DNA from: a virus | IMG/VR virus record: IMGVR_UViG_3300036853_000446 | Location: 62,001-126,000 of that record | Strand: one strand, 5' to 3' | DNA length: 64,000 nucleotides | Position numbers and translations under genes: made by a program | Shown: positions 1 through 64,000 of the stretch, one piece after another | Layout of the letters: each line of letters begins with the position of its first letter | How positions within the stretch are numbered: the stretch's first letter is position 1 | Notes under the pieces: model-generated | What the model was told of the DNA's origin: nothing | The model's database searches: none | What the model saw: only the letters and a program-made list of their open reading frames with translations

Positions 1-128
1 GCGCCACCGCCAGCGTTCGTAGGCGCCGTCGTATACGCAGCGAGGTAAACTGCTGCCGGGGCGGCGAACGAAGTAGCTCTCAACACGTGGTTGAGTAGAT
101 TGACCGCTAGGTAGTCGGACTTTGCCAT
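1..128 (-). CDS. Phage tail protein, N-terminal part (runs off the window)
   Basis: Only about the first 42 residues are inside the window; the gene continues past the left edge. The start is the ATG at 128-126, preceded by a GAGG Shine-Dalgarno at 134-137. The opening (MAKSDYLAVNLLNHVLR, then an A/T/P-rich stretch ending in TTAPTNAGGG) resembles a family of short phage proteins usually annotated as tail or tail-fibre proteins, recalled by pattern only. It is the last gene of the structural run seen here, which fits a tail or baseplate role. An AGCTTTTATC element sits in the 55-nt gap upstream (149-160). Confidence 0.6.
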   Translation of the reverse strand, partial: MAKSDYLAVNLLNHVLRATSFAAPAAVYLAAYTTAPTNAGGG

Positions 129-183
129 GATGCCTCAACATCAGGCGGTTGATAAAAGCTGTCTCAGCCTTCATCGAACGGGA

Positions 184-570
184 TCAGCGGTTGTTGAACG
201 ACGCAGTCAATCCTCCCGATGTCTGAATGGGCTCCGACACGTCGTAATCTTGAGCCACAATCTGCTGACCGGCCGCGTACGTGAGACGGACTCTCCAAAA
301 GCCCGCGGCATTGGGCCGAAATCGAAGGCTGTAACTACCTGGCGCTCCGGGGATTTCGTGGAAATAGAGACTGCCTGCGTTCACTTGGCTGTCAGAGACC
401 GGAGCCCCGTTCATGACGGGCCAAGGCTGCGGCACGTTGTTGCAAAACGTGTGTGACGTCAGGTCGACGAGCGTCAGCCCTTTAATGGGCGTGAACCCAT
501 CGACCTCAAAGAAATCCGCCTGATCAATCACCGTCTGATTGATCCGACCGACGCGACCTACCGACGCCAA
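184..570 (-). CDS. Hypothetical virion protein, 128 aa
   Basis: I do not recognise this family. It is soluble with no signal peptide or membrane segment; the sequence is rich in beta-forming residues with Gly/Pro turns, including a GAPGSYSLRFRPNAAGFWRVRL stretch written here only in part (GFWRVRLTY) that reads like an immunoglobulin-like beta sandwich. The start is TTG at 570: an AAAGGG Shine-Dalgarno lies about 8 nt upstream, while the nearby ATG is in a different frame. It sits between two other small tail genes, so a tail or baseplate role is inferred from position. Confidence 0.6.
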   Translation of the reverse strand: MASVGRVGRINQTVIDQADFFEVDGFTPIKGLTLVDLTSHTFCNNVPQPWPVMNGAPVSDSQVNAGSLYFHEIPGAPGSYSLRFRPNAAGFWRVRLTYAAGQQIVAQDYDVSEPIQTSGGLTASFNNR

Positions 571-601
571 ACGCTAACCCTTTCTCGCATGTGGTTCTTG
601 C

Positions 602-850
602 TCAAGGCATGTGGCAGAGGTGCTTCAGATTCTTGACCGTGTTGGCATAGAGAAGCGCGGGCACCTTGCCCGTTTGGTTGAACCACGCGGTCCGCAGCTC
701 CCCAATGTTCACGACCGTGCAATCGAAGACGAAGCTGATTCTCGTGCCATTCTTCGACGTGTTCTGCATCGGCGCCCCCGCGACCTGCAGGTAGGCAGCA
801 AAATACAGATCCGTGGTTTCGAATACGCTATCTCTTGTCTCGTCATTCAT
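602..850 (-). CDS. DUF5659-like small phage protein, 82 aa
   Basis: The pattern FETTDLYFAAYL near residues 10-21, followed by RISFVFD and a C-terminal VPALLYANTVKNLKHL, matches my memory of the DUF5659 family of short phage proteins of unknown function. Length (82 aa) is typical. Start is the ATG at 850. It stands alone between two gaps: a 117-nt noncoding stretch upstream holding a terminator-like hairpin, and a short gap downstream. Function unknown. Confidence 0.65.
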   Translation of the reverse strand: MNDETRDSVFETTDLYFAAYLQVAGAPMQNTSKNGTRISFVFDCTVVNIGELRTAWFNQTGKVPALLYANTVKNLKHLCHMP

Positions 851-930
851 ATGGGGTCTCGTCTTCAGAGGACTTCATCTTCGGTCTGGGGCTGATTTTT
901 CAGGGTCTGGGTCTGGGTCTGAATCTGGAT

Positions 931-960
931 CTAAAATCGAGGGGCTGGCGAAACCCCTCC
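931..960 (-). terminator. Rho-independent terminator downstream of the 968-2092 gene
   Basis: On the minus strand a GAGGGG/CCCCTC stem (939-944 with 954-959) with a 9-nt loop is followed by GATTTTAG. It lies just after the stop codon at 968. The rest of the 851-967 gap holds a GT-rich simple repeat (copies of GGTCTG at about 904-926) and no gene. Confidence 0.6.
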
Positions 961-967
961 CAAGGCT

Positions 968-2092
968 TTACGAAAGCGCGACAGCGTTCGACACGCGATG
1001 CCGGACTTGGACCCGCACGCTGGTCGTGGACACGGCGACACCGGGAATGAGTGCCGCGGGGATCACGATGGCGGTCGGAAGGACGCTCCCGCCAGCTCTG
1101 ATGATCGCTTGCTGTTCCAACCGCGCGGCACCCACCCCGGTGAATTTGACGACGATGCCATAATCCCCCGTCCCGCCCCCGCTCTCGGTGCCGAGGCCAG
1201 TGCCGCTGAGCGTTACCATCCCCTCTGCAGGTGTCCCGCGAACCCCGGTCGCAATCGTTGGCAGGGTGTTCGCCGTGGCAAATGGCGTAGACCCATCGTC
1301 CTCGAAAACCGCCACAGCCGCCCCGGTGGGCACCGATGGCCGGCGCGGGTCCGGGTCATAAGTCGCGCCGCTGTATTTGGCGATATTGCCGACGAGAAAG
1401 CTTTCGACGGCTACGTCGGTGTCCGCGAGCAGAGGCGCCACGGCATCGGCCACCACGAATGCACGAGCGTCGCCCGCGTCGTAGAACGGCTCGAGCGCCC
1501 TCGCGTTGGTCGTGTCGCCAACGGCCTCCAGTTGCGCCTGGCCGATGGTGAGGGGGCCATTCGGGAGGCCCACTGAGGCGTAGAAGGCCGAAGCGGCAGG
1601 AAAGGTCCGCACACCATCGGTGAGATTTAGGTTGGCATTGGCCGTCGACCCATTGCCGGTGGTGTCGAGTTCGAGGAAGCTACTCGAGCCGTGCGTCCGA
1701 GACTCGAGCGACACGGCCGAGCCCGCTTTGAAAGCGCGGATGCCAGAGCTTCCGAAGGCCGTATTGATGGCAGCCACGAGCGCCTCAGTCGAGGCGTAGG
1801 CTGCCTCGCCAATCGTATAGACGCCGAACGAGGCCGTCGACGACGTCCTCAGGCGGAGCACCTTGTTGGCAGCCCCAATCGTGAGACTCGTCGGGGCGGC
1901 AGAGCCCGTGACCGTTGCGCCCACGCCCGTGCTCGAGTCCGCCAATGCCGCCGCGAGGAAAGCGACGGTGGGAGGCCCCAGGTATCTCTCTTGGCCAGGC
2001 GAATCGACAGGGTCATTCCTGCGGCTCACCTGCTCCAGGTCGGTCAAGCGGATCGAGGCCGGCAAATCGGCACGAATGACTGCTACGCGCAT
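968..2092 (-). CDS. Structural (tail/baseplate) protein, 374 aa, family unknown
   Basis: Ala/Gly/Thr/Ser-rich beta-type composition, no transmembrane segment or signal peptide, and few charged or Cys residues are typical of virion proteins. Around residues 60-180 there are repeated hydrophobic beta segments such as SLTIGAANKVLRLRT, and the C-terminal 80 residues look like a receptor-binding or jelly-roll type domain, though I cannot assign one. Start is the ATG at 2092. It is followed immediately downstream by a terminator, so it likely ends a transcription unit. Product class is inferred from composition and position. Confidence 0.6.
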   Translation of the reverse strand: MRVAVIRADLPASIRLTDLEQVSRRNDPVDSPGQERYLGPPTVAFLAAALADSSTGVGATVTGSAAPTSLTIGAANKVLRLRTSSTASFGVYTIGEAAYASTEALVAAINTAFGSSGIRAFKAGSAVSLESRTHGSSSFLELDTTGNGSTANANLNLTDGVRTFPAASAFYASVGLPNGPLTIGQAQLEAVGDTTNARALEPFYDAGDARAFVVADAVAPLLADTDVAVESFLVGNIAKYSGATYDPDPRRPSVPTGAAVAVFEDDGSTPFATANTLPTIATGVRGTPAEGMVTLSGTGLGTESGGGTGDYGIVVKFTGVGAARLEQQAIIRAGGSVLPTAIVIPAALIPGVAVSTTSVRVQVRHRVSNAVALS

Positions 2093-2104
2093 GGCTGAAC
2101 TCCT

Positions 2105-2473
2105 TTAACTTTCTGCATTATCGAGACGACCTCGGGCTCTGTCGTATCTGAGGTACCTCAGCACGGTCCCGTAGTCGGTGAAGAAACTAGAGATGGATTC
2201 CAAGAACTTGAGGTCGTCAAACCTCCAAGCGAACTGCGCGGCCCGGACCGTGAAGCGCATCCTCCGGAGGATCTGCATGTAGAGCGGGGCGCGATCGAGA
2301 GCCTTGAGTTCGTCTTCCGCTTCCGAGAGGGTCTTGAAGCGCCTCTGGGCGTCCTTGAGCAGGCTTCGTCGATAAGGATCCGGAATGAGGCTCTTCGGCT
2401 GCCACTTCTGCGTGACATTGTAGAACTGCGCGCCCTCGTGCTCGAGGATGCTGGGAAGGAGCCGATACTGCAC
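2105..2473 (-). CDS. Hypothetical protein, about 122 aa, helical
   Basis: A charged helical protein (LLKDAQRRFKTLSEAEDEL, then RMRFTVRAAQFAWRF), unlike the beta-rich neighbours. The reading frame is open further upstream to a GTG at 2554, but that would overlap the preceding gene by 62 nt; the GTG at 2473 gives a non-overlapping start. No strong Shine-Dalgarno supports either, so translational coupling to the upstream gene (stop at 2493) is likely. I do not recognise a family. Confidence 0.5.
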   Translation of the reverse strand: MQYRLLPSILEHEGAQFYNVTQKWQPKSLIPDPYRRSLLKDAQRRFKTLSEAEDELKALDRAPLYMQILRRMRFTVRAAQFAWRFDDLKFLESISSFFTDYGTVLRYLRYDRARGRLDNAES

Positions 2474-2492
2474 GTCACGACTTGGGTATCGA

Positions 2493-3119
2493 TCAAGCCG
2501 TGATCGTGAACGTGTTGCTGTTGCGACCGTCGGCGATGACCACGACGAAATCACCTGCGGCGAGCGCCCCGTTGACGAGGGTGTCGATCACGATCGACGT
2601 GTTCGATACCGCGCCTGGCGCTGTCGCGATGATCTGGGCCGTCGTCAGGGTCAGCGCCGGGGCGTTCACCGAACCACCCACACCGACTCCGAAGAGCTTG
2701 ACCACGGTCACGTCGGGGGCAACGCTGAGAAACCCCGTGCCCGTGATGGTCACGTCGCCCGCTGCCGGGACGGCGATCTGGGCGGCCGTGATGACCGGCG
2801 TCACCAGGTCGGAAGCGACGAGTGACACGACCGAGATGAGGCCAGCCATCTGGAGGCCTTTGATTTTGCCGCTGTGGGCCGACAACGTGACCCGCTGCGT
2901 CTCGTCGAGGTCGATGAATCCCGCCACCGCAGGGTTTCCCCGCCGGGTGCGAGGGATGTAGCACGGCTGCTTGGGAGCGCTGGCATAGCCGTCTCGCGCG
3001 TAGGCCATCGGATCTGCGGTCGATCCGAGGCGCTTCGCCGTCTTGTTTGGCAGCCCGTCGTCGATGTCGTCGACACGAAGGGGCCCCAAAGTGGTCTGGG
3101 CGTGAACTAGTCTCAGCAT
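2493..3119 (-). CDS. Virion protein with IPT/TIG-like segment, 208 aa
   Basis: The start ATG at 3119 has a strong AGGAG Shine-Dalgarno 6 nt upstream. The N-terminal 70 residues are polar; from about residue 120 the sequence (VTITGTGFLSVAPDVTVVKL, ending in GRNSNTFTITA) follows the IPT/TIG immunoglobulin-like pattern, common in phage fibre and adhesin proteins. A CCTTTTATGGC element lies about 50 nt upstream in the gap before the gene. Role as a tail surface protein is inferred. Confidence 0.55.
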   Translation of the reverse strand: MLRLVHAQTTLGPLRVDDIDDGLPNKTAKRLGSTADPMAYARDGYASAPKQPCYIPRTRRGNPAVAGFIDLDETQRVTLSAHSGKIKGLQMAGLISVVSLVASDLVTPVITAAQIAVPAAGDVTITGTGFLSVAPDVTVVKLFGVGVGGSVNAPALTLTTAQIIATAPGAVSNTSIVIDTLVNGALAAGDFVVVIADGRNSNTFTITA

Positions 3120-3164
3120 GTTGACTCCTGAAGAGGGCGAGAAGGAGATGTCCTACCCAATTGC

Positions 3165-3179
3165 GGAGCCATAAAAGGA
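3165..3179 (-). promoter_or_regulatory. CTTTT-type intergenic element (candidate phage promoter)
   Basis: Minus strand TCCTTTTATGGCTCC, immediately after the stop codon of the patatin gene and about 50 nt before the 3119 start. Similar CTTTT...GC elements occur in most of the larger gaps ahead of virion genes. Function is inference. Confidence 0.3.
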
Positions 3180-3182
3180 ACT

Positions 3183-4037
3183 TCAGCTCATTTGACCCAC
3201 GGCGTCGGCATATCCTTGCGCCCGCATCTGCCGAACGCCCACTGGACCAAAGTCCAGAGAATCAACGGCCAGGTGCGTGCTCGGCTGCAAGAGACGAATT
3301 TTCACGTCCTTATACTCTCCTGTCAGCTTTGCCAGATCGTTCTTGAGTCCCGCCTCTTTGAGATCGCCCCGCGTCACCTCGTCGAGGGCGAGATCGATGG
3401 CCCGGAGCAGGCGCCAAAGGGTTGTCTTTCCCTTTGGGTCCCAATTGCCCCGGTCATCCGGATTGCTCGTCATGATGACGTCGATCTCAGTTGCGCCAGC
3501 CCGAATCGCCTCTCCGATGGGCGTCACGTTTCGCAGACCGCCATCCGTCCATTCTTCACCGTCAATCTTCAATGCCTTGAAGAAGCCCGGGAAACTCGAA
3601 GACGCCAGCACCCACGACACGAAATCCGGCGACTTCTCGGTAGCCACGAAGTAGTTCCCCGTGACCCAGCTCACTGCACCAAGCCTCACCAACCGGCCCG
3701 AAGCCGCGATCGCGTTCGTGTCTAGTTCTTGCTGAACCCATTTTTGCAGAGGGCCTGAGTCGTAGACGGAGCACTTCCAAAGTGCCGCGACGTACCAGAG
3801 AAACCAGAATTTCCGAATATTCGATGTCGCGACGCGATCCCACATCGAGGAGACCTTGGCATAAGCCGCCGCTGGATCCCCGAGCGGCGCTTGACTCAAA
3901 ACTGCTGCATTGAGAGCCCCTACCGACACACCGCAGACGATCTCATAATCTCGCTTCTGATCGAGCAAAAGATAGCGCAAACCGCCTTCCTGAAACGCGC
4001 CTTTACTCCCTCCACCGCTGAGCACGAGGGCTCTCAT
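3183..4037 (-). CDS. Patatin-like phospholipase
   Basis: All patatin hallmarks are present: the oxyanion-hole motif GGGSKGAF at residues 8-15, the nucleophile elbow GVSVG at 36-40 (Ser38), and the catalytic Asp in DGG at 165-167. Length (284 aa) matches single-domain patatin lipases that cleave acyl esters of phospholipids. No signal peptide is seen; the WFLWYVAALW segment near 78-87 is hydrophobic and may touch membrane. Start is the ATG at 4037. It is embedded among tail genes, so it may be virion-carried or a late-expressed lipase acting on host membranes; neither is shown. Catalytic residues are intact, so activity is expected. Confidence 0.9.
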   Translation of the reverse strand: MRALVLSGGGSKGAFQEGGLRYLLLDQKRDYEIVCGVSVGALNAAVLSQAPLGDPAAAYAKVSSMWDRVATSNIRKFWFLWYVAALWKCSVYDSGPLQKWVQQELDTNAIAASGRLVRLGAVSWVTGNYFVATEKSPDFVSWVLASSSFPGFFKALKIDGEEWTDGGLRNVTPIGEAIRAGATEIDVIMTSNPDDRGNWDPKGKTTLWRLLRAIDLALDEVTRGDLKEAGLKNDLAKLTGEYKDVKIRLLQPSTHLAVDSLDFGPVGVRQMRAQGYADAVGQMS

Positions 4038-4052
4038 TTCACATCCACCCTG

Positions 4053-4811
4053 TTACGTTTGAAAACGCCACCATCGAATGTTGCCCCTCACCAGGAGTGG
4101 AGAAACCGGAGACACTTCGTGGGCAAAATAGCTCAGGCGCAAAACCAACGGCGGCGCGATCGTTTGAGTGCCGTCTGCAATGACGGGGGCAAGCCCACCC
4201 GGCGGAACGTAGACATTGTCCGCGAAGGACTTCAGCTTGACGTCCATGGGCGATGTCGGTGACGGTGCAAAGGGCCAAGGAGGAGCCCCCTTGAGGGCTT
4301 CCCAATCTGCTTGGGCCGCGCCCGTCGGAAAGACGACGGCAAATTGGACGTAGTCGTCTGCGTGCTGCTTGTCACCGATGACCCAGAGAGCCTGCACGCC
4401 CTGAATGTCGTAAGGCACATCGGGGGCAAGGTCACAGAAGCTCTCTGTCGGAGCCTCTTCCCCGTCCGTGGGCGACGTCACCGTAAACGCGAACCCCTTG
4501 ACCTGCAGAAGGTTCGCCTTGTTCGAGGGCTCCTGAACGATACGGAGAGCCCCGTCCGAGCGGACGTCAATGAGCGGCTTTCGCAACAGAGGTACGCCAT
4601 CATGAGCGCCGACGACGTCGTCGAGGGCCGCCTCTTGATCTGCATCAACGTCCGCCTTGAAATCGATCTTGATCGAGTCTCCCTGCGTCGTCACCCCCAC
4701 CAGCTCGATCCTGATACCGAGAGCGGCTCGAATCTCCTTGTCGAGCTTAGCTGCAGAGACGGCCCCGTTGAGCGTGTCTTCAGACGTCCTGTACGCAAAT
4801 GTTTGAGCCAT
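4053..4811 (-). CDS. Structural protein, 252 aa, family unknown
   Basis: The open frame extends upstream to 5033, but the real start is almost certainly the ATG at 4811, which overlaps the TGA of the preceding gene (TGATG). The protein opens MAQTFAYRTSEDTLNGAVS, has an acidic middle (DFKADVDADQEAALDD) and a beta-rich C-terminal half ending NIRWWRFQT. No enzyme motif, membrane segment or Cys cluster is visible. Translational coupling with the 4811-5419 gene suggests the two products act together in the tail. Confidence 0.6.
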   Translation of the reverse strand: MAQTFAYRTSEDTLNGAVSAAKLDKEIRAALGIRIELVGVTTQGDSIKIDFKADVDADQEAALDDVVGAHDGVPLLRKPLIDVRSDGALRIVQEPSNKANLLQVKGFAFTVTSPTDGEEAPTESFCDLAPDVPYDIQGVQALWVIGDKQHADDYVQFAVVFPTGAAQADWEALKGAPPWPFAPSPTSPMDVKLKSFADNVYVPPGGLAPVIADGTQTIAPPLVLRLSYFAHEVSPVSPLLVRGNIRWWRFQT

Positions 4812-5419
4812 CAGTTCTCGGTAATATTTGCCGGCACTGGTACGATGCTCAATCGAATCCTTCGTACCCGAGCCGTATTCGCCGTGCCCACACGCCTGAA
4901 CTGGACCGTAAAGACCGGCGCGGTCAGATCGGCCACGGTAACCGTCACGGCACCACTCGCAGGAACATAAAACGCGAGAGGATTTGCCCCAGACGCTCGC
5001 TCGGTGCCATCCCAAGAGAGGCTCCCGACACAAAGCGAGGTGTTGTCTTGAGTCGCGACCGACAACTCACAATACCAGTTGATGGTATAGTCGCCCGCGG
5101 CAAGTAAGCCAGATGTGAGGGTCGCCGCCGTCACAAACGCCGTTGCCGTGCTCGTTTGTTCCGCTTCCGAGAACAGCCTCTGCACGCCCGACGTGAACCC
5201 AGCGCCCGTATGGGCCACGATGATCGCGGCGAGGGCGGTCACCTGCGGGCCACTGAGGTCCGTCGTCGTAAAGACCGCGAGGTCATCGCCGGCCACGTCG
5301 ATGTGGTCCAACAACGTTGGTCCGCCCGGCAAAGTCTTGATCTGCGCCGTCAAGACCGCGAGATTGACCGTGTGATTGGGGAAACTCGTGCTGATCGAAT
5401 AATGAAATTCAGTTGCCAC
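4811..5419 (-). CDS. Structural protein, 202 aa, family unknown
   Basis: Beta-rich, Ala/Thr-rich virion-like sequence. Residues from about 105 (LAAGDYTINWYCELSV) to the C-terminus (TVQFRRVGTANTARVRRIRL) look like a carbohydrate-binding or jelly-roll type fold found in phage tail proteins. Start is GTG at 5419, with AGAAGGGG upstream, overlapping the end of the 5409-5597 gene. Role inferred. Confidence 0.6.
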   Translation of the reverse strand: MATEFHYSISTSFPNHTVNLAVLTAQIKTLPGGPTLLDHIDVAGDDLAVFTTTDLSGPQVTALAAIIVAHTGAGFTSGVQRLFSEAEQTSTATAFVTAATLTSGLLAAGDYTINWYCELSVATQDNTSLCVGSLSWDGTERASGANPLAFYVPASGAVTVTVADLTAPVFTVQFRRVGTANTARVRRIRLSIVPVPANITEN

Positions 5420-5597
5420 TTGCAGGGCCCCTTCTCTTCAACCACCGCCGCATGAGCGTCACCAGCGAAACATTATACGGGTCATGGTCACAAGGCTGAA
5501 TGCTGTTCAGTTGTTGTTCTGCCAGAACGACACTCTGCTGCGCTTGCGTCACAATCTCCGAAGGATATTCCGCCCACACGTCATCAGCGTCTGTCAT
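5409..5597 (-). CDS. Small hypothetical protein, 62 aa
   Basis: A short acidic-to-basic protein (MTDADDVWAEYPSEIV... ending KRRGPASGN) that overlaps both neighbours by a few bases, as most genes here do. Its frame fills the space between two structural genes exactly, which supports it being real. It is largely helical (TQAQQSVVLAEQQL) with no recognised domain. A chaperone or small tail component is possible but unsupported. Confidence 0.55.
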   Translation of the reverse strand: MTDADDVWAEYPSEIVTQAQQSVVLAEQQLNSIQPCDHDPYNVSLVTLMRRWLKRRGPASGN

Positions 5598-6559
5598 GCT
5601 ATCGCCTCAACTCGAATGAGAGTCTCCCAGAGAGACGCCGCAATAGTGGATTCTGCACGGAACTGGATGCGCCACGAATAGGTGTTGGCACTGAGCGCGC
5701 GCGTGAACACCCGGGACGTGTAAAAGCGCTGATCCGATCCCGTGATGCCGAAGGTTCCGGCATTTTCCGACGGCTCTTGCTTGTGGATCTCTCCCAAGTC
5801 GGCATAAGCGCCGGCTCCGACCTTTTCCTGCAATTTCACTTCGATGTCGAAAGAAACGGAATCTAAATTCCAACCGTACGAGGTCGTGAACTTATAGACG
5901 CCCGCGGCGATCACGGCGTTCAATATTTCGACCTTGGTCTGAAATGTCGTGCTCGTCGTCGTGCTCACACTCGTGTCATAGACGTGGACCCCCGTCCCTA
6001 CCACGGCACCCGAAGCCAAGGCGAGCACACCCTCCGCGGTCACGCCCGGATCGGATGACGCGAATGGCGCATAGTTCAAGAAGACGGCCTCAATGAGGGG
6101 CACGGTCGCGGCTGCACCCACCGAAACAAAGGTCACGTTGAGCGCCGCACGAATGCTCTGGTACCAAGCAAAGTAGCCGTCCAAGAACGCCTTTTGCGCT
6201 CCTGTAACCGTCGCACGCAGATTCGAAAGTTCCTGCTGAGTGGCCAACGAATACAATGACAGGATGAAGTTGTCCGTATCCGTCTGAAGTTCGATTTTCT
6301 TGCTGGCGCGCGACCTCGCAAGATTTGTCGCGTTAGCGTCCGCCGCCGTTTTCTCCGTAGCATCCATCTCCCGAAGATTTTGGGAGGTAGGTAGGTCGAC
6401 GATCCAGTAGCGCTTGGGAATCTGCGGATTAGTGTCGTTTCCAGTCCCCACGAGAGTGTCGAGGTTGGGAGAGTTGATGACCCAAGTCGATAAAGGAAAA
6501 TCCGGGGCGTTGATAGACCGGCGGACGTCGAAGGTGGTTTTGTTGACTGCACTGGCCAT
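5594..6559 (-). CDS. Structural protein, 321 aa, family unknown
   Basis: Starts at the ATG at 6559. The first 60 residues are polar; residues 70-150 are helical (TAADANATNLARSRASKKIEL); the C-terminal half is beta-rich and ends in a repeat-like lectin or sandwich fold (ANTYSWRIQFRAESTIAASLW). No Cys cluster or enzyme motif is seen. It lies between the LamG-like gene and two small tail genes, so a baseplate or fibre role is likely. Confidence 0.6.
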   Translation of the reverse strand: MASAVNKTTFDVRRSINAPDFPLSTWVINSPNLDTLVGTGNDTNPQIPKRYWIVDLPTSQNLREMDATEKTAADANATNLARSRASKKIELQTDTDNFILSLYSLATQQELSNLRATVTGAQKAFLDGYFAWYQSIRAALNVTFVSVGAAATVPLIEAVFLNYAPFASSDPGVTAEGVLALASGAVVGTGVHVYDTSVSTTTSTTFQTKVEILNAVIAAGVYKFTTSYGWNLDSVSFDIEVKLQEKVGAGAYADLGEIHKQEPSENAGTFGITGSDQRFYTSRVFTRALSANTYSWRIQFRAESTIAASLWETLIRVEAIA

Positions 6560-6563
6560 ATCT

Positions 6564-7871
6564 TTACCCGACGTTGTCTACTACAATGTTCTCTGCGTAG
6601 ATGGGACCCAAGACCGTTCCCGTAATCCCGCCCCCACTGAGGTCGGGCACAGTGATGGAATTGAGATTGAGTGCAATCCCAGAAATGGAACTACGGGAGG
6701 GCCCGGCGCCAAACGTAAACCCATAGCCGGAATACGTCGTGGCCGCCGCAGCGACGAATATGAGGACGCGGCATCCCGTGCCAGTACCCGCGGTGATGAC
6801 TTCCCCGATCCCGACAGCGGCGGCGCCTGACACACCGGTCTTAGCGTTGATGTCACCCGTCTGCTGAAAGATAATGCCCAGCTTATCCGCGGCGCTCGTG
6901 GTGAAGCCAGTCGTCGCATTACCGACGTTGTTGAACGTGAACCCGCTGGTGTTGACCGTAGCAAGGGCTCCAGTGACGACAAACGCAATCAAGGTCCGTG
7001 ATTCGCAGCTCCCCGTATAGTTGACGGTGATAGTCCCGGAATCGCCCGGAGCGACGGCCAGAGTGAAGATTCCCGTCGAGCACCCTGCCGTCGTTGTCGT
7101 GTTCGAGCTGGCCCGAAGGGTCATGCCCGACGCTCCGAACATGACCGTCGTCAACACCGCGTTGCCGATCGGCGAGGGCACCGATTCGGCGCCGCCACAA
7201 ACGACGAGTACGGCGCTGTCCACGGTGGAAGGCACCGTGTATGCCAACGTGAGAGAGCTTCCTGCGACAATGGAACTCGCCGTCTGAACGTTGAAGACCG
7301 TAGCGCCCCCCGTGTTGGGGGCACCTTCATTCATCACCCACCGACCCACCAGGCCAGAGACGATTCTGTCGCGCCCCCGCGACGCATAAATGGTCTGGAC
7401 CTCATCGGCGGTCAGAGCCCGATTGTAAACGCGGACATCTTCCATCAGGCCGTTGAAGACCCGTAACGGCCATGGGCCGTTACCGATTACCAAGCTTTGG
7501 GTGTTCACGCTGCCTGTGGCGCCCGTGGCCGTGGTGGCCTCTTGAACCCCGTCGATATACATCCGCAGCAAGGCCGCGGTCGTGTCGTAGACACCACAGA
7601 CGTGGTGGAGCGTGTTACTCGCGAGGGTCGTCGTACTCTGCACGACGGGGAAGGATCCATTGAAGTTTCCGAACTCCGCACCGTCCCAGACTTGGATTGA
7701 CAGTTCCCAACCGGTCCCGCCAGCCTGCGGCTCTTTGGAAAGAATTTCGTGCCTCACGCCCGTGGCAGAGCGCTTGACCCAAGCCATCGCTGTAAAGGCC
7801 ACACCCGTTCCGAAGTCTAGGTTGTCCCCGCAGTCGATGTAGTTCGTCAAACCGTCAAAAGCGAAGGCCAT
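6564..7871 (-). CDS. LamG/concanavalin-like tail protein, 435 aa
   Basis: Residues 1-165 form a LamG-like jelly roll: AFTAMAWVKR, a HHVCGVYD strand, the YIDGVQ turn, and the closing signature NGLMEDVRVYNRALTADEV. These domains bind glycans or surface proteins. Residues 200-430 are a second beta-rich region (VNYTGSCESRTLIAFVVTG) of unknown type. The start ATG at 7871 lies right after the stop of the giant fibre gene (TGAAATG), with GGAG upstream. It is probably co-transcribed with the fibre and contributes to receptor binding. Confidence 0.75.
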   Translation of the reverse strand: MAFAFDGLTNYIDCGDNLDFGTGVAFTAMAWVKRSATGVRHEILSKEPQAGGTGWELSIQVWDGAEFGNFNGSFPVVQSTTTLASNTLHHVCGVYDTTAALLRMYIDGVQEATTATGATGSVNTQSLVIGNGPWPLRVFNGLMEDVRVYNRALTADEVQTIYASRGRDRIVSGLVGRWVMNEGAPNTGGATVFNVQTASSIVAGSSLTLAYTVPSTVDSAVLVVCGGAESVPSPIGNAVLTTVMFGASGMTLRASSNTTTTAGCSTGIFTLAVAPGDSGTITVNYTGSCESRTLIAFVVTGALATVNTSGFTFNNVGNATTGFTTSAADKLGIIFQQTGDINAKTGVSGAAAVGIGEVITAGTGTGCRVLIFVAAAATTYSGYGFTFGAGPSRSSISGIALNLNSITVPDLSGGGITGTVLGPIYAENIVVDNVG

Positions 7872-7872
7872 T

Positions 7873-10800
7873 TCAGGTGTACTCCACGCCCAGCTCGAGG
7901 AGCACCCAGTCCCCCGCCAACGTGTCGCTGACGTTCGTACCGACGCGGGTGAGTTCGTATTGAACGAACGTGCCCGCGCTCAAGCTCAAACTGGAGAGCG
8001 TAATGGTCTGCGAGTCATATTGAAAGTTTGTATTGGTCGGGATGCTGATCGCGGTGAGATTAGTTACCGAACTCCAGGCACCCACCGCAGCGTTGTCGGG
8101 AATCGTTCGACGGTAGAGAGCGGGGACCACGGCGACCGTCCCGCCGGGTGCCGTCTGCGCTCTGGATTTGAAATAGAGGGTGACGTTCGTTGCTCCAGGC
8201 GGAATGGTCTCGGACCAGCTGACACCCTCCTGAGTGGTATCGTCGAAGCGTCGCACCGAGAGCCCAATGTTCACTAGGTCCGCCGACAACGGCGCAAAGG
8301 CGTTGACGGTCCAGTTCGCGTTGACGGGGGAGGTGAGGTCCGCAGCCTGATACCACCGGCGCTGCAACGGAATGCTGTCGAGCTTCGTCTTGTCCGTAGC
8401 GACCATGAATCCGTTCACGGAAGTCGTCACCGCCGCATGCAAGGTGCCACTCGTCTGTGCCCCGTGATCGTGGACGTGGTCAGACCGGACAAAGGTCGTC
8501 GCCGCCCCGGCTGCGTTCGCCGTGCCGATGGCTACGGGGGCAGCTGCAGCGACCGTGTGTTGATGATCCGATCGAGCAAGTGTTGTGGCCGTCCCTTCAA
8601 CAGCCGAGTTGCCAACAGCCACAGCACCCGCGGCGGGAGTGGCTGTGGTGACGTCGTGCTTATGGTCGCTTCGCGCGGCATCCGTTGCGACACCCGCCAC
8701 AGCCGCCGCCTTGGTGACGTCGGCTGGGGCATTCGACGTCAGACCCACGACCTGAGTGACGGAGAAGGTCAGAGCCGTCGTACCGACGGTAATGGGGTCG
8801 TTTGTCGTGAGAATCGCGACATGGTCACCATTGGCGGCGCCTTCCGAGATTCGGATGATGACTGCAGCGCGGACCTCTGCATCGGCATCGAAGTCTACAG
8901 CACGGGACCAGGCGCCTGCAGCCACGGCATAGATGCCGTTCTGAGACCCGGTTGACTGATCTTTAGCCAGGACCCGATCTCCAGCAACGGCCGAAACTCC
9001 ATCAATAGTCTGCGTGCCGGACAGCGTCAGATTTGCCGTCGAAGCCAATCGCACTGGCTGCTTGATGGCCGTGACGGTGCTGTCTAGGTTTACCTTGTCA
9101 GCGGCGAGCATGAAGCCATTGGCAGAACTCGTGACGACGGCGTGCAGGGTGCCGCTCGTTTGAGCCCCATGATCGTGAACGTGGTCGGAACGGATAAAGG
9201 TCGTTGCTACTCCGGCTGCGTTTGCCGTTCCAATGGCGACCGGGACCGCTACTGCCACCGAGTGAGTATGGTCCGAGCGGGCTAGGGTGATTGCCGTGCC
9301 TTCCGCCGCCGAAGCTGCTGCCGTGATCGCGCCCACTACTGCCGTGGACACGTCGTGCTTGTGATCCGCTCGCGCAGCCGTCGCGCCCACCCCAACCGCT
9401 GCTGCAGCTTTGGTAACGTCACTAGGAGCTGTCGAGGCGAGCGCCGCAGCCCCCGTAGCCATTCCGTCGAGTCTGGTCTTGTCTGTCGCCGAAAGGAAAC
9501 CCGATACTGATGTCGTCGCAGCTGCATGCAGAGTGCCACTCGACTGTGTACCGTGATCGTGAACATGATCTGACCGAGCGAACGTAGTGGCCACCCCGGC
9601 CGAGTTGGCTATTCCAACGGCTACTGGAATACCGGCGGCTATCGAATGGGTATGATCAGAACGCGCCATCGTAACGGCGGAGCCCTCGGTTGCCAAATCG
9701 CCGATGGCCGCGACCCCAGCCGCCGCGGTAGCTATGTCGTGCTTGTGGTCGACTCGCGCAGCCGTCGTGCCTATCCCAACGGTTGCCGCAGCCTTGGTAA
9801 TGTCCACGGGTGCACTCGACGCCAGTGCCGCGGCAGCCGCCGAAACCCCATCGAGTTTGGTCTTGTCAGCGGCCAACATAAAGCCGTTGGCAGCACCCGT
9901 CACCACCGCATGCAACGTGGCAACGGTTTGAGCCCCGTGATCGTGTACGTGATCGGATCGAACAAAGGTCGCGGCAGATCCGGCCGAGTTGACTGTTCCA
10001 ATGGTCGAGGGGGCAACCACCGCAATCGTGTGTTGGTGGTCACTACGGGCTAGAGTCGTTGCCGTGCCCTCAGCAGCCGTGTTGCCAGCAGCAACGGCCC
10101 CAGCAACCGGCACCGCCGTCGTGACGTCGTGTTTATGATCGGCTCTTGCTGCGTCGGCAGCCGTCCCAACGACCGCTGTGCTCTTGGTAATGTCGACAGG
10201 AGCCGTCGAGGCAAGAGCGGCGGCACTGACCGCAACCCCGTCGAGTTTTGTCTTGTCAGCGGCCAGCATGAAGCCGTTGGTCAATCCCGTCACTGCCGAA
10301 TGAAGTGTCCCGCTCGTCTGGGCACCGTGGTCATGGACGTGGTCGGACCGGACAAAAGTCGTTGCCGTTCCAGCTGCGTTCGCAGTCCCGATGGCCACGG
10401 GCGTGGCTGCAGTGACCGTGTGCTGGTGATCTGAACGAGCTAGGGTGGTGGCAGTGCCTTCGGCTTCCGAGTTGCCGACCGCCACCGCACCGGTTACCGG
10501 CGTGGCCGTCGTGACGTCATGTTTATGGTCGGCTCTGGCTGCATCCGTCGCGACCCCGACCGCGGCCGCTGCCTTCGTCACATCTGCGGGGGCCGTCGAT
10601 GTCAGGGGCGCAGCGCCCGCCGAGACCCCGTCGAGTTTGGTCTTGTCCGAAGCCGACAGGAAACCAGCAACGGAGGTTGTCGCCGCGGCGTGGAGCGTCC
10701 CACTCGTCTGGGCACCATGGTCATGGACGTGATCAGACCGAACCAGCGTCGTGGCCGACCCGGTGGAGTTGGCCGTACCGATCGCTACAGGAACGGCTGC

Positions 10801-13101
10801 GGTAACCGTATGAGTGTGGTCCGAGCGCGCGAGCGAGGTAGCCGTCCCTTCTGCAGCGACGTTGCCGACGGCAACGGCTCCCGCCGCCGGGGTCGCTGTA
10901 GAGACGTCGTGTTTATGGTCGGCCTTGGCCGCATCCGTCGCGACCCCGACCGCGGCCGCTGCCTTCGTCACATCTGCGGGCGGAGCGGCGGTCAAGGTCA
11001 GAGCAACCGGAGTTGCAAACGCGAGACCCGTCACCGCTAAAGTGATCGGATCGTCCGTCGTCAGCTGGAAAAGCTTGTTTCCGTTGGCGGTGCCCTCAGA
11101 AACGGGGACGACCGTGCCGCCGCGAACCTCGCTGCTCGCGTCGAAATCCACAGCCCGAACCCAGGCACCAGCGGCGACTACATAGATGCCGTTTTGAGAC
11201 CCCGTCGACTGGTCCTTGACGAGCACACGCTGCGTCGCGATGACCGAGACGCCGTCGATCGTCTGAGGTGCAGAAAGGGTGATGTTGGCCGTCGTGGCCG
11301 CTCGGACCGGCTGCTTGATCGCCGTCGTGATGCTGTCAAAGTTGACTTTGTCAGCGGCGGACATGAAACCCGCAATCGCAGTCGTCGCCACCGCGTGCAG
11401 GGTGCCACTGGTTTGGGCACCGTGATCGTGAACGTGGTCACTCCGGGTGAATGTCGTTGCTGCTCCACCCGAGTTGGCTATACCAATAGCAACCGGAGTG
11501 CCCCCCGCCACCGAGTGGGTGTGGTCGCTCCGAGCTAGAGATACAGCCGTACCCTCGGTTGCGGCACCTCCGATGGCTACAGCGCCGGTCGCGGCCGTCG
11601 TGATGTCGTGCTTATGATCAGACCGGGCAAGCGACGTAGCCGTACCCTCGGCGGCGGCCGCCTTCGTAACGTTGACGGGGATGGCCGTTGAAATGTCATG
11701 CTTGTGATCTGCCCGGGCTGCGTCTGTAGCGACGCCCACGGCAGCGGCGGCCTTCGTGACGTCGACGGGTGCCGCGGCCGTCAAAGTTAGGGCGACGGGA
11801 GTTGCAAAGACGAGAGCTGTCGAGCCCAACGCGATCGGGTCGTCCGAGATGAGCTGGAAAATCCGATTCGCGTTCGTCGTACCTTCCGAGACGGCGACGA
11901 TGAGCCCACCTCGAACTTCGGCGCTATTGTCGAAATCTACAGAGCGAGTCCAGGCGCCCGTTGCAGCAACGTAAATGCCGTTGTTGGCTCCCGTGATCTG
12001 GTCCTTGACCAGGACCCGGTCAGCTGCGACGACGGACACGCCGTCGATCGTCTGAGTACCCGACAACGTGATGTTTGCGGTCGTGGCCGCCCGCACTGGC
12101 TGCTTGATCGCCGTGACCGTACTGTCGAAATCCGCCTTGTCAGCGGCAGACATGAACCCAGCCACGGAAGTAGTGACCACCGCGTGCAGGGTGCCGCTCG
12201 TCTGGGCACCATGATCGTGGACATGGTCACTTCGGGTGAACGTCGTTGCCGAGCCGGCGGCATTCGCCGTTCCAATCGCCACCGGGATCCCCCCAGCAAT
12301 CGAGTGGGTGTGGTCCGAGCGCGCGAGCGACGTCGCGCTACCTTCCGTAGCCGAATCCCCGATGGCGGCAGCTCCAACCGTAGCCGTTGTGATATCGTGC
12401 TGGTGGTCTGCCCGGGCCGCGTCGGTGGCCACCCCGACGGCAGCCGCTGCCTTCGTGACGTTGACCGGAGCCGACAGAGTGAGGGCTGCAGATCCCTCGG
12501 AGACCCCGTCGAGCTTGGTCTTGTCCGGAGCCGATAGGAAGCCTGCAACAGAGGTCGTGGCCACCGCATGAAGAGTGCCACTCGTCTGGGCTCCGTGGTC
12601 GTGGACGTGGTCGCTTCGGACAAAGGTCGCCGCAGAGCCTGCGGCATTCGCGGTGCCAACTGTGACCGGGTTGCCCCCTGCCACCGAGTGGGTATGATCC
12701 GAACGGGCTAAAGAAGTGGCCGATCCTTCGGCAGCAACGCCTCCAATGGACACGGCACCCGGGGTTGCCGTCGAGACATCGTGCTTGTGGTCTGCGCGTG
12801 CCGCATCCGTTGCAACACCGATGGCAGCTGCAGTCGTCGTAACATCGACGGGGGGCGTAGTAGTGAGCCCCGTGCTCCCCCCGACTCCGTCCCAAGTGGG
12901 CGTAATCGAGGTGAGGACCCAGAGCGTACTGTCGTCCTCTTGAAGTGCCAGTCGATCTAGGTCATCTACCGTCAGATTTCCAAGAATGGCGGGCACACCA
13001 ACGGTCGGCGTGAAGGCAACTCGACTCGCCGCGTTGGCAAACCTCCACGCAATAGGAGTGTGAGGTCCCTTAGCGATTGTAACTTTTCGATGCTCGCCCA
13101 T
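7873..13101 (-). CDS. Giant repetitive tail fibre with HxH motifs, 1742 aa
   Basis: Probable long tail fibre or adhesin. After an 80-residue N-terminus it consists of nine copies of a module of about 125-130 residues, each with ADHKHD, SDHTHS and SDHVHDHGAQTSGTLHA segments; repeated HxH pairs in T4 fibre tips (gp37) coordinate metal in trimeric shafts. Three copies carry an inserted domain of about 100 residues starting IKQPVRAATTANITLS and containing DRVLVKDQ, common in phage fibres. The last 130 residues (from RRWYQAADL) are a non-repeated tip. Start is the ATG at 13101 with GTGAG upstream; a 22-bp element shared with the 20.7-kb gap lies immediately before. Repeats extend to DNA level. Confidence 0.85.
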   Translation of the reverse strand: MGEHRKVTIAKGPHTPIAWRFANAASRVAFTPTVGVPAILGNLTVDDLDRLALQEDDSTLWVLTSITPTWDGVGGSTGLTTTPPVDVTTTAAAIGVATDAARADHKHDVSTATPGAVSIGGVAAEGSATSLARSDHTHSVAGGNPVTVGTANAAGSAATFVRSDHVHDHGAQTSGTLHAVATTSVAGFLSAPDKTKLDGVSEGSAALTLSAPVNVTKAAAAVGVATDAARADHQHDITTATVGAAAIGDSATEGSATSLARSDHTHSIAGGIPVAIGTANAAGSATTFTRSDHVHDHGAQTSGTLHAVVTTSVAGFMSAADKADFDSTVTAIKQPVRAATTANITLSGTQTIDGVSVVAADRVLVKDQITGANNGIYVAATGAWTRSVDFDNSAEVRGGLIVAVSEGTTNANRIFQLISDDPIALGSTALVFATPVALTLTAAAPVDVTKAAAAVGVATDAARADHKHDISTAIPVNVTKAAAAEGTATSLARSDHKHDITTAATGAVAIGGAATEGTAVSLARSDHTHSVAGGTPVAIGIANSGGAATTFTRSDHVHDHGAQTSGTLHAVATTAIAGFMSAADKVNFDSITTAIKQPVRAATTANITLSAPQTIDGVSVIATQRVLVKDQSTGSQNGIYVVAAGAWVRAVDFDASSEVRGGTVVPVSEGTANGNKLFQLTTDDPITLAVTGLAFATPVALTLTAAPPADVTKAAAAVGVATDAAKADHKHDVSTATPAAGAVAVGNVAAEGTATSLARSDHTHTVTAAVPVAIGTANSTGSATTLVRSDHVHDHGAQTSGTLHAAATTSVAGFLSASDKTKLDGVSAGAAPLTSTAPADVTKAAAAVGVATDAARADHKHDVTTATPVTGAVAVGNSEAEGTATTLARSDHQHTVTAATPVAIGTANAAGTATTFVRSDHVHDHGAQTSGTLHSAVTGLTNGFMLAADKTKLDGVAVSAAALASTAPVDITKSTAVVGTAADAARADHKHDVTTAVPVAGAVAAGNTAAEGTATTLARSDHQHTIAVVAPSTIGTVNSAGSAATFVRSDHVHDHGAQTVATLHAVVTGAANGFMLAADKTKLDGVSAAAAALASSAPVDITKAAATVGIGTTAARVDHKHDIATAAAGVAAIGDLATEGSAVTMARSDHTHSIAAGIPVAVGIANSAGVATTFARSDHVHDHGTQSSGTLHAAATTSVSGFLSATDKTRLDGMATGAAALASTAPSDVTKAAAAVGVGATAARADHKHDVSTAVVGAITAAASAAEGTAITLARSDHTHSVAVAVPVAIGTANAAGVATTFIRSDHVHDHGAQTSGTLHAVVTSSANGFMLAADKVNLDSTVTAIKQPVRLASTANLTLSGTQTIDGVSAVAGDRVLAKDQSTGSQNGIYAVAAGAWSRAVDFDADAEVRAAVIIRISEGAANGDHVAILTTNDPITVGTTALTFSVTQVVGLTSNAPADVTKAAAVAGVATDAARSDHKHDVTTATPAAGAVAVGNSAVEGTATTLARSDHQHTVAAAAPVAIGTANAAGAATTFVRSDHVHDHGAQTSGTLHAAVTTSVNGFMVATDKTKLDSIPLQRRWYQAADLTSPVNANWTVNAFAPLSADLVNIGLSVRRFDDTTQEGVSWSETIPPGATNVTLYFKSRAQTAPGGTVAVVPALYRRTIPDNAAVGAWSSVTNLTAISIPTNTNFQYDSQTITLSSLSLSAGTFVQYELTRVGTNVSDTLAGDWVLLELGVEYT
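10541..10590 (-). repeat. 50-bp exact direct repeat, copy 1
   Basis: Identical over 50 bp to 10931-10980; the flanking base differs on both sides. The distance of 390 bp equals one fibre module. Confidence 0.9.
10931..10980 (-). repeat. 50-bp exact direct repeat, copy 2
   Basis: Identical over 50 bp to 10541-10590, one module away in the fibre gene. Confidence 0.9.
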
Positions 13102-13108
13102 CTCACAA

Positions 13109-13130
13109 GAGCAAGCTCAAAAGAGGACTA
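13109..13130 (-). repeat. 22-bp shared intergenic element, copy A
   Basis: Minus strand TAGTCCTCTTTTGAGC followed by TT and GCTC; 20 of 22 bases match the element at 20674-20695. The 3' half (GAGCNNGCTC) is an inverted repeat. It sits 8 nt before the ATG of the giant fibre gene. It could be a late promoter, operator or RNA processing site. Confidence 0.7.
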
Positions 13131-13158
13131 AGCTTTCTGCGACGGATGGCCCCCCAGC

Positions 13159-13611
13159 TCAGCCGTACAATAACAATTCGTCTTCATCGGCGAGCCACCC
13201 ATCCACGCCCACCGTTGGGCTCACAGCTTCAAACGTGGTCCCGTCGGCCGAAAGAAGCACCTGCCCCGCCAACGTTGGCGTGAACGTGGCAATCCCCGTC
13301 CAAACCGCCGCCTCAGCCGTATCGTCGACACAAATGAACACGGCTCCCGTAGATGCAATAACCCACCACATGCCAGTCGAACAGCCGGCGCTGGTGTCGT
13401 CGGTTGCTGTCGGGCTCCGTGTCGGGTGCACGAAGACAGGGCGGCCATTGAAGACCCCGAGGGCATCCAGGAACTTGAATCGATCTGTGACATAGCGTAC
13501 ACCCCCCGCGCCGGTCGGGTCGCCACCAGCAAGGCCGCCAGGGCCCTGGTCGTAGAGAATGATGCCCTCATCCTCACGCTCGCCTGGGAAGCGGTCCGCA
13601 GTCCTCGGCAC
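13159..13611 (-). CDS. Hypothetical virion protein, 150 aa
   Basis: Starts at GTG 13611 directly after the stop of the upstream gene, with AGGGA upstream. Gly/Asp-rich N-terminus (GPGGLAGGDPTGAGGVRYV) followed by beta segments (GMWWVIASTGAVFICVDD). The ending GWLADEDELLLYG is acidic and hydrophobic. It lies just ahead of the giant fibre gene and could be a fibre hinge or assembly partner; no family recognised. Confidence 0.55.
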   Translation of the reverse strand: MPRTADRFPGEREDEGIILYDQGPGGLAGGDPTGAGGVRYVTDRFKFLDALGVFNGRPVFVHPTRSPTATDDTSAGCSTGMWWVIASTGAVFICVDDTAEAAVWTGIATFTPTLAGQVLLSADGTTFEAVSPTVGVDGWLADEDELLLYG

Positions 13612-14259
13612 TCAGTCCCTGGCTTCTTTGCTCTGTCCCTTGGCCTTGGGAGGCCGGCCCCGCCGGGCTCCATTGACAGGAGCGGCAGAGGCTACGATCG
13701 ACGGCGGGGGCGGCTCTTCGGCGGTGGGCGGCTCTTCAGAGCCGGGCACGGGGGCAACAAGGGCCTCTTTGGTGGCCCGGGCCACCGCACGACGTTGGTC
13801 CAAATCCTCGACCGCCGACATTTGGGCATCTGGACGTACTTCCTGAACCGCTCCTTCCAACGCTTCAGCCATCTGACCTTCCACTGCCTGAAGTTTGGCC
13901 TTCTCCGCGTCCATCACCTTCGCTGCGAAGGCAATGGCTTCTCGGAGTCCGACGACGCGGCCCTCTGCGATCAGACGATGCTTCTCGTTCATGATGCGCA
14001 GATTGTCGATGGCCGCATGCACCTTCAGCACATAATCCTTGCAATGCGCTGCAGCCTCGAGGTCGATCTTGCCCCCGTCCCGATCGGCATCGATCCGTTC
14101 GAAGACACTCTTGAGTGTCGACTGTTGAAGCTCGTTCAGAGCAACGTGATAGCCCTCTTTACGCAGGATGTCCTTCTCGGCGGACTCCCGCATGTCGTCG
14201 TACTTGAGGCCAAGTTCGTTGATCGTGCCGATCTTGACTTGAGACTTCAGAGGGCTCAC
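13612..14259 (-). CDS. Coiled-coil protein with C-terminal AT-hook-like motif, 215 aa
   Basis: Starts at GTG 14259 with AGGAG upstream. Residues 1-150 are strongly helical and charged (DDMRESAEKDILRKEGYHVA, then EAIAFAAKVMDAEKAKL), consistent with a coiled coil. The C-terminus is Pro/Glu-rich (EEPPTAEEPPPPS) and then carries RRGRPPKAKG, which matches the AT-hook minor-groove binding pattern (RGRP flanked by basic residues). Among tail genes this may be a structural or chaperone protein; DNA binding is inference. Confidence 0.55.
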   Translation of the reverse strand: MSPLKSQVKIGTINELGLKYDDMRESAEKDILRKEGYHVALNELQQSTLKSVFERIDADRDGGKIDLEAAAHCKDYVLKVHAAIDNLRIMNEKHRLIAEGRVVGLREAIAFAAKVMDAEKAKLQAVEGQMAEALEGAVQEVRPDAQMSAVEDLDQRRAVARATKEALVAPVPGSEEPPTAEEPPPPSIVASAAPVNGARRGRPPKAKGQSKEARD

Positions 14260-14272
14260 TCACGGACTCCTA

Positions 14273-15841
14273 TCAGGCCCAGCCGATGACCGTCAGCTGA
14301 TCGGGCTTCGAACCTGCACCCCGCAACGCAAACTCGAATTTCAGCTGACCATTGGCGAGCGAAGTCCCCGGGTACACGTCGTGGTTCGCGGCAGAGTCAG
14401 CCCCATTTCTGAGGAGCACACCGTTGAGGTAAACGTCAAAATCACTCACGAACGTGCCGCCAGACAGGTCTCCCAAATCAACGTCCAGGTTGGCGTCATG
14501 CGTTGGACCGGAGACGTTGCTATCAGCCCCGACATTGGCCGAGACTACGGCAACCGTCTTCGCACGGCCGGCCCGAGAATACGCCTGCAGGATGGCATTC
14601 AAAAGCGAGACTTCACCGAAGGTCGTCTCGAAGGTGTTCCACTCCCCCGTCGTTTCCGAAAGCTTGATACCGCTCGTCTGAGCCCAGGTAGAGCCCGCTT
14701 GGTTGCCGTCGTCGAGGTAGTACTCGCCCGCAGCGAAGACCCGAAGGTCACCCATGGTCGTCTCGACGACGCCGTCGTTCTTGCCGATATCGATGGGCCG
14801 CGTTCCGCCCGCACGGATCGTCGCGCCGTTGTTGAATTCGACGTCGATGGCGTTATTGACGTAGCTGTCGACGTCCAACCCAATCGCCAGCGTCGTAGTG
14901 CCGCCGAGAGAATCGTCCGTGACACTGAAAAGGTCCGCGTTGGCGTTGTCACGGATACGCCATCGGATGGCAGCGGCCAGATCCAAATCCGAGTTGCTGG
15001 CAAGCTCGACCGGTGTCGTGCCCTGGTTGGCATATGCACGCTGCCGCGTGACGTCCACGCTCGCCGACTGGTCGACGAAATCCGTGTTAGAGAGGAATGC
15101 CGTCTCTGGGAACGCATCGAAATTGATACGAAAGACGTAGTTATAGTTGATCGTCTTACCCGCGATATCCGCCACAGGGCAGGCTTCGAGGTCGTCGAAC
15201 CCTGCATTCAGACGTACGAAGCTCAACTTGACGCGGTTGCCACCCGAAGTGTCGTTAACCGCACCCCCGTCTGCGCCCGTCGATTCGTACTGGAGAAGGG
15301 CGAAAACATCGCGCCCCGCGGACTGAATGAACTGACCCGTCGCGGCATCTCGAATGACCGCCAAGTTTCTCGGATTGATGGCGTCGGGACCCGCAATCTC
15401 GACCAACTCGTGAACGTCGAACGCACCGCCGGACAACGCCGACTGGGCGACAACCGCGCCATTCTGAGTGAGGGCAACGGCTGCGGCCTGCGTTGGGGTC
15501 TCGGTGCTCGCGACGCTGAGAAGCTCCCAGTTTTGGGCCGCCGATACCGTCACGTCCGTGAGGACGTTGGCACGACCGAGGAACTTCTTTTCCTCGAGAT
15601 CATTCAGGTCGGTGTTGAGGTCGAAGACGGCTCTCTTCTTGCCGTTGACCGTGGGAATGTCATCGTACCAGTTGCCCGCGCCATCATCCCAGATCAAACG
15701 CTTGACCTGTGAACGTAGGCCGTTCAAATCATCTTCGATGTTGGCAGTAGCGGTCTCTAGTGTCGTGCCCGCCGCGATTGCATCATCGTAGAGAAACGAC
15801 TGCGCGATCTGAGCGTCTTGACGAATAAATGTACGGGCCAT
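14273..15841 (-). CDS. Structural protein, 522 aa, fibre or baseplate type
   Basis: Start is the ATG at 15841 with GAGGAAA upstream. N-terminus MARTFIRQDAQIAQSFLYDD is helical and continues with TATANIEDDLNGLRSQVKRL, a heptad-like stretch ahead of a large beta-rich body with many Asp/Asn/Gly turns. The C-terminal 80 residues (DFDVYLNGVLLRNGADSAANH, reported in part: VYLNGVLLRNG) look like a phage fibre tip domain. The protein resembles tail proteins of large phages by architecture only. It heads the fibre-related gene run. Confidence 0.6.
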   Translation of the reverse strand: MARTFIRQDAQIAQSFLYDDAIAAGTTLETATANIEDDLNGLRSQVKRLIWDDGAGNWYDDIPTVNGKKRAVFDLNTDLNDLEEKKFLGRANVLTDVTVSAAQNWELLSVASTETPTQAAAVALTQNGAVVAQSALSGGAFDVHELVEIAGPDAINPRNLAVIRDAATGQFIQSAGRDVFALLQYESTGADGGAVNDTSGGNRVKLSFVRLNAGFDDLEACPVADIAGKTINYNYVFRINFDAFPETAFLSNTDFVDQSASVDVTRQRAYANQGTTPVELASNSDLDLAAAIRWRIRDNANADLFSVTDDSLGGTTTLAIGLDVDSYVNNAIDVEFNNGATIRAGGTRPIDIGKNDGVVETTMGDLRVFAAGEYYLDDGNQAGSTWAQTSGIKLSETTGEWNTFETTFGEVSLLNAILQAYSRAGRAKTVAVVSANVGADSNVSGPTHDANLDVDLGDLSGGTFVSDFDVYLNGVLLRNGADSAANHDVYPGTSLANGQLKFEFALRGAGSKPDQLTVIGWA

Positions 15842-15890
15842 GGTTCTTGTTTCCTCAACTTGCGATGCTCACAAGAACTCTATTGGCACT

Positions 15891-16217
15891 TCAAGGCTCA
15901 TCGAGGGCCAAATAGTCGGCGAGAATCTTGTCGGCCGCACGGGGCGCCACCTCGAGTACGATAATGTCGTAGCCTGTACCGGAGCCCCCGCTCTCGAGGA
16001 TGACGTAGTCATCTATGAGCTTGAGACGCTGCCCGTTGAAGTACACGCTGACGGTCAGGAACGGGAGGTTATGGGCGAACTTATCACCGTCCGGCGCCGT
16101 GAACACCAAATTGGCGCCATCCCGGGAACCACTTAAGTCCTGACCCGTACGGAAGCGCCCGCCCGCGACAAAGAGCTGCGACGCCGTCTGTAGCGAGAGG
16201 AAGTTGACGAGGTGCAC
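15891..16217 (-). CDS. Hypothetical virion protein, 108 aa
   Basis: GTG start at 16217 with GAGG 9 nt upstream; an ATG 24 nt further up is in another frame. It contains a VYFNGQRLKLIDDYVI segment, which parallels the VYLNGVLLRNG segment at the C-terminus of the neighbouring 522-aa protein, so the two may share a fold. The 50-nt gap upstream holds nothing recognisable. Confidence 0.55.
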   Translation of the reverse strand: MHLVNFLSLQTASQLFVAGGRFRTGQDLSGSRDGANLVFTAPDGDKFAHNLPFLTVSVYFNGQRLKLIDDYVILESGGSGTGYDIIVLEVAPRAADKILADYLALDEP

Positions 16218-16267
16218 GCCACTGCCTCAGTAGCCATTCTGGAGCGAGCCTGACGTACCGACGACAC

Positions 16268-16666
16268 TCATTCGAGGGCCGGGGTATAGTCGTATGGGTA
16301 CGAGCCCCTCACCAACGCCGCCGGAGAGTCGACTCCCGGTACGCCGCCCGAGACCGGCTGCACCACCAGCCAGAACTGCTCCGTGTCGACCAGGCCGGCA
16401 TCGATCGCCCCGCCCGCCGCGTAGGTTGAAGGGTTGAACACGACACGCACTCGATTGGTCCCCGGCATGGTGTGCAGCCGGTTGCGGTCGATCGACGGGT
16501 CGAGGTAGCCCACGCCGATTCCGACCGTCAGTAGAGTGACCAACACGGGCGGACCGGCAGTCTTCGACGACGCCTTGATCACATAACTCTCGACCCCCTC
16601 TTGCTTGGGGATCAGGAGGTCCACGATGCCGGGCGCCCGATAGCCTACCGTAAAGTTGGGGATCAT
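16268..16666 (-). CDS. Hypothetical virion protein, 132 aa
   Basis: ATG at 16666 overlaps the upstream stop (ATGA), so it is translationally coupled. The beta-rich sequence (SYVIKASSKTAGPPVLVTLL, then NRVRVVFNPSTY, TEQFWLVVQPVSGG) resembles a fibronectin or immunoglobulin-type domain. No catalytic residues are visible. Tail component inferred by position. Confidence 0.55.
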   Translation of the reverse strand: MIPNFTVGYRAPGIVDLLIPKQEGVESYVIKASSKTAGPPVLVTLLTVGIGVGYLDPSIDRNRLHTMPGTNRVRVVFNPSTYAAGGAIDAGLVDTEQFWLVVQPVSGGVPGVDSPAALVRGSYPYDYTPALE

Positions 16667-17073
16667 CGGATCAGTTTCTCCTCATGGACGTGCTGGTCAT
16701 AAGTGCTTGCGGCGAGCTGTCCCGACCGTTGACGCGCCTCCTCACGAACGTCTCTCCAGGAGTCCGCCTCTTGCCCCTGGTAGTTCGGGATGAGGCGCGT
16801 CTTGAACACGTGATCCTGCTGCCTGCGGGCCATCACGGAGCCCCGCGTTGCCCTATAGCCATTCTCTTTCTGGGCTTTGCTGACCCAACCCCCCGACGGT
16901 CCGTCCTTCAAGACGAACGCCATGCCCGCAGGATTGAATACGAGTTCGAGAGGCTTGCCTTCGTCGTCAACGACCTGGAAAGCCCCCGATTGAATGAGGT
17001 CGTACTCTTCAAACGACAGCTTGCGCTGGGTGGTGGCGCCATCCTCGCGCCTGACGAACGTATAGCTCGGCAT
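16663..17073 (-). CDS. Hypothetical protein, 136 aa
   Basis: The ATG at 17073, with GGAG 6 nt upstream, is a better start than the GTG one codon earlier. It opens MPSYTFVRREDGATTQRKLS, a layout like FmdB-type phage proteins (MPxYxF then a ligand-binding loop), but the Cys pairs of the FmdB zinc ribbon are absent. The rest is charged and helical. Function unknown. Confidence 0.55.
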   Translation of the reverse strand: MPSYTFVRREDGATTQRKLSFEEYDLIQSGAFQVVDDEGKPLELVFNPAGMAFVLKDGPSGGWVSKAQKENGYRATRGSVMARRQQDHVFKTRLIPNYQGQEADSWRDVREEARQRSGQLAASTYDQHVHEEKLIR

Positions 17074-17086
17074 CACATCTCCATTT

Positions 17087-17932
17087 TCATTTGACTGGGA
17101 TATCCCAGCTCTTTGTAGCCGCCAGAACGGCCGCCATGTGTTTGCACACGAAATTCTGACGCTCGGGGTCTCGAATGTCGGGCGGCGACGCGGTGCCCAT
17201 CAGAGGTCCGAGTTGATAGTCCTCGGGCCCGGTTGCATGATACTCTGGCCCCTGCCACTGCCACGCCGGACACGAGCACGAGAGTTCGAGGTCCATCTTC
17301 GCAAACTTTGTCGTATTGGCGCGTGGACGGACCGCGCGGATCTTGACCGCGTAGACGTGCTTGCCCTTCACGCTGAAGATCCAGCGCAGATTTTTACGAT
17401 CGGCGCGCTTCAAGGTGACCTTGACCTTGCGAGAACGACTGACAAACTTTGGATTCAGCCCCTCGAGAATGTGCTCGGCCGTCGCCGCGACCCGGGCCGC
17501 CGTGCAGTCCTGATATCGAAGCCGCAGGATCGGGGCGCGCTCGAGCAAGTGAAGCGCCGCAACGAACGCCGGATCTGCGCCCGCGTTGTGGGTGTTCGGC
17601 TTGTCGTCCCGATACGGGTATTTCGTCTTGGACGAGTCGTCGTCCTTGTCGCCCAGGCCCATGAACGACGGGGACGTGCCTCCCTGCTCGACCCAGCGTG
17701 TCTCCGCAGGCAGGTCTTCTTCCTTTGCCCAGCTGTCAGGACCGTCGATCCGATGGGGAGACCCCGGCGCCGTGTCGGGCTCGCGGATGTCTTCCTCCGG
17801 CTTTGAGAACGTCTTGTAACCCACCTCGTCGCCGTCAAGAGAGATACCCTTCCCCGCAGGGCTGCCGCTCGGCAGCTGAGCCGTCGCCCTGGGGTTGAGA
17901 TCCGCTGGACGAGAGACGAGGGGCTCTCTCAC
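17087..17932 (-). CDS. SWIM zinc-finger protein, 281 aa
   Basis: The C-terminal third contains a SWIM-type zinc finger: CSCPAW near residue 222, then FVCKHMAAVLAA about 45 residues later (CxC...CxH). SWIM domains bind DNA or proteins. The N-terminal 110 residues are polar and disordered-looking; residues 125-200 form a basic region (SRSRKVKVTLKRADRKNLRW) that may bind nucleic acid. The GTG start at 17932 overlaps the stop of the 918-aa gene (GTGA). A SWIM protein among structural genes is unusual; it may be a virion-packaged DNA-binding protein. Confidence 0.7.
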   Translation of the reverse strand: MREPLVSRPADLNPRATAQLPSGSPAGKGISLDGDEVGYKTFSKPEEDIREPDTAPGSPHRIDGPDSWAKEEDLPAETRWVEQGGTSPSFMGLGDKDDDSSKTKYPYRDDKPNTHNAGADPAFVAALHLLERAPILRLRYQDCTAARVAATAEHILEGLNPKFVSRSRKVKVTLKRADRKNLRWIFSVKGKHVYAVKIRAVRPRANTTKFAKMDLELSCSCPAWQWQGPEYHATGPEDYQLGPLMGTASPPDIRDPERQNFVCKHMAAVLAATKSWDIPVK

Positions 17933-20673
17933 GCAGCTTTCCAGGCGTCAACAGACGCGCTCGGGGTTCGGCGACGACCGGCGACCTTGACCCCGTGCTG
18001 GCTCAAATGGTCTTCGAATGCTTCGAGCGCTTCATGGTCCGCGTGCTTGCGCTTCAGCTCGTCGTAGGCCTCCTCAGCGTCGTCGGCGTCAACGTCACGG
18101 CCCGAGTTCCACATCGAGCCCACGGAATAGAGGTTCGTCCCCTGCCCGCCGTGCCACGACATGATCTCTTCGATGATGCTGCCGTCATCGGGAGCTGGGA
18201 TCTTTCTGGCGACCTTCCAGGTGCCCGATTCCTCAGGGGCTGCCGCCGTCTTGCTTTCTCCCCAAGACTTCACCTTCGGAGGAAGACTGCTTTCTTCAAT
18301 CTTCTTCCACTGGCGCGTGTGAGACTTCGGAACGGAGTTCTTCGTGGCCTTCATTCTGTTCTCGGGGTCGACGAGGATGCCCGCCCAACCGCCATTTTTC
18401 TGCTCCGTCTGCGCCAAAAAATACATATCGCCTCGGGAGTCAAACTTCTGAACGTACCACTCGCCAGCACTCATAGAGTCCACAGCCCAGCGCGCTCCCG
18501 CCGCCTTGAAGTTGTCCTTGTGCTCCTCCGTGTTGGCCTTCCATTCCTTCGCGTCCTCGGGAGACATCTTCTTCGTGGGATCGGCAGACTTGCCTTCTTC
18601 GAACCGTGAGAGCTTCTCGTCGTCGCTCGCGACCTCGAGCCTCGCCGCAAAGTTCATCATCGGGCGCGCCCCGCCGTACGGCATGATCGCCTTGACCACC
18701 CGGACCAGGAACCCCGTTCCAGGGATACCGAAGATGTTGGTTACGTTATAGACGTCACCGAGAACCTTCATCAGGTTGAAAAACATCTTCTTGTAGTTGC
18801 CCTGGCTCCCGGTCATCTTCGTCATTCGCGCGTGCTGCATGAGTTCCTCGAGGGCACCATCCAGCTCTTCGAGGTCACGCGGCTCCGCGTCGATATTCGC
18901 CTTCTTTTCGACCGCGCCGTCATTACCTGACTCGTTGTCGCCGTTGCCATCGTCAGCATCGCCCGCGTTCTTGACCCGCAGGGTGAGCGTCGCCTTATTG
19001 AGAAGAGCCGAGACCGACGGAAGATTTAAGTTCCAAGCCGTGCTCCCCAACTCGGTGAGTACTTCCTTGAACGTGCGGGTGATGCCACCAGGGCTTGCGG
19101 AACCGTTCAGCATCCGTTGCAGACGCTTGAGGCCAAAAATAGCCTCCTCCACGAATACCGCGGCATCAACGGGAGAAAGTGTGGGGAGAGCGGTAGGCAA
19201 CATCAGCTCCGTCAGGTCGCCTTTTGCGTCTTTCTTAAACTTGTCCCCGTGCTCCTCGGTGTTGGCCTTCCACTCTTTGGCGTCTGCCTCGCTCATGTTC
19301 TTCGTGGGATCGGCGGATTTGCCTTCCTCGTAGCGCGAGAGCTTCTCATCGTCGCCCGAAGCGTTCTTATTGGCGGCTTCAGCCCCCGCGTCGTCGTCTT
19401 TCCATTTCGCCTTTACGACGGCAGCGGTCCGCTCGAGGAGGTTTATGATTGCCTCGTCCTGATTCATCTTCTCGGAGGCGTCGCGCAAACTCCTGAGCGC
19501 CGCGTAAACGACGCGCTTCTGACTGCCCGTCCCCCGGACGAGCTTCTTCAGTGACTCAATGGCTTCCTGGATGCTCTCCACTGCTTCATCAGAGGGCTTC
19601 GCCGCTAGCCTGACGGTCCAGTCCCCTGCCTGCTTCAGGTTGGATTCGTCGTAGTCATTCATGTCGGCTGCGGACCAGAGGCTCACCACTTTATGGACGG
19701 CCTTGATGAGTACCTCGGACAAGTCTTGCTGACCCATCAAGGCCAAGCCCTGGGCCAAACACCCTAAGACGACCTGCGTGTGGCGCCTTGGATTGCCCTG
19801 GCCGTCCATGATCTTCTTGATCATCATGCGACTGGCTTCAAACTCGTTCCGAATCTCCTTCGGAAGCTTGCCAGCAGCCGTCACGTCGACATGTTCTGCG
19901 TACGTCTTCCTGAGAACCTGAGCCAAACGCACCCGGCTCGGCATCTCGCCCGCGGGCGGATTCTCGAGGGCGTGCGCCATCGCCTCGAGCTGGGAGGCCA
20001 CCTTGTCCCCCGCGTCGGTGGCCACCTTCGGGGCCCCTCTCTCGAGCGACGCGATCAACATCGAAAGACCGTCGGTATCGAGACGACCGTCGGCGCGGGC
20101 GCGCTTGGCCAAGCCCTTGAGTTGCTCGACGACTTTTCCTGGATTCAGCATGCCTTGACCTTCCGACGCTGCGGACCTTGTGGTTGATTCGTTGGTTCTT
20201 GTCGGCGCCGAGCCACTCGACATGGGTGCGCCCCGTCGGTGGACTTGGCGTATCCGAACGTCTTTCAGGACGCGCTCGAGTTCCTCGGTCTTCTCGGGAC
20301 GGAGGTCCTGCTTGATTTCTTCGTAATCGATGCGATTGGCGGCGAGCGCGACCGCCTGGAGAGCCTTGTGCAGCTTGAACGACGTCTCGGGAATCCCTTG
20401 AATGAGATCCCCGGCAACCTCGAAGAGGTGATCCTTGTGCTGCGACTTTTGGACGAGCTTCGCTGCCTTGTCGACGTACCGGAGGAGCTGATCGCAGCGT
20501 ACTCGCGCATCCGTCAGCTCTTCTTGCAAATACGTGATTATATTCGCCTGTTTGGCGCGTGCATCGGCGATTGTCGCTGCCGTCACAGCGGTTCCAACCC
20601 TACCGAGACGTTCAGGGGGCCCCTCATTGCGTGCTGCCCCCTCCCGTTGATCCTTCAGTGCGCCCATCGCCAT
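17929..20673 (-). CDS. Large virion protein with duplicated KSADPTK motif, about 914 aa
   Basis: A helical, charged protein. A segment of about 40 residues occurs twice, near residues 445-485 and 690-730: DDEKLSRYEEGKSADPTK, then DAKEWKANTEEHGDKFK, with only a few substitutions in the second copy. I recall similar segments from large uncultured phages but cannot name a family. The C-terminal 130 residues hold a compact acidic domain (DADDAEEAYDELKRKHADHE) and end in a basic tail. The ATG at 20673 is chosen; a TTG at 20685 in frame lies inside the 22-bp repeat. No Shine-Dalgarno is obvious, so the start is uncertain. Likely a head or internal virion protein. Confidence 0.6.
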   Translation of the reverse strand: MAMGALKDQREGAARNEGPPERLGRVGTAVTAATIADARAKQANIITYLQEELTDARVRCDQLLRYVDKAAKLVQKSQHKDHLFEVAGDLIQGIPETSFKLHKALQAVALAANRIDYEEIKQDLRPEKTEELERVLKDVRIRQVHRRGAPMSSGSAPTRTNESTTRSAASEGQGMLNPGKVVEQLKGLAKRARADGRLDTDGLSMLIASLERGAPKVATDAGDKVASQLEAMAHALENPPAGEMPSRVRLAQVLRKTYAEHVDVTAAGKLPKEIRNEFEASRMMIKKIMDGQGNPRRHTQVVLGCLAQGLALMGQQDLSEVLIKAVHKVVSLWSAADMNDYDESNLKQAGDWTVRLAAKPSDEAVESIQEAIESLKKLVRGTGSQKRVVYAALRSLRDASEKMNQDEAIINLLERTAAVVKAKWKDDDAGAEAANKNASGDDEKLSRYEEGKSADPTKNMSEADAKEWKANTEEHGDKFKKDAKGDLTELMLPTALPTLSPVDAAVFVEEAIFGLKRLQRMLNGSASPGGITRTFKEVLTELGSTAWNLNLPSVSALLNKATLTLRVKNAGDADDGNGDNESGNDGAVEKKANIDAEPRDLEELDGALEELMQHARMTKMTGSQGNYKKMFFNLMKVLGDVYNVTNIFGIPGTGFLVRVVKAIMPYGGARPMMNFAARLEVASDDEKLSRFEEGKSADPTKKMSPEDAKEWKANTEEHKDNFKAAGARWAVDSMSAGEWYVQKFDSRGDMYFLAQTEQKNGGWAGILVDPENRMKATKNSVPKSHTRQWKKIEESSLPPKVKSWGESKTAAAPEESGTWKVARKIPAPDDGSIIEEIMSWHGGQGTNLYSVGSMWNSGRDVDADDAEEAYDELKRKHADHEALEAFEDHLSQHGVKVAGRRRTPSASVDAWKAA

Positions 20674-20695
20674 GAGCGCGCTCAAAAGAGGACTA
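20674..20695 (-). repeat. 22-bp shared intergenic element, copy B
   Basis: Minus strand TAGTCCTCTTTTGAGC then GC then GCTC, matching copy A at 13109-13130 in 20 of 22 bases. Its first three bases are the TAG stop of the upstream gene and its last base touches the ATG of the 918-aa protein gene. The 3' half GAGCGCGCTC is a perfect palindrome. Confidence 0.7.
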
Positions 20696-21820
20696 GGGCG
20701 CTGTCGCCTGGAAAGCTTCGGGAAACTCCGACACGAGGAGCATCCGCATCTCGGCGTCGGTCTCCGCCGCCGCCACCGCCCGGATCACGTCGGGACGGTC
20801 CTCAAAGTCGGCCTGGAGCCGCGCGAGCTTCTTACGAAGGGGGAGATCGAAATTGTAAAGGTCCGGGAAGTCCCGACAGATGGCTCGAGCGATAACTCGC
20901 CGCGGGTCGATATCCTCAAATGAGGTCACGGCCGGGGCCGTCTGCGGAGACGCGGCCCTTTTTGACTCGAGCGTCCCAGGCGCCTTCTTGGGCCCATTCG
21001 TTGTCGTGAAGCGCATGCCCTCATACTCCATGACGTGCATTTCGGCCGGAGCGCCGTCGAGGCCGCTCAAATCGACGGTACCGATGCCCCCACCGACCGT
21101 CGTCGAGACGTGCATGCCCATCGTATCGACGTCCTTGGGCGCCGGGATCATCGCTACGACATGACCCTGAGTCTCCGGGCCTTCAATCGCCGTCGGGGCG
21201 TCCGGAAGGTGGGCTGCGCGGCGCGAATCGATGTCAGCAAGATAGGCGTCACGCTGTTCGGGCGCCATGCGCTGCAACAATTCCTCCCGAGTCATGCCTC
21301 TACCCGGCTCGATCTGGACGCTGTTGGCCGCGGCAATGACCTGCTGCGAGTTGGAGCCATCCAACGTGGTGCGCACGCCCCCGCGTGTGTTAGCCAGGGT
21401 TTGCAACGTCCGCACCGGGACGCCGTCCTGAGACTCGACCTCGAGGTACTGCCGCTTCTGATTTGATTCGCGAACGCTCTCGGCGTGGTCGCGATAGTTC
21501 CCCACGATCTGCTCTTCAGCCTGAGCTGTCGCGATCAAAGACGCAGCGGCTCGAGGTGCGCTTGGGTTGCCCGTGTCCGCCGGACGCACGTGGATATTCG
21601 CCGATTGAGGCCGAGCGAGCGGCGCTGACGGATCATACGACGCCTCGGGCACGGCCCATCCCGTCTTGATGGCACCTTTGAAGGTGGGCAGAGGCTGCGG
21701 GGGACGGCCGCCCAACACGACGTTGTACCCGTCGAACTCGATGAGCATACCGCGTTGAACAGCAACCCCCGCCATTCCAAAATCGCGCGTCGCCCGGTAT
21801 TTATCCATCTGAGTCTGCAT
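20693..21820 (-). CDS. Virion-associated protein, 375 aa, family unknown
   Basis: The open frame extends to 21874, but an AGGAG Shine-Dalgarno 7 nt before the ATG at 21820 fixes the start (MQTQMDKYRATRDFG). The N-terminal 60 residues (MAGVAVQRGMLIEFDGYNVV) have a small beta domain; the middle is polar with many Ala, Arg and Glu; the C-terminal 60 residues are helical (LRKKLARLQADFEDRPDVI). It lies between the capsid region and the 918-aa gene and is probably a head or neck component. A CACTTTTGGCTCTC element lies just upstream. Confidence 0.55.
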   Translation of the reverse strand: MQTQMDKYRATRDFGMAGVAVQRGMLIEFDGYNVVLGGRPPQPLPTFKGAIKTGWAVPEASYDPSAPLARPQSANIHVRPADTGNPSAPRAAASLIATAQAEEQIVGNYRDHAESVRESNQKRQYLEVESQDGVPVRTLQTLANTRGGVRTTLDGSNSQQVIAAANSVQIEPGRGMTREELLQRMAPEQRDAYLADIDSRRAAHLPDAPTAIEGPETQGHVVAMIPAPKDVDTMGMHVSTTVGGGIGTVDLSGLDGAPAEMHVMEYEGMRFTTTNGPKKAPGTLESKRAASPQTAPAVTSFEDIDPRRVIARAICRDFPDLYNFDLPLRKKLARLQADFEDRPDVIRAVAAAETDAEMRMLLVSEFPEAFQATAP

Positions 21821-21836
21821 CGTTCGTCTCCTATTA

Positions 21837-21850
21837 GAGAGCCAAAAGTG
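21837..21850 (-). promoter_or_regulatory. CTTTT-type intergenic element (candidate phage promoter)
   Basis: Minus strand CACTTTTGGCTCTC, between the 21907 stop and the 21820 start, directly ahead of the Shine-Dalgarno. It belongs to the same loose family as the elements at 3165, 13109, 20674, 23767 and 26271. Confidence 0.3.
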
Positions 21851-21906
21851 GCCCCCAAGGAGACGAAGCAACAAATGGAATATTACCCAGCGAAGCGCCT
21901 TTCGCC

Positions 21907-22296
21907 CTAGGGGGCGCCGCTCTCGTCGGCGGGCGACTCGTCATCGTCTCCGGCGAATTCACCGCCTTCTTCTTCCCCCTCCTCGTCGCCCGCTTCCTCC
22001 CCTTCTTCGTCAAACTCGTCGTCGTGCTCCACGACTGTCAAGATCTCCTCGTTGACGAGACTCTCTAGTCGCCCCACAGGACCATCCACTCCAATGTGGT
22101 GAGTGTCGGCGTAGACTTCTAGGTCAGGCACCTCAGCCGCGACGCCGGCCATGCGTCGACATAGCCGAGCGGCTTCGTTGTAGTTGCAGGCTTGTTGCTC
22201 GAAAGCGGCCCGCAGATCGCCAGGGTTTTGGGTGATGCAATGATGAAGATCATCGCCCTGCTTGAAGACCGGAAGATTGAGTTCGTAGGATTTCAT
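21907..22296 (-). CDS. Acidic-tailed hypothetical protein, 129 aa
   Basis: N-terminal 90 residues form a small mixed domain (MKSYELNLPVFKQGDDLHHC); the last 40 residues are almost entirely Asp, Glu and Gly. Such tails occur on phage head accessory proteins and DNA mimics. Start is the ATG at 22296 with GAGAGG upstream. It is immediately downstream of a small frameshifted gene and the capsid block, so a head-related role is likely. Confidence 0.6.
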   Translation of the reverse strand: MKSYELNLPVFKQGDDLHHCITQNPGDLRAAFEQQACNYNEAARLCRRMAGVAAEVPDLEVYADTHHIGVDGPVGRLESLVNEEILTVVEHDDEFDEEGEEAGDEEGEEEGGEFAGDDDESPADESGAP

Positions 22297-22405
22297 AGCG
22301 TTTGATTCCTCTCTCGAGCGTCACCGTACACCGCTCAGCCAAGCTTCTGGGATCAACCCCACGCATCGTGTCAGCGCCAAGTCGAGCCGGGCGACAGAGC
22401 GCCGC

Positions 22406-22733
22406 TCAGGCGACGTCGACCGAGCCTGAGCCCGTGCACACGGCAATGCCGGTGGTGCCGGTGGTCGAGAGCTGGAGGATCGTCGTGCCGGTGATATTCA
22501 AGTTTGGGTACACGGTTTGGGTTTGGGGACCTGCGGGCAGCGGATAATCATAGATACGTGTCCCGGTCGCGTCCGTGCCGAGCGAAAGCCGCACGGTCGT
22601 TGCCGCCGCTCCGGCGGGCGTGGTCATGCTGAACGACTCGAGCTTTTGCGACCGTGTTGATCAGGTTAGTGAACACCGTTGCGGCCGTCGTGCTGGCGAG
22701 GGTCGGGCCAAATAATGAGATGCGCTTTGCCAT
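22406..22733 (-). pseudogene. Small virion protein gene interrupted by a frameshift in an A4 run
   Basis: One frame reads MAKRISLFGPTLASTTAAT and continues to ...NTVAK (start ATG 22733, AAAGGA upstream); the next frame resumes LESFSMTTPAGAAATTV and runs to the stop at 22406 (TGSGSVDVA). The two join perfectly into about 108 residues if one base is removed from the A4 run at 22644-22647 (minus strand GCAAAAGCTC). The fused product resembles short beta-sandwich phage proteins of the type that follows the capsid gene. Alternatives are a natural mutation, a sequencing or assembly indel in the homopolymer, or a programmed +1 shift. Confidence 0.7.
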
Positions 22734-22816
22734 GAGGTCTTCCTTTCAAACTGATCTTGTCTACGGGTGATGCGTGCACCGATCATCTCGGCCGATCGTC
22801 GCCTCTTGGAAAAGCG

Positions 22817-22844
22817 AAAGCCGCCCGGTTTCCCGAGCGGCTTT
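22817..22844 (-). terminator. Strong rho-independent terminator after the capsid gene
   Basis: A 12-bp stem (one G-U wobble) with a 4-nt loop: AAAGCCGCTCGG on one side, CCGGGCGGCTTT on the other, followed on the minus strand by CGCTTTTCC. It lies 30 nt past the capsid stop, in the 140-nt gap 22734-22873 that otherwise holds nothing. The near-symmetric A and T runs could also work on the other strand. Confidence 0.85.
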
Positions 22845-22873
22845 CTCCTTCAGCGACTAAGGAACGGGATGCC

Positions 22874-23752
22874 TCAGAAGCGCGTCACGATGATGCGCAC
22901 CAACCCTCTAGGGTTGTGGGCCCCCAGGCCGAGGTTCTCAAATACAGAAAATCCAATCGTCCGTGCTTTCGGATCATCCGCTGAAAGTACGGTGAGTTCC
23001 GTGCGCACGGGCACTCGACCGAACATCTCTGGCTCGGTCGCCAGATAAATGAATCCGGCGGGAACCAAACGACTCGTGATGATCTGCGCGCCCCACAGAG
23101 TTGCCTGGAGACCCGTCTTCAGCAACGTGGCTTGCGACTCGATATCCAAGATGTCGCGACCAAACTTGCGGATGTCCGCGTAGTCGACCGCATTCATGAA
23201 AATGCGCGCGACCCTCAAGTCGTGGCGTTCGATCTCCGCAAATCCGTCCGCGAGGACGCTCGGCGAGACCGGGGCCACCACGGCCAAGTCTGGGTTCGTA
23301 CCGCCCGCGAGGGTATCGAAGCCGCTGACGGCGATCGAATCGAGTACGGCAAAGACGCGCTCGTCTTCCGCCGCCTGAATCTGGGCCTTCGCGAGGTCCT
23401 GAGCGCGCTCGATGAGGTCGAAGCGACGCTCTTTGATCTGCGTGAGCGGGATCTCGGGGTTCGAGGCGATCTCGAACAGCGGGAAGATCACCCGCCGAGG
23501 CTTTTGAATCGAGACGATGTTCTGGCCTTCCTCGCCGACCACGAACGCTGTGACTTCCGGGTCTTTGTCGTAGATCGGCAAAGCACCGTCAGGCAGCTGC
23601 TCGACGAGGAAGGTCTTTCGACCCACCGCCGTGTAGTCGCGACGAAGGCGTAGGGGTTGAACCATCGAGGCGGCCAACTTGGCGCGCCCTGCCGCAGTCT
23701 TGATGTACTCACTGATGAGTTGCTGCTTGGCTTGGTTTGAAACTTGTTGCAT
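22874..23752 (-). CDS. Major capsid protein, HK97-like
   Basis: The 292-residue protein has the layout of a HK97-fold capsid: a helical N-arm (SNQAKQQLISEYIKTAAGR), an E-loop region (AVGRKTFLVEQLPDGALPIY, with acidic DKDPEVTAF after it), the P-domain spine helix (LIERAQDLAKAQIQAAEDE), and an A-domain ending in VPAGFIYLATEPEMFGRVPV and SVFENLGLGAHNPRGLVRI. It sits after the protease, scaffold-like and decoration-candidate genes and before a strong terminator, the usual capsid position. Start is the ATG at 23752 with CAGGAG upstream. No large N-terminal delta domain is present, which agrees with a separate scaffold gene. Confidence 0.8.
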   Translation of the reverse strand: MQQVSNQAKQQLISEYIKTAAGRAKLAASMVQPLRLRRDYTAVGRKTFLVEQLPDGALPIYDKDPEVTAFVVGEEGQNIVSIQKPRRVIFPLFEIASNPEIPLTQIKERRFDLIERAQDLAKAQIQAAEDERVFAVLDSIAVSGFDTLAGGTNPDLAVVAPVSPSVLADGFAEIERHDLRVARIFMNAVDYADIRKFGRDILDIESQATLLKTGLQATLWGAQIITSRLVPAGFIYLATEPEMFGRVPVRTELTVLSADDPKARTIGFSVFENLGLGAHNPRGLVRIIVTRF

Positions 23753-23766
23753 GGCGTTCTTCTCCT

Positions 23767-23780
23767 GAGCGGAAAAAGTC
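23767..23780 (-). promoter_or_regulatory. CTTTT-type intergenic element ahead of the capsid gene
   Basis: Minus strand GACTTTTTCCGCTC, immediately before the capsid Shine-Dalgarno. It resembles CACTTTTCCGC at 37091-37102 ahead of the ART-like gene. A late-promoter role is inferred. Confidence 0.3.
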
Positions 23781-23808
23781 CTGGTTTTTGCCTGGGTTTT
23801 CGTGCTGC

Positions 23809-24405
23809 TCAGACGCGGAGGTCGAACACCATGAGAGAGTTGTCGGCGTCAGGGGCGACCTTGACGACACCGAGGAGAGTGGCCGTGGCGCCTTCGACGA
23901 GGTTATCGCCGGAGCCGTCTGACTTGTTGGTGAGCAACCCGTTCAGCGAGGCGTAAAGAAGGTCGCCCACTGCGTACGTGAGGGTTGCGCCACCCGTGAG
24001 GTCCTCGGTTTCCCAGATCGAAGTGCCGAAGCAGCCCAAACCAGAAAAATACGGACCACGACCCGACGCTACGCCTGGGGTGTTTTCGAAGGCGTTGCCG
24101 TTGGCGTCGTTGATGAAGATGCCGAGGGGCCTCCGACCCGTAAACGGGGTCAGCGCGGGACCACCGATGAAGCCGTTCCCTGCGTCGGGACGGGTAAAGG
24201 CGACCGAGCCGCCGAGGACGCCCAGCTGGGAAAGTCCAGCAAGGGTCGCCGAGATTGTGCCTGCCGTGGTGATCAGTGGATTGGGCTGCATGAACGCATC
24301 GGGAGCGAGAAGCCCCACCGTGTTCCGAAAGCCGATGTGGAACGCTTGAATGCGACCACTTGTTTCCCTGAAGTCACCCGAGCCTTGGCCTAGAGATAGG
24401 GGCAT
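23809..24405 (-). CDS. Head decoration or stabilisation protein candidate, 198 aa
   Basis: A Gly/Thr/Ala-rich beta protein (MPLSLGQGSGDFRETSGRIQ start) that lies directly upstream of the capsid gene. Segments such as FTGRRPLGIFINDANGNAFE and AVGDLLYASLNGLLT read like the beta-tulip decoration proteins that follow or precede capsid genes in many phages; they often share expression with the capsid. Start is the ATG at 24405 with a strong AAGGAG. No enzymatic motif. Assignment rests on position and composition. Confidence 0.55.
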   Translation of the reverse strand: MPLSLGQGSGDFRETSGRIQAFHIGFRNTVGLLAPDAFMQPNPLITTAGTISATLAGLSQLGVLGGSVAFTRPDAGNGFIGGPALTPFTGRRPLGIFINDANGNAFENTPGVASGRGPYFSGLGCFGTSIWETEDLTGGATLTYAVGDLLYASLNGLLTNKSDGSGDNLVEGATATLLGVVKVAPDADNSLMVFDLRV

Positions 24406-24519
24406 TGGTTTACTCCTTGAGTCATTGTCTGCTGGGGTGTCTGATCTTCATCGTCACATATGGGTGGCCGGGCTCTTCACTCGTGAGAGTGCGGAGGCCG
24501 GCCCTGACCTGAGACAACC

Positions 24520-26238
24520 TCAGGAGCCGAACACGCCGCTCACGTCTGGAGCCGAAGACCACATCCCCGAGAGGCGGTTGATCTCTTCTGCGCCCGACGA
24601 CGGCATACCCGTCATTGCACCACCGAGTTGGCTCACGCCCGAGGAGGGACGAGTCCCAACCGTTCGAGTCGAAGCCGTTCTCGTGGCGGCGACCGGTCCG
24701 CGTCCGGACTGGAGCGCCTTTGCCTCGAGAGCCCGCTGCACCTCACCGTCGGAGGCGAAGATCTGCTGGAGAGCCTGATCGTCACCCTCGAACCCGAGAT
24801 CCATCTCCGGGGCGTCCATCTGAATGGATTCTTCAGTGAAATCGCCCTGGTCTTGCAGCATCTGGTCAACGAGATCATCATCCGCCATCAGCTGTTGCTG
24901 CTGGCCGAGCTGCTGCTGTTGACCGAGCCCGATCTGCAGACCCTGCTGCTGACCAATCTGCTGTTGATCCTGTTGCTGGCCAACCTGCTGTTGCTGCTGG
25001 CCAACCTGCTGCTGGTCCTGCTGCTCCTGGGACATCTGCTGCATGGCGTTCTGCACGAGCTGCTGAACCTGCGACTGCACCTGATCCTGAGCCATCGGGG
25101 CGAGCTGCTCGCTTGCGGCCTTGGCCAACCCGGGCAGGGCGACCTTGAAGGCTGCCGGACGGGACTTCACGGGAAGCGCGAGGAGTGCTGCAGCGGCCTG
25201 CTTGATGAGAGCGTAGGCCTCCTTACCCACCTGCTTCTCCTCCTGGCCCTCCTTCTTCTCATCGTCCTCGTCTTCGGCGAACTTGGACCGAGCTTTCAAC
25301 TTGGATTTGGACTTGGCCTGTTTTGATTGGCCCTCGTCGTCATCATCGTCGTCGTCCTGCTGCGCCTTGCGGGCACGAGCCTCTTTGGACTGACCGTCGT
25401 CGTCATCATCGTCGTCGTCCTGCTGCGCCTTCAGACGACGGCGGGCTTCCTTGGACTGACCCTCGTCGTCCTCGTCATCATCATCCTGAGCCTTGCGGGC
25501 CCGGGCTTCCTTGGACTGACCCTCGTCGTCCTCGTCATCATCGTCCTGCTGCGCCTTCAGACGACGGCGGGCTTCCTTGGACTGACTCTTGTCATCATCC
25601 TTGTCCTTGTCTTTCGCCTCGTCCTTCTTCTTCTGAATGTTCTTCAAGAACTCCGGCGGCAGATCTTTGGCCTGCTTGGCCTGACCCTCCTCGTCGTCCT
25701 CATCATCATCCTCGGACGCTTCCTTCTGCTGCCCGTCGTCATCATCGTCATCGTCGTCGTCCTGTTGCTCTTGGGCGAGACGCGCGAGGGTGGTGCGTAG
25801 GTTCGACAGCGGAAGATCCATGAGATTCAGCGCCTGGTCCTCGACGACCTGCTCCAAGGCTGTCCGTGGCAGCATCCGTCGAGCGACTTTGGTGGCGATA
25901 TCGGCCTTGGCGTGAACCTCGGCAATATCCGGGCGGCGCCCCGCTTGGCGGGACGGCGACACGCCGGGGGCCTTGTCGGGGTTGCCGAAGGTGTCCTTGC
26001 GGTACTCCGGCATCCCGATCTGATCCCGTTTGGTATTTCCATCCGGGCCCAGATCTGCCTTCCAACCTTTACCGGGGGGACTCTGGTCCTCGGCGAACTC
26101 GCTCGGGCCCCCGATCACGTAAGCATCTGCTGCCGGTTGTTGCTGAAGATGTTCCTGATTCATCGCTCGAGGATCTTCAGCGACTCTCCTCAACTGGCTT
26201 GCGATTCTCTGACGGCTCCAAGTAGTGCGTTCGCGCAT
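24520..26238 (-). CDS. Low-complexity Asp/Lys/Gln-rich head protein, scaffold candidate
   Basis: About 572 residues. Residues 150-330 consist of acidic runs alternating with basic linkers, as in QSKEARRRLKAQQ then an all-acidic run of D and E, repeated five times with variation; residues 380-450 are Gln-rich (VGQQQQQVGQQQ). A helical module (YALIKQAAAALLALPVKSRP) lies between them. N-terminal residues include DIATKVARRML, which resembles an ARVAxRxL motif shared with other virion proteins here. It sits between the protease and the capsid, where scaffolds or internal core proteins lie. The ATG at 26238 (AGAAAGG upstream) is preferred over the one at 26277, which is inside a CTTTT element. Confidence 0.55.
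   Translation of the reverse strand: MRERTTWSRQRIASQLRRVAEDPRAMNQEHLQQQPAADAYVIGGPSEFAEDQSPPGKGWKADLGPDGNTKRDQIGMPEYRKDTFGNPDKAPGVSPSRQAGRRPDIAEVHAKADIATKVARRMLPRTALEQVVEDQALNLMDLPLSNLRTTLARLAQEQQDDDDDDDDDGQQKEASEDDDEDDEEGQAKQAKDLPPEFLKNIQKKKDEAKDKDKDDDKSQSKEARRRLKAQQDDDDEDDEGQSKEARARKAQDDDDEDDEGQSKEARRRLKAQQDDDDDDDDGQSKEARARKAQQDDDDDDDEGQSKQAKSKSKLKARSKFAEDEDDEKKEGQEEKQVGKEAYALIKQAAAALLALPVKSRPAAFKVALPGLAKAASEQLAPMAQDQVQSQVQQLVQNAMQQMSQEQQDQQQVGQQQQQVGQQQDQQQIGQQQGLQIGLGQQQQLGQQQQLMADDDLVDQMLQDQGDFTEESIQMDAPEMDLGFEGDDQALQQIFASDGEVQRALEAKALQSGRGPVAATRTASTRTVGTRPSSGVSQLGGAMTGMPSSGAEEINRLSGMWSSAPDVSGVFGS
25320..25600 (-). repeat. Tandem acidic/basic repeat within the scaffold-like gene
   Basis: Two alternating linker types (QSKEARRRLKAQQ and QSKEARARKAQ) separate runs of Asp/Glu codons about 20-27 codons apart. 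DNA copies are close to identical, so copy number could vary by slippage. Confidence 0.7.
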
Positions 26239-26270
26239 GGGAAAAATGCCCTTTCTCTGCACCGGTAGCG

Positions 26271-26284
26271 GGCGCATAAAAGGA
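26271..26284 (-). promoter_or_regulatory. CTTTT-type element after the protease gene
   Basis: Minus strand TCCTTTTATGCGCC, just after the protease stop and about 35 nt before the preferred 26238 start; nearly identical to the element at 3165-3179. Confidence 0.3.
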
Positions 26285-26286
26285 TT

Positions 26287-27822
26287 TCAGATCCCCAAAT
26301 CAAAAAGTCGTCCTTTGGTGATGAGGGCGAGCTTCTCGCTTTGCGTGGGCTCACGCCCGAGGACCCGACCACACGCGGTCAGGTAGGTCGCCACATCTAC
26401 ATAGGAGGCTGCGCCGCCCACCGCGAGCACGGTCCGATAGATCCGAGCCTCCCCAGCGACCGTCGGAGTCTTGTGAAGTAGATCCAAAACCCTAGATATT
26501 GCGAGAACATCGCGTCCCGAGAACCCTCGAGAGGCCTCTACGGCGCGCCACCCGCCGGCTCTGTGCAGGAGCACGCCCTCGGTGACTCGCGCCGCGTTCT
26601 GACGGTCCCCGATGAGGCGCCCCACGGCATGGGCGAGCCGCTGACGCAGGGGGCTCGCGCTCGCCGGGATCAAATTATTGTTGGAATGATCCTCTTCGAC
26701 CTCGTTCCCCGGACTCTTTCCCCCCATGTCCTGACGGATCTTCTGAACCGCGCGGTCGGTGAGCGCCTTGGCGAGATCTTTGACGACCGAGTCGAGTGGA
26801 TCCTTCTCCACTTTAGGACTCGGCTTCTTCCCAGCCCCCTCACCACTCTGATCGGTGTCATCACCGCCACCATCACCGTCATTACCAGCGCCGCCCGGGA
26901 ACTGCTCCTTCTCGTCACCGAAGTCGAGTGCGGTTCGAGCTGCCTTTGCGCGGGCGTTGCGATCAACACGACGGGGCGGCGCACTCAAGGCCACCTGCAG
27001 GCGATCGGTATGGAGATGATTGTAGAGTGAAGCCTCTTCGGGCGAGAGGATGTTTCGGACGACGGCGCCTTTGAAGGCGGGATTGCCAACCCAGGAGGCC
27101 TCTATAAATTTGTTAGAGTTCGGCTCGCTAACATTTCCACACAGCTCTGCAATCTTGCGTTGCGTCCCAAGGATATCGAGAAACGTGTTTCCCTTCTCAT
27201 ATTTTATGTGGGCACAAAGTTCGGTTTCGTCAGCGGCGACGTTGCCGCACTTAGTGCAGGCCGTGAAACTTACATTACAGCCCATCGAGAGCGTCTGGAG
27301 TTGCTTCGAGTTGATCGCCGCGATGAGCGGTCGATGCTTCCGAGCGGTTGCGACGAGAATGTCGATATAGACGCTGTCGCCGATATCGCGGGCGCAAGCG
27401 TCCACGATCTTGCCCTTGCTCATCTCGGGCAGCTGCAAGTGTTCGACGTAGTTTTCCCCGCCTACGAACGTGCGGAACGACGCGAGAAGTAGCTTCCTTT
27501 CCCATGCGTCGTGGTTCGAATTTATATAAGCGCTCGTCTTCGCGGTGATGTAGTAGTCCTGGAACCGTCGATCAACTGTGAACCCGTCCTCGAGGTGACG
27601 CCCGAGAGCCTTCGGACCATTCTCGGTGTCGACCGACGCCACGATAGTGCAATGGGTCAGGAGGTAGTCTTTGGGGGTAAACTCACCGAGGGTAACTTTG
27701 GAGGCACCTCGCCTAGCAAACGCCGACCCTAAAGCTTGCGCGCTGTCGCGCACTCGATCCCAAACCGGCATGTTGATGTCCGGCTTGATGATGTTGGCGT
27801 AGGCGTATTTGGCAAAAGCCAC
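26287..27822 (-). CDS. Prohead maturation protease candidate with zinc motif, 511 aa
   Basis: The GTG at 27822 is the start, with AAAGG in the end of the upstream gene; longer frames overlap that gene by about 50 nt. Residues 1-190 look like a phage prohead protease: a conserved His in NYVEHLQLPEMSKG (His128), then SKQLQTLSMGC with Ser179, matching the H...LSxG arrangement of prohead serine proteases. Directly after come CTKCGNVAADETELCAHI Cys/His residues (189, 192, 203, 205), a likely zinc site. The C-terminal 200 residues are disordered then helical. Function of cleaving scaffold and capsid is inferred; location between portal and capsid supports it. Confidence 0.65.
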   Translation of the reverse strand: MAFAKYAYANIIKPDINMPVWDRVRDSAQALGSAFARRGASKVTLGEFTPKDYLLTHCTIVASVDTENGPKALGRHLEDGFTVDRRFQDYYITAKTSAYINSNHDAWERKLLLASFRTFVGGENYVEHLQLPEMSKGKIVDACARDIGDSVYIDILVATARKHRPLIAAINSKQLQTLSMGCNVSFTACTKCGNVAADETELCAHIKYEKGNTFLDILGTQRKIAELCGNVSEPNSNKFIEASWVGNPAFKGAVVRNILSPEEASLYNHLHTDRLQVALSAPPRRVDRNARAKAARTALDFGDEKEQFPGGAGNDGDGGGDDTDQSGEGAGKKPSPKVEKDPLDSVVKDLAKALTDRAVQKIRQDMGGKSPGNEVEEDHSNNNLIPASASPLRQRLAHAVGRLIGDRQNAARVTEGVLLHRAGGWRAVEASRGFSGRDVLAISRVLDLLHKTPTVAGEARIYRTVLAVGGAASYVDVATYLTACGRVLGREPTQSEKLALITKGRLFDLGI

Positions 27823-27826
27823 GACG

Positions 27827-28183
27827 TCAGACCTTTCTTTGGACAGGATATTTCGGCGCCTTGCCAGTCCGCACAAACTCGTCGATGGCTTTGAACACCT
27901 TGGTCACGTAGGGCGCCGCGTGCAGCCGACGATTGATCGCTGCCTTCAGCTTCTCGAGGTCAGCGGGATCCGAGCTGTCTTTCGACGCGCCCATGTCGCC
28001 CTCGATATCTTCCAGTGCCTTCAGCAAGTGCCCAAGACCATAGATGTTGTGTTGGCGATTCTTTTTTCTGGCCGCAGCCTCCTGCTGCTGATCCCACTGG
28101 ATCAGTAGACCCTGCAGAATCAAGAGGAAGCCCTTCACCGTTGCAGGTACACCAGCAATCACTCTGCGGTCGTAGTCGTACAT
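27827..28183 (-). CDS. Hypothetical protein, 118 aa
   Basis: Helical protein with a short N-terminal domain (MYDYDRRVIAGVPATVKGFL), a Gln/Ala/Arg-rich linker, then IYGLGHLLKALEDIEGDMG. ATG start at 28183 overlaps the upstream stop by one base (TGAATG) with GGAG upstream. It lies between the zinc-ribbon protein and the protease and is probably a head or neck component. Confidence 0.55.
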   Translation of the reverse strand: MYDYDRRVIAGVPATVKGFLLILQGLLIQWDQQQEAAARKKNRQHNIYGLGHLLKALEDIEGDMGASKDSSDPADLEKLKAAINRRLHAAPYVTKVFKAIDEFVRTGKAPKYPVQRKV

Positions 28184-28909
28184 TCACCACTCCGTGGGTT
28201 TGCCGTCGGGCCCTAAAATGTCGGACGTCTTGACGAGGTGCATGCACGACGTGCACGCGAGCAGCTTGACGCGCTCCCCACCCTTCATCTTGTAGGTGGC
28301 TCGACGCATCGGCCCTTCTTTGCAATTCGGGCAGGCCAGTCTCTTCGACGCGAGTTCCGTCTTCGTCGCTCGGTATTTACGGTCAGACCCTGCCCAATAC
28401 GCGGCGTCTTTCCTCCGCGCCTCCTCGAGAACGATCGCGGTCACTAGGTTGTACGCGACGCGGTAGAACTTCGAGACCTCGTCTCGCATCGCTTCATCAT
28501 TGGCATTCCGAAAACGGTGCCAAAGCTCGTCGTAAGCTCGAATCGAGTTCGCCCCCGTGTGGAAGACACGCGCGAGGTGTTTGTGAAAGTCCGGTGGAAC
28601 CTCGATGGTCCGCCAGAGCTTGCCCTTCGCGGTCCTGAGAGCATCGGGCTGCCTGGCGTCCCAACCCGGGTAGTACCCGCTGTTCAGCGTCGGCGGGAGA
28701 AAGCGGACGAACTCCGGGTTCACCCGGAGCACGTCTTCAGGGGATACACGCTCGGCGCCGAAGGGCCATTGGACGTCCAGAAACCCGATGCCGTGCAGGA
28801 CCGCGATGACACGGCCCGTATACGGAGAGACCTCCGACCGACCCGGCATGAATTTCTGGACAAAGTCACCCGATCGGAAATCGCGGGCGAGAGACCAATA
28901 ATCAATCAA
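28184..28909 (-). CDS. Zinc-ribbon protein near the portal gene, 241 aa
   Basis: The C-terminal 60 residues hold a zinc ribbon: ACPNCKEGPM and LLACTSCMHLV (CxxC ... CxxC). The N-terminal part (MIDYWSLARDFRSGDFVQKF) contains a small beta domain with a GFLDVQWPFGAERVS strand pair, then helices. The start is TTG at 28909 with GGAGG upstream. I recall similar proteins near the portal in large phages but no named family. It may bind DNA at the portal or be a virion component. Confidence 0.55.
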   Translation of the reverse strand: MIDYWSLARDFRSGDFVQKFMPGRSEVSPYTGRVIAVLHGIGFLDVQWPFGAERVSPEDVLRVNPEFVRFLPPTLNSGYYPGWDARQPDALRTAKGKLWRTIEVPPDFHKHLARVFHTGANSIRAYDELWHRFRNANDEAMRDEVSKFYRVAYNLVTAIVLEEARRKDAAYWAGSDRKYRATKTELASKRLACPNCKEGPMRRATYKMKGGERVKLLACTSCMHLVKTSDILGPDGKPTEW

Positions 28910-28951
28910 GACCCCTCCGATTCGTGAACCTCAAGCGAAGCCATTTCAGGC

Positions 28952-31672
28952 TTAGGGAGCCAGTTCCCGCCCGGTGTCGTCCTCGGCTTCGATGACCGCC
29001 GACGACTGATCATCGCCGTACGCAGCCATATAGGGCTCGTCCGAGTCGGTCTCGATGGGCGACATGGGATTTTTGAACGTGTCCATGTAGGGCTCGTCCG
29101 AGTCGCGCTGAAGGACCTGGGCGGCCTTCGCCATCTGCGCGCGCGAGAGGAGGCCCTCGCTCAGTACGCCCCGAGTGAAGCTCTCACTCTCGAGAGCGAC
29201 CTCGGCCTGACGCGCTCGCAGGCTACCCTGGCCATAGACGAGGGACTCGACCGAGTCCGCGATGCGGTCGAGGTGATTGACGAGATGCTTTGCCGCCGTG
29301 AAAGACATCCCCAGCTTCTTGTGGCCGTCCTGGACCCAGCGCGCGAGCTGGTCGATGTTCTGCAGGGTCTGATTCGCGGCCGTCTTTTGTTCACTTGAGA
29401 GTCGCAGCATTTGCCTTACTCCGTTGTCGGTTCTCTTGAAGAGGTTGGTATCTTGTGCCGGGGCAATAGAAGAACTGTCAGCAGTTCGACCGGTCATGGG
29501 GACCTTCACCGTCGTTGCCAGCGTGACGAGTTGGGCGTCGGACAGCTCGTCGAGCGCGACCATCGAGAACGGAGGCTGCTCCAATTGCGCGGCCGTCTCC
29601 CCCGTGAGCAAGACCGTGAGCAGTCCTCTCGCTTTACGTCGTCCGTCGGATGGAAACCTGGCGTACACGGATCTTTCCAGGGCGCCGCGTCCTCGCGCAT
29701 CCTCCGGGAGGCCTATTGGCCTTGATCGACGGTCGAGGGTCGAGGGCATCGGTAATGCGGCGAGATAAGAGGAAACGAGCGTCTTTGCCGCGACCCGGGC
29801 GGCGATTTTCGTGTTCTTCTTCTTGGTCGTCGGCTTCTTCTTCTTCTTTTTGGTGGTTGGCTTCTTCTTCCGCTTGGTTTTCTTCTTCGTCGTTTTCTTC
29901 TTGGTCTTCCTGGTCTTCTTTGCAGGTTTATTTCGATCCTGCAGGTCCTCCCAGAGCCGACGCGCGGCGGCTTTCAGTGCGTCTTCACCCTGAGCATTGG
30001 CGTAGCCAGCTGGCTTCACCGGGGGTATGGGGCGCTTCGGTCTCTTCCCGACCGGGTTCGCCTTCCAAACCTTCCGTGCGTCGTCGTACTCGACCACAAG
30101 CTTCTGGTGCTCGGCAAAGGCCTTGTCGTAGACAGCGGCTTCCTCCACGTCGAGGGTATGACGGACCTTCTTGTATTTCGCTGGCTCGAGACTCTTGAGC
30201 CGCTCGAGCGTCTTGACCTGGAAGCGCTTGGCCCCTTCGTGCCCGTCCTTGTCCCCGTAGGCGCTCGCGCGAACCTTGAAGAAATCGCGCGCCTCCTTCA
30301 TCCCGTCGAGAATGTCGGAGGGATTGTCCGTTTCAGAGATCGCCCCGCGACCCAGATACAACTCTTTGGCATGCTTATAATCGTTTGCCTCCAGGAAGGA
30401 CCGCATGATGGCCTCGCCGCCCTTATGGCCCGAGACCGAGGCCATCATCTTCTTGACGGCCCCCTCCGGAATCCTCTTGAAGCCGCTCGCCGCAGCGGTG
30501 GTCTCGAACACGGAAGTCGCCGTCTTCGAGATCTCTTCCTCCCCGACCTTGCCAAGTAGGGCCCGCGCGACCTGCTGGGCCGCGAGGGGGGAGACCGATC
30601 CGTCAAATGAGAGCTTCTGTTCGAGCTGGTGCTGCACCGCGTAACTCATCGCCACGACCTGCATCTGGTGCTGGTGGTAGGCGTCCGCCTTCTCCTGCCG
30701 GGGGAGTGAATCGAATGCGACCGTTTTGCCCTTCGCGTTGCGCCAGCTCTTCGGAGGCTCGACGCGATCCGGATCCGTTTGGTAGACCGTCGCCACCTTG
30801 GCCGCGAACTCCGCCGGGTTGCCCACCGGCTGGGTCATCGTGGCCCGATAGTTCTCGATGAACGCCTTGGCGTCGTCCGGATGGATCTCGTCCGCGATCA
30901 GCTGGGCCGCGAGTTTAGACGGAACGCTGTCGACCAGGAGAAGGGTCGTTTCCACGCGCTCCGCCGCCGACACCTCGCGTTGCTTCGGAGCCCCAATGCG
31001 CAGCTTCTTGGCGACCGACGGCGGAGGCGGAGGCTTCTTCTCTTCTTCCTCCTCGTCACTATCATCATCGTCATCGTCGCTATCATCATCGTCATCGTCA
31101 TCGTCGCTATCATCATCGTCGTCTTCCGACGGATCCGACTGCTTCTGTGGCGTGACTTTAGCCGCAGGATCAGGGCCCTTCCCAGCCGCAGGATCGGGAG
31201 TCTTGCCGGGTGCAGCGCCGGGCTTTGGAGCTTGGCTTTGGGGTTTCGACGGAGGGGGCGCGACGTAGTCCGGATCCCCCTTTTTCGGCGGCGGATCCCC
31301 CTTTTTCGTCTTCCATTTCTCGTACTTGCTCGGCTCGGCCTTCAGGGTCTCCTCAGTAATGAAGACCTTCTTGCCCGTATCCCTGCTTCGCGCCGGGATC
31401 TTCTTTCCTCTCGTTCCGGGCGAACTTGCCTCGTGGTGCAAGAAGCGCAGGGCCAGCCGATCCCGCATCGAACCGCCAATGTTCTTGTAATTGAGCGAGG
31501 TGTCCTTTCCCTGGAGGTCCGGATCGGAGTCCGTGTCAGGATCGCGATCGACCTCCATACGCTCTCGACGTCGATCCCGACGGGGCGGCTTCTTCTCCGG
31601 CGCGGGCCGAACGAGGCGCTCCGCCTCCTCGTCTTCCCTCTCGACCGGTGGGAGTGTCGCGAGCCTCAGCAT
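28952..31672 (-). CDS. Large virion protein with acidic and lysine-rich tracts, 906 aa
   Basis: The ATG at 31672 overlaps the portal stop (TGATG), so it is coupled to portal synthesis. Order of regions: polar N-terminus with RREKP-type charge, Pro/Lys-rich linker (about 115-190), an Asp/Ser run of about 40 residues (near 175-220), a helical core of about 400 residues (ERVETTLLLVDSVPSKLA onward), a Lys/Thr tract of about 50 residues (KKTRKTKKKTTKKK type), ending in IAARVAAKTLVSSYLA and a C-terminal acidic domain with DSDEPYM twice. Basic and acidic tracts could bind DNA and basic partners during packaging. No enzymatic motif is seen. Confidence 0.6.
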   Translation of the reverse strand: MLRLATLPPVEREDEEAERLVRPAPEKKPPRRDRRRERMEVDRDPDTDSDPDLQGKDTSLNYKNIGGSMRDRLALRFLHHEASSPGTRGKKIPARSRDTGKKVFITEETLKAEPSKYEKWKTKKGDPPPKKGDPDYVAPPPSKPQSQAPKPGAAPGKTPDPAAGKGPDPAAKVTPQKQSDPSEDDDDDSDDDDDDDDSDDDDDDSDEEEEEKKPPPPPSVAKKLRIGAPKQREVSAAERVETTLLLVDSVPSKLAAQLIADEIHPDDAKAFIENYRATMTQPVGNPAEFAAKVATVYQTDPDRVEPPKSWRNAKGKTVAFDSLPRQEKADAYHQHQMQVVAMSYAVQHQLEQKLSFDGSVSPLAAQQVARALLGKVGEEEISKTATSVFETTAAASGFKRIPEGAVKKMMASVSGHKGGEAIMRSFLEANDYKHAKELYLGRGAISETDNPSDILDGMKEARDFFKVRASAYGDKDGHEGAKRFQVKTLERLKSLEPAKYKKVRHTLDVEEAAVYDKAFAEHQKLVVEYDDARKVWKANPVGKRPKRPIPPVKPAGYANAQGEDALKAAARRLWEDLQDRNKPAKKTRKTKKKTTKKKTKRKKKPTTKKKKKKPTTKKKNTKIAARVAAKTLVSSYLAALPMPSTLDRRSRPIGLPEDARGRGALERSVYARFPSDGRRKARGLLTVLLTGETAAQLEQPPFSMVALDELSDAQLVTLATTVKVPMTGRTADSSSIAPAQDTNLFKRTDNGVRQMLRLSSEQKTAANQTLQNIDQLARWVQDGHKKLGMSFTAAKHLVNHLDRIADSVESLVYGQGSLRARQAEVALESESFTRGVLSEGLLSRAQMAKAAQVLQRDSDEPYMDTFKNPMSPIETDSDEPYMAAYGDDQSSAVIEAEDDTGRELAP

Positions 31673-33525
31673 CAGAAGCGCCCACCACCGCCGCCGCCCT
31701 CATCGGGCTCCGCAGGGGCGGGTTTCACAGTGAGCTTGAGATACTGCGCGACGCGCTCCGTCACGTCCGTTTTTTCGGCGAGCAAACGACCGACCTCGTT
31801 GCCGACCGAACGGATGATCTCGTTGAACATCGCGTCGTTGACCGTAAAGAGATCCCGCTCGAGCTTGGATTTCGTCTCGTCCGGATCGATGTTCAGCATC
31901 TCCAGGATGAGGTCGACGCTGATCGAGCCCTTTTGATAGAGGTTAAAGAGAGCGTCGAACGTGTCCTGGCTATCCCGTAGCGGAAGGCGCGTGAAGCTGA
32001 GCCGCGGGAACAGGACGACTTCCTGACCCCACTGGTCCTTCTCGACGAAGCCCATCCGGCGGGCGACGGGCTTGAACAGCGACTCTTCGACGTAGTCCTG
32101 GAGGATCTCCCGCAGGTGGAGATACCGCGTGTTGATGACCTCGAGCTTGAGTCGATCGCCCGAGTAGAGAGACTCGCCGCTCATCAGGCTCTCGGTGACG
32201 CCGAGCCCGGAAAGGAGCCGGCGCTCCGTCTGCTCGTACTCGGCGCTCAAGTCGAGTAGGCGGTCTCGAGACCCCATCTCCTCCCAACGTATCTCGTAGT
32301 TCGCGACGATCGAGTAATCGGGGTCGACGAGCGCGAGATCGACTTGCTGCCGGAGAGCCTCCGTGTCGGCATCGGACAAGCCTTCCGCCCAAATGATGCG
32401 CTTGGGCGTCATCGCGCGCGACGCGATCGAAGTCTGCGCTTGCCGGAGCTTCTCCCTAAAGTACAAGGTTCTCAAGCATCTATCGAGAATGCTCTGTCCG
32501 ATATCGGCGTCAGCATGCTTTCTCGCCATCAACAAATGAACGAAGCTTCCTTCGTCGGGGTCCGAGCCCATCGGAATGAGCTGTCCCTGCTCCATGTATT
32601 GACGGACTTCGGCCGGAATTTCCTCGGCCATCTCCTGCGCTATCGGATCCCCTTGCTTGGCCTTATCGAGCAGAGCGCGGTCGCGATCGCTCGGAATGAG
32701 TTCGCATTTGACCTTGTCCGTAAAGCTGAAGGTCGTGATCTTGACCTTGTCGATCGGCAGGATGATGAGCTGCTGCCAACCCTGATAGTTCTTCTGATAA
32801 TGGGTCAGCTCTTGCGCCTCGCCGTCGTCCTTCGGAGTCCAGACTTCCTCCTCGAACTCCCGCGGCTCCCCCCCATCCGTCAGCTCGGCGCGCTTCTCGA
32901 CATGCCGCGTGTGGCCAACGTCCATCGGGGTCTCGACCGCGCTATCTTCAGCAAATACGGCCACATTGCCGTCGAGCCAAAAATGATGAACCATCGTGAT
33001 GAGGCGCTGAAACAGCTTCACCCGCTGGCACATCCGCTCGAACCGACTGAGGATGTACTGGCCGTAGTCATGGGCGTCTTTGAAGCCCTCCGGACATGTC
33101 CTCGGCTTCGGCGGGGCGAGCCTCACTTTCGAGAGGGGCAGCTCCGTATGCAGGTCGATCGCCTGCCCGACGAGTTCGTCGGTGTTGTAAAAATGCCGGT
33201 AGATCTCCCGCTTCTCTCGAAGCGACTGCGGCAACTCCAAAAAATCCGTCGACAGCTGGGGACTAAAGAAATTGTCCCCGCTGCTCATCATCGTGTTGCC
33301 CATGGCGGACGACGACCCGAAGCCGCTCATCCCCATGCCGCCCATGCCGCCACCCAGGCCGCCACTCATGCCCGAGGCCTTCTTGGAGAGCTGGCGCGCG
33401 AGACGCTCCTTGGGCGTCAAGGTCGACTGAAAGCCGCCGGACACGTACGGTCGCGTAAGCCGCTGCTCGGTCCGAGCGATGGTCCGCCCCCCTGGCTGAT
33501 TTGAGAGCCACCCGTCACGAGCCAT
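31672..33525 (-). CDS. Portal protein
   Basis: The 617-residue protein has portal layout: a Gly/Met-rich N-terminus (MSGGLGGGMGGMGMSG), a core with FFSPQLSTDFLELPQS and EKREIYRHFYNTDELVGQAI typical of the start of portal domains (the T/D-E-V-A-I-D type pattern), a wing with DGNVAVFAED, and a long stem and crown (LGVTESLMSGESLYSGDRLK, helices through LILEMLNIDPDETKSKL). It forms the dodecameric portal for DNA entry. Start is the ATG at 33525 with AGGAG upstream, overlapping the previous gene by 11 nt. Located just ahead of the protease and scaffold genes, as expected. Confidence 0.85.
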   Translation of the reverse strand: MARDGWLSNQPGGRTIARTEQRLTRPYVSGGFQSTLTPKERLARQLSKKASGMSGGLGGGMGGMGMSGFGSSSAMGNTMMSSGDNFFSPQLSTDFLELPQSLREKREIYRHFYNTDELVGQAIDLHTELPLSKVRLAPPKPRTCPEGFKDAHDYGQYILSRFERMCQRVKLFQRLITMVHHFWLDGNVAVFAEDSAVETPMDVGHTRHVEKRAELTDGGEPREFEEEVWTPKDDGEAQELTHYQKNYQGWQQLIILPIDKVKITTFSFTDKVKCELIPSDRDRALLDKAKQGDPIAQEMAEEIPAEVRQYMEQGQLIPMGSDPDEGSFVHLLMARKHADADIGQSILDRCLRTLYFREKLRQAQTSIASRAMTPKRIIWAEGLSDADTEALRQQVDLALVDPDYSIVANYEIRWEEMGSRDRLLDLSAEYEQTERRLLSGLGVTESLMSGESLYSGDRLKLEVINTRYLHLREILQDYVEESLFKPVARRMGFVEKDQWGQEVVLFPRLSFTRLPLRDSQDTFDALFNLYQKGSISVDLILEMLNIDPDETKSKLERDLFTVNDAMFNEIIRSVGNEVGRLLAEKTDVTERVAQYLKLTVKPAPAEPDEGGGGGGRF

Positions 33526-33979
33526 CCGCTGTCTCCTCTCCGAAGAGCTGTTCGAAGTCGTTGTCCTTGGGCAGCTGCAGGTTGAAGACGTCCTGCACGA
33601 CCGTCTTCACTCGCGCTCGGGCGGCTTCTTCACGCTCGTTCCGCTCCCGCTCCTGCTGCTCGACCCGGCTGGTTTCGAGCAGCCGATCCGTCGCCTGCGC
33701 GCGTTTCAGCGCCTGGCCCATGGCGCCGACCATCCGGGTCTGTGCCGTGTGGTAGATGCGGTAGCGGGGGTCTTCGCCATCGCCCCGAACCCGGCGTGTC
33801 GCCTGCTGGAGGCGATCACAGTGCCCTTGAAGCTCCACGAGCTTGGCCTCGAGGTCCCTTCTCGCCGTCTTGATGGCCGCGACGTGCTCCCCGACGGCCC
33901 GATCGCGCTGACGGCGGATCTCCGCGAGCCTCAGGCGTTCGACCTGGATTCGTTCGTTTTGAGTGTCTGAGGGGGGCAT
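33515..33979 (-). CDS. Coiled-coil protein upstream of the portal gene, 154 aa
   Basis: Nearly all helical and charged (RLAEIRRQRDRAVGEHVAAI, then VEQQERERNEREEAARARV). Ends in an acidic motif QLFGEETADGS. It overlaps the portal start by 11 nt and precedes the portal gene, so it could be a head assembly or scaffolding factor. ATG start at 33979. Heptad-type pattern with no recognised domain. Confidence 0.55.
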   Translation of the reverse strand: MPPSDTQNERIQVERLRLAEIRRQRDRAVGEHVAAIKTARRDLEAKLVELQGHCDRLQQATRRVRGDGEDPRYRIYHTAQTRMVGAMGQALKRAQATDRLLETSRVEQQERERNEREEAARARVKTVVQDVFNLQLPKDNDFEQLFGEETADGS

Positions 33980-34049
33980 CGATCAAACCCGTCGGCAACA
34001 GGCGAGATCGAAAAGAGCTTTATTGGCGTTCAGGGTTCCGAATTCACCC

Positions 34050-35357
34050 TCAGACTGACCGCCGACCTCGACGAGACCTGACAGGCTCCTCCTCAAAGAG
34101 GTTCGGATGGTCCCCCAAATACTCGTCCCAATCGAGCCCGCCGCTCAGCGGTGTCAATGAAGATTGCTCCGCCTTCGCGGGTTGAACCGCGTTCTCTAGG
34201 CCCAACGGGCCCAGGCGGAAATATCGAAAACCTCCGCCGCCCGTCCAAGCTACGGCCTTGCTGATCCCGCCCTGGTCCGTGCCGTCAACAACGGCCTTCA
34301 TCCGAGGCACAATGTGCGTGTGACAGTGCTCGCCCTGCTCAATCATTATCCAACGCCGACCCATCTTGTGAGCAACGGCCCCCGTGGTTCCGGAGCCCGC
34401 AAAGGCGTCGAGGACGAGGTCGCCGGGTTTGGTGGCGATGTGCACGATGCGCTGTAGAAGACGCTCAGGCTTCGGTGTGTCAAACACGTGCCGAGCACCG
34501 AAAAGTTCAATCATTTCCTTCTTGGCCTCGTCCGTGTGCCCCACGTCCGCATGCGGCCACCAATTGTGGGGCGTCATGCCGTCACGGACCTCTGAAAGAA
34601 AGAGCTTCACACGTGGCGCAGTGTTGGTTCCATCGCTGCCCCACCAGATGCGGTTCTCCGTGACGTGCCGCTCATGAGCCGCCCGGCTATACTTCCACGC
34701 CTTATTGGGGTTCTTGACGACTGCACCGGTGTTGGGGTTGGTAATGTCGTAACAAAGGTTACGTCGGATATGTGGAGCTGCTTGGTTGAGGTAATCGACT
34801 GACTTCCACGGTCCACGCGAATCATTATCTGGATTCGAATAGCGGGCTCGAGCCTCGTCGGTTCTAGGCAAGAGGCCGCTCTCGAACCGATTTGATTTCG
34901 AATAGACGAGCGCGAAATCCGTGATGGATGCAATGCCGCGACAATTGTTGCTGGCACTGTATTTCTTTTGCCAGGCGATGGTTGCTTGATACCCCGCTCG
35001 CCCGAAGATCTCGTCACACGTGACCTTCACGTAATGGACTCCATGATCGTCCAGCGTTACCCACAGCGATCCATCCTCCGAGAGAAACTGTCGAAGGAGT
35101 CGGATACGATCACGAAGGAATGCCAGCCAAACTCGATGCTCGACGTCGTCATCGTAATGCGCAAACTTGTTCCCCGTGTTATACGGCGGATCGATGTAGA
35201 TGCATTTCACCTGACCAGCGAACTCACGCTCCAGCAGCTTCAGCGCCGGCAGATTGTCCCCGTGGATCAGCCGATTCTCGAAAGTGCCTTCTACAACAGG
35301 CTGAGCAGGATACGAATGCTCGGGGTCTTCGACCAGCGTGAGCGGCGGATATTCCAC
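34050..35357 (-). CDS. DNA N6-adenine methyltransferase, type III Mod-like (beta class)
   Basis: S-adenosylmethionine-dependent DNA methyltransferase. The catalytic motif DPPY is at residues 56-59 (within YIDPPYNTGNKF) and the cofactor motif FAGSGTTG at 319-326; the order catalytic-then-cofactor is the beta class. TPKPERLL (294-301) precedes the cofactor motif, as in Mod proteins. The 435 residues lack the C-terminal length of full Mod subunits and no restriction (Res) gene is nearby, so it is an orphan enzyme, likely protecting phage DNA from host restriction. Start is GTG at 35357 (in-frame TAG just upstream; AGGA near). It lies between the portal and terminase genes, an odd place for a modification gene. 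Confidence 0.9.
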   Translation of the reverse strand: MEYPPLTLVEDPEHSYPAQPVVEGTFENRLIHGDNLPALKLLEREFAGQVKCIYIDPPYNTGNKFAHYDDDVEHRVWLAFLRDRIRLLRQFLSEDGSLWVTLDDHGVHYVKVTCDEIFGRAGYQATIAWQKKYSASNNCRGIASITDFALVYSKSNRFESGLLPRTDEARARYSNPDNDSRGPWKSVDYLNQAAPHIRRNLCYDITNPNTGAVVKNPNKAWKYSRAAHERHVTENRIWWGSDGTNTAPRVKLFLSEVRDGMTPHNWWPHADVGHTDEAKKEMIELFGARHVFDTPKPERLLQRIVHIATKPGDLVLDAFAGSGTTGAVAHKMGRRWIMIEQGEHCHTHIVPRMKAVVDGTDQGGISKAVAWTGGGGFRYFRLGPLGLENAVQPAKAEQSSLTPLSGGLDWDEYLGDHPNLFEEEPVRSRRGRRSV

Positions 35358-35413
35358 ATCCTGCAGCTACACCGGTTGACCTCTATGACTTTCGGAAGTT
35401 ACGGTTTTCGCAG

Positions 35414-35653
35414 CTAATTGGATGAGGACTTGCGAGCGCCCCAGGCCTTGACCGATTCGATCAGCAGATTGATGTGCTCGGGGCTGCCCTGGCAAACTTC
35501 GAACCAGGATCCGCCGAGCTTTCGAAAGACGACCCGCACCGTCAAATACGCGCGGCGATTCATCTTCACCGAGTCCCCCAGGATGTTGTCAGCGAGCATC
35601 CCGATCACCTGGTTGGCAAAGACCAACGGGGGCGGCTTGGATTCGTCGTCCAT
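35414..35653 (-). CDS. Hypothetical protein, 79 aa
   Basis: A small soluble protein (LVFANQVIGMLADNILGD, ending WGARKSSSN). It overlaps the end of the next upstream frame by 49 nt in a different frame. Sequence is helical with a Trp/Cys stretch (GGSWFEVCQGSPE). No family recognised. Start ATG at 35653. Confidence 0.5.
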   Translation of the reverse strand: MDDESKPPPLVFANQVIGMLADNILGDSVKMNRRAYLTVRVVFRKLGGSWFEVCQGSPEHINLLIESVKAWGARKSSSN

Positions 35654-35829
35654 GCATTACCGGGCGAAACGAAGGACTCCGCGACTGTCTGCACCCTCTC
35701 GAGCCGATTTTCGTGAACAAGACCGACGAATTCCTTCAGATCGCGCTCGACGACACATGCATCTACTTCACCGTTTACGCGAACGGTGGCGAGCAGGCCA
35801 TTCTGCGCGCTCACAAGTGACAGATTCAC
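35605..35829 (-). CDS. Hypothetical protein, 74 aa, overlapping its neighbour
   Basis: Begins MNLSLVSAQNGLLATVRVNG, with a plausible beta core, then VERDLKEFVGLVHENRLERV. The last 16 residues (PGNAWTTNPSRPRWSL) lie over the start of the 35414-35653 gene and are less convincing. Start is GTG at 35829, poorly supported by a Shine-Dalgarno. It may be real or a chance frame. Confidence 0.4.
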   Translation of the reverse strand: MNLSLVSAQNGLLATVRVNGEVDACVVERDLKEFVGLVHENRLERVQTVAESFVSPGNAWTTNPSRPRWSLPTR

Positions 35830-35849
35830 CTCAAACCGAGTGCGGTTCC

Positions 35850-37079
35850 TCAGCTATAAAACTTGAGAACCTGACGGATTGCAGCCGGTGGGACCCGGTA
35901 CTCGCGCTCGCCTCCGTGGAGCGATATACCCGGGTACTCCATGTCGACCTCCACCGAGACAACGCCGATGTCCTTGGGATCTGCATCCTTTAGGTAGGCG
36001 ATGAGCTTATGCCGATTCATGTGTACGGGATTCAGGCGACTCGTTTGGACGTACAAAAAGGCATCGTACACGTTGAACACATCGATCGGGTCGCTCAGTA
36101 CCTCGTCTATGTCCCGCTCCTCGGACGCATGACCGATGGCTTTTACCGTCAGGACCCACCGACGTCCGTTGTGCGTGAGGTCCTGATATTGCTTCTTAGC
36201 CTGGCTACCGAGCCAAAGCAGAAACTCTTCGATGTTGCCTTCTCGAAGGCCCCAATCGAGAATCTGTGACGCTTTGATTTGCCCGGTGGCGATCAAGGCG
36301 GCCTCTTTGAATGAGCGGGCGATATCCAAGGCTGCCTTCAGGTCGTACGTGAACGAAATCCCATTGCCACCGGACTTCAAACTCTGCGAGCCTCCGAGGC
36401 CGATCTGGTCCTTGGGCATCTCGGCGGAGAAACCCCGTTGGTAGATTTCCCGTGCCTTGACCGATGCGTGATAGAGTGTCTCGACTTTGCCTGGCTTGGC
36501 GTCACCGGTCTCGAAGGCCTCGAGCTGAGCCAACTTGCCATCTAAGAACATTACGAGCTTGCGAGTCTCTTCGGCGAACTCCTCGAGAATTTTCAGGGGC
36601 TCCGGCATCAGGCCAACCTCATCCATTTCATTCCAGGCGAATCTATCCAGGTTCGTCAGCGCCGTCCCGAGGCCGCGAAGAGTAGCGCCATACTTATATT
36701 GATCCTTGTCGAGAACATTCGCAACGGCCTCCACCAACGGCCGCGCAAACCTATCCAACATGTGGGGATTCTTAGGCGCCAATTGGTTGAGGTAATGAAA
36801 CGCGGAGTCGAGGTCATTCTGGTGGCGGTTCAGTGCCTCGCGAATCTTCGACCACGTGGGCAGCCCGACCTTGGCCAACACCTCTTCTTTCAATGACTGC
36901 CAGTTAGCCTTCTCAGCAAGCTCGGTTGCCAACGCCATGAGCTGTATGAGGCCCTTCTTCGTGTCCTTCTCGAGGGCTTTCAGAAAAACGAGGATTCTGC
37001 GAGGCGGCAGGATGAGGGCACGTCTCGAAAATCCCCCGAGCGTGAGGTAACGTTGGGCAACGCGGGCAGAGAGATTCAT
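35850..37079 (-). CDS. ADP-ribosyltransferase-like protein, 409 aa
   Basis: The C-terminal half looks like an ADP-ribosyltransferase (ART) of the H-Y-E type: TLYHAS at 201-206 (His204), GFSAEM after it, then GNGISFTYDLKAALDIA at 238-254, and EREYRVPP at 391-398 with Glu391/393, the third ART motif. The N-terminal 190 residues are helical and begin MNLSARVAQRYL, a variant of an ARVAxRxL motif found in other virion proteins here. ARTs transfer ADP-ribose from NAD to host targets. A TATAAT hexamer at 37103-37108 and an AGGGG Shine-Dalgarno lie upstream, so it has its own signals. The family assignment is a pattern match, not a proof. Confidence 0.5.
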   Translation of the reverse strand: MNLSARVAQRYLTLGGFSRRALILPPRRILVFLKALEKDTKKGLIQLMALATELAEKANWQSLKEEVLAKVGLPTWSKIREALNRHQNDLDSAFHYLNQLAPKNPHMLDRFARPLVEAVANVLDKDQYKYGATLRGLGTALTNLDRFAWNEMDEVGLMPEPLKILEEFAEETRKLVMFLDGKLAQLEAFETGDAKPGKVETLYHASVKAREIYQRGFSAEMPKDQIGLGGSQSLKSGGNGISFTYDLKAALDIARSFKEAALIATGQIKASQILDWGLREGNIEEFLLWLGSQAKKQYQDLTHNGRRWVLTVKAIGHASEERDIDEVLSDPIDVFNVYDAFLYVQTSRLNPVHMNRHKLIAYLKDADPKDIGVVSVEVDMEYPGISLHGGEREYRVPPAAIRQVLKFYS

Positions 37080-37090
37080 GCCCCTAATCA

Positions 37091-37108
37091 GCGGAAAAGT
37101 GGATTATA
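37091..37108 (-). promoter_or_regulatory. Candidate promoter (TATAAT) plus CTTTT element before the ART-like gene
   Basis: Minus strand TATAAT at 37108-37103 followed by CCACTTTTCCGC (37102-37091), about 10 nt before the AGGGG site and ATG of the 37079 start. No clear -35 hexamer is at 17 nt spacing. The 37080-37142 gap otherwise has nothing. Confidence 0.4.
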
Positions 37109-37142
37109 TCTCACGTCACGTGGCAGGGCATTCACCCTATGC

Positions 37143-39152
37143 TTACCTTGCGAAACGAAGAGATCCTCGGCGACCGCCCCCCGGCGCTTGCCGCGGGGGC
37201 AGACCGTGCTGGCGGGCTCGAAGGGCACGGAAATTGGTCATCGTGGCCGCGGAGGCGGCAAAGGGCCGGTTGTCACTGTACCCGTGCGAGATGAATTTCT
37301 CCGAACTCATCTCGAGGAAGCAGAGCCAGACCGAACGAACGTAGGCGTCGGCAAAATCGTCATGAGCGCCCTTCTTCTTGGGAGCTGAGACAATGACGAC
37401 GTCCTTCGCCACGCTCTTCGCGCGTAGACTCAAAAGCTCGTCGATGTGCGGCGAATGCCTGGCGGCCCCTACCTCGATCGAGTGTTTCGGGAGCGGGAAA
37501 TCGTAGATGAGGAGCGTCTCGTTGTACATCATCGATTTCGTCGCCTGGTACATCTTCGAGGTCTGGTCTCGCGTAAAATGCTCAGACGTAAACTGTTTGA
37601 GGCCTTTCTTCGTCAGCGACTGTTCGAGCGGAATGCCGTTCCAGCGATCGAAGAGGCCCTGCTTGATGTGAAAGCGCCTCGTGATCAGGTGGATCCAATC
37701 GGCGATCTGGTCGAAATCGAGCCGTTGCACGTCTTTCAACGTCTTCGAATACTCGGTCGAATACTGCCCGAGCAAATGCGGATTCGTCTCCCGCCAGTCT
37801 TCACCCGCGCGCCAGCCCTCGTGGTAGTCGAGAACGATCCTGTCCTGCTCGATATGGTTGACGACGATGAACGTCCCGTCGTCGACCAATCCGACATCGA
37901 TTCCCATGTTGTGGGGGCGCCGCGGGGGACCCCTCGTGATGGGCCGCGATTCGGGCTCGATGCAGGCCTGGAGGTCCTCTTCCCGCTCGATCCAGCCCGA
38001 CAGTTGGTCGCTGAACTGAGCCCCGTACTCGACGTTGAACGACGTCGCGTCCGAATAGTAAGCCTGCTGGAGGTCAGAGAGCGGAACCGTCGGGTTGACC
38101 TCCCAGGTCGGAGCTTGGATCCCGAGCATGTTCGTCGCGCCTTTGCCCCCTCGCATGGCCTGGTCGAACAGCTCGAAGAAGCGCCCCGATTTTCCCAACG
38201 GAGACGAGATGCAGACGACCCTCGATTCCTTGCCTCCTACGGGCAACATGGGGTTGGTCGGGTCCTTCGGGGAGAAGGCCGCGGCGGACGGCGTGACGGA
38301 GGTATAGATCTCTTCGGCGCTCCCGGGGCCCGTATCCAGAAAGTGCGCGAACTCGTCGAGAATGATGACGATGTTGCCCGCGCCACGGAGTCCTTTGCCG
38401 GTAGCGCCCTTGAAGGTCAGCCGAACGCTCGCCTTGCCGCTGAACGAGGTGTATTTCCCGTTCTCTCGATAGATCGCGCCGTATTTGTCGATGTCGAATG
38501 GCGTCCGAAAGTTGACCTGGCTCTGCGTGTTGTTCGCCTGGTACGGTCGAAAGTAATCGCATTTGGCGAGATGGCCCGCCACCTCGTTGAACAGAATGCC
38601 GGCCTGATCCTTGTCCGTGGCGACCGAGATGATCTGGATCCGGTTGCCGTCGGGCAAGCCGTAGTAGGCTTGCGGGTTATAAAGATTGAGGAGACGATAG
38701 ACCTCGTAGCTAGCAAAGACCGCAGAAAGCGCCGTCTTCCCAGCGCGCCGACCGAGCGCGAGGAATAGATCGCGCCGCTCGTGGTCCTGCGCGCCGATGT
38801 TGCAGCGCCCCTGGTTGAAAAGGTACTCGAGGTATTGCTTCTCCGTGAACGTGTACCGGGTATTGCCCGTGAGCACGTCGCGGACCTTGATCCGGAGGTA
38901 ATCCTCCTCCGGCAACGTGTCGTCGAGTTCGAGGAAATAGTAGAGCTTGACGATGAATCGCTGCACCGGAAATAGGGTCATGTGCAGACCCCAGTCCGAT
39001 TCGATGTATTCGAGGATGTTGAAAACGTTGTCAGCGGACGTGACGCGCTGACCGTCGACCGCCGGGGCCTTCCTCAAGGCATCGCGCTTCGCGTCTTGAC
39101 CCGCCTGGCGAATGAGCCCGGCCAGACCGGGCTTTGGAGGAAGCGCCGCCAT
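37143..39152 (-). CDS. Large terminase subunit (TerL)
   Basis: Packaging motor ATPase and nuclease, 669 residues. Walker A GRRAGKT at 134-140, Walker B IVIILDEF at 261-268 (D266, E267), and a coupling-type SSPLGKSG near 316-323. The RNase H-like nuclease domain follows: D419 in NMGIDVGLVDDGTF, then DDFAD with D598/D599/D602 near the C-terminus. It translocates DNA into the prohead through the portal and cuts concatemers. Start is the ATG at 39152. The protein upstream (39156-39740) could be its small subunit. Confidence 0.92.
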   Translation of the reverse strand: MAALPPKPGLAGLIRQAGQDAKRDALRKAPAVDGQRVTSADNVFNILEYIESDWGLHMTLFPVQRFIVKLYYFLELDDTLPEEDYLRIKVRDVLTGNTRYTFTEKQYLEYLFNQGRCNIGAQDHERRDLFLALGRRAGKTALSAVFASYEVYRLLNLYNPQAYYGLPDGNRIQIISVATDKDQAGILFNEVAGHLAKCDYFRPYQANNTQSQVNFRTPFDIDKYGAIYRENGKYTSFSGKASVRLTFKGATGKGLRGAGNIVIILDEFAHFLDTGPGSAEEIYTSVTPSAAAFSPKDPTNPMLPVGGKESRVVCISSPLGKSGRFFELFDQAMRGGKGATNMLGIQAPTWEVNPTVPLSDLQQAYYSDATSFNVEYGAQFSDQLSGWIEREEDLQACIEPESRPITRGPPRRPHNMGIDVGLVDDGTFIVVNHIEQDRIVLDYHEGWRAGEDWRETNPHLLGQYSTEYSKTLKDVQRLDFDQIADWIHLITRRFHIKQGLFDRWNGIPLEQSLTKKGLKQFTSEHFTRDQTSKMYQATKSMMYNETLLIYDFPLPKHSIEVGAARHSPHIDELLSLRAKSVAKDVVIVSAPKKKGAHDDFADAYVRSVWLCFLEMSSEKFISHGYSDNRPFAASAATMTNFRALRARQHGLPPRQAPGGGRRGSLRFAR

Positions 39153-39155
39153 CGC

Positions 39156-39740
39156 CTACTCTCGGAGGTGCAGGCGGTCCTCCCAGCCCTCCATGGCGAA
39201 CGAGAACTTGTTGAAAAAGAGATCGAGGACTTCAGCGGCGAGAACGCCCTCAGTGACCATTTCCGTCATGACGTCTCTCAAAATGTCGACCCACATCTTG
39301 TGGACTCGCTGCATCTCTTCGCTGTTCGGATCGATGACGGTCACACCGATCTTCTTGATGCTCAACTCGATCGTCGACGCCTGCTTCCAAGCGGACACGA
39401 TCTTCGACGAAAGCTGGCTCGTCTCGAGGCCACGACGGTCTCGGTCGATGCGGTCAAATTCGAGAGCGGCAGCCTCCCGCACCAATTGGTGCTTGATCTG
39501 GTTCAGGTTGTCGACGGTCGAGTTGCCCGTGCTCCGCGGCTCGTGTCCCCGGACCAGCGGGTGGCCGAGCACGTACTCCTGGCGCTCGACCGTGCGCCGG
39601 TCACGGTCTTCCTGCTGCCGCCCGGCGAGTTGCTCAGCCATAATCTCTCGAACGGCGCTTCTCGTCGGAAGTCTTCGATTCGGAGCGGGAATGTGGTGCA
39701 CGGGGTAGACGGGTACGATCCCGAACTTGCTGGGTGGCAT
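39156..39740 (-). CDS. Hypothetical protein upstream of terminase, 194 aa
   Basis: Ends just before the terminase start. The N-terminal 20 residues (MPPSKFGIVPVYPVHHIPAP) are followed by a charged helical region (RQQEDRDRRTVERQ) and a long helix bundle (FDRIDRDRRGLETSQLSSKI, then EMQRVHKMWVDILRDVMTEM). No helix-turn-helix is clear, so assignment as the small terminase is only positional. Confidence 0.5.
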   Translation of the reverse strand: MPPSKFGIVPVYPVHHIPAPNRRLPTRSAVREIMAEQLAGRQQEDRDRRTVERQEYVLGHPLVRGHEPRSTGNSTVDNLNQIKHQLVREAAALEFDRIDRDRRGLETSQLSSKIVSAWKQASTIELSIKKIGVTVIDPNSEEMQRVHKMWVDILRDVMTEMVTEGVLAAEVLDLFFNKFSFAMEGWEDRLHLRE

Positions 39741-39752
39741 AAGATCTCACAA

Positions 39753-41702
39753 TCAAACCAGGTTGATGGCGTTATTCCCAAACTGAACCGAGGCATCGAA
39801 CGACACGCCCGGGGGGTTCAATTCCAAAGTTCCGGCGCCCTTCAGCTCGAACTCCTGCAGCATCGTCATCCCGTTGTTGACCAGGCTCGCGTAGTCCGAC
39901 GTCGCCGTAGCGAGCCCGCTCGCGAGGATGGCGCGCTGCTGAGCGAGCTTGTCTTGATAGGGCGGTTCGTTCGCGAGCCGCTTGTTCAGCACCGAGCACA
40001 CCCCGATCTCGGTCTGGTGGATGCACGACGCGCATTTGTCGCCGACCTTCGCGTAGCGTACGGCGTTCCGGGACCGGTGAAGGCGCTGGGCTTCCTTGCA
40101 GCCCTTGCCGTAGTCGTCGTAGACCGTTGGGTCGACGAAATAGATGCCCTGGAGGCCCTGGTTATTGGCGACGGCGCGGCGCAATTCACTCCCGGCCGCC
40201 ACGAGATCACGGGGGTCGAATTTGGACTGCATGACCGTCTGCAGCTCGGAGCCATAAAGACCCTCGTTCATGAGTCTCGAGGCCGTTTTGAGAATTTCCC
40301 GCCGCGTGAGAGTGCCCGTTGCGTGCTCCTGTCGGAGGCCACGGAAGGCCCTCTGTACGGTCGCACGTGCCGCGTCTACCGCCGTCGGTAACGGGGAAGA
40401 GGCCACCTTGTGAATGTTCTGCAGGGCGCTACGCGGGGTCGCGCCCCAATCCACGCGATGGGCGGAAGCGGGGATCGTGCCGGCGATCTTATGCTCGTCG
40501 AGCACGGCCGAGACGGTCTCCGGCGTATAGATCTCGTCGACGCTGGCGACGAGCTTCCGACCGTACATCAAGCAACGGCCGACCTTCGAAAAGATGCACG
40601 AAGGGCATTTGTCACCGGCAACGATGGCTCGAATCTTGGACCCGTGCTTGCTCAGGAAATCCGCCCCTTCGCGGCAGTCATCGAAGCTATCCTGAGTCGA
40701 ATAGACAACCCCGTAGAGGCCCGCCTCTCTGATGAGCGGTGCCCAATGGTCCTTCGTTGCCTCGAGGTCCCGCACATCGAAAGCGAGCCGCATTCCGTGG
40801 CGGATCTCGTCAACGTTTCGACCCTTGAGCAGCTCCCGTCGCAGGGTCTCCACGATGGGCCGCGCCCTTGCCGCCTCGACGGATCTGGCCTCCTTCGCGA
40901 GGTCCACGGGTTTACGAAGCAGCCGGGACGCCGGGATGAGCGCGCCATCGTTCTTTTGACCGGAAAAGACGGAAGGCTTGAGCGCCCGCCGGCCCAGATA
41001 CGCCGCCTTGACGCGCGCTTTCGGATCGGAAACGCCGCTCGGGGATACGCCGGACGCGGCGCGCGTCGACTCGACGTTCGAGGCAAGCTCTTCCGAGTAT
41101 TCGACGGCCGGAACCAATTCCTTGTGGAAGATGCCGCAGCGGCTCCCGCCCGACGGCCCCTGCTGCTTGTGACAGCAATCGCCGCACGCCTTTTTCATGG
41201 CCACGAAGCGGGCACTCGACGCATAGCGACGAACGAAGGCTTCGGCGGCAGGGTCCTCCGCGCACGCCGGGAAATCGCTCGCCGCGACATACACGCGCCC
41301 GAGAAGACCCCGTTCGGCGAGGATCTCCGTCAACCCCTGCTTGTTTCTCGCAATCTCTTCTCGCGAGAATTTCGAAAGCAATGTCTCTTGCCAGCGCCGA
41401 GTGTCGTCCGACTGCATGAGGCTGAGGCGCGCGAGTCGCATGAGCGGGCCGTCCTGATGAATAGGCGACACGTCCACCCTGCGCAGAGCGTTGGGATATC
41501 CCGCCGTATCGCGATTGGGCACGAAATAAACGACCGGGTCGTATGCCTCGTGAGACCACTGCGCCTTCAACTCGGGGACGATGTCGTGATTCTGCCTGGG
41601 CAGCGTCTCGAGCGCCCTGTACTGCGCCTCGTCAACGTCCAGCCAGTCGTAGTTGCACGGGCTTTCATCTGCAAGGATATGCGTGAGATCGAAATCGGAC
41701 AT
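39753..41702 (-). CDS. Protein with three Cys-cluster modules, 649 aa
   Basis: Three modules of about 60-90 residues repeat. Module 1 (about 131-198) has GLLGRVYV, ACGDCC and SRCGIFHKEL; module 2 (about 327-385) has GLYGVVYS, DKCPSCIFSKVGRC and MYGRKL; module 3 (about 515-577) has GLQGIYFV, DKCASCIHQTEIGVC and LNKRL. Each therefore gives CxxC plus a third Cys, probable metal or iron-sulphur sites. Before each lies a helical pair with motifs like FDVRDL and FDPRDL. No family recognised. It precedes the terminase pair, so a head or packaging role is likely. Start ATG at 41702 with GAGG upstream. Confidence 0.6.
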   Translation of the reverse strand: MSDFDLTHILADESPCNYDWLDVDEAQYRALETLPRQNHDIVPELKAQWSHEAYDPVVYFVPNRDTAGYPNALRRVDVSPIHQDGPLMRLARLSLMQSDDTRRWQETLLSKFSREEIARNKQGLTEILAERGLLGRVYVAASDFPACAEDPAAEAFVRRYASSARFVAMKKACGDCCHKQQGPSGGSRCGIFHKELVPAVEYSEELASNVESTRAASGVSPSGVSDPKARVKAAYLGRRALKPSVFSGQKNDGALIPASRLLRKPVDLAKEARSVEAARARPIVETLRRELLKGRNVDEIRHGMRLAFDVRDLEATKDHWAPLIREAGLYGVVYSTQDSFDDCREGADFLSKHGSKIRAIVAGDKCPSCIFSKVGRCLMYGRKLVASVDEIYTPETVSAVLDEHKIAGTIPASAHRVDWGATPRSALQNIHKVASSPLPTAVDAARATVQRAFRGLRQEHATGTLTRREILKTASRLMNEGLYGSELQTVMQSKFDPRDLVAAGSELRRAVANNQGLQGIYFVDPTVYDDYGKGCKEAQRLHRSRNAVRYAKVGDKCASCIHQTEIGVCSVLNKRLANEPPYQDKLAQQRAILASGLATATSDYASLVNNGMTMLQEFELKGAGTLELNPPGVSFDASVQFGNNAINLV

Positions 41703-41704
41703 TC

Positions 41705-43489
41705 TTACCTCGTAGCCTCGCCGTCGGGAGCAAAGGGCTCTTGATTTGATTGACCCGGGGAAAGGCCATCTGGTTGCCTGATGGTGTGCGTCGTAAAATC
41801 GTAGCGCTCGTATCCCGTGTCCACGTCATCGAGCGTGTAGTAGGTGTTGAGCAGGTCCTGACCGCTCTCACTATGGGTGTCTTCGGGCGTCGGCATCTCG
41901 GACGTGCCAATCGACACCAAGTTGTCTTTGGGCCCCGAGTAATAGTCGGACCGCGCCACGTCACCGGCGACGTCCTGTGGCAGTCGCCCGTAGAGAGCGT
42001 CCTGAGCCTGCCGGTGGAGCGCGCCGATCTCCGGCGTCGAGTCCCCCGCTGAGTCCCCCGCTGACTGCGGCACTGTGCCGGGTAGCCCGCTCTGGGGGCC
42101 CCAAACACCCTTCGTTCCGTTGCCTTCACCGGAAGGGTTTGCGTAGCCGCCGGCACCTTCCCCGCGCGCGCCGTAGCCGATGCCGAAATCCCACGCTTCG
42201 GTGGGCGTGTCGTCCGAGTTGGAATCCGGAATACCCGCCGAAGCTTCGGGAGCCTTCCACATCGCGCTGAGGTTGCGCCAACGCTGGTATCCGCGGTGGT
42301 CACCCTCCTCGACACGAACATAGTAGTCCATGACCTTCTCCCAATCCTGGGCGTTCCAACGCCCGAACTGGTGGGTCGTCAACTTCAGCGCTCTGGCAAT
42401 GCCCTTCGTCTCCCCCGGACTCGTGTGTTCCCACCAGTCCTCGATCTCGTCTGCAGTAGGTGCCCTGGCCGCGGCCGCGGCTGCCCGGGACAGGTCATTC
42501 TCAGCCGGACTCTCGGACTCGTTAAAGTCGCCGTAATCGCCCGTCCCTGTCCCCGGGCCCAGGTGATTGACGCGCGGACCGCCCGGAAGCTCCGCCACGG
42601 GCTCCGACGAGTTCGCTTTCTCGAGGCTACGAGAGGCCTTCTTTGGCGGGACGACGTAGATGGCTTGAGCCAGTTGCTCTGCCAACGGCGTCTCTACTGA
42701 CGCGATGCAGCCAGGGCGCGTAGGGTCCGTGTAAAACTCGTGGACCCAGGCCCGGTCAGACATACCTGACGATCGAGACTTCCAGGAGGCTTCCTTCGTC
42801 CGACCGGGAACGTCGTCACCATGCACCTCGCCCTCCGCCTGCGAGGCATCGGCGGTGGGTAAGCCGGACGCCCCCTCGCCCTCGGCGTCGTCGGTCTTCG
42901 GCTTCTTCTTCTTTCTCTTCTTTGACTTCGGCTCTTCAGGCTCGTCCTCCGACTCGCTCTCGCCCTCGATTTCGTCGATCTCGTCCTCAGCCTCGCCCTC
43001 GGGATTCTCCATGACGTCTTGCGCCTCTTCGACGAAGCGGGTCACGTCCTCCTGGTCACTCGGATCGAGCTGAGCGAGTTTCGGCTTCCAATGCGGCGCG
43101 TTGATCTCGTCGAACATGGTGTCGGAGATCGCCGACAAGGCTTCCGAGGCCTCGAAGAGCTTTTGCCGCATGTCGGCAAGCTTCATCACGTACCCGCGCC
43201 CACCCATCAGGCCATCAGGACTCACCGTCGTGCTCTTGAGACGGCTCAAATGCCGGTACGCCGTGAGCGTGTGGCCGAGCGCGACGGTCGAGGCCCAGAA
43301 CGCCTTCGACAGCGGTTTGAGCGCCCTCGCTTGGAACTCGTGATCCTTGGGAATGTTGCGCTTCCCCGCCGACGTCAGATCCTCCGAGCCCGATCCGTTC
43401 TGAGAAGACGGCGGAAACGCCGCGGTCTTCCGCCGCTCAGGCGACGACAGATGCCGAGCCGCGACTCGGGCGCTAGAGGGATCACTCAT
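41705..43489 (-). CDS. Virion-associated acidic protein with ARVAARHL motif, 594 aa
   Basis: N-terminus MSDPSSARVAARHLSSPER carries a motif shared with two or three other virion proteins. A helical domain (GGRGYVMKLADMRQKLFEAS) is followed by a highly acidic stretch (GEAEDEIDEIEGESESEDEP) then a Lys-rich KKRKKKKPK block near residue 195, and a Gly/Asp/Tyr-rich tail. ATG start at 43489 with AAAGG upstream, right after the preceding stop. The mixed acidic and basic tracts resemble those of the 906-aa and scaffold-like proteins. Internal head protein inferred. Confidence 0.55.
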   Translation of the reverse strand: MSDPSSARVAARHLSSPERRKTAAFPPSSQNGSGSEDLTSAGKRNIPKDHEFQARALKPLSKAFWASTVALGHTLTAYRHLSRLKSTTVSPDGLMGGRGYVMKLADMRQKLFEASEALSAISDTMFDEINAPHWKPKLAQLDPSDQEDVTRFVEEAQDVMENPEGEAEDEIDEIEGESESEDEPEEPKSKKRKKKKPKTDDAEGEGASGLPTADASQAEGEVHGDDVPGRTKEASWKSRSSGMSDRAWVHEFYTDPTRPGCIASVETPLAEQLAQAIYVVPPKKASRSLEKANSSEPVAELPGGPRVNHLGPGTGTGDYGDFNESESPAENDLSRAAAAAARAPTADEIEDWWEHTSPGETKGIARALKLTTHQFGRWNAQDWEKVMDYYVRVEEGDHRGYQRWRNLSAMWKAPEASAGIPDSNSDDTPTEAWDFGIGYGARGEGAGGYANPSGEGNGTKGVWGPQSGLPGTVPQSAGDSAGDSTPEIGALHRQAQDALYGRLPQDVAGDVARSDYYSGPKDNLVSIGTSEMPTPEDTHSESGQDLLNTYYTLDDVDTGYERYDFTTHTIRQPDGLSPGQSNQEPFAPDGEATR

Positions 43490-43491
43490 TT

Positions 43492-43821
43492 TCAGCCTTT
43501 CAACGGGGAGCCCGAGTCATCGAACATGCGCTCGATATAAAATTCCCCGTGGCCGTCCTTACGAAGGGACCAGAGGTCCCGATCGCTCTTGTGGATCAAC
43601 GTATCCTCCGCAGTCCGGATGAAGCCCGCTAGTTGAGTGAGCGAAGCCACCTTGACTCGTCGAGGGCGGGGCTTGGCGAGCGTTTGCCTGGAGACTGCAT
43701 GCGTCGAGCATGCCTGTTTAGAGGCGGCGCCGAGAGGGGTAACCAACTCGGTGTTATCACCCAAGAACGAGTCGAGCCCGCCGTTGGTGACCTGCATGCT
43801 GCCCAAATCAAAGTCGTTCAT
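43492..43821 (-). CDS. Hypothetical protein, 109 aa
   Basis: The open frame extends to 44040, but the upstream gene stops at 43830 and a GAAGGGA Shine-Dalgarno lies before the ATG at 43821 (MNDFDLGSMQVTNGG); the ATG at 43833 is an alternative. The C-terminal half (HKSDRDLWSLRKDGHGEFYI) resembles a small DNA- or protein-binding domain. Upstream codons of the long frame (DPHGYVFRDAE...) are shadow sequence of the neighbouring gene. Confidence 0.5.
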   Translation of the reverse strand: MNDFDLGSMQVTNGGLDSFLGDNTELVTPLGAASKQACSTHAVSRQTLAKPRPRRVKVASLTQLAGFIRTAEDTLIHKSDRDLWSLRKDGHGEFYIERMFDDSGSPLKG

Positions 43822-43829
43822 TCGTCCCT

Positions 43830-44732
43830 TCATGTGACAGTCAACTGAAGGTTGACATCCACGGCCTGGTTGGTGGAGAACCCGGTGATTTTCAGCGTCT
43901 CGAAATACGTACCCGTGAGGGTCGTCCTCGGTGGGGCGGCGACGACCGTAATCGTTTCGGTCTCGCCCGACCCGAGTGAACCATAGACCGGGCCAAAGCT
44001 CGCAAGCCAAGGCGCGCAGCTCACCTTCTGGATCTGCCAATCGAGCACGGAGCCCGCTGGCCCCGTGTTCTCAATGATGAACGTCCGTGAGGCAATAACC
44101 GGGAACGCGCCGAGCAGCGGCTTGGCGATGATGAAAGACAGTTCCGTCGATTCGGCGGAGATCGTCGCCCGCGGCCGGACGTCGATGTTGACCGGCAAGA
44201 CCTGAGGCGCATTGACCGCCGCGGGGTCCTGGATCGTGATGACCACCGAGTATGGGCTGTTGATGGCCAAGAGGCCTACGCTGTTGACGGCCACGTCGAA
44301 CGTGCTCCGCTGGTTCGAGGTCAGATTCCCGATCTGGGCCGGTGACACCGTCACGTGCCCCGAGGACGACGTCAGGCTGACGGCGAGCAAAGATCCGAAC
44401 ACGCCGTTGTTCGTGAGACTGACCTCCTGCGGAAGGCTGAAGCCCTGGCCCTCGTTGACGCTGAACGAGAGCGCCGTCGGCGGCCCCAGCAGGATCGCGG
44501 GCGGAAATTGCGTCCTGACCTCGGTAATCGAGTCGGCCATCGCCTCGACGACCTCCCCCGGGAAGGGAACCGAGTCCCGCAGGACTCCGAACGGCGAGAG
44601 GATCCCCGTCACCAAGAACCGCGGAGCCGAGCCCGAGACGTCCATGACGGTGCTCCAGCGCCAGCGCCCCACCGAGGTGTCGAGCTGGAAGTCGTAAGAC
44701 TGTCGCCGGAGATTTGCTGCGCTGATTGCCAA
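43830..44732 (-). CDS. Ig/BACON-like structural protein, about 300 aa
   Basis: The TTG at 44732 is the likely start because AAGGAG is 8 nt upstream; the longer frame to 44762 lacks one. Three beta-sandwich segments are visible: FSVNEGQGFSLPQEVSLTNN, INSPYSVVITIQDPAAVNAP, and RTFIIENTGPAGSVLDWQIQ, each with the N-T-G type turns of BACON/immunoglobulin-like domains that bind carbohydrates or other proteins. The C-terminus ends NQAVDVNLQLTVT. A head or tail surface role is inferred. Confidence 0.65.
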   Translation of the reverse strand: MAISAANLRRQSYDFQLDTSVGRWRWSTVMDVSGSAPRFLVTGILSPFGVLRDSVPFPGEVVEAMADSITEVRTQFPPAILLGPPTALSFSVNEGQGFSLPQEVSLTNNGVFGSLLAVSLTSSSGHVTVSPAQIGNLTSNQRSTFDVAVNSVGLLAINSPYSVVITIQDPAAVNAPQVLPVNIDVRPRATISAESTELSFIIAKPLLGAFPVIASRTFIIENTGPAGSVLDWQIQKVSCAPWLASFGPVYGSLGSGETETITVVAAPPRTTLTGTYFETLKITGFSTNQAVDVNLQLTVT

Positions 44733-44737
44733 AGAGA

Positions 44738-44755
44738 CCCTCTCCTTAGAGAGGG
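44738..44755 (-). promoter_or_regulatory. Hairpin overlapping a Shine-Dalgarno
   Basis: Minus strand CCCTCTC TAAG GAGAGGG: a perfect 7-bp stem whose right arm contains the AAGGAG ribosome site for the TTG start at 44732, followed by TCTCTTT. It lies just after the stop of the HNH-like gene (44770). It could be a terminator for that gene, or a translational switch that hides the ribosome site. Confidence 0.55.
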
Positions 44756-44769
44756 CTATCAATGAAAGT

Positions 44770-45798
44770 TCAGGCCCCGACTCCCGATCCGCAAAATCGA
44801 CCGTCCGGGCCTTGGGAGGTTACCTCCCACCGCTTCCGAGTCTGATTGCGCACTAGCAAACTGAGCCACGCGCAATTGCAATGCCAATTCTGGGCCTCGC
44901 ATTCGGCGCATTGCCCGCAGGAATAATGCCCTTCCGTGTTCATCCGCGCCATCACGTAGGCGGACGAAGGGCGCTCGCCCATGTCTCGAAAGAACTCCTC
45001 GAAGGAATTCCGCCACCTCGAGCACACCGTGATCCCGATCCCGCCGTAGCGAGGATACCTATCGCTCCTAGAGTTAAAGCATCGCGTGTGAATGCCCACC
45101 CATGCTCGATACTCCGGAGTCTTGGTCATTCCGTGTCTGGTATTTGCGTGCGAAGGACCTGACCTGCACGGCCGACGATTCGTGTTCTGCTCAGCCCTCG
45201 TAGCCCACCGGACGTTGCCCGGCTCGTAATTCCCATCGTTATTGATTCGATCAAGTGAATGCTGGGGACTCGGCCGAGGCCCAACGTAGTTGTAAAAAGC
45301 CTGAAAGTCGTGGATCCACGCGGAGTGCATCCGAATGCCACGCCCGCCGTAATCGTCATAGGCGTGATGGTTGACATCGAAACAGCGCGACTTGATCGCA
45401 CCCCAGCATCTATGCTCCGGCTTATAGCTCATTCCGTGTCTGAAATTAGTGAGGCCTCCATTTCGCTCAACACCACTGACGACGGGCCACTGTGGCCGTC
45501 TTCCAGGTCTCCTCGGCCGGCAATTAGCTGCCTGTTCGACCCAAGTTGCCCAGCGCACGTTGCCTGGCTCGTAGTTACCCTCGTTGTTGATACGATCAAG
45601 CGAATGATCCGGAGACGGCTTCGGGCCCACGTGCTCATAGAACGCCTTGAAATCGTGCACCCATTCAGGATGCACCGTTATTCCGCGTCCGCCATAGTCA
45701 GGGTACCTTTGACTATTGCAATTCAAACACCGAGCTTTGATTTGACTCCAACAGTGGTATTCGGGGGTCTTACTCAACCCGTGTGATTTGACGGCCAT
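44770..45798 (-). CDS. Protein with three tandem HNH-like endonuclease modules, 342 aa
   Basis: Modules at about 6-92, 121-206 and 222-293. Modules 1 and 2 both read HG-(M/L)-S-K-TPEY... RC...YGGRGI... then HSLDRINN(D/E)GNYEPGN VRWAT, the signature of a phage HNH endonuclease family; H65/D68/N80 and H180/D183/N195 are candidate metal-site residues. Module 3 keeps the N-terminal half (KTPEYRAWVGIHTRCFN...YGGIGI) but replaces the active segment with SAYVMARMNTEGHYSCGQCAEC, losing H and D, so it looks inactive. Usual family members have one module. ATG start at 45798. Homing or DNA processing roles are possible; tandem fusion is unusual. Confidence 0.7.
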   Translation of the reverse strand: MAVKSHGLSKTPEYHCWSQIKARCLNCNSQRYPDYGGRGITVHPEWVHDFKAFYEHVGPKPSPDHSLDRINNEGNYEPGNVRWATWVEQAANCRPRRPGRRPQWPVVSGVERNGGLTNFRHGMSYKPEHRCWGAIKSRCFDVNHHAYDDYGGRGIRMHSAWIHDFQAFYNYVGPRPSPQHSLDRINNDGNYEPGNVRWATRAEQNTNRRPCRSGPSHANTRHGMTKTPEYRAWVGIHTRCFNSRSDRYPRYGGIGITVCSRWRNSFEEFFRDMGERPSSAYVMARMNTEGHYSCGQCAECEAQNWHCNCAWLSLLVRNQTRKRWEVTSQGPDGRFCGSGVGA

Positions 45799-45860
45799 CC
45801 ATTCATGTACACCGTCCAGATCTCACAACGGATCTCGCCCCCACTTTGGATCTCGCCAAT

Positions 45861-46577
45861 TCAAGTGATCTCGTCGCCGCCCCGTCCTTGCCACTGTGGC
45901 AATTTCACTTCGTGCAAAAGATTGAAGCCACGTTGCGCTATTTTACAGAAGATTGCTCGGTACGGCTCGTACTTTGAGTTTTGAGCAGCGATGTCTTCGA
46001 GCCGCGCCACCGCCTTGAAGAACCGGTGCCGCACCCTGCCTTGGGTCAAGTTCAGCTGCTGCGCGACGACGGACTGGCACGTGGTTTCCCACATATGAAT
46101 CAGGATCTGGACGTCGATGTGAATGCCATCGATCGTGCGCTGATCGCCCTCCTGGGATGCCTTCCCACCCGTCCGAGCTACGAAAACCTCAGACAAATCT
46201 ATCAGCATCTGCTCGCGCGACACGTCGGGGATCTCGAGCAAGAACTTGATTCGTTTGATGCCTCGCGCCAAACGATACGAGACCGCGGCCTGTGTCATGC
46301 CGAAGATCGTGGCAATGTCGGCCTGACGCTTGTCCATGAGGAAATACAACTCGATGATATCCGCCTCGCGCACGGGTATCCGCTCGAGGAGCGGGTGCAG
46401 CTTTACCTTGTATTCCTGAGTCTCGAGGAGGGCTCGCATCTCCGCGAGCTGCTCATTCTCCTCGATATCGGCCCGTTCATCCTCATCATTATCCGCCCAG
46501 CCATCATACCGCGGGTCGCAGAAAACGAAGCGGTTCAACTCATTGGGATCGATTGGAACGACGTAACCATTACTCAT
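45861..46577 (-). CDS. Sigma-like transcription factor with two helix-turn-helix segments
   Basis: Residues 82-112 (DKRQADIATIFGMTQAAVSY...) form a helix-turn-helix with the sigma region 4 pattern QADIA...QAAVSYRLARGIKRIKFLL; preceding residues (HPLLERIPVREADIIELYFL) fit the helix ahead of region 4. A second segment at about 165-195 (TCQSVVAQQLNLTQGRVRHR) is also helix-turn-helix-like. Together they suggest a phage sigma factor for late transcription, although a region 2 is not clear and the acidic N-terminus (DNEDERADIEENEQ) is unlike host sigma. Start ATG at 46577. It could recognise the CTTTT elements ahead of virion genes. Confidence 0.6.
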   Translation of the reverse strand: MSNGYVVPIDPNELNRFVFCDPRYDGWADNDEDERADIEENEQLAEMRALLETQEYKVKLHPLLERIPVREADIIELYFLMDKRQADIATIFGMTQAAVSYRLARGIKRIKFLLEIPDVSREQMLIDLSEVFVARTGGKASQEGDQRTIDGIHIDVQILIHMWETTCQSVVAQQLNLTQGRVRHRFFKAVARLEDIAAQNSKYEPYRAIFCKIAQRGFNLLHEVKLPQWQGRGGDEIT

Positions 46578-46589
46578 GGAATCGACTCT

Positions 46590-48434
46590 CTAGGTAGACA
46601 CAGACGACCTGCCCAAAAGTGCCTGCATTATCGGCAGCGCCTTGATATCCAGGTCGTGTAGCTTCGCCGCAGCCGCGGCTTCATCTTCATCGGGTTCAAT
46701 CCTAGAGATGTTCACGTCGACGAGCGTCATGAGTTCCAGGTTGATTTTGACTTGGGCAGATGCCCCCATGACGCGCTCGTACTGTCCCTTGTTCAACGAC
46801 GCGAGGCCCGAAGCGTAGACCCGCTCGACGGAGCCGTGCTCCTGGATGAGGGTTCGCAATACCTTCTTCGGCACGCGCGGGACGCCCGGCAGATTGTCAG
46901 ACTTGTCTCCGAACAACGAACGTAGATGGATCACCTTTTCCGGAGGCACCCCTAACTGATAGACCACTCCCTGCACATCGTACAGCACTTCCTTCCGACT
47001 ACCAACGGCGGGAAAGAGGAACATCGTAGATGCGGTGACCAGTTGCAGGAAATCTCTGTCCGTCGAGCAGATCAAATTCGTCTGACCCTCGAGGTCGTGA
47101 CGCACCAACGTGGCCAACACATCGTCAGCTTCTTCCTCGGGGTTCCAAGCCTGTCTCACACCGAGCAACGGCAGCAGCTCACGCAGGAACCATAACGGGT
47201 TAAACGCGACGTCACCCACAACGACAGTCAGTTCCTTACGTGGCCGGTTGCCCTTGTAATCGCCATATTGCGCACGTCGCCGTCCCGAAGATCCATCCCA
47301 TGCAACCCAGAAGCAGGCCTCCGGATAACGCTTCCTCAGCGCACCGAGGCTCCGAAGGAAGCCCAGGATCATGCCCGTCGGACGCCCCTTCGCATCGGTC
47401 AGACGTGCGATACCGGGCGCAAACGCGCAGCGGAACGCCAGGTTGTGTCCATCGATCAACACGTTCTGAATCACCGCTTCATCCCCCTTGTCGCCGCGCG
47501 CCAAGTCGCGGACTAGATCTTCGACGCTCTGACTCATGGCGCGAATGCGATCCTCGATTTCACAGAGCCGCCGATACGTCTCGAACCTCGATCGCATCCG
47601 ACTCTGTGCCTCCGCCAGGCTGGCAAAATGCACCACGTTGAAAAGGCGCTGCCCTTGAACGTGCCAGTGCACGAGCGTCTTCAGCATTCCGAAGCGCTCG
47701 ACGATCCGAGCGTGTAAGGCGCGAAGCTCTCCGCCGCGTGGCGGGTAGCCGTAGAGAAACGAGTAGAGCAGGCGACCCGACCACAGCGAGCGAGACACGA
47801 AGACGTATGCGGTGAGGATTCTGAGCACGTCGTCGATGTCGCCACGATAGCCCAGCGTCGCCTTGGCCATCTTGAACCAAGCACGCAGGTACCCGAGTCG
47901 CGCGAAATACAAACTCAAGGGCGCGCGGTCCACGACCTTCAGGGCGCTCCGGGGAAGAGTGACGATGCTCTGCTTGCTCCGCAGCTCGATGTGAACCTGG
48001 ACTTTACGGTCCTCCAGGATCTCCGTAATGACCGTCGCTTCGATGTTCTTGTACGGGCCCGAGCAAATCAGCACGCTGTCGCCCACGCCAATGTCTTGAT
48101 TGACCTCAGCCCGGAGCTTCTCTTTTAGATCCTCGATGTAGGATCCGGTAACGGTCGCTATCTGACCACCGCGTCTCAAGACAGACTGAAAGAGCCGAGT
48201 CTCTTCGAGCCGGCGGTAATCTCGATCGGTACGTTCCCGCCGGACGAAGGCGTAGCCCGGCATGAGGTAGTGGACGTCCTTGTCCTCACCGACCTGTGTC
48301 TCGATTGCCGGGAGGTAGACATCACACTTGCCCAAGATCTTCGACGCCGCGGCGAAAACGACGGCCGGCGTCTCTTTCTCTCCCGACGGCGTCAACTCGA
48401 CGACGATCCACTGCGCGCCTTGGTCAGTTGCCAT
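46590..48434 (-). CDS. Fusion of NusG-like domain with 5'-3' exonuclease (FEN/PIN), 614 aa
   Basis: One uninterrupted frame. Residues 1-170 resemble NusG/RfaH: NGN-like segment with YLMPGYAFVRR (56-66) and a KOW segment at 117-168 (GDSVLICSGPYKNIEATVI, ...RSALKVVD). Residues 170-320 are a helical connector. Residues 322-540 form a flap-type 5' nuclease: VLIDGHNLAFR (D328), FWVAWDGSSGRRRAQYGDYK (D380), EEEADDVLATL (E435, D437, D438), STDRDF (D459, D461) and FGDKSDNLPG (D510, D513), a full metal-binding set. It could remove RNA primers or process flaps, with the NusG part binding RNA polymerase. The ATG at 48434 overlaps the DnaX stop. I know of no such fusion in standard phage families, though my recall is not exhaustive. 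Confidence 0.8.
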   Translation of the reverse strand: MATDQGAQWIVVELTPSGEKETPAVVFAAASKILGKCDVYLPAIETQVGEDKDVHYLMPGYAFVRRERTDRDYRRLEETRLFQSVLRRGGQIATVTGSYIEDLKEKLRAEVNQDIGVGDSVLICSGPYKNIEATVITEILEDRKVQVHIELRSKQSIVTLPRSALKVVDRAPLSLYFARLGYLRAWFKMAKATLGYRGDIDDVLRILTAYVFVSRSLWSGRLLYSFLYGYPPRGGELRALHARIVERFGMLKTLVHWHVQGQRLFNVVHFASLAEAQSRMRSRFETYRRLCEIEDRIRAMSQSVEDLVRDLARGDKGDEAVIQNVLIDGHNLAFRCAFAPGIARLTDAKGRPTGMILGFLRSLGALRKRYPEACFWVAWDGSSGRRRAQYGDYKGNRPRKELTVVVGDVAFNPLWFLRELLPLLGVRQAWNPEEEADDVLATLVRHDLEGQTNLICSTDRDFLQLVTASTMFLFPAVGSRKEVLYDVQGVVYQLGVPPEKVIHLRSLFGDKSDNLPGVPRVPKKVLRTLIQEHGSVERVYASGLASLNKGQYERVMGASAQVKINLELMTLVDVNISRIEPDEDEAAAAAKLHDLDIKALPIMQALLGRSSVST

Positions 48435-49824
48435 GATGCGCCCGCCGAAGAGCCTCTTTGAGAGTCGCCGTAAAATCCGACGCAGTCAGCCCGTTCGGGT
48501 GGTCATCGACGGGGGCGAACGTCAGCTCCACTTTCGGCTTGTGAACGGTTTTGGCCGAGCCCACCCCCTTCCCACGGGGCGCCAGCATACCCGCCTCGTC
48601 GATCGGAGTTCTGGGCGTGTTGCCGTCTCCGTAATTCTTGAGAGGCGTGGGGACAGGGGCTAAGTGAACGACGCTTGCCGCTCGGGGCGCGACCGGTGTG
48701 ATTGCCGCGACGGGCGGCGGTCCCGTCGGCAATGCAGGGGCTGCGATGGTGACGGGGAGTTGGACGACTCGCGAACTCGACGCCGCGGGGGGCACGCCGT
48801 CAGCGCCCAAGGCCACCGCCGCGCAGATCAAGTCGAGCCTGGAAACGTGAGCGCCCAAACTCAGGAAATACTTGGCGACGCCGACGGTGGCAGCGCCGTA
48901 CCGGGCGAACACTTGCGCGGCTCGGTCTCGATCCAACGCCGAGTAGTCCGTGAAGATCTTGCTCGCCTGCCGGTAGGCATTCATCGCCGCCTCCGCGATG
49001 CCCGTCGCGACTTGAAAGGGCCCCACCCGGTCACAAGCCCCCTCGAGCAGCTCGATCGCCCGGGAAGCGTCCCCCAGCGCCAAAAGGATATCGTAGTAGA
49101 GAGAGACCACGGTAAGGTCGAGTCTCTCCCGGACGGAGTCCATCGTGATGGCGCCGAGTTGCGCGATGGTCTCGAGCCGATTCAAGACGTCTCGCACATG
49201 CCCGCGCGCGTAGTCGATGACCGTCAGGATGGCGTCGTCCTCGTACTCGACGCCTTCCTGGGTAAGGATCTTTTGAACCCTTCCGAGGATGTCCTCCTTC
49301 TGAATCTTCCGGATCTCGTAGACTTCGCAGCGCGACTTGATCGTGTCCCGCAGCTTGGCGTACTCGGTCGTGCAGAACAGGACGACGACGCGGTTGTCTT
49401 CGATCGGCTTCAACAGGACGTCTTGGGCGTCGCGACTCATCCGATGCGCCTCGTCCAGGAGGTAGATGCGCTTGCGCACCCCCGGAACGTCGTACGCCAA
49501 ATGGTCAACGAGCCGCCGCATGTCGGCCGTCGTGCCCTGACTCGCGGCATCCAGCTCGGTGAGTGCCACCATCGTTTCGTTCAAACACGCCAGGCAGTGT
49601 TCGCACGCATTACAAGGGTCGCCGTCCTCCCGCGGCTGCAGGCAAAGGAGGGCTCTCGCCAAGATCCTTGCGAGGGTGGTCTTACCGGACCCATAAGGTC
49701 CCGAAAAGATGTAGGACGTGTTGAAGCCCTCACCTTTGAGCAGGCGCGCGCGAAGGACCCTGACAGAGCCCTCCTGACCCAGCACGTCGGCAAAGACGAG
49801 CGGTCTATAGCGTGTATCCCACAA
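48424..49824 (-). CDS. dnaX: DNA polymerase III clamp loader subunit DnaX-like
   Basis: AAA+ clamp loader ATPase, 466 residues. Walker A SGPYGSGKTT at 41-50, a Cys zinc cluster CNACEHCLAC at 71-80, Walker B LLDEAHRM at 122-129, and a sensor region TIKSRCEVYEI. It loads the sliding clamp encoded at 52.9-54.2 kb. The C-terminal 130 residues are Pro/Ala/Val-rich and end ALRRAHHGN, shorter and unlike the tau tail of bacterial DnaX. No slippery heptamer of the A AAA AAG type was seen. Start is TTG at 49824, with GAGGGGG 14 nt upstream. Confidence 0.9.
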   Translation of the reverse strand: MWDTRYRPLVFADVLGQEGSVRVLRARLLKGEGFNTSYIFSGPYGSGKTTLARILARALLCLQPREDGDPCNACEHCLACLNETMVALTELDAASQGTTADMRRLVDHLAYDVPGVRKRIYLLDEAHRMSRDAQDVLLKPIEDNRVVVLFCTTEYAKLRDTIKSRCEVYEIRKIQKEDILGRVQKILTQEGVEYEDDAILTVIDYARGHVRDVLNRLETIAQLGAITMDSVRERLDLTVVSLYYDILLALGDASRAIELLEGACDRVGPFQVATGIAEAAMNAYRQASKIFTDYSALDRDRAAQVFARYGAATVGVAKYFLSLGAHVSRLDLICAAVALGADGVPPAASSSRVVQLPVTIAAPALPTGPPPVAAITPVAPRAASVVHLAPVPTPLKNYGDGNTPRTPIDEAGMLAPRGKGVGSAKTVHKPKVELTFAPVDDHPNGLTASDFTATLKEALRRAHHGN

Positions 49825-49842
49825 GGTTAGGCCGACCCCCTC

Positions 49843-50352
49843 TCAATTATCTTCATTCAGGTCGACTTCGACGTTCTCCGTTTCTTCGACGGACGCACCC
49901 GTCTCCTGCCGCACGATCTCGGCGATATTCAGGCTCTGGGCGACCTGGACAAAACTCGTGAGCGACTCGTTCCAGTTGCCGTGCCGCTGCAGGATGGTCG
50001 AGAATTCCTGCACGTCGGGCTCGCGCAGCGTCCATCGATACGATCCATCCTCCTCGTCCTCCTCCCCCGAGCAGCGCTCGAGCAGGTGGTCGACGAGCGC
50101 CGTCTTCTGGTCGTCGGTCAATACCAGCCACTTCGGCTCGGCGACTTCGATGCAGAAATCGAGTTCCGTCAGGCTTTCCCATCGTCCCGAGACCTTGACG
50201 GCTTTGCCGAGCAACTCGCGGCCCCCCTTCTTGGGCACGCGATCGATGAACACGTACGCGATTCGCGCGGTCGCGAGTTCAGGGTGATAGGTCGCCATGA
50301 GGCTCTGGGCTACGGCTTGAACGGACTCTGCCGGCGAGTACTCTGCGGACAT
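49843..50352 (-). CDS. Degenerate phage metallopeptidase-like protein, 169 aa
   Basis: Residues 3-95 match the putative phage metallopeptidase family (PhageMetallopep, PF18894 by recall): SPAESVQAVAQSL, HPELATARIAYVF, GKAVKVSG, then LDFCIEVAEPKW and ALVDHLLERC. The family normally ends in HELCH; here the same place reads HLLER, so the Glu and second His are lost and the peptidase is probably inactive. ATG at 50352 (GGAG upstream) is the start; the frame continues to 50451 but overlaps the primase stop at 50399. The C-terminal 60 residues are acidic. Confidence 0.6.
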   Translation of the reverse strand: MSAEYSPAESVQAVAQSLMATYHPELATARIAYVFIDRVPKKGGRELLGKAVKVSGRWESLTELDFCIEVAEPKWLVLTDDQKTALVDHLLERCSGEEDEEDGSYRWTLREPDVQEFSTILQRHGNWNESLTSFVQVAQSLNIAEIVRQETGASVEETENVEVDLNEDN

Positions 50353-50398
50353 ATGAGCTTCATCTCCATTTGGGTCGAATATGCATTCCCACGCCTCT

Positions 50399-51103
50399 TT
50401 AGGCGCAACAACGCTTGATGAGGGCGCCCAAACGTTGGTCGCCCCAAACACTCCACAGCTCGTTCGGGTCCTTCGTATTGTGGCCCGAAGGCATGGGAAC
50501 CCGAGGGAACCTGACGATCTTGATCTTGAATTGGTCGCTCAATTCGCGCGCGATATCGTGAGCAACTTTATAGCCTGTCGTATCCATGTCATAAGCAACG
50601 AAGATGGTTCGTGCGACCCTGCGTAGGACTCGCCGCAGCTGGCTTGATACACCGGCGTGAAGCGTCGAGATGACATTCGGCACGTGACGTTGAATCGGGC
50701 ACAAATCGAAAACGCCCTCGACGAGCCAAACCTCTTCGGTCTCCCAAACGCTCGCCATGGCTTGGGCCAAGCCAAAGAATGCGGGCTCTTCTTTCGACTC
50801 GAAATAGTCGAGGTACCCTTTGATCTTCGGCTCGCGATCCCTAAACTGGAGCCCCAACACGACGCCGAGCGTGCTCGTCAGGGGGAAAACCAAGGGATCT
50901 TTGAACTGCTTTCTGTGGGCCGACCACCACGTGACAAATCGAGGATCACAACCAAGCCCCGTCGGAAGGCGGGCCCCCGGCAGGATCCCTATGTCGAAGG
51001 CGTCGATTTGTTCGTCGCTCACCCCGCGGCGCCAGAGCGCTTCTCGACTCTCGGCGACCATTTGCGCGTGCGCCGTCCCGACCATTTCCGTCATCCAGCT
51101 CAC
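50399..51103 (-). CDS. TOPRIM-domain DNA primase (catalytic core only), 234 aa
   Basis: TOPRIM fold: WLVEGVFDL at 126-134 (E129), then TIFVAYDMDTTGYKVAHDIA at 167-186 (D172, D174). The N-terminal 100 residues (AHRKQFKDPLVFPLTSTLG) form the RNAP-like basic subdomain of DnaG. There is no zinc-binding N-terminal domain and no helicase-binding C-terminus, so the zinc ribbon must be elsewhere or absent. It starts at GTG 51103, overlapping the stop of the gene upstream (GTGA). It likely lays primers for lagging-strand synthesis. Confidence 0.8.
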   Translation of the reverse strand: MSWMTEMVGTAHAQMVAESREALWRRGVSDEQIDAFDIGILPGARLPTGLGCDPRFVTWWSAHRKQFKDPLVFPLTSTLGVVLGLQFRDREPKIKGYLDYFESKEEPAFFGLAQAMASVWETEEVWLVEGVFDLCPIQRHVPNVISTLHAGVSSQLRRVLRRVARTIFVAYDMDTTGYKVAHDIARELSDQFKIKIVRFPRVPMPSGHNTKDPNELWSVWGDQRLGALIKRCCA

Positions 51104-51711
51104 GAAGCGCCTCGGATCAGGAAGACCGCCTGATCGACTCGAGTCATCAGGACACCGACCGAGTCGTCGATGCGCGTATAGAATCCCAAGACGGACGGAG
51201 ACGCCGCCAGCAACGCATCGCCCTTGGCCAAATCAGCCACCAGGATTTGCTGGTCGCCCTTAGAGATGTACCCCTGGAGGCCCATCAGGCGATCCGCTTC
51301 CTCGCGCGTCATTGCGCTGACCTCTTCGACCAAACCATAGGGCACCACGATGCTGCGAGGCGGGAGCTGCATTCTGGCCGACGCCTCAGACAGCGAGTTA
51401 CACCGGTTCTGCCAACCATTCGTCCGGGACATCTCCCAGAGGGCATCGAAGAACTTCGGAAGGAGCGCGCCTTCATTTTCTGTCGAGCACTCGAAGAACC
51501 CGCAGCGCGCGACGCCTCGCTCGCGAGACACCCGAGTGGGCACGAGCCGACCCCGGGCATCCGTCGCGGCCAAAGGCTCAAAGCCCGCGTCGATGGGTCG
51601 CTCCGTAAACGCGGGAACGGCGAACCCTACTTTCAACGTTTCGTCGCTACGCCGCCGGTGACGCTCCGTAACCAATAGGCACTCGAGCGCGGTCTTCTTC
51701 GGGAAGGGCAT
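51100..51711 (-). CDS. Hypothetical protein, 203 aa
   Basis: A globular protein with Cys pairs (ARCGFFECSTENEG) and a C-terminal beta region (IVVPYGLVEEV, then LLAASPSVLGFYTRI and VLMTRVDQAVFLI). The C-terminal 80 residues recall some phage accessory proteins but I cannot name a family. It overlaps the Cys-rich gene upstream by 65 nt, so the true start may be downstream; the ATG at 51711 is used. It lies next to the primase, in the replication block. Confidence 0.5.
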   Translation of the reverse strand: MPFPKKTALECLLVTERHRRRSDETLKVGFAVPAFTERPIDAGFEPLAATDARGRLVPTRVSRERGVARCGFFECSTENEGALLPKFFDALWEMSRTNGWQNRCNSLSEASARMQLPPRSIVVPYGLVEEVSAMTREEADRLMGLQGYISKGDQQILVADLAKGDALLAASPSVLGFYTRIDDSVGVLMTRVDQAVFLIRGAS

Positions 51712-52258
51712 CTAGGGGTGGTAAGTACACCACCGCGTCTGGAGTATTTTCAGGCGAGGCCGGCGAGAGGAATCGAACAATCCTCCGCCACAGGCGTTCG
51801 AACACCGAGATCCCCTCGACCACCTCCAACCGGCCGCCCCTGACCCACAGCAGAATATGAGCTGCGGGCAAATGTGCCTCGATCCACCTCGGATCGCCCA
51901 AGTTCGCAACGAACTCCGCGTAAACGTCCGCCCTCGTCTGCTTGTACGTGAAATAGGGGCAACGTTGAGCGTCGAGCGGCTCCTCGCAGACGTTCCCGTT
52001 CCAAGTCTCCGGGTCTTCCGAGCCCAACATGCACAGGCCAATGGTTTGCGCCACGGGCAGCGCCACATCATCCTCGACCCCCACCGAGATCCGGTTGTAA
52101 GAGTCGTTCGGTTCTCCGTAGATGGTGCGCCGGTGATCCAGCGGGTGTCGACGATTGTGTATGCACAGGTGCGGCAGTATCTCCCGCGTCAGCCGCTTCC
52201 GCAGTTCGGCAACCACGATGGCGCGCAGTCGATCCTCGATTTCCGCGTCCGACCTCAC
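51647..52258 (-). CDS. Cys-rich conserved-type protein, 203 aa
   Basis: Cys and His residues in HLCIHNRRHPLD, TIGLCMLGSED and VCEEPLDAQRCPYF give a likely zinc or iron-sulphur site. The N-terminus (MRSDAEIEDRLRAIVVAELR) is helical; a middle Asn/Tyr/Arg-rich stretch (EPNDSYNRISVG) and a C-terminal Trp/Arg region (ERLWRRIVRFLSPAS) follow. The GTG start at 52258 overlaps the stop of the Rad50-like half (GTGA), so the two are co-translated. Function unknown. Confidence 0.55.
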   Translation of the reverse strand: MRSDAEIEDRLRAIVVAELRKRLTREILPHLCIHNRRHPLDHRRTIYGEPNDSYNRISVGVEDDVALPVAQTIGLCMLGSEDPETWNGNVCEEPLDAQRCPYFTYKQTRADVYAEFVANLGDPRWIEAHLPAAHILLWVRGGRLEVVEGISVFERLWRRIVRFLSPASPENTPDAVVYLPPLDALPEEDRARVPIGYGASPAA

Positions 52259-52956
52259 GGTCTCACCTTGCTCTTACGGTCGGCCGCGACCTGTTTGACG
52301 CGCAGCGCGCGCTGACCGCCGACGGCCTCTTCGTGACTCTCGTAGGCAAGGTCGGAATGGTCGCAGTACGCGGACTTATGGGTGATCAACAAGAAATGAA
52401 GATTCATACTTTGGGCCAATGCCTTGAGGAACTTCCCGGTCGGCGCGATGTACTCGTCCGAGACCGCCAACAGCGTCTCGTCCAGGACGAGGAAAGGGAG
52501 GCGCTCGAGCTTCAACAGAGTCAAAACACGAAGGAGCAGCGCGATGACACTCGACGCGCCCCCGCCGAAGCTCTCGAGCGGTCGACCCCGAACCGCCAGG
52601 GGGTCATCCGTGCCCCCCTGCCGCAGCTGAAACTCGATCGCGACCTTGTTGTATTTCGTCTCGATGTCCGACTCGAAATGCAAATCCTGGTCGAAGAATA
52701 TGGTTTGCAGTCCGTCCGTCACGATCGACTCCAGCGTTCTGACCTGCTTGACCACCAGCTGATCCATCAGGGCTCTAAAGAGTTCCTCGACTTTGAGTAG
52801 TTTCTCGACATCGCTCGTCAGCTTCTCGATCTCCGACGCCTTTTGCGTCCTATCCGCCAGCAGATGGTCTCGAAGAACCTCCACCTTCGCGGTTCGACGG
52901 CACAGCACGGCGAGCCGATCTATTGCTTCGACGGGACGTACCGCATTGCTCGACAT
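52255..52956 (-). CDS. Rad50/SbcC C-terminal half
   Basis: This 233-residue protein contains only the second half of a Rad50-type ATPase: a short coiled-coil arm (KASEIEKLTSDVEKLLKVEE), the ABC signature SFGGGASS at 129-136, Walker B FLVLDE at 155-160 with D-loop, and the H-loop LLITH (His193). It has no Walker A; that lies in the separate gene at 56326-57699. The two must pair to form an active ATPase, with Mre11/SbcD nearby. The ATG at 52956 has AAAAGG upstream and overlaps the clamp stop by 37 nt. Confidence 0.85.
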   Translation of the reverse strand: MSSNAVRPVEAIDRLAVLCRRTAKVEVLRDHLLADRTQKASEIEKLTSDVEKLLKVEELFRALMDQLVVKQVRTLESIVTDGLQTIFFDQDLHFESDIETKYNKVAIEFQLRQGGTDDPLAVRGRPLESFGGGASSVIALLLRVLTLLKLERLPFLVLDETLLAVSDEYIAPTGKFLKALAQSMNLHFLLITHKSAYCDHSDLAYESHEEAVGGQRALRVKQVAADRKSKVRP

Positions 52957-54179
52957 GCGTAGCCCTTTTGATCGACCGCGGGTTTCTCTACGTATTTCCC
53001 GCTCTCGTCGATGAAATAGTCCTCAATCACGCGAAACAAATGCTGCTTCGACTTTTTGACCTGAGCGATGCCCAGCATGACGTCGCGAGGATGCTTCGTC
53101 GCCTCGACGAGCTGGATCATCCAGTCGAGGTTGATGTGGAATTGGACGTCCTCCGTCTTGCTGAGGCTCCCAGAGCCCCAACAGCCCGGTTCACCCTCGA
53201 CGAGCGGCGTGACCGCCAACGGCAAAGACTCAATCTCGCCCCCCAAGGTGTTGCTCGCGACGACCGTCAGCAGGCACGTCGTGTGGTCGTAACGAACGAA
53301 CGCCTTGTTTTTATCCGCAGGCAAGGTGCTGCGAACGTATTTGAGTTCCTTCTCGAGGCTCGCCCGGCCGATCCTAAAGATATGATTGTCGAGCGCGAGA
53401 CCGTAATATCCGTATTTACTTCCGGCGTAGTCTTGGTTCGACCAACCGAGCACCTGCTCGGTCGAATTCATGAAATACGTCGAATTCTCGCTATTGTAGA
53501 CGTCGATGGTACCCGGCGATTTAGACAAGAACGACAGCAGCAGCGGGATCCGCGTACCGTAAACGAAGAGCGGCTTTCCCTCCAGCTCGGGACTGTAGAA
53601 ATAGCTCGTTCGACTCGTCGAGTGCCCCAGCATGTATCCGTTCCCATCGGCCTCGTCCGCGCCGAATAGCTGAACGTTGAGAAACTCTGGCTTCGCTAGC
53701 GCATCCTTCGGTTCCGCCAAGTAGGGTCGCGTCATGTTCAGAGCTTCCTTCAAGAGGACGCTGGGGAACGTGGCGACTTTCTTGGCGTTGCTGAAATCTG
53801 CGTCGAGCGCCTTGAGCGCCTTCGCGGTGAACGTGATGATCTTGTGAACACCCCCCTTGGCGCCGCCGGTGTCTCGTCGACACCAAACGACGTCAGCGCC
53901 GCCCTCCTCTCCGGACTCGAATTCGACCCATCCCTCGACGTAGCGCAGGTCCCCTTGTGGTCCCGTCGGAAAGACGAAGGCCCCTTCGCCCTCGACGTCA
54001 AACACGGGAATTGGCACGCGAAAGCGCTGGTGGCCGTCTTCGGAATACAGGTAGCAATGCTCGCCGCGCACGACGCAGAGATAGCCCGAGCTGCCTCGTG
54101 CATCGATGGAGGTCGGCGTGATCGACGAAACCAGGGCCAGCGCCGTGGTCCAGTCCTGTGTCAAAACTTTAAACTTCAT
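52920..54179 (-). CDS. Sliding clamp, DnaN-like
   Basis: The 419-residue protein follows the beta-clamp layout of three similar domains: KFKVLTQDWTTALALVSSI at the start, then SVLLKEALNMTRPYL, a third-domain FHINLDWMIQLVEATKH, and a C-terminal KGYACRAMRYVPSKQ that resembles the final M-P-M-R-L strand of DnaN. It ties the polymerase to DNA and is loaded by the DnaX-like protein. Identity is low, so this is a family-level call. Start ATG at 54179 with GAGG upstream. Confidence 0.65.
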   Translation of the reverse strand: MKFKVLTQDWTTALALVSSITPTSIDARGSSGYLCVVRGEHCYLYSEDGHQRFRVPIPVFDVEGEGAFVFPTGPQGDLRYVEGWVEFESGEEGGADVVWCRRDTGGAKGGVHKIITFTAKALKALDADFSNAKKVATFPSVLLKEALNMTRPYLAEPKDALAKPEFLNVQLFGADEADGNGYMLGHSTSRTSYFYSPELEGKPLFVYGTRIPLLLSFLSKSPGTIDVYNSENSTYFMNSTEQVLGWSNQDYAGSKYGYYGLALDNHIFRIGRASLEKELKYVRSTLPADKNKAFVRYDHTTCLLTVVASNTLGGEIESLPLAVTPLVEGEPGCWGSGSLSKTEDVQFHINLDWMIQLVEATKHPRDVMLGIAQVKKSKQHLFRVIEDYFIDESGKYVEKPAVDQKGYACRAMRYVPSKQ

Positions 54180-54188
54180 GACAGTGCC

Positions 54189-54461
54189 TCACTTTTCGTA
54201 TTCGTCTTGGGCCCGCTCGACCACGGCCAACTCGGTGTCGAATTTCGTGATGAGTTCTTCCAACTCTTTCTCCAGACGAGCGCGCTCCTCGCGGAGAGTT
54301 TTCGGATCGAACCCCGCGGCTTCGATCTCTTGTTTCAACCGCAGCAGTTCCTGCTTTTTCTCCTCCATGACCCCTTGGAGCTTGGACTGCTTGGTCGAGG
54401 CTGCGGTGTGGCGACGAGTGAGGTCCTCCACGCGCGCTTGGATCTGTTCTAAGGTTGCCAT
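54189..54461 (-). CDS. Small coiled-coil protein, 90 aa
   Basis: Almost entirely helical with heptads (MATLEQIQARVEDLTRRHTA, then RLEKELEELITKFDTEL). ATG at 54461 has AAAGGA 12 nt upstream. It sits between the Cas4-like nuclease and the clamp and may be an adaptor of the Rad50-like complex. No other function is suggested by the sequence. Confidence 0.55.
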   Translation of the reverse strand: MATLEQIQARVEDLTRRHTAASTKQSKLQGVMEEKKQELLRLKQEIEAAGFDPKTLREERARLEKELEELITKFDTELAVVERAQDEYEK

Positions 54462-55364
54462 CTATTTTTTGGTCCTTTGACTCTCTTTGAGGACAACGGC
54501 GAGGCCCTCGGGGCAAGCCTCTTGCGTCGCATACGGGCAAAACCGGCAGTTCGCGATCCGAGCCGAAGGTTCAAACACGGATTTGATGAGCGGGAGATGC
54601 TTTTGCTCCCCCACCCTTTTCGAATCCGCCTCGAGTTCATGCATGAATTGGACAACGTTGGTCTTCAGCTCGTCGATGTCGGTCTGGTTGCACGTACACC
54701 AGTCGATGTTGGACGGCGGATCGAAATGCCAATAAACGAAGGCCGTCCGATCCGGCAGGCGGCCTTGCTTCTCGCGATACAGCATCGAGTACCACTGCAG
54801 CTGAAGCTCGTCGGTGTAGCGGTCACGCTTTCGGGAGCCCTTTCCGTCGATGATGACGAGGTCACGGTCCGGCGGGATGCGAAGCATGACGAAATCAGCG
54901 CGTCCCCCAACGCGATGACCCGAGATGTCGGAGTCGAGCTTCAGCTCGGCCTGGACGTTCCTTCCGATGAGCCGATGGGTCTTGATCGTCGCGAGGCCGC
55001 GAGGCACTGCGGCGTGAACGTCCGAGACGAGTTCGTCTCGCGAAGCGTACAGGTTTTCCCGCCAGACGATGGTTCCTGCAGCGCGGAGCCTTCCCGGCTT
55101 CTGCTCCTCGTCGAGGACGGTGTCGACCATGGTCTCGACCATCGCCGTCATGATGGCGCTCGCGCCGGGATGCCTCCAGAGTCGATCCCGGTAGAACGCC
55201 TCGAATAGACGGCCGACGACCGTACCGTAGACCGAGCCCAAGCGGTCTTCCGGCTTTTCGGGCGGCGTCCTGTTGATGTACGAGTTCCAATATTTGTAGC
55301 GGCAGCCTTTGGCGCACTGATAGCCCGAGTATGAAAGGTACACGCGAGCACATACACCTCTCAA
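54462..55364 (-). CDS. Cas4/RecB-type PD-(D/E)XK nuclease with iron-sulphur cysteines
   Basis: 300 residues. Nuclease core: RVGGRADFVM at 151-160 (D157), VIIDGKGS at 170-177 (D173, K175), then QLQWY with Q190/Y192. Cysteines bracket the core: C17 and C21 in QCAKGC, and C273, C276, C284 in NCRFCPYATQEAC, consistent with a 4Fe-4S cluster as in Cas4, AddB and Dna2. It may trim DNA ends with the SbcD-like nuclease and the split Rad50. The TTG at 55364 overlaps the SbcD stop, though a GTG at 55343 is also possible. Confidence 0.8.
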   Translation of the reverse strand: MRGVCARVYLSYSGYQCAKGCRYKYWNSYINRTPPEKPEDRLGSVYGTVVGRLFEAFYRDRLWRHPGASAIMTAMVETMVDTVLDEEQKPGRLRAAGTIVWRENLYASRDELVSDVHAAVPRGLATIKTHRLIGRNVQAELKLDSDISGHRVGGRADFVMLRIPPDRDLVIIDGKGSRKRDRYTDELQLQWYSMLYREKQGRLPDRTAFVYWHFDPPSNIDWCTCNQTDIDELKTNVVQFMHELEADSKRVGEQKHLPLIKSVFEPSARIANCRFCPYATQEACPEGLAVVLKESQRTKK

Positions 55365-56338
55365 ACCTTCCGCAGACGCGCTTGCTGCAAATAGAAGAGC
55401 GCCAGATCGTGAATCTCTCGCGCGAAGTCCAGGCTGCCGATCGTCTCTTCGATGGACACGCCTTGCTTCGCCATGAGATCCGCCTGGATCCGCGCGACAT
55501 ACTGCTCGATGTTCGCGCTTTCCCGGTCCTGGCGAGTCTTGCGTTCGATGTCGAAAACCTCAGCGGGAGGCGCCACTTTCAAAAGGTGCGGCGTGATCGT
55601 AATGCCTTCGCTCGTCACTTCGATGAGGGCGACCTTCGGTGTCCTCGTCAGGTTCTCCTTTGAGAGTGCGCCGCGGGAGACCGCGCCCTGGTTCACGAAC
55701 CAGCGGTCGCGAATCTTGACGATGCCCTGATCCTGATGCCAATGCCCCCAACAGAAGATGTCCGGACCTCCGTCGACGATCAGCTGCTCGTACCGAAAGA
55801 CGGGCTCGCCATAAAACTCCTCGACGCTGCTCGGCGGGTTTTCGCCGGCAAGGGCGTGCACGATGGCGATGAGGACCTCTTTACCTCGCTTCCGAATGCC
55901 CTGCAGATCCTCGACCGTTCGGAACGGGCTGTAAGGCATTCCCACGACGCGAACCTCGAGATCGCCGTCTTTGAAGGTCTGATCCCGCAAATGTTCGAAG
56001 ACCCGGGCGTTGTACAGAACGCCCAACGGTTGATCCGACAACGTCTCGAGGTTGTTGTGTTTTATGTCGTGATTGCCTTCGACGCAGAAGACCTTGCAAG
56101 GGTACGCCTGATGCAGGGCCGCCACCTTGGCTACGAGACGATGCGAGTTTTGCGTCGGGGCTTTGATATGAAAGAAATCTCCCCCATCGAGAACGGCACA
56201 AGCCGAATGCGCGCGCGCCAACTCCCCGATCTGCTCGAGATTCGACCATATCTCCGCCGGGTAGTCCCCCTTCCACGACTCGGGAGAGTGCTCTGACACA
56301 TGCACGTCCGTCCGGAAGACGAAGGCTAATCTGGACAT
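55361..56338 (-). CDS. SbcD/Mre11-like nuclease
   Basis: Metallophosphoesterase of the Mre11 type, 325 residues. Metal residues: D11 and H13 in RTDVHVSEHSP, D54 in LDGGDFFH, N89/H90/D91 in EGNHD, and GHWHQD near 220. It pairs with the split Rad50 subunits to open and process double-strand ends, as T4 gp47 does with gp46. The frame continues upstream to 56383, but the ATG at 56338, overlapping the Rad50 N-half stop, is the better start. Confidence 0.88.
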   Translation of the reverse strand: MSRLAFVFRTDVHVSEHSPESWKGDYPAEIWSNLEQIGELARAHSACAVLDGGDFFHIKAPTQNSHRLVAKVAALHQAYPCKVFCVEGNHDIKHNNLETLSDQPLGVLYNARVFEHLRDQTFKDGDLEVRVVGMPYSPFRTVEDLQGIRKRGKEVLIAIVHALAGENPPSSVEEFYGEPVFRYEQLIVDGGPDIFCWGHWHQDQGIVKIRDRWFVNQGAVSRGALSKENLTRTPKVALIEVTSEGITITPHLLKVAPPAEVFDIERKTRQDRESANIEQYVARIQADLMAKQGVSIEETIGSLDFAREIHDLALFYLQQARLRKV

Positions 56339-57699
56339 GCCGCCGCGTGCTCGGGACTGATGTCTTGATGGCACGTCGGGCAAATCCCAAGGGCCGCAAA
56401 CTCAGCCAAGACAGCCCGCCCCTCCTCGACGCTCTCCGCGAGAAGCCGCTCGGCGCGTTCGAGTTCGTGCTCCAATCGGTCCTGGTGCGCGAACAGTCGA
56501 TCCGCCTTGCCGACTTTCTTGGCGAGGCTCGTCAAAGCCGCAGTGTCCGGCACCGTGAGCTTCTGGAGACGGCCCGCTCTCTCGAATACGACCTTGAGCT
56601 TTGCAAAGGCGCTCGACCAAGCCGCCAATCTCTTCAGATCATCGAACGGCTTTCGAAGACGGGCCGCAGACGGCGGAGTGACCTGGTCGACCTTCCCCAA
56701 ACGCTCGACCCAGCGCTCGCGGTCGACCACCGCCGCCTGCCATGAGCCGACCTTCCGCCACCGCTCCGCGGTCGTGGTGAGTCGACGGGAGTCAGGCAGC
56801 TCGGGCCGCAAGACGCGCTCGAGCGCCGTCACGACCCCCACGCGGGCCTGCCAATCCTCCTCCAGCCCGCACACCTGGTTGAGCCTTTCCGAGGTGGCCC
56901 GGAGAGGCTTTGCGCCGGGTATCGCGGGGGCGAGCGCGGTCCTCAGTCGGATCGCCGCCTTGGTGCCTTCCGCGGCCTCCGAAAGGAGACGGTCGGCAAG
57001 GCTGAGCCGTGCCGAAACCTCCCGTACTTTGGCGCCCTGATCCTGGAGCGCCCGCACTTTAACGAGGTGACCGTCTAGGGTGGCGTACGTCTCGAGTTGG
57101 CGTCCCAGGGTCACGACGTCAGACTCCCGCACCTTTCTCGTCGCGATGGCGGATCGACGGTCCTTCGAAACGGCCGTCATGGCCTGGTTGATGTCGTCGA
57201 GTTGACCGATGTCGCTCAGGATATCCGCGACGACGCTCCCCGAAAGATCGAGCAGGAACGGGGTCTCGAATTGACTCGAAACCTGAAGAAGCGATTGGGT
57301 CGGCCCGAGCTTGACCGGCGAGAATTGGGCACCGAGAAACTCCGGCAGTTCCATGCTCTGGCCGACCCGGTCGTAAACGGACTCGACTCCGTCCTTCCAG
57401 ACCGTGTACCGGTTGACGCCCTTGCTTCCCTTCTCCCAAAGGAACCCTTGGCCTTCGGCGAACATGAGCTTGACCGACGAGAAGCACTTGCAACTCTTGG
57501 TTCCGTTGAGGATTCTAGCGCACGAGCGCGCGTCGTGCCGTACGAAATCGGAGCCCGAACCGCCAGACAAGGCGCTCTTGAGTGCCCGCACGATCGACGA
57601 CTTACCGATGTTGGTTCTGCCAACCAACGCCGTGAAGCCCTCGATGTTGAGCTTCAAGTGGTCAATGGCCTGGAAGTTCTTGATCTCTACATCGATCAC
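56326..57699 (-). CDS. Rad50/SbcC N-terminal half ending at the zinc hook
   Basis: 457 residues. Walker A VGRTNIGKSS at 26-35 in the RecF/Rad50 context FTALVGRTNIGKSS, then a long coiled-coil arm (residues about 190-430), and the zinc hook CPTCHQD at 440-446, after which only 11 residues remain. The second coiled-coil arm and the signature and Walker B segments are missing here; they are in the gene at 52255-52956. The start GTG at 57699 overlaps the RecA stop (GTGA), so expression is coupled with RecA. The hook normally joins two Rad50 subunits through zinc. Confidence 0.88.
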   Translation of the reverse strand: MIDVEIKNFQAIDHLKLNIEGFTALVGRTNIGKSSIVRALKSALSGGSGSDFVRHDARSCARILNGTKSCKCFSSVKLMFAEGQGFLWEKGSKGVNRYTVWKDGVESVYDRVGQSMELPEFLGAQFSPVKLGPTQSLLQVSSQFETPFLLDLSGSVVADILSDIGQLDDINQAMTAVSKDRRSAIATRKVRESDVVTLGRQLETYATLDGHLVKVRALQDQGAKVREVSARLSLADRLLSEAAEGTKAAIRLRTALAPAIPGAKPLRATSERLNQVCGLEEDWQARVGVVTALERVLRPELPDSRRLTTTAERWRKVGSWQAAVVDRERWVERLGKVDQVTPPSAARLRKPFDDLKRLAAWSSAFAKLKVVFERAGRLQKLTVPDTAALTSLAKKVGKADRLFAHQDRLEHELERAERLLAESVEEGRAVLAEFAALGICPTCHQDISPEHAAACPD

Positions 57700-59126
57700 T
57701 CCCCTGCCTCGGAATCTGCCTCGGAATCTGCCTCGGAATCTGCCTCGGAATCTGCTTCAGAGTCAGTGTCAGTGTCGGACTCGATGTCGACTTCCTCGGG
57801 CATGTCTACGGTGAAATCATCGTCATCAGTTCCCATCGAACTCGAGATGAGGGCATCAACCTCGTCATCCTCGCTGACGGCCATCTCGGCCTGCGTCTCG
57901 GGGTCCACCTCTGCTTGCAGCCGAATAGACTTGAGCACGGTGACCTGCAGGGTGTCCAAGGCCGCCTTGTCACCCATCAGGAAGGCCCGGAGCTTCTCTC
58001 GACCTTGAAACTTCTGACCGGCAACCTCGAAAAAAGCCCCGGTCTTCTTGATGAGCTTGTGAGCCACGCCCGATTCGATGACCGTATAGAGATCGTCAAT
58101 CCCTTGTCCGAAACGGATGAAGATGTCCGCGGTCTGGCCCTGCTTGGCGTCGACCTTGGATTTGACCACCTTGACCTGGGTGTGGCTTCCGAAAGGAGCC
58201 TTCTTCTCCTTCCGCGTGACCGGGTCCTTGAAAACGATCCGCTCTGTCCGGATGCAGGTCGTCTGGAGCCGCAGGTACGCGAAAAACTTGAGCGCCTTGC
58301 CGCCCGCCGTCGAGTCGCCGCTCCCGCCGCCACCGTAACCCGACGTGCTGATCTGCGCCCGCGTCTGATTGATGAAGATCACGGCCGTCCCGAGCGGGTT
58401 CTTCTCGTTTGGCTTCAGCAGCCGAACGAGCTTCGGCAGCGATTGGGCGAGCTTGAGGGCGAGAACGCCGATCTTGATCGGGTCCTCGAAGCTCTTTTCC
58501 ATCTCGGCTTTTGGGACCATTGCCGCGACCGAGTCGACGACGATGAGATCAACTCCCGTCAGGAGCCCCACCCGCAACATCTCGAGCCCCTGCTCCATGT
58601 TGTCGGGCTGGTAGAGCATGAGACGTCGATGGTCGAAATTGACGCCGAGGTCTTTCGCGTACTTGTGGCTCAGGGCATGCTCGAAATCGAGGAACATGGC
58701 ACTGCCGCCCCGGCGCTGGACCTCGACGATGGCCTCGAGAGACAAAGTGGTCTTACCACTCGCCTCCGGACCATATATCTCAGTGATTCGCCCGCGCGGA
58801 TAGCCGGGACACAGAGGTCCAGACTTGTCCGGCGCAAGCACGCCGCCGATCACATGATCGATATTCATCGAGCCTGACGAGACGCAGGGCAACGGGTGTT
58901 GGTTGAGTCCGATAGGCTTCTGCCCCGTCAATTTCTCGATGGCCTTGATCGCGAGTTCGGCGTTCTTGATCGACTTCGTCGCGTCAGCCTCGCCGCCCCC
59001 GCCTCTCAACTTGGCAACCTTCTTCAGACCGGGCTTCGTCGGCTTCGCTACGGGGCCCGTACGAGATTTCCCTTTCGGAAGGGACACGGGCTCGGCCACT
59101 ACGGCATTATCGGCGCTTTCAGACAT
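57696..59126 (-). CDS. recA: RecA-type recombinase with acidic repeat tail
   Basis: Strand-exchange protein, 476 residues. Walker A GPEASGKTT at 119-127, ATP-site Walker B GVDLIVVDSVAAM at about 191-203, the L1/L2-type loop with STSGYGGGGSGDSTAGGKA, and KFFAYLRLQTTCIRTERI after it. N-terminal 60 residues are a Lys/Arg-rich extension. The C-terminus is acidic: AVSEDDEVDALISSSMGT, then DSEAD tandem repeats to the stop. It carries phage recombination-dependent replication or repair with the resolvase and Rad50/SbcD genes. Start ATG at 59126. Confidence 0.92.
   Translation of the reverse strand: MSESADNAVVAEPVSLPKGKSRTGPVAKPTKPGLKKVAKLRGGGGEADATKSIKNAELAIKAIEKLTGQKPIGLNQHPLPCVSSGSMNIDHVIGGVLAPDKSGPLCPGYPRGRITEIYGPEASGKTTLSLEAIVEVQRRGGSAMFLDFEHALSHKYAKDLGVNFDHRRLMLYQPDNMEQGLEMLRVGLLTGVDLIVVDSVAAMVPKAEMEKSFEDPIKIGVLALKLAQSLPKLVRLLKPNEKNPLGTAVIFINQTRAQISTSGYGGGGSGDSTAGGKALKFFAYLRLQTTCIRTERIVFKDPVTRKEKKAPFGSHTQVKVVKSKVDAKQGQTADIFIRFGQGIDDLYTVIESGVAHKLIKKTGAFFEVAGQKFQGREKLRAFLMGDKAALDTLQVTVLKSIRLQAEVDPETQAEMAVSEDDEVDALISSSMGTDDDDFTVDMPEEVDIESDTDTDSEADSEADSEADSEADSEAGE
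57706..57770 (-). repeat. 12-bp tandem repeat in the recA tail
   Basis: About five copies of a 12-bp unit encoding the tetrapeptide SEAD at the C-terminus of RecA, with the same unit diverging upstream. Copy number could vary between isolates. Confidence 0.85.
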
Positions 59127-59817
59127 GGGACTTACCCTTTCGAGGGTGCAGATTGATCTCGATCTCGAGGTCCTCGGGCTTCAGCGCCGAGAACCGATAG
59201 AAGCGATCCCCCTCTTTGAAGAGGATGCCTCGTTCGACCGTCTTGCCGGCGTTCTTGCCCCGGCTAAAGACGTGGATGCTGCGGAACACGTGCTCCTCAG
59301 CCGGCGTCAGATCGGGCGGCGCGATATTGCCCGCGAGCAGGTCAAAGAATCGCGCCGCCGACCTTGCGATGATGTAGGCGTCCGCCTCGTCGTTGTTCCA
59401 ACTCTTCACTCCCGTGTCCTGCCGAGCGATGTCGACCATGTCGTTTTTGTCCATGGTCCCCTGACGAACTTCAGGGTCCATCTTGGCCATCAGCTTCACG
59501 CGCAAGGGATCGAAATAGACGACGTCCTTACGGCGCAGCATCACGGCTTCATTGACGTAGAGGAACAACCCAAACAGACCCTCGGAGAATGACTCACCGA
59601 AGGGCGGAGACTCGACTCCAACGGCCTCGATCATCGGGTATTTATCGAGCACGGCGCGGACCGCCTCCCGGAGATACATGTATCGCCAGTAGAAGACGCG
59701 GGTAGCCGGCGTCGAGATCCGCCCCTTGGCAACGACCCTCTCTTTTCCCGAGACGGAACCGTCGTGAACGCACCAACCGAGCCCTCTCAGTGAGGGGTCA
59801 ATGCCAAGGGTGATCAA
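59119..59817 (-). CDS. RuvC-like Holliday junction resolvase
   Basis: Resolvase with the RuvC acidic set: D7 in TLGIDPSLRGLGW, E69 in VGVESPPFG, and D143/E144/D146 in NNDEADAYII. The 232-residue length and the G-W-C-V beta strand order match RuvC-like phage enzymes that cut branched DNA before packaging. Starts at TTG 59817 with GAAGGG upstream. Its C-terminal 80 residues (NIAPPDLTPAEEHVFRSIHV onward) are a small extra domain of unknown type. Confidence 0.9.
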   Translation of the reverse strand: MITLGIDPSLRGLGWCVHDGSVSGKERVVAKGRISTPATRVFYWRYMYLREAVRAVLDKYPMIEAVGVESPPFGESFSEGLFGLFLYVNEAVMLRRKDVVYFDPLRVKLMAKMDPEVRQGTMDKNDMVDIARQDTGVKSWNNDEADAYIIARSAARFFDLLAGNIAPPDLTPAEEHVFRSIHVFSRGKNAGKTVERGILFKEGDRFYRFSALKPEDLEIEINLHPRKGKSHV

Positions 59818-59827
59818 GACGCGCCCT

Positions 59828-60691
59828 TCAGACGTTCTGCAGCAGGTCTGCGATCTCGTCCTCTGGTATGTCGGAGCCGCTGTCGCCGCCGCCAGTCGCC
59901 GAAACGAGCTTATCCCTCAACTCCGCGGTCGACATCTCGCGAGCATCGATCAGCTTGTTGTACAACTCGTACGCCTGAGGCAGGAACTTGTCCCGAATGG
60001 TCGGTGACTTTAGCCAGAGCGCCGTGCCCGCCGGATCGATATCGAACGTCTGATACTGCGCCGCCTTGCAAGTCAGCTTCAGATCCGAATTCGCCAGGCT
60101 CTGGTTATACGACCCGAGCATCTCGTTCTTCGAGATGAGGGCGCCGAACGTCCCCTTGCTGAAGCGCCAGAGCTTCACGTAAGCGTCTCGAGCGATGTTC
60201 TTTGCATCGACGTTCTGCTGGGCATCCAATGGGTAAAAGAGCCCGACCGTGCTGTAGTACTCGCGCGCGTCCCCGGCTTGCTTCCAGATCTTGTCTGCCT
60301 CGGGCCCGTCTTTACCGAGCCGCGAGAGCACCGTGCCCACGTCGGCGTGGTAGTGCGAATTGTATTTCTTGAACTGCGCGTTCGACCAATCGAGCTTCTG
60401 CCACTCCTCGAGTGCGCCAACGGTCGTCTCGAGATCGGCAGCTCTCTTCGCAAGAGCCTTGGCGAGGGTCTCTTTGAAGCTGTTCGTGTCGAAAGGTGTA
60501 CCGTCGCGCACGGCTTTTCGATCGAACGACTTCTTGATCGTCACTTGGAGCGGGTGAAAATACAGCAGCGCGACACGATACGTCTTGCCGGTCTCTCCCT
60601 TGAACCGCTCGATTCGATTGGATGACGGCCTGTTCGTCGGATCGAGATCGACGTCGCTGTTGTAGTCGTCGTAGTTGAAATCATCACTCAT
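59828..60691 (-). CDS. Single-stranded DNA-binding protein candidate, 287 aa
   Basis: Layout matches phage SSB-type proteins: a polar N-terminus (DLDPTNRPSSNRIERFKGET, here shortened), a core beginning GETGKTYRVALLYFHPLQV, aromatic-rich DNA-contact stretches (WKQAGDAREYYSTVGLFY), and an acidic C-terminal tail ending IPEDEIADLLQNV. Start ATG at 60691 with AAAAGGAC upstream. A 13-bp stem-loop lies in the leader and could regulate translation, as in T4 gene 32. Family assignment is by layout. Confidence 0.65.
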   Translation of the reverse strand: MSDDFNYDDYNSDVDLDPTNRPSSNRIERFKGETGKTYRVALLYFHPLQVTIKKSFDRKAVRDGTPFDTNSFKETLAKALAKRAADLETTVGALEEWQKLDWSNAQFKKYNSHYHADVGTVLSRLGKDGPEADKIWKQAGDAREYYSTVGLFYPLDAQQNVDAKNIARDAYVKLWRFSKGTFGALISKNEMLGSYNQSLANSDLKLTCKAAQYQTFDIDPAGTALWLKSPTIRDKFLPQAYELYNKLIDAREMSTAELRDKLVSATGGGDSGSDIPEDEIADLLQNV

Positions 60692-60717
60692 GGTGCAGGT
60701 GTCCTTTTCTTTTCCGG

Positions 60718-60766
60718 GTCACCGCCAGCCAAGAATCTGTTTCGTTGGATGGCCGGCATTGGTGAC
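60718..60766 (-). promoter_or_regulatory. Stem-loop in the leader of the SSB-like gene
   Basis: Two nested stems: GTCACC (60718-60723) with GGTGAC (60761-60766), and GCCAGCCA (60724-60731) with TGGCCGGC (60750-60757), one mismatch and a 3-nt bulge, loop of 18 nt. It ends about 25 nt before the start codon. No poly-U follows, so a terminator is unlikely. The gap 60692-60807 holds no gene. Confidence 0.5.
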
Positions 60767-60807
60767 GGTGCTGTCGCTTGGGCAGTACACCGGACAGAAG
60801 AGGTCCC

Positions 60808-61737
60808 TCACAGGTTGGCTATCAGAGATTCGATGTCGTCGTCGGGCTCCTCCAAGAATCGGATGATCGCCTCGTCCTCCGTTTCATCCGTTGCATCCAC
60901 TTTATCGACCGTCTCCGCCTTGTCGGCTTTGATCGCCGTGGGCTTCTCGGCTTTGATCGTCTCCGCCTTTTCGGCTTTGATCGCCGTGGGCTTCTCGGCT
61001 TTGATCGCCGTGGGCTTCTCGACGTCGACAATGCCCCTGATGAGCGCCTCGAGCGTCGTCGCATCCAAACCATCGGCGGGGTCCATGACAACCGAGGGCC
61101 GTGGCGGCTGTGGCGCTCTCTTGCTTGCCGCGCGTAAGGTTGCCCTGTCGGCTCGCTCACTTTCTATCTCCTCTTCCGACGAGGTGATCAGCGCCTCGAG
61201 GTCGAAGGCGCCAATCTCGTCCGCCGGGTCCATAGAGCGTCCCCTCGAGTGCTCGGACTCGTCGCCATAGAAGGAGCCCGTTTTCAGCTGGTCCCGAAGA
61301 AGCGAACGCTGGAGCCGAATGGCGCTCATCGTATTGTCGAGTTCGCCCTTCCGATAGCGAATGACGGCCTTGACGTGGGAGAGGCTCCGGATCTGACTTT
61401 CGAGACGTATGATCCGTTGCTTCTCGTCCTTGAGGATCACGTCGATCATCGCCTGTCTGTCCGTGATGTTCGGACGCGCGGCGACACTCGGGTCGGTCGC
61501 CAACAGTTCACTCGAGCGGATCCCGTAGACGGCCTCCACGGCATCGAGATCCGTTGCCAGCCGTGCCTCTTGCACGAGGACGTCCTGAAAATAGTGAGAG
61601 ACCTCGTTGAGGTAGTTACGGCACAGCGAGATTTGCTCCCGCAGAAACTCGGGACCCAGGCTCGAAGGGTCCGTGGGCATGTTGAGAACGAGCGCGTTCA
61701 TGCGCTCATAGATCTTGTCGCTCTGCTCGGGTGTCAC
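60808..61737 (-). CDS. Coiled-coil protein with octapeptide and LEALI-type repeats, 309 aa
   Basis: Residues 1-160 are helical (EFLREQISLCRNYLNEVSHY, then IIRLESQIRSLSHVKAVIRY). The C-terminal 130 residues carry several acidic short motifs: EIGAFDLEALITSS, then DGLDATTLEALIRGI, then EEPDDDIESLIANL at the very end. In between lies an octapeptide array KPTAIKAE / KAETIKAE in about five copies, with DNA-level repeats of 24 bp. GTG start at 61737 overlaps the helicase stop by 32 nt. It may be a helicase loader, DNA-binding partner or replication adaptor. Confidence 0.55.
   Translation of the reverse strand: MTPEQSDKIYERMNALVLNMPTDPSSLGPEFLREQISLCRNYLNEVSHYFQDVLVQEARLATDLDAVEAVYGIRSSELLATDPSVAARPNITDRQAMIDVILKDEKQRIIRLESQIRSLSHVKAVIRYRKGELDNTMSAIRLQRSLLRDQLKTGSFYGDESEHSRGRSMDPADEIGAFDLEALITSSEEEIESERADRATLRAASKRAPQPPRPSVVMDPADGLDATTLEALIRGIVDVEKPTAIKAEKPTAIKAEKAETIKAEKPTAIKADKAETVDKVDATDETEDEAIIRFLEEPDDDIESLIANL
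60922..61022 (-). repeat. 24-bp tandem repeat within the coiled-coil gene
   Basis: Tandem units of about 24 bp (encoding KPTAIKAE and KAETIKAE octapeptides) give about four to five copies; close DNA identity suggests recent expansion. Confidence 0.8.
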
Positions 61738-63892
61738 TGGTCATGCCTCTCGTGGTTTGGCGCTGACATACACCGCTGACCGCACGACCGAGCACGGTGT
61801 TGCGATGGATCACCTTGTTGTTGTCAATCGCCCGCTGGAGCGCGGATTTCTGCCCGAGAAGCCAGACCTGCTTCCGAGCGCGCGTGACCGCCGTATACAA
61901 GAGGTTCCGCTGCAGCATTCCCCCCTGCTCGGACACGATCGGCATGATGATCGTGTCGAACTCGTTTCCCTGGCTCTTGTGCACGGTAACCGCGTACGCG
62001 AGGCGCAAACTCATTTCGGCTTCTGCATCCGTGAATGAAACCCTCGCGTCGTCGTCCACGCCGTAGATGCACACGCTCAGACAGTTTTCACGGATCGAGA
62101 GAAGCTTCCCGACGTCGCCGTTGTAGATGCCCTTCTTGTAATCGTTCTTGATCACCATGAGGCGGTCCCCCACTCGAAAGTGCTGCTTCTCCCCTCGCCA
62201 CTCGGCGGCGCCCGGTGGATTCAGCACCTGGCGCAGCGCAGCGTTGAGGGCGTCGACGCCGACGACGCCGCCGTATTTTGCCGAAAGGACCTGAAAGTTC
62301 TCGTCCCGTCCCTTCAATTTCTCCGCCATGCGGACGATGCAGTTCTGAATCTGCTTGGCGTCGTTCATCGCGACGAATTTAAATTCGGAATCGCCCTTGG
62401 GATCCCCGAGTTCGGGCATCTCGCCGTTATTGATTCGGTGGGAGTTGCTGACGATGCCCCCCTCGCTCGACTGCCTAAAGATCCGAGTCAGGTTGACTCG
62501 CGGAAGGGAGTCGCACGCGGCCAGCTCTTTGAGGACGTTGCCCGGGCCAACGGACGGCAGCTGCGCGGAATCTCCCACGAGAACGAGGATGGTGTCGGGA
62601 CGCAGCGACTCGAGGAGGCGGTAAATCAATTCCTGGTCGACCATGGAAACCTCGTCGACGATGACGGCGTCGATCACGAATCGGTTGTGGAAATCGAATT
62701 TCCAAACCGATCCATCGTATCCGAGCGCCCTATGGATGGTGGACGCGGGGTAGCCCGTGATGCGTGAGAGGCGTTTCGAAGCGATGCCCGTGGGGGCCAT
62801 GAGAACGAACGAGATACGGGACTCTTCGAAAAGTCGAACGAGCGCCCGCACGGAGGTCGACTTGCCGGTGCCGGGCAAGCCGGTGATGACGAGGACCCTC
62901 GATTTCGACAGGCCTTGAACGACTCCCTTTTGAGCCTCGGACAATTCGAGCTGCGTCGTTCGCTGAAACTCTACCAGGAACGGACTCAGATCGACCGCCA
63001 ACGTGGCAGGACTGAGGAGTTCGGCGATTCGCTTTGCGGAGACCCGCTCGTATTCAAAATACTCCGGCAAGTAAACTCGAGACGCGCCGTCGACGATGAC
63101 AGCCCCCTGTTCTGCGAGCGCCTCGAGCGCTAACGAATAGTTTCCCAGGACCGGCTCCTCGCACGGAATGTCTGCAGCGACCTTCGGGATATCGCCGGGC
63201 CTGAGGAACAAGTGCCCACTCCGAGTCGCATGATCGAGACTCCACAGGACAGCCCCGCCCACTCGCCGCGGATCCGACGCGCTGACGCCCACGCTCAGAG
63301 CGAATTCGTCCGCCTTTACAAAGCTGAAGCCCGGAAGCTGCATCAGCCGGTAGGGATTGTCCTTCAGGAGGCTCCCCGCGTCCGACCCGAATTTCTGCAC
63401 GGCAGCTTCGATGTCTGACGCCGGTATGCCTCTCAACAGATGCGAGAGCCCACATGTGGCGATCGCCTGCTCCCAGCCCAGCAGCGTCGCCTGGAGATCT
63501 GCCCGATTGCCCGCGCTGACCTCGGCCAGTACCGTTGCCGGCGTTTTCAAGGCTTCGATGACTTTAGTCTCGTAGCGCATGCAGATCGCGTGCACCGAGG
63601 CGCTGTCGGCACCTCGGATACAATTACTAAAGAAGATCTGGAAACCCGGTCGATGATTGAACCATGGCTCCCAGGTGTGGATCTTGAACTGTCGCCCGAA
63701 TTTCTTGTGCTGAGTCCAATCGCCCCAGAGATGAATCGGCGCGCCCGACATCAACCGGGTAATACCAAACAAGTGGCCACGCGCCGTCCACGACATCTTT
63801 CCTTCCACCATCTCGTCGAGGACGAGAACGACCACGAAGAAGGAACCGCTCTGAAAGATGACCTTTGCGACGGCGCCGCAGAGTTCCGTCAC
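61706..63892 (-). CDS. RecD2-like superfamily 1B helicase, 728 aa
   Basis: The N-terminal 80 residues form a small beta region of RecD2 type (FGITRLMSGAPIHLWGDWTQ), followed by a helix-hairpin-helix region (about 150-220, GFSFVKADEFALSVGVSASD). The motor has Walker A GLPGTGKST at 338-346, Walker B VIVDEVSMVD, an adenosine-contact QLPSVGPGN, and a UvrD-C2-type ending SLRLAYAVTVHKSQGNEFD with TAVTRARKQV. It unwinds DNA 5' to 3'. The GTG start at 63892 overlaps the previous stop (GTGA). Confidence 0.9.
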   Translation of the reverse strand: MTELCGAVAKVIFQSGSFFVVVLVLDEMVEGKMSWTARGHLFGITRLMSGAPIHLWGDWTQHKKFGRQFKIHTWEPWFNHRPGFQIFFSNCIRGADSASVHAICMRYETKVIEALKTPATVLAEVSAGNRADLQATLLGWEQAIATCGLSHLLRGIPASDIEAAVQKFGSDAGSLLKDNPYRLMQLPGFSFVKADEFALSVGVSASDPRRVGGAVLWSLDHATRSGHLFLRPGDIPKVAADIPCEEPVLGNYSLALEALAEQGAVIVDGASRVYLPEYFEYERVSAKRIAELLSPATLAVDLSPFLVEFQRTTQLELSEAQKGVVQGLSKSRVLVITGLPGTGKSTSVRALVRLFEESRISFVLMAPTGIASKRLSRITGYPASTIHRALGYDGSVWKFDFHNRFVIDAVIVDEVSMVDQELIYRLLESLRPDTILVLVGDSAQLPSVGPGNVLKELAACDSLPRVNLTRIFRQSSEGGIVSNSHRINNGEMPELGDPKGDSEFKFVAMNDAKQIQNCIVRMAEKLKGRDENFQVLSAKYGGVVGVDALNAALRQVLNPPGAAEWRGEKQHFRVGDRLMVIKNDYKKGIYNGDVGKLLSIRENCLSVCIYGVDDDARVSFTDAEAEMSLRLAYAVTVHKSQGNEFDTIIMPIVSEQGGMLQRNLLYTAVTRARKQVWLLGQKSALQRAIDNNKVIHRNTVLGRAVSGVCQRQTTRGMTSDTRAERQDL

Positions 63893-64000
63893 GCGAGCAT
63901 GTCCAGGAATTGGTTCTCGGAGATGCAGGCAGTCCCATTCTTACGAGCGGCCAAAGCCTTGCCGGAGGTCGACTCGGGGTCGGACGTGACGAGGAAAGTC
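63889..64000 (-). CDS. BRCT-domain protein, C-terminal end (runs off the window)
   Basis: The last 36 codons read TFLVTSDPESTSGKALAARK... and ACISENQFLDMLA before a TGA at 63891-63889. This is the closing part of a BRCT domain (V-x-D-P, S-G-K, A-x-x, I-S-E-x-F-x-x-M/L), as found at the C-terminus of NAD-dependent DNA ligases; a stand-alone BRCT protein is also possible. The gene starts to the right of the window. It is the upstream neighbour of a RecD2-like helicase, overlapping its start, so it belongs to the replication block. Confidence 0.7.
   Translation of the reverse strand, partial: TFLVTSDPESTSGKALAARKNGTACISENQFLDMLA

Follow-up and report, generated by a model that had tools for sequence, protein, structure and literature searches.

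The window analysed here, a stretch of 64,000 nucleotides, corresponds to bases 62001-126000 of the 407,634-base virus record IMGVR_UViG_3300036853_000446. On its minus strand, one ATG-initiated frame of 614 codons encodes an NGN-KOW module of the NusG type, a helical linker and a flap-type 5'-3' exonuclease (FEN). The segments of this gene and its main neighbours are as follows:

46590-48434 (-): fused gene, 614 aa (Pfam, AlphaFold2, Foldseek)
48099-48434 (-): NGN domain, residues 1-112 (Pfam, profile comparison to PDB, homologue alignment)
47925-48098 (-): single KOW domain, residues 113-170 (Pfam, AlphaFold2)
47475-47924 (-): linker, residues 171-320 (AlphaFold2, homologue comparison)
46593-47474 (-): FEN / 5'-3' exonuclease, residues 321-614 (Pfam, Foldseek, alignment)
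45861-46577 (-): sigma-70 region 4-like gene (sigma-4), directly downstream of the fused gene
48424-49824 (-): dnaX-like clamp-loader gene, sharing 11 bases with the 5' end of the fused gene
50399-51103 (-): Toprim-domain (primase-like) gene of the same locus

The sequence-only reading had placed an NGN/KOW N-terminus and a nuclease in this one open frame, and Pfam, PHROGs, a sequence search of the PDB, AlphaFold2 and Foldseek all bear this out. For the nuclease half, the Pfam domains 5_3_exonuc_N (residues 325-492, 5e-25) and 5_3_exonuc (496-573, 5e-13) both match above their cut-offs, the protein has a PHROGs match to "exonuclease" (1e-18), and no DNA_pol_A domain was found in it by Pfam. 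The scores of the NusG half are lower: in the protein scan, NusG matched residues 8-103 slightly below its cut-off (E 4e-4, 21.4 bits vs. 22.2) and KOW matched residues 117-150 under its own (7e-4, 19.7 bits vs. 22.3), while NusG reached 25.3 bits, above the cut-off, in the whole-record search and PHROGs gave "transcription antiterminator" at 56-163 (6e-8). The NGN/KOW identity is accepted despite these borderline Pfam scores because a profile built from four NGN-KOW homologues reached solved NusG structures at 2.5e-8, the AlphaFold2 model is confident (pLDDT about 89-97 per block) and Foldseek matched this part to NusG at 2e-8 to 1e-7. Structure prediction of the N-terminus had been named beforehand as a test of the proposal, and the fold is indeed predicted with confidence. 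The nuclease is modeled at a pLDDT of mostly 95-98, and the same single model matched the Mycobacterium smegmatis FEN at 1.5e-17; human XPG and yeast Rad2, two further members of the FEN superfamily, were also reached, with bacterial and T5-type FENs being the nearest structures. The overall pTM is 0.55, with no fixed arrangement of NGN-KOW relative to the nuclease.

Each half has familiar counterparts. Like NusG and RfaH of the NusG/Spt5 family (PF02357 + PF00467), the protein has an NGN followed by one KOW and carries the W9/P42/GYxF signature, and its predicted fold matches NusG of RNAP-NusG and lambda N complexes; unlike them it adds a helical linker and a nuclease, and whereas Spt5 has multiple KOW domains, only one was found here (Pfam, AlphaFold2). 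With the FEN family (the Pol I N-domain, Bacillus subtilis FenA, M. smegmatis FEN, T5 D15; PF02739 + PF01367) it shares both Pfam domains, the nine metal-binding acids, K394/R397 of the YK..R motif and the fold, but a NusG module replaces the polymerase domain or free N-terminus. DNA polymerase I is likewise a FEN covalently joined to another nucleic-acid protein; here, however, the partner is a transcription factor, and the phage PolA is encoded elsewhere and lacks a FEN. The stand-alone NusG proteins of huge phages (LR745208.1 and IMG/VR contigs) have a homologous NGN-KOW in the same dnaX/sigma-4 position, but without linker or nuclease and in records from which PF02739 is absent, and the nearest of those compared are only about 28-32% identical to the window protein.

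Conservation differs between the three segments. W9, P42 and the GYxF motif (Y61/F63) are invariant across 43 homologues, and KOW is the best conserved stretch of the NusG half, at 52-67% identity in most fused relatives. All nine acids named in the sequence-only reading (D328, D380, E435, D437, D438, D459, D461, D510, and D513) are present and invariant in 20/20 fused proteins, so selection maintains an active nuclease; K394 and R397 are likewise invariant. The middle of the protein was said to lack a recognised domain, and no known domain was found in residues 171-320 by Pfam or AlphaFold2. The model places four long predicted helices there (pLDDT 53-76), and the linker is poorly conserved (11-24% identity), variable in length, and missing in one fused relative (L077) and in stand-alone NusG relatives. 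A conserved NGN-KOW and a conserved active site separated by a drifting linker are what one expects of two functional modules held together by a tether.

The fusion is widely conserved in a family of viral loci. A tblastn search of 50,697 phage records with the NGN half matched only LR745208.1, a 485-kb uncultured phage in which dnaX and the sigma-4 gene flank a separate 207-aa NusG gene at the equivalent position, and in whose record no PF02739 nuclease was found. The fusion itself was found in none of these 50,697 genomes, in line with the earlier remark that it was not known from characterised phages, and the same domain order is present on 25 other IMG/VR contigs. These carry 20 other distinct sequences (a continuous frame of 567-673 aa spanning NGN-KOW, linker and FEN), mostly at 36-46% protein identity, and were found by alignment-based scans; a single-sequence scan of viral contigs gave no match. 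L077 joins NGN-KOW straight to FEN (hhalign probability 85%, E 6e-6, against a profile built without it), and its model matches the transcription-complex entry 9guw_Z at 3.1e-6. In L076 (= L013) and L074 the frame is split at the linker/FEN border, with an ATGA overlap in L076. An A7 run lies where the NusG-linker and nuclease frames of L074 meet (3671-3677) and could reflect a genuine split, slippage or an error in sequencing. In L103, L104, and L107 the NusG lacks the linker and the FEN comes after it as a gene of its own (ATGA overlap in L107), and at least 24 contigs of this family of loci have a NusG that stands alone. PF02739 was absent from 24/24 stand-alone-NusG records searched, some of which may be fragments but which include ones of 372-619 kb, while every fused record, including those of 398-529 kb, has one PF02739 gene and it is always the NusG-linked copy. 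With the patterns used, 84,980 bacterial and archaeal species, each represented by a single genome, gave no relatives, and nothing relevant was found in the literature searched for NusG-FEN fusions or for NusG in huge/jumbo phages. The architecture, apparently undescribed in that literature, is a real, conserved fusion of two well-known families with a plausible function.

The surroundings of the gene are also stable. The locus order in the IMG/VR family is Mre11-like, PD-(D/E)XK, an unknown gene present in nuclease-bearing loci, SMC/AAA-like, Toprim, metallopeptidase, dnaX, NusG (with or without nuclease) and sigma-4. Where flanking sequence is available, dnaX adjoins the NusG gene in nearly every relative, and the sigma-4 gene comes next in relatives both with and without the nuclease; sigma-4 and NusG, neighbours in stand-alone and fused loci alike, possibly form a paired transcription module. 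The window's sigma-4 protein (45861-46577, minus strand) has a second conserved block, ETTCQS...QG.VRHRF, and a phage metallopeptidase (PF18894, 5e-26; 49843-50451, minus strand) is kept beside dnaX in the replication block. Adjoining the sigma-4 gene, 44770-45798 (minus strand) encodes a protein with about three tandem segment copies ending HSLDRINN.GNYEPGNVRWAT, the third degenerate, which resembles HNH/homing-endonuclease sequences; similar genes lie near the locus in L016, L063, and L101. About 1.6 kb of extra DNA (9788-11386) separates the fused gene from the sigma-4 gene in L016. The dnaX genes of some relatives carry intein-like insertions (L004 10817-12703; L007 4320-7297; a similar one in LR745208.1), one of which contains an endonuclease-like open frame, and the window dnaX has no insertion.

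A backbone tree built from three neighbour proteins (Toprim, metallopeptidase, sigma-4), and not from the NusG/FEN trait itself, groups the stand-alone loci on one side (100/100); on its other side it separates the adjacent-gene loci (100/100) from all fused and split loci placed in it (97/91); L077 was not among them. Four changes on this tree explain all the gene-order states. As the tree has no outgroup to fix its root, the order from NusG alone to adjacent to fused is the simplest reading and not proof. A FEN gene would accordingly have been inserted directly behind a free-standing nusG and later fused to it with a helical linker. A single origin of the locus FENs is not rejected by the FEN tree (AU p 0.32).

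A start-capable codon is retained at most linker/FEN junctions, where the window gene has two candidate features:

47472-47474 (-): in-frame GTG (V321), 7 codons before D328, candidate internal start
47483-47489 (-): AAGGGGG, Shine-Dalgarno-like, before GTG321 (duplex -10.5 kcal/mol)

The strength of the AAGGGGG is not significant, as about 12% of synonymous shuffles reach -10.5 kcal/mol. Across the fused genes, selection for an internal Shine-Dalgarno is not supported: the mean of -6.4 exceeds the values at the other ATG/GTG codons inside these genes (about -2.3 to -2.5), but synonymous shuffles already give -5.5. For the start codon itself, codons 5-14 before the first catalytic Asp include an ATG in 15/19 distinct fused genes, and an ATG or GTG in 17/19, vs. 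an ATG in 13.7% of equal-sized windows elsewhere in the same genes (binomial 2e-10, a figure that ignores the shared ancestry of the fused genes). In 11 of the 19, the distance from the start-capable codon to the Asp is exactly 7 codons, which is the position at which the separate FEN of L076 begins. The corresponding column holds Met in eight of 12 compared sequences plus two GTG-encoded Val, while linker columns -8 to -21 show at most four identical residues. L063 and L075 no longer have a start codon at the junction, and therefore the full-length form suffices in both. From this codon retention, a free nuclease may be made from the junction start as well; alternatively, the start is a relic of a former gene start. 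A gene with two products, in which a full-length, RNA-polymerase-borne nuclease clears co-transcriptional hybrids and a free FEN from the internal start does the Okazaki processing, seems to us rather unlikely, but if true a single locus would share one nuclease between transcription and replication.

The functional setting is narrowed by the rest of the genome. No second nuclease of the FEN family and no second NusG copy were found in the 407-kb record, the phage PolA is a separate gene with only a DNA_pol_A domain and no 5' nuclease domain, and RNase HI (PF00075) had no match in this record or 14 related ones; the fused protein therefore probably supplies primer and flap removal. An RNA polymerase beta'/large subunit was not found in the record either (PF04998, a search that very divergent phage polymerases could escape), so the host RNA polymerase is the likely partner. 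A NusG-type factor normally rides on RNA polymerase, and the nucleases by which bacteria deal with R-loops and with conflicts between replication and transcription are separate proteins that need recruitment. We tentatively favour, at slightly less than even confidence, a reading in which a NusG-type factor carries the phage's only detected FEN on a helical tether, serving RNA-polymerase-linked hybrid removal as well as primer and flap trimming. The NGN would bind the clamp of elongating host RNA polymerase, like other NusG proteins, and keep the FEN close to the upstream fork junction, the exit point of the nascent RNA. From there the nuclease could remove RNA from the RNA-DNA hybrids (R-loops) left behind the polymerase on a phage genome under active transcription and replication. 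The FEN, perhaps also separately translated from the internal start, would in addition trim RNA primers and 5' flaps, replacing the 5' nuclease missing from PolA. The proposal of the sequence-only reading, a protein that could follow the polymerase and clear hybrids, agrees with what is known of both families. In B. subtilis, the stand-alone FEN FenA, a homologue of the N-terminal part of Pol I, cuts RNA-DNA hybrids (PMC10191290) and is reported to aid the removal of R-loop RNA (review, PMC10804225).

The main rival to this tethered, polymerase-linked role is a plain replication nuclease joined to NusG by cistron fusion, an ordinary primer/flap FEN that gained a nusG extension after stop-codon loss, with the halves acting independently and the FEN partly free. 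We regard this as a serious contender, only a little less likely than the favoured reading. The adjacent genes of L103, L104, and L107, and the split L076 and L074 with their ATGA or Shine-Dalgarno-like starts, are what such a history would leave behind, as is the start-capable codon kept at most junctions. The retained start codons would also allow the free FEN to be the active form. The PolA without a 5' nuclease agrees with this account, and the dnaX and Toprim neighbours fit a plain replication role equally well. Coupling is further opposed by the two split relatives and the 24 contigs with a NusG without an adjoining FEN, and physical linkage is therefore not essential. However, some 20 divergent sequences stay fused through a long helical linker that neutral read-through does not need and that stand-alone NusG lacks, and L063 and L075 have no junction start from which to release the FEN.

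Two further proposals keep the recruitment by NusG but change its target. In transcription-coupled DNA repair, which we consider improbable, the NusG half would bring a nuclease of the XPG/FEN type to RNA polymerase that has stalled at phage DNA lesions; the matches to XPG and Rad2 and the Mre11-like, PD-(D/E)XK, AAA/SMC-like and RecA genes in the locus are compatible with this, but the closest structures are bacterial and T5-type FENs and not XPG. Still less probable is an anti-host weapon, with the NusG half leading the nuclease to host transcription complexes, where its cleavage of R-loops or nascent transcripts would switch off host expression. NusG binding would target all elongating RNA polymerase, and torpedo-type 5' nucleases acting on RNA polymerase have been discussed for B. 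subtilis RNase J1 (PMC10804225), but FENs require a 5' end and a junction structure, and the gene sits within a replication block common to relatives without the nuclease. An assembly or frameshift artefact joining two genes, which the different frames in two relatives (in L074, at its A7 run) might bring to mind, is ruled out by the same continuous frame on 25 other contigs at mostly 36-46% protein identity, leaving it a negligible probability.

If the tethered reading is right, the covalent joining of NusG and FEN would physically link the elongation complex directly to a nuclease that removes hybrids and flaps. With the matched natural states of one locus, in which NusG is alone, adjacent to the FEN gene, split from it or fused with it, the benefit of tethering is open to experiment.

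Follow-up and report, generated by a model that had tools for sequence, protein, structure and literature searches.

The stretch of DNA analysed here (the window, 64,000 bases) comprises bases 62001-126000 of a 407,634-base IMG/VR virus record. Within it, two putative Rad50 genes lie in a same-strand block, most of whose genes are overlapping or nearly adjacent. The order in the block is RuvC, RecA, Rad50 N half, SbcD/Mre11, Cas4-type nuclease, a small coiled-coil protein (hereafter CC), beta clamp and Rad50 C half:

59119-59817, minus strand: RuvC-like Holliday junction resolvase (phrog_159, 3.1e-16; conserved neighbour)
57696-59126, minus strand: RecA/UvsX recombinase (PF00154, 1.8e-56; conserved neighbour)
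56326-57699, minus strand: Rad50 N half, 457 aa, with N-lobe, repeat-built arm and C-terminal zinc hook (motifs, profiles, phrog_16465)
55361-56338, minus strand: SbcD/Mre11-like nuclease (PF00149, 1.2e-9; TIGR00619 sbcd, 4.8e-7)
54462-55364, minus strand: Cas4/AddB-type PD-(D/E)XK nuclease with Fe-S-type cysteines (PF12705, 2.2e-19)
54189-54461, minus strand: CC, 90 aa, helix-GxDP-helix, a candidate third subunit (alignment, P53 invariant)
52920-54179, minus strand: beta sliding clamp (family profile versus PDB, 3.9e-38)
52255-52956, minus strand: Rad50 C half, 233 aa, with arm helix, signature, Walker B and H-loop (motifs, profile, model, phrog_15167)

The SbcD/Mre11 reading frame is open from TTG 56383, with ATG 56338 as its likely start. 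The Cas4-type nuclease has the cysteine pattern CxxC-x7-C, and CxxC-x(3-8)-C is found in 46 of 47 relatives. These assignments agree with an initial annotation, made from the letters alone, which had placed SbcD, a Cas4-like nuclease, a small coiled coil and a sliding clamp between two Rad50 halves. Its suggestion that halves and neighbours form a physically organised recombination complex is an inference from conserved gene order only.

The N half had been described as carrying Walker A, one coiled-coil arm and a CPTC hook, and then ending. Both coordinates and motifs are correct:

57598-57621, minus strand: Walker A GRTNIGKS, residues 27-34 (G27, G32 and K33 in 50/50 aligned N halves)
56560-56931, minus strand: three arm units in tandem, each about 41 aa, approximately residues 257-380 (lag 41, z 7.5; helices 264-296, 304-334 and 345-376)
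56371-56382, minus strand: zinc hook CPTC, residues 440-443 (alignment; match to 1l8d/6zff)

The Q-loop glutamine (Q143) is invariant in the alignment of N halves, and the hook is conserved almost as strictly (C440 in 50/50, P441 and C443 in 49/50). In the window 14 residues separate the hook from the stop codon, and CPxC is followed by 3-21 residues in each of the 50 aligned N halves. The hook is not universal, since Magritte gp155, a clear N half, terminates without CPxC. Searched against the PDB, the N-half profile matched Rad50 (5f3w, 5e-10), outranked only by a RecN entry, and its last 60 positions matched the Rad50 hook structures 1l8d and 6zff. Rad50 also ranked first in Foldseek with the N-half model, which is itself only moderately confident (pLDDT 77, pTM 0.41, with the distal arm at 50-60 in places). 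A third invariant cysteine after the hook, seen in three sequences, did not prove general, with any further Cys or His present in only 36 of the 50 tails.

A zinc hook so near the end of a chain is chemically plausible, because a 14-residue CxxC hairpin has been described as the minimal zinc hook (PMC9569753). The C-terminal CPxC could instead be an intrachain zinc knuckle that does not join two complexes. The extra Cys/His residues and the lack of a return arm after the hook are compatible with this. We regard it as unlikely but not negligible: 14 of the 50 tails contain no additional Cys or His although CPxC is nearly invariant, and the end of the N half matches Rad50 hook structures. We favor zinc-mediated dimerization, in which the hook would join two complexes via zinc, as inferred from the conservation of CPxC.

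For the C half, the initial annotation had listed a return arm, an ABC signature, Walker B and an H-loop, with no Walker A. We located these features as follows:

52699-52935, minus strand: single arm helix, residues 8-86 (79 residues; AlphaFold2 pLDDT about 97)
52558-52569, minus strand: degenerate ABC signature FGGG, residues 130-133 (G131 in 57/58, G132 in 58/58)
52477-52491, minus strand: Walker B LVLDE, residues 156-160 (D159 and E160 in 58/58)
52378-52383, minus strand: H-loop TH, residues 192-193 (H193 in 55/58)

Walker B and the H-loop stand, as judged from 58 aligned C halves, and Walker A is absent from the C half (52255-52956). The signature is present but degenerate: it reads x-GG-[GAS] rather than LSGGE, without the canonical Ser and Glu. 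The return arm needs similar qualification, as AlphaFold2 predicts one continuous helix followed by the C-lobe, so that the arm exists but falls well short of the N arm, which has about 267 residues. Rad50 fills the first 11 places among the PDB matches of the C-half profile, with 3qkr_B on top (5e-14). The PDB matches include Rad50 entries with separate chains (1f2t_A/_B, 1ii8_A/_B and 3qkr_A/_B). Foldseek with the C half retrieved both SMC and Rad50 C-lobes, the top match being an SMC head. Searches with single sequences of either half were weak, with RecN and SMC among the matches.

A second, full-length Rad50 in the same genome would, according to the initial annotation, refute the pairing of the two genes. 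We searched the 407,634-base genome and found one C half, no such Rad50, and no SbcC or SMC. A putative second Rad50 at 366.9 kb, the only remaining P-loop match, is by sequence a ClpX-like protein. Full-length SbcC/Rad50 was likewise not found in any of the 23 split-bearing virus records searched (this genome and 22 others). The significant SbcC-model matches in the other 22 are N halves, none of the frames that hold them exceeding 458 aa.

To survey relatives, we scanned 2.9 million viral contigs with an alignment of four C halves, using search patterns that can also match a full-length protein of the same family. This yielded 82 relatives, and 80 loci were retained. With the addition of public phages and prophages (from Sutcliffiella, Brevibacillus, Paenibacillus, Thermoactinomyces and others), the final set comprises 97 loci with C halves, some of them near-identical. 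An N-half model identified 66 distinct N halves, split at the same place. Both halves fall within the stretch examined in 81 of the 97 loci, always in separate frames, and no frame carrying both Rad50 lobes was found in any of the 97. Among the 16 loci without an N half in the stretch, 9 belong to records that have one elsewhere and 7 to fragments measuring 16-91 kb. The halves are 34-108 kb apart in the 8 single-contig records with an unlinked N half; in the Tunturiibacter phage Tunturi_5 a gap of about 108 kb separates them and they are encoded on opposite strands. An Mre11 gene is present in 80 of the 81 loci with both halves. Viral contigs searched with the window N half alone, and genome contigs searched with broad alignments, returned nothing. 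N-half matches in Parabacteroides phages were set aside as lying outside this split-Rad50 family, having no hook.

A search for the same gene order in relatives, proposed with the initial annotation, was positive. The arrangement RuvC-RecA-N-Mre11-Cas4-CC-clamp-C recurs across divergent phages, in 32 loci that include the divergent 485-kb phage LR745208, and in 12 more loci the stretch has this order minus its first gene or first two genes. Phages and prophages of Bacillota are organized differently, as N-CC-C-Mre11 (22 loci) or Mre11-N-CC-C (5 loci), with no Cas4 or clamp nearby. In Bacillus phage vB_BboS-125 the N half is gp32, CC gp34 and the C half gp35, and an Mre11-like gene lies downstream. 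As far as can be judged from sequence, these loci confirm that a predicted Rad50 made as two proteins, split at the zinc hook, is general in many bacterial viruses, including very large ones.

The central claim of the initial annotation, that one Rad50 head is divided between the two genes, is supported by the complementary motifs (50-58 homologues), the similarity of both halves to Rad50 structures, a neighboring Mre11 gene and the failure to find a full-length Rad50 in the records searched. It is further supported by the co-occurrence of the halves in 81 loci and in the 9 records where they are unlinked. The N half would contribute Walker A and the Q-loop, and the C half the signature, Walker B and the H-loop, to a single ABC head. 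We infer this shared head from the invariant motifs, which complement each other, and from crystal structures of Rad50 that list N and C as separate chains. In those structures (1f2t, 1ii8 and 3qkr) separate chains form one ABC head, without hook or full arms, which by analogy is a precedent for one head built from two chains. We take them to be laboratory-made constructs, whereas the separation in phages is natural. Although no co-folding, binding or activity data are available, we think it very probable that the two halves come together as a single Rad50 head, with Mre11 as its partner in recombination.

The halves might, alternatively, not assemble at all, each having a partner of its own, one perhaps an ATP-binding protein with a hook and the other a regulator with an SMC-like C-lobe. 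The unlinked genes in some phages, and the separate treatment in PHROGs of the N half as "exonuclease" (phrog_16465) and the C half as "ATPase" (phrog_15167), could be read in this way. However, the strict co-occurrence of the halves, their complementary catalytic motifs and the lack of any alternative full-length Rad50 partner in the 23 virus records make it improbable. Somewhat less probable still is an SMC/RecN-like complex that tethers or compacts DNA and is not an Mre11-Rad50 nuclease: the RecN and SMC matches with single sequences and the SMC head topping the C-half Foldseek search point to it, but profile searches favor Rad50 for both halves, the zinc hook is present, and Mre11 is almost always encoded alongside. 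Finally, phages often carry introns, inteins and homing endonucleases, and some loci have an AP2-type or HNH gene in the interval between the halves, but interruption of one ordinary Rad50 gene by sequencing error, frameshift, pseudogene formation, intron or intein can practically be dismissed, given the common break point, the several conserved genes between the halves, the distances (and in Tunturi_5 the opposite strands) that separate them, and N halves that end too soon after the hook to leave room for an intein, with no splicing element found at the break.

The most unusual feature of the split Rad50, absent from the initial annotation, is that the lengths of the N and C arms are uncoupled. 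When compared as that annotation had proposed, the arms of the window do not match (about 267 versus 79 residues). In the N-half model, arm helices at 167-205 and 208-256 are followed by three shorter units and then by a helix at 386-437 leading to the hook, the distal part being of low confidence. This distal part is repetitive: residues 41 apart are similar in the window and more markedly so in a relative (L088, z 12.2), with spacings of 44-47 in other groups. Within the window's clade, almost all listed pairs of N arms differ in length by either 41 or 82 residues (39 in one pair). In the 37 loci compared, N arms measure 140-343 aa and C arms 73-105 aa, and the two lengths do not correlate (Spearman -0.05). 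With an N arm that, in the window's clade, lengthens or shortens by 41 residues at a time against a constant C arm, the split form departs from ordinary Rad50, whose two arms are matched in length.

The small protein CC accompanies the split in 81/81 loci with both halves, 77 detected by HMM and 4 by eye (L022, L023, L056 and L098). Like the wide spread of the split, this constancy went unremarked in the initial annotation. Its alignment has an invariant proline (P53) and a helix-GxDP-helix layout. The impression from a first HMM that CC is missing from loci with a short N arm was refuted on inspection, the short-arm loci holding a divergent CC. A phrog_77 match at 698-800 had prompted the idea of CC as the SbcC return arm. 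Such homology is unsupported, the CC profile aligning to no particular region of E. coli SbcC or T4 gp46. Because CC accompanies split Rad50 across differing gene arrangements, we infer that it is probably a third subunit, on neighborhood evidence only.

We propose that, near the head, the 79-residue C-half helix pairs with the first N-arm helices (approximately residues 167-256), an inference from their matching lengths. Past this region the N chain would run alone through 0-4 repeat units to the C-terminal zinc hook. CC may brace this distal, unpaired part of the N arm as a third subunit; we infer this as its most likely role, with about even confidence. Together with Mre11/SbcD, the complex would act as an ATP-gated nuclease and end tether, and ends would be handed to the neighboring Cas4-type nuclease, RecA, RuvC and clamp to support recombination-dependent replication of the phage DNA, a role inferred from gene order and known Mre11-Rad50 biology. 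More tentatively, and with the balance rather against it, Rad50 here could be a three-piece machine whose hook-bearing N arm is an array of helical units of about 41-47 aa, gained or lost whole and braced by copies of CC instead of a return arm, giving a ring able to open between chains, with its reach adjusted phage by phage.

Textbook Rad50 is one chain that runs up to the hook and back, its return arm relaying signals from hook to head, and it needs matched arms. With Rad50 split at the zinc hook into two proteins, this one-chain fold-back rule fails for these viruses. Archaeal, eukaryotic and E. coli Rad50/SbcC share with the phage form the N-lobe and C-lobe motifs (Walker A and Q-loop; signature, Walker B and H-loop), the CPxC hook (CxxC at the N-half end in 49/50) and a nearby Mre11/SbcD, a partnership met here as gene presence, without binding data. 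They differ in being one gene, where the phages have two, a degenerate signature, a constant extra coiled-coil gene and an N arm whose length is independent of the C arm. The hook of E. coli SbcC lies in mid-chain (residue 506 of 1048), that of the split form at the chain end. The split form thus resembles Rad50 in its inferred function but fails two structural features of the family, both lobes and arms in one chain (97 loci) and matched arm lengths (n=37). T4 gp46/gp47 is likewise a phage-encoded Rad50-Mre11 pair in replication and recombination, but gp46 is a single 560-aa chain with its hook at residue 288, and the split C-half HMM scored only 3.3 bits against it, so that no C-lobe similarity to the gp46 subfamily could be detected. 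The Mre11-Rad50 fusion protein R555 of Mimivirus (PMC3175470) is also a viral rearrangement of the Mre11-Rad50 layout, but, as a fusion of subunits, the opposite of a split.

We found no description of a split Rad50, or of CC, in the open-access full-text literature; subscription papers and preprints lay outside this search. SbcC/SbcD is reported as near-universal in a review of 224 jumbo phages (PMC7824862), whose passages on SbcC/Rad50 do not mention the split, and the main texts of the vB_BboS-125 and Tunturi phage papers mention neither SbcC nor Rad50. This large and diverse group of phage Rad50, with the chain broken exactly at the hook and an N arm that varies without the C arm, offers a natural test of whether a return arm is needed for hook dimerization and hook-to-head signaling, of whether the ring can open between chains, and of the role of a small third protein. 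It also links two half-length families that PHROGs lists as separate and unconnected, a link not stated in the sources we could search: all 50 members of phrog_16465 match N halves and all 57 of phrog_15167 match C halves, by which the annotation of many phages would be corrected.

The N half of Rad50 in Microbacterium phage Magritte (gp155, 350 aa; locus L095, 4001-5053) does not carry the CPxC zinc hook motif, and a hookless form of the split Rad50 therefore exists. The gene order around the two halves also varies among the collected loci. A thymidylate-synthase-like gene lies between RecA and the N half in the huge phage LR745208 (locus L004, 7589-8620), and a second, inverted arrangement is observed in loci L041, L043 and L044, with the Mre11-Cas4-CC-clamp block (CC being a small coiled-coil protein) on the strand opposite to the C half; in the L043 record, the N half is ~40 kb distant. 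In Microcystis phage Mvi-JY20 (locus L098, 3653-6480), a RecA-like gene is found upstream of a cassette of four genes (N half, Mre11, CC and C half), annotated as hypothetical proteins.

Elsewhere in the window, a putative phage metallopeptidase (49843-50451, minus strand; PF18894, 5e-26) adjoins a Toprim-domain protein (50399-51103). The single 614-aa frame at 46590-48434 (minus strand), NusG/KOW-like at its N-terminus and a 5'-3' exonuclease (FEN-like) at its C-terminus, is an unusual fusion of transcription factor and nuclease.
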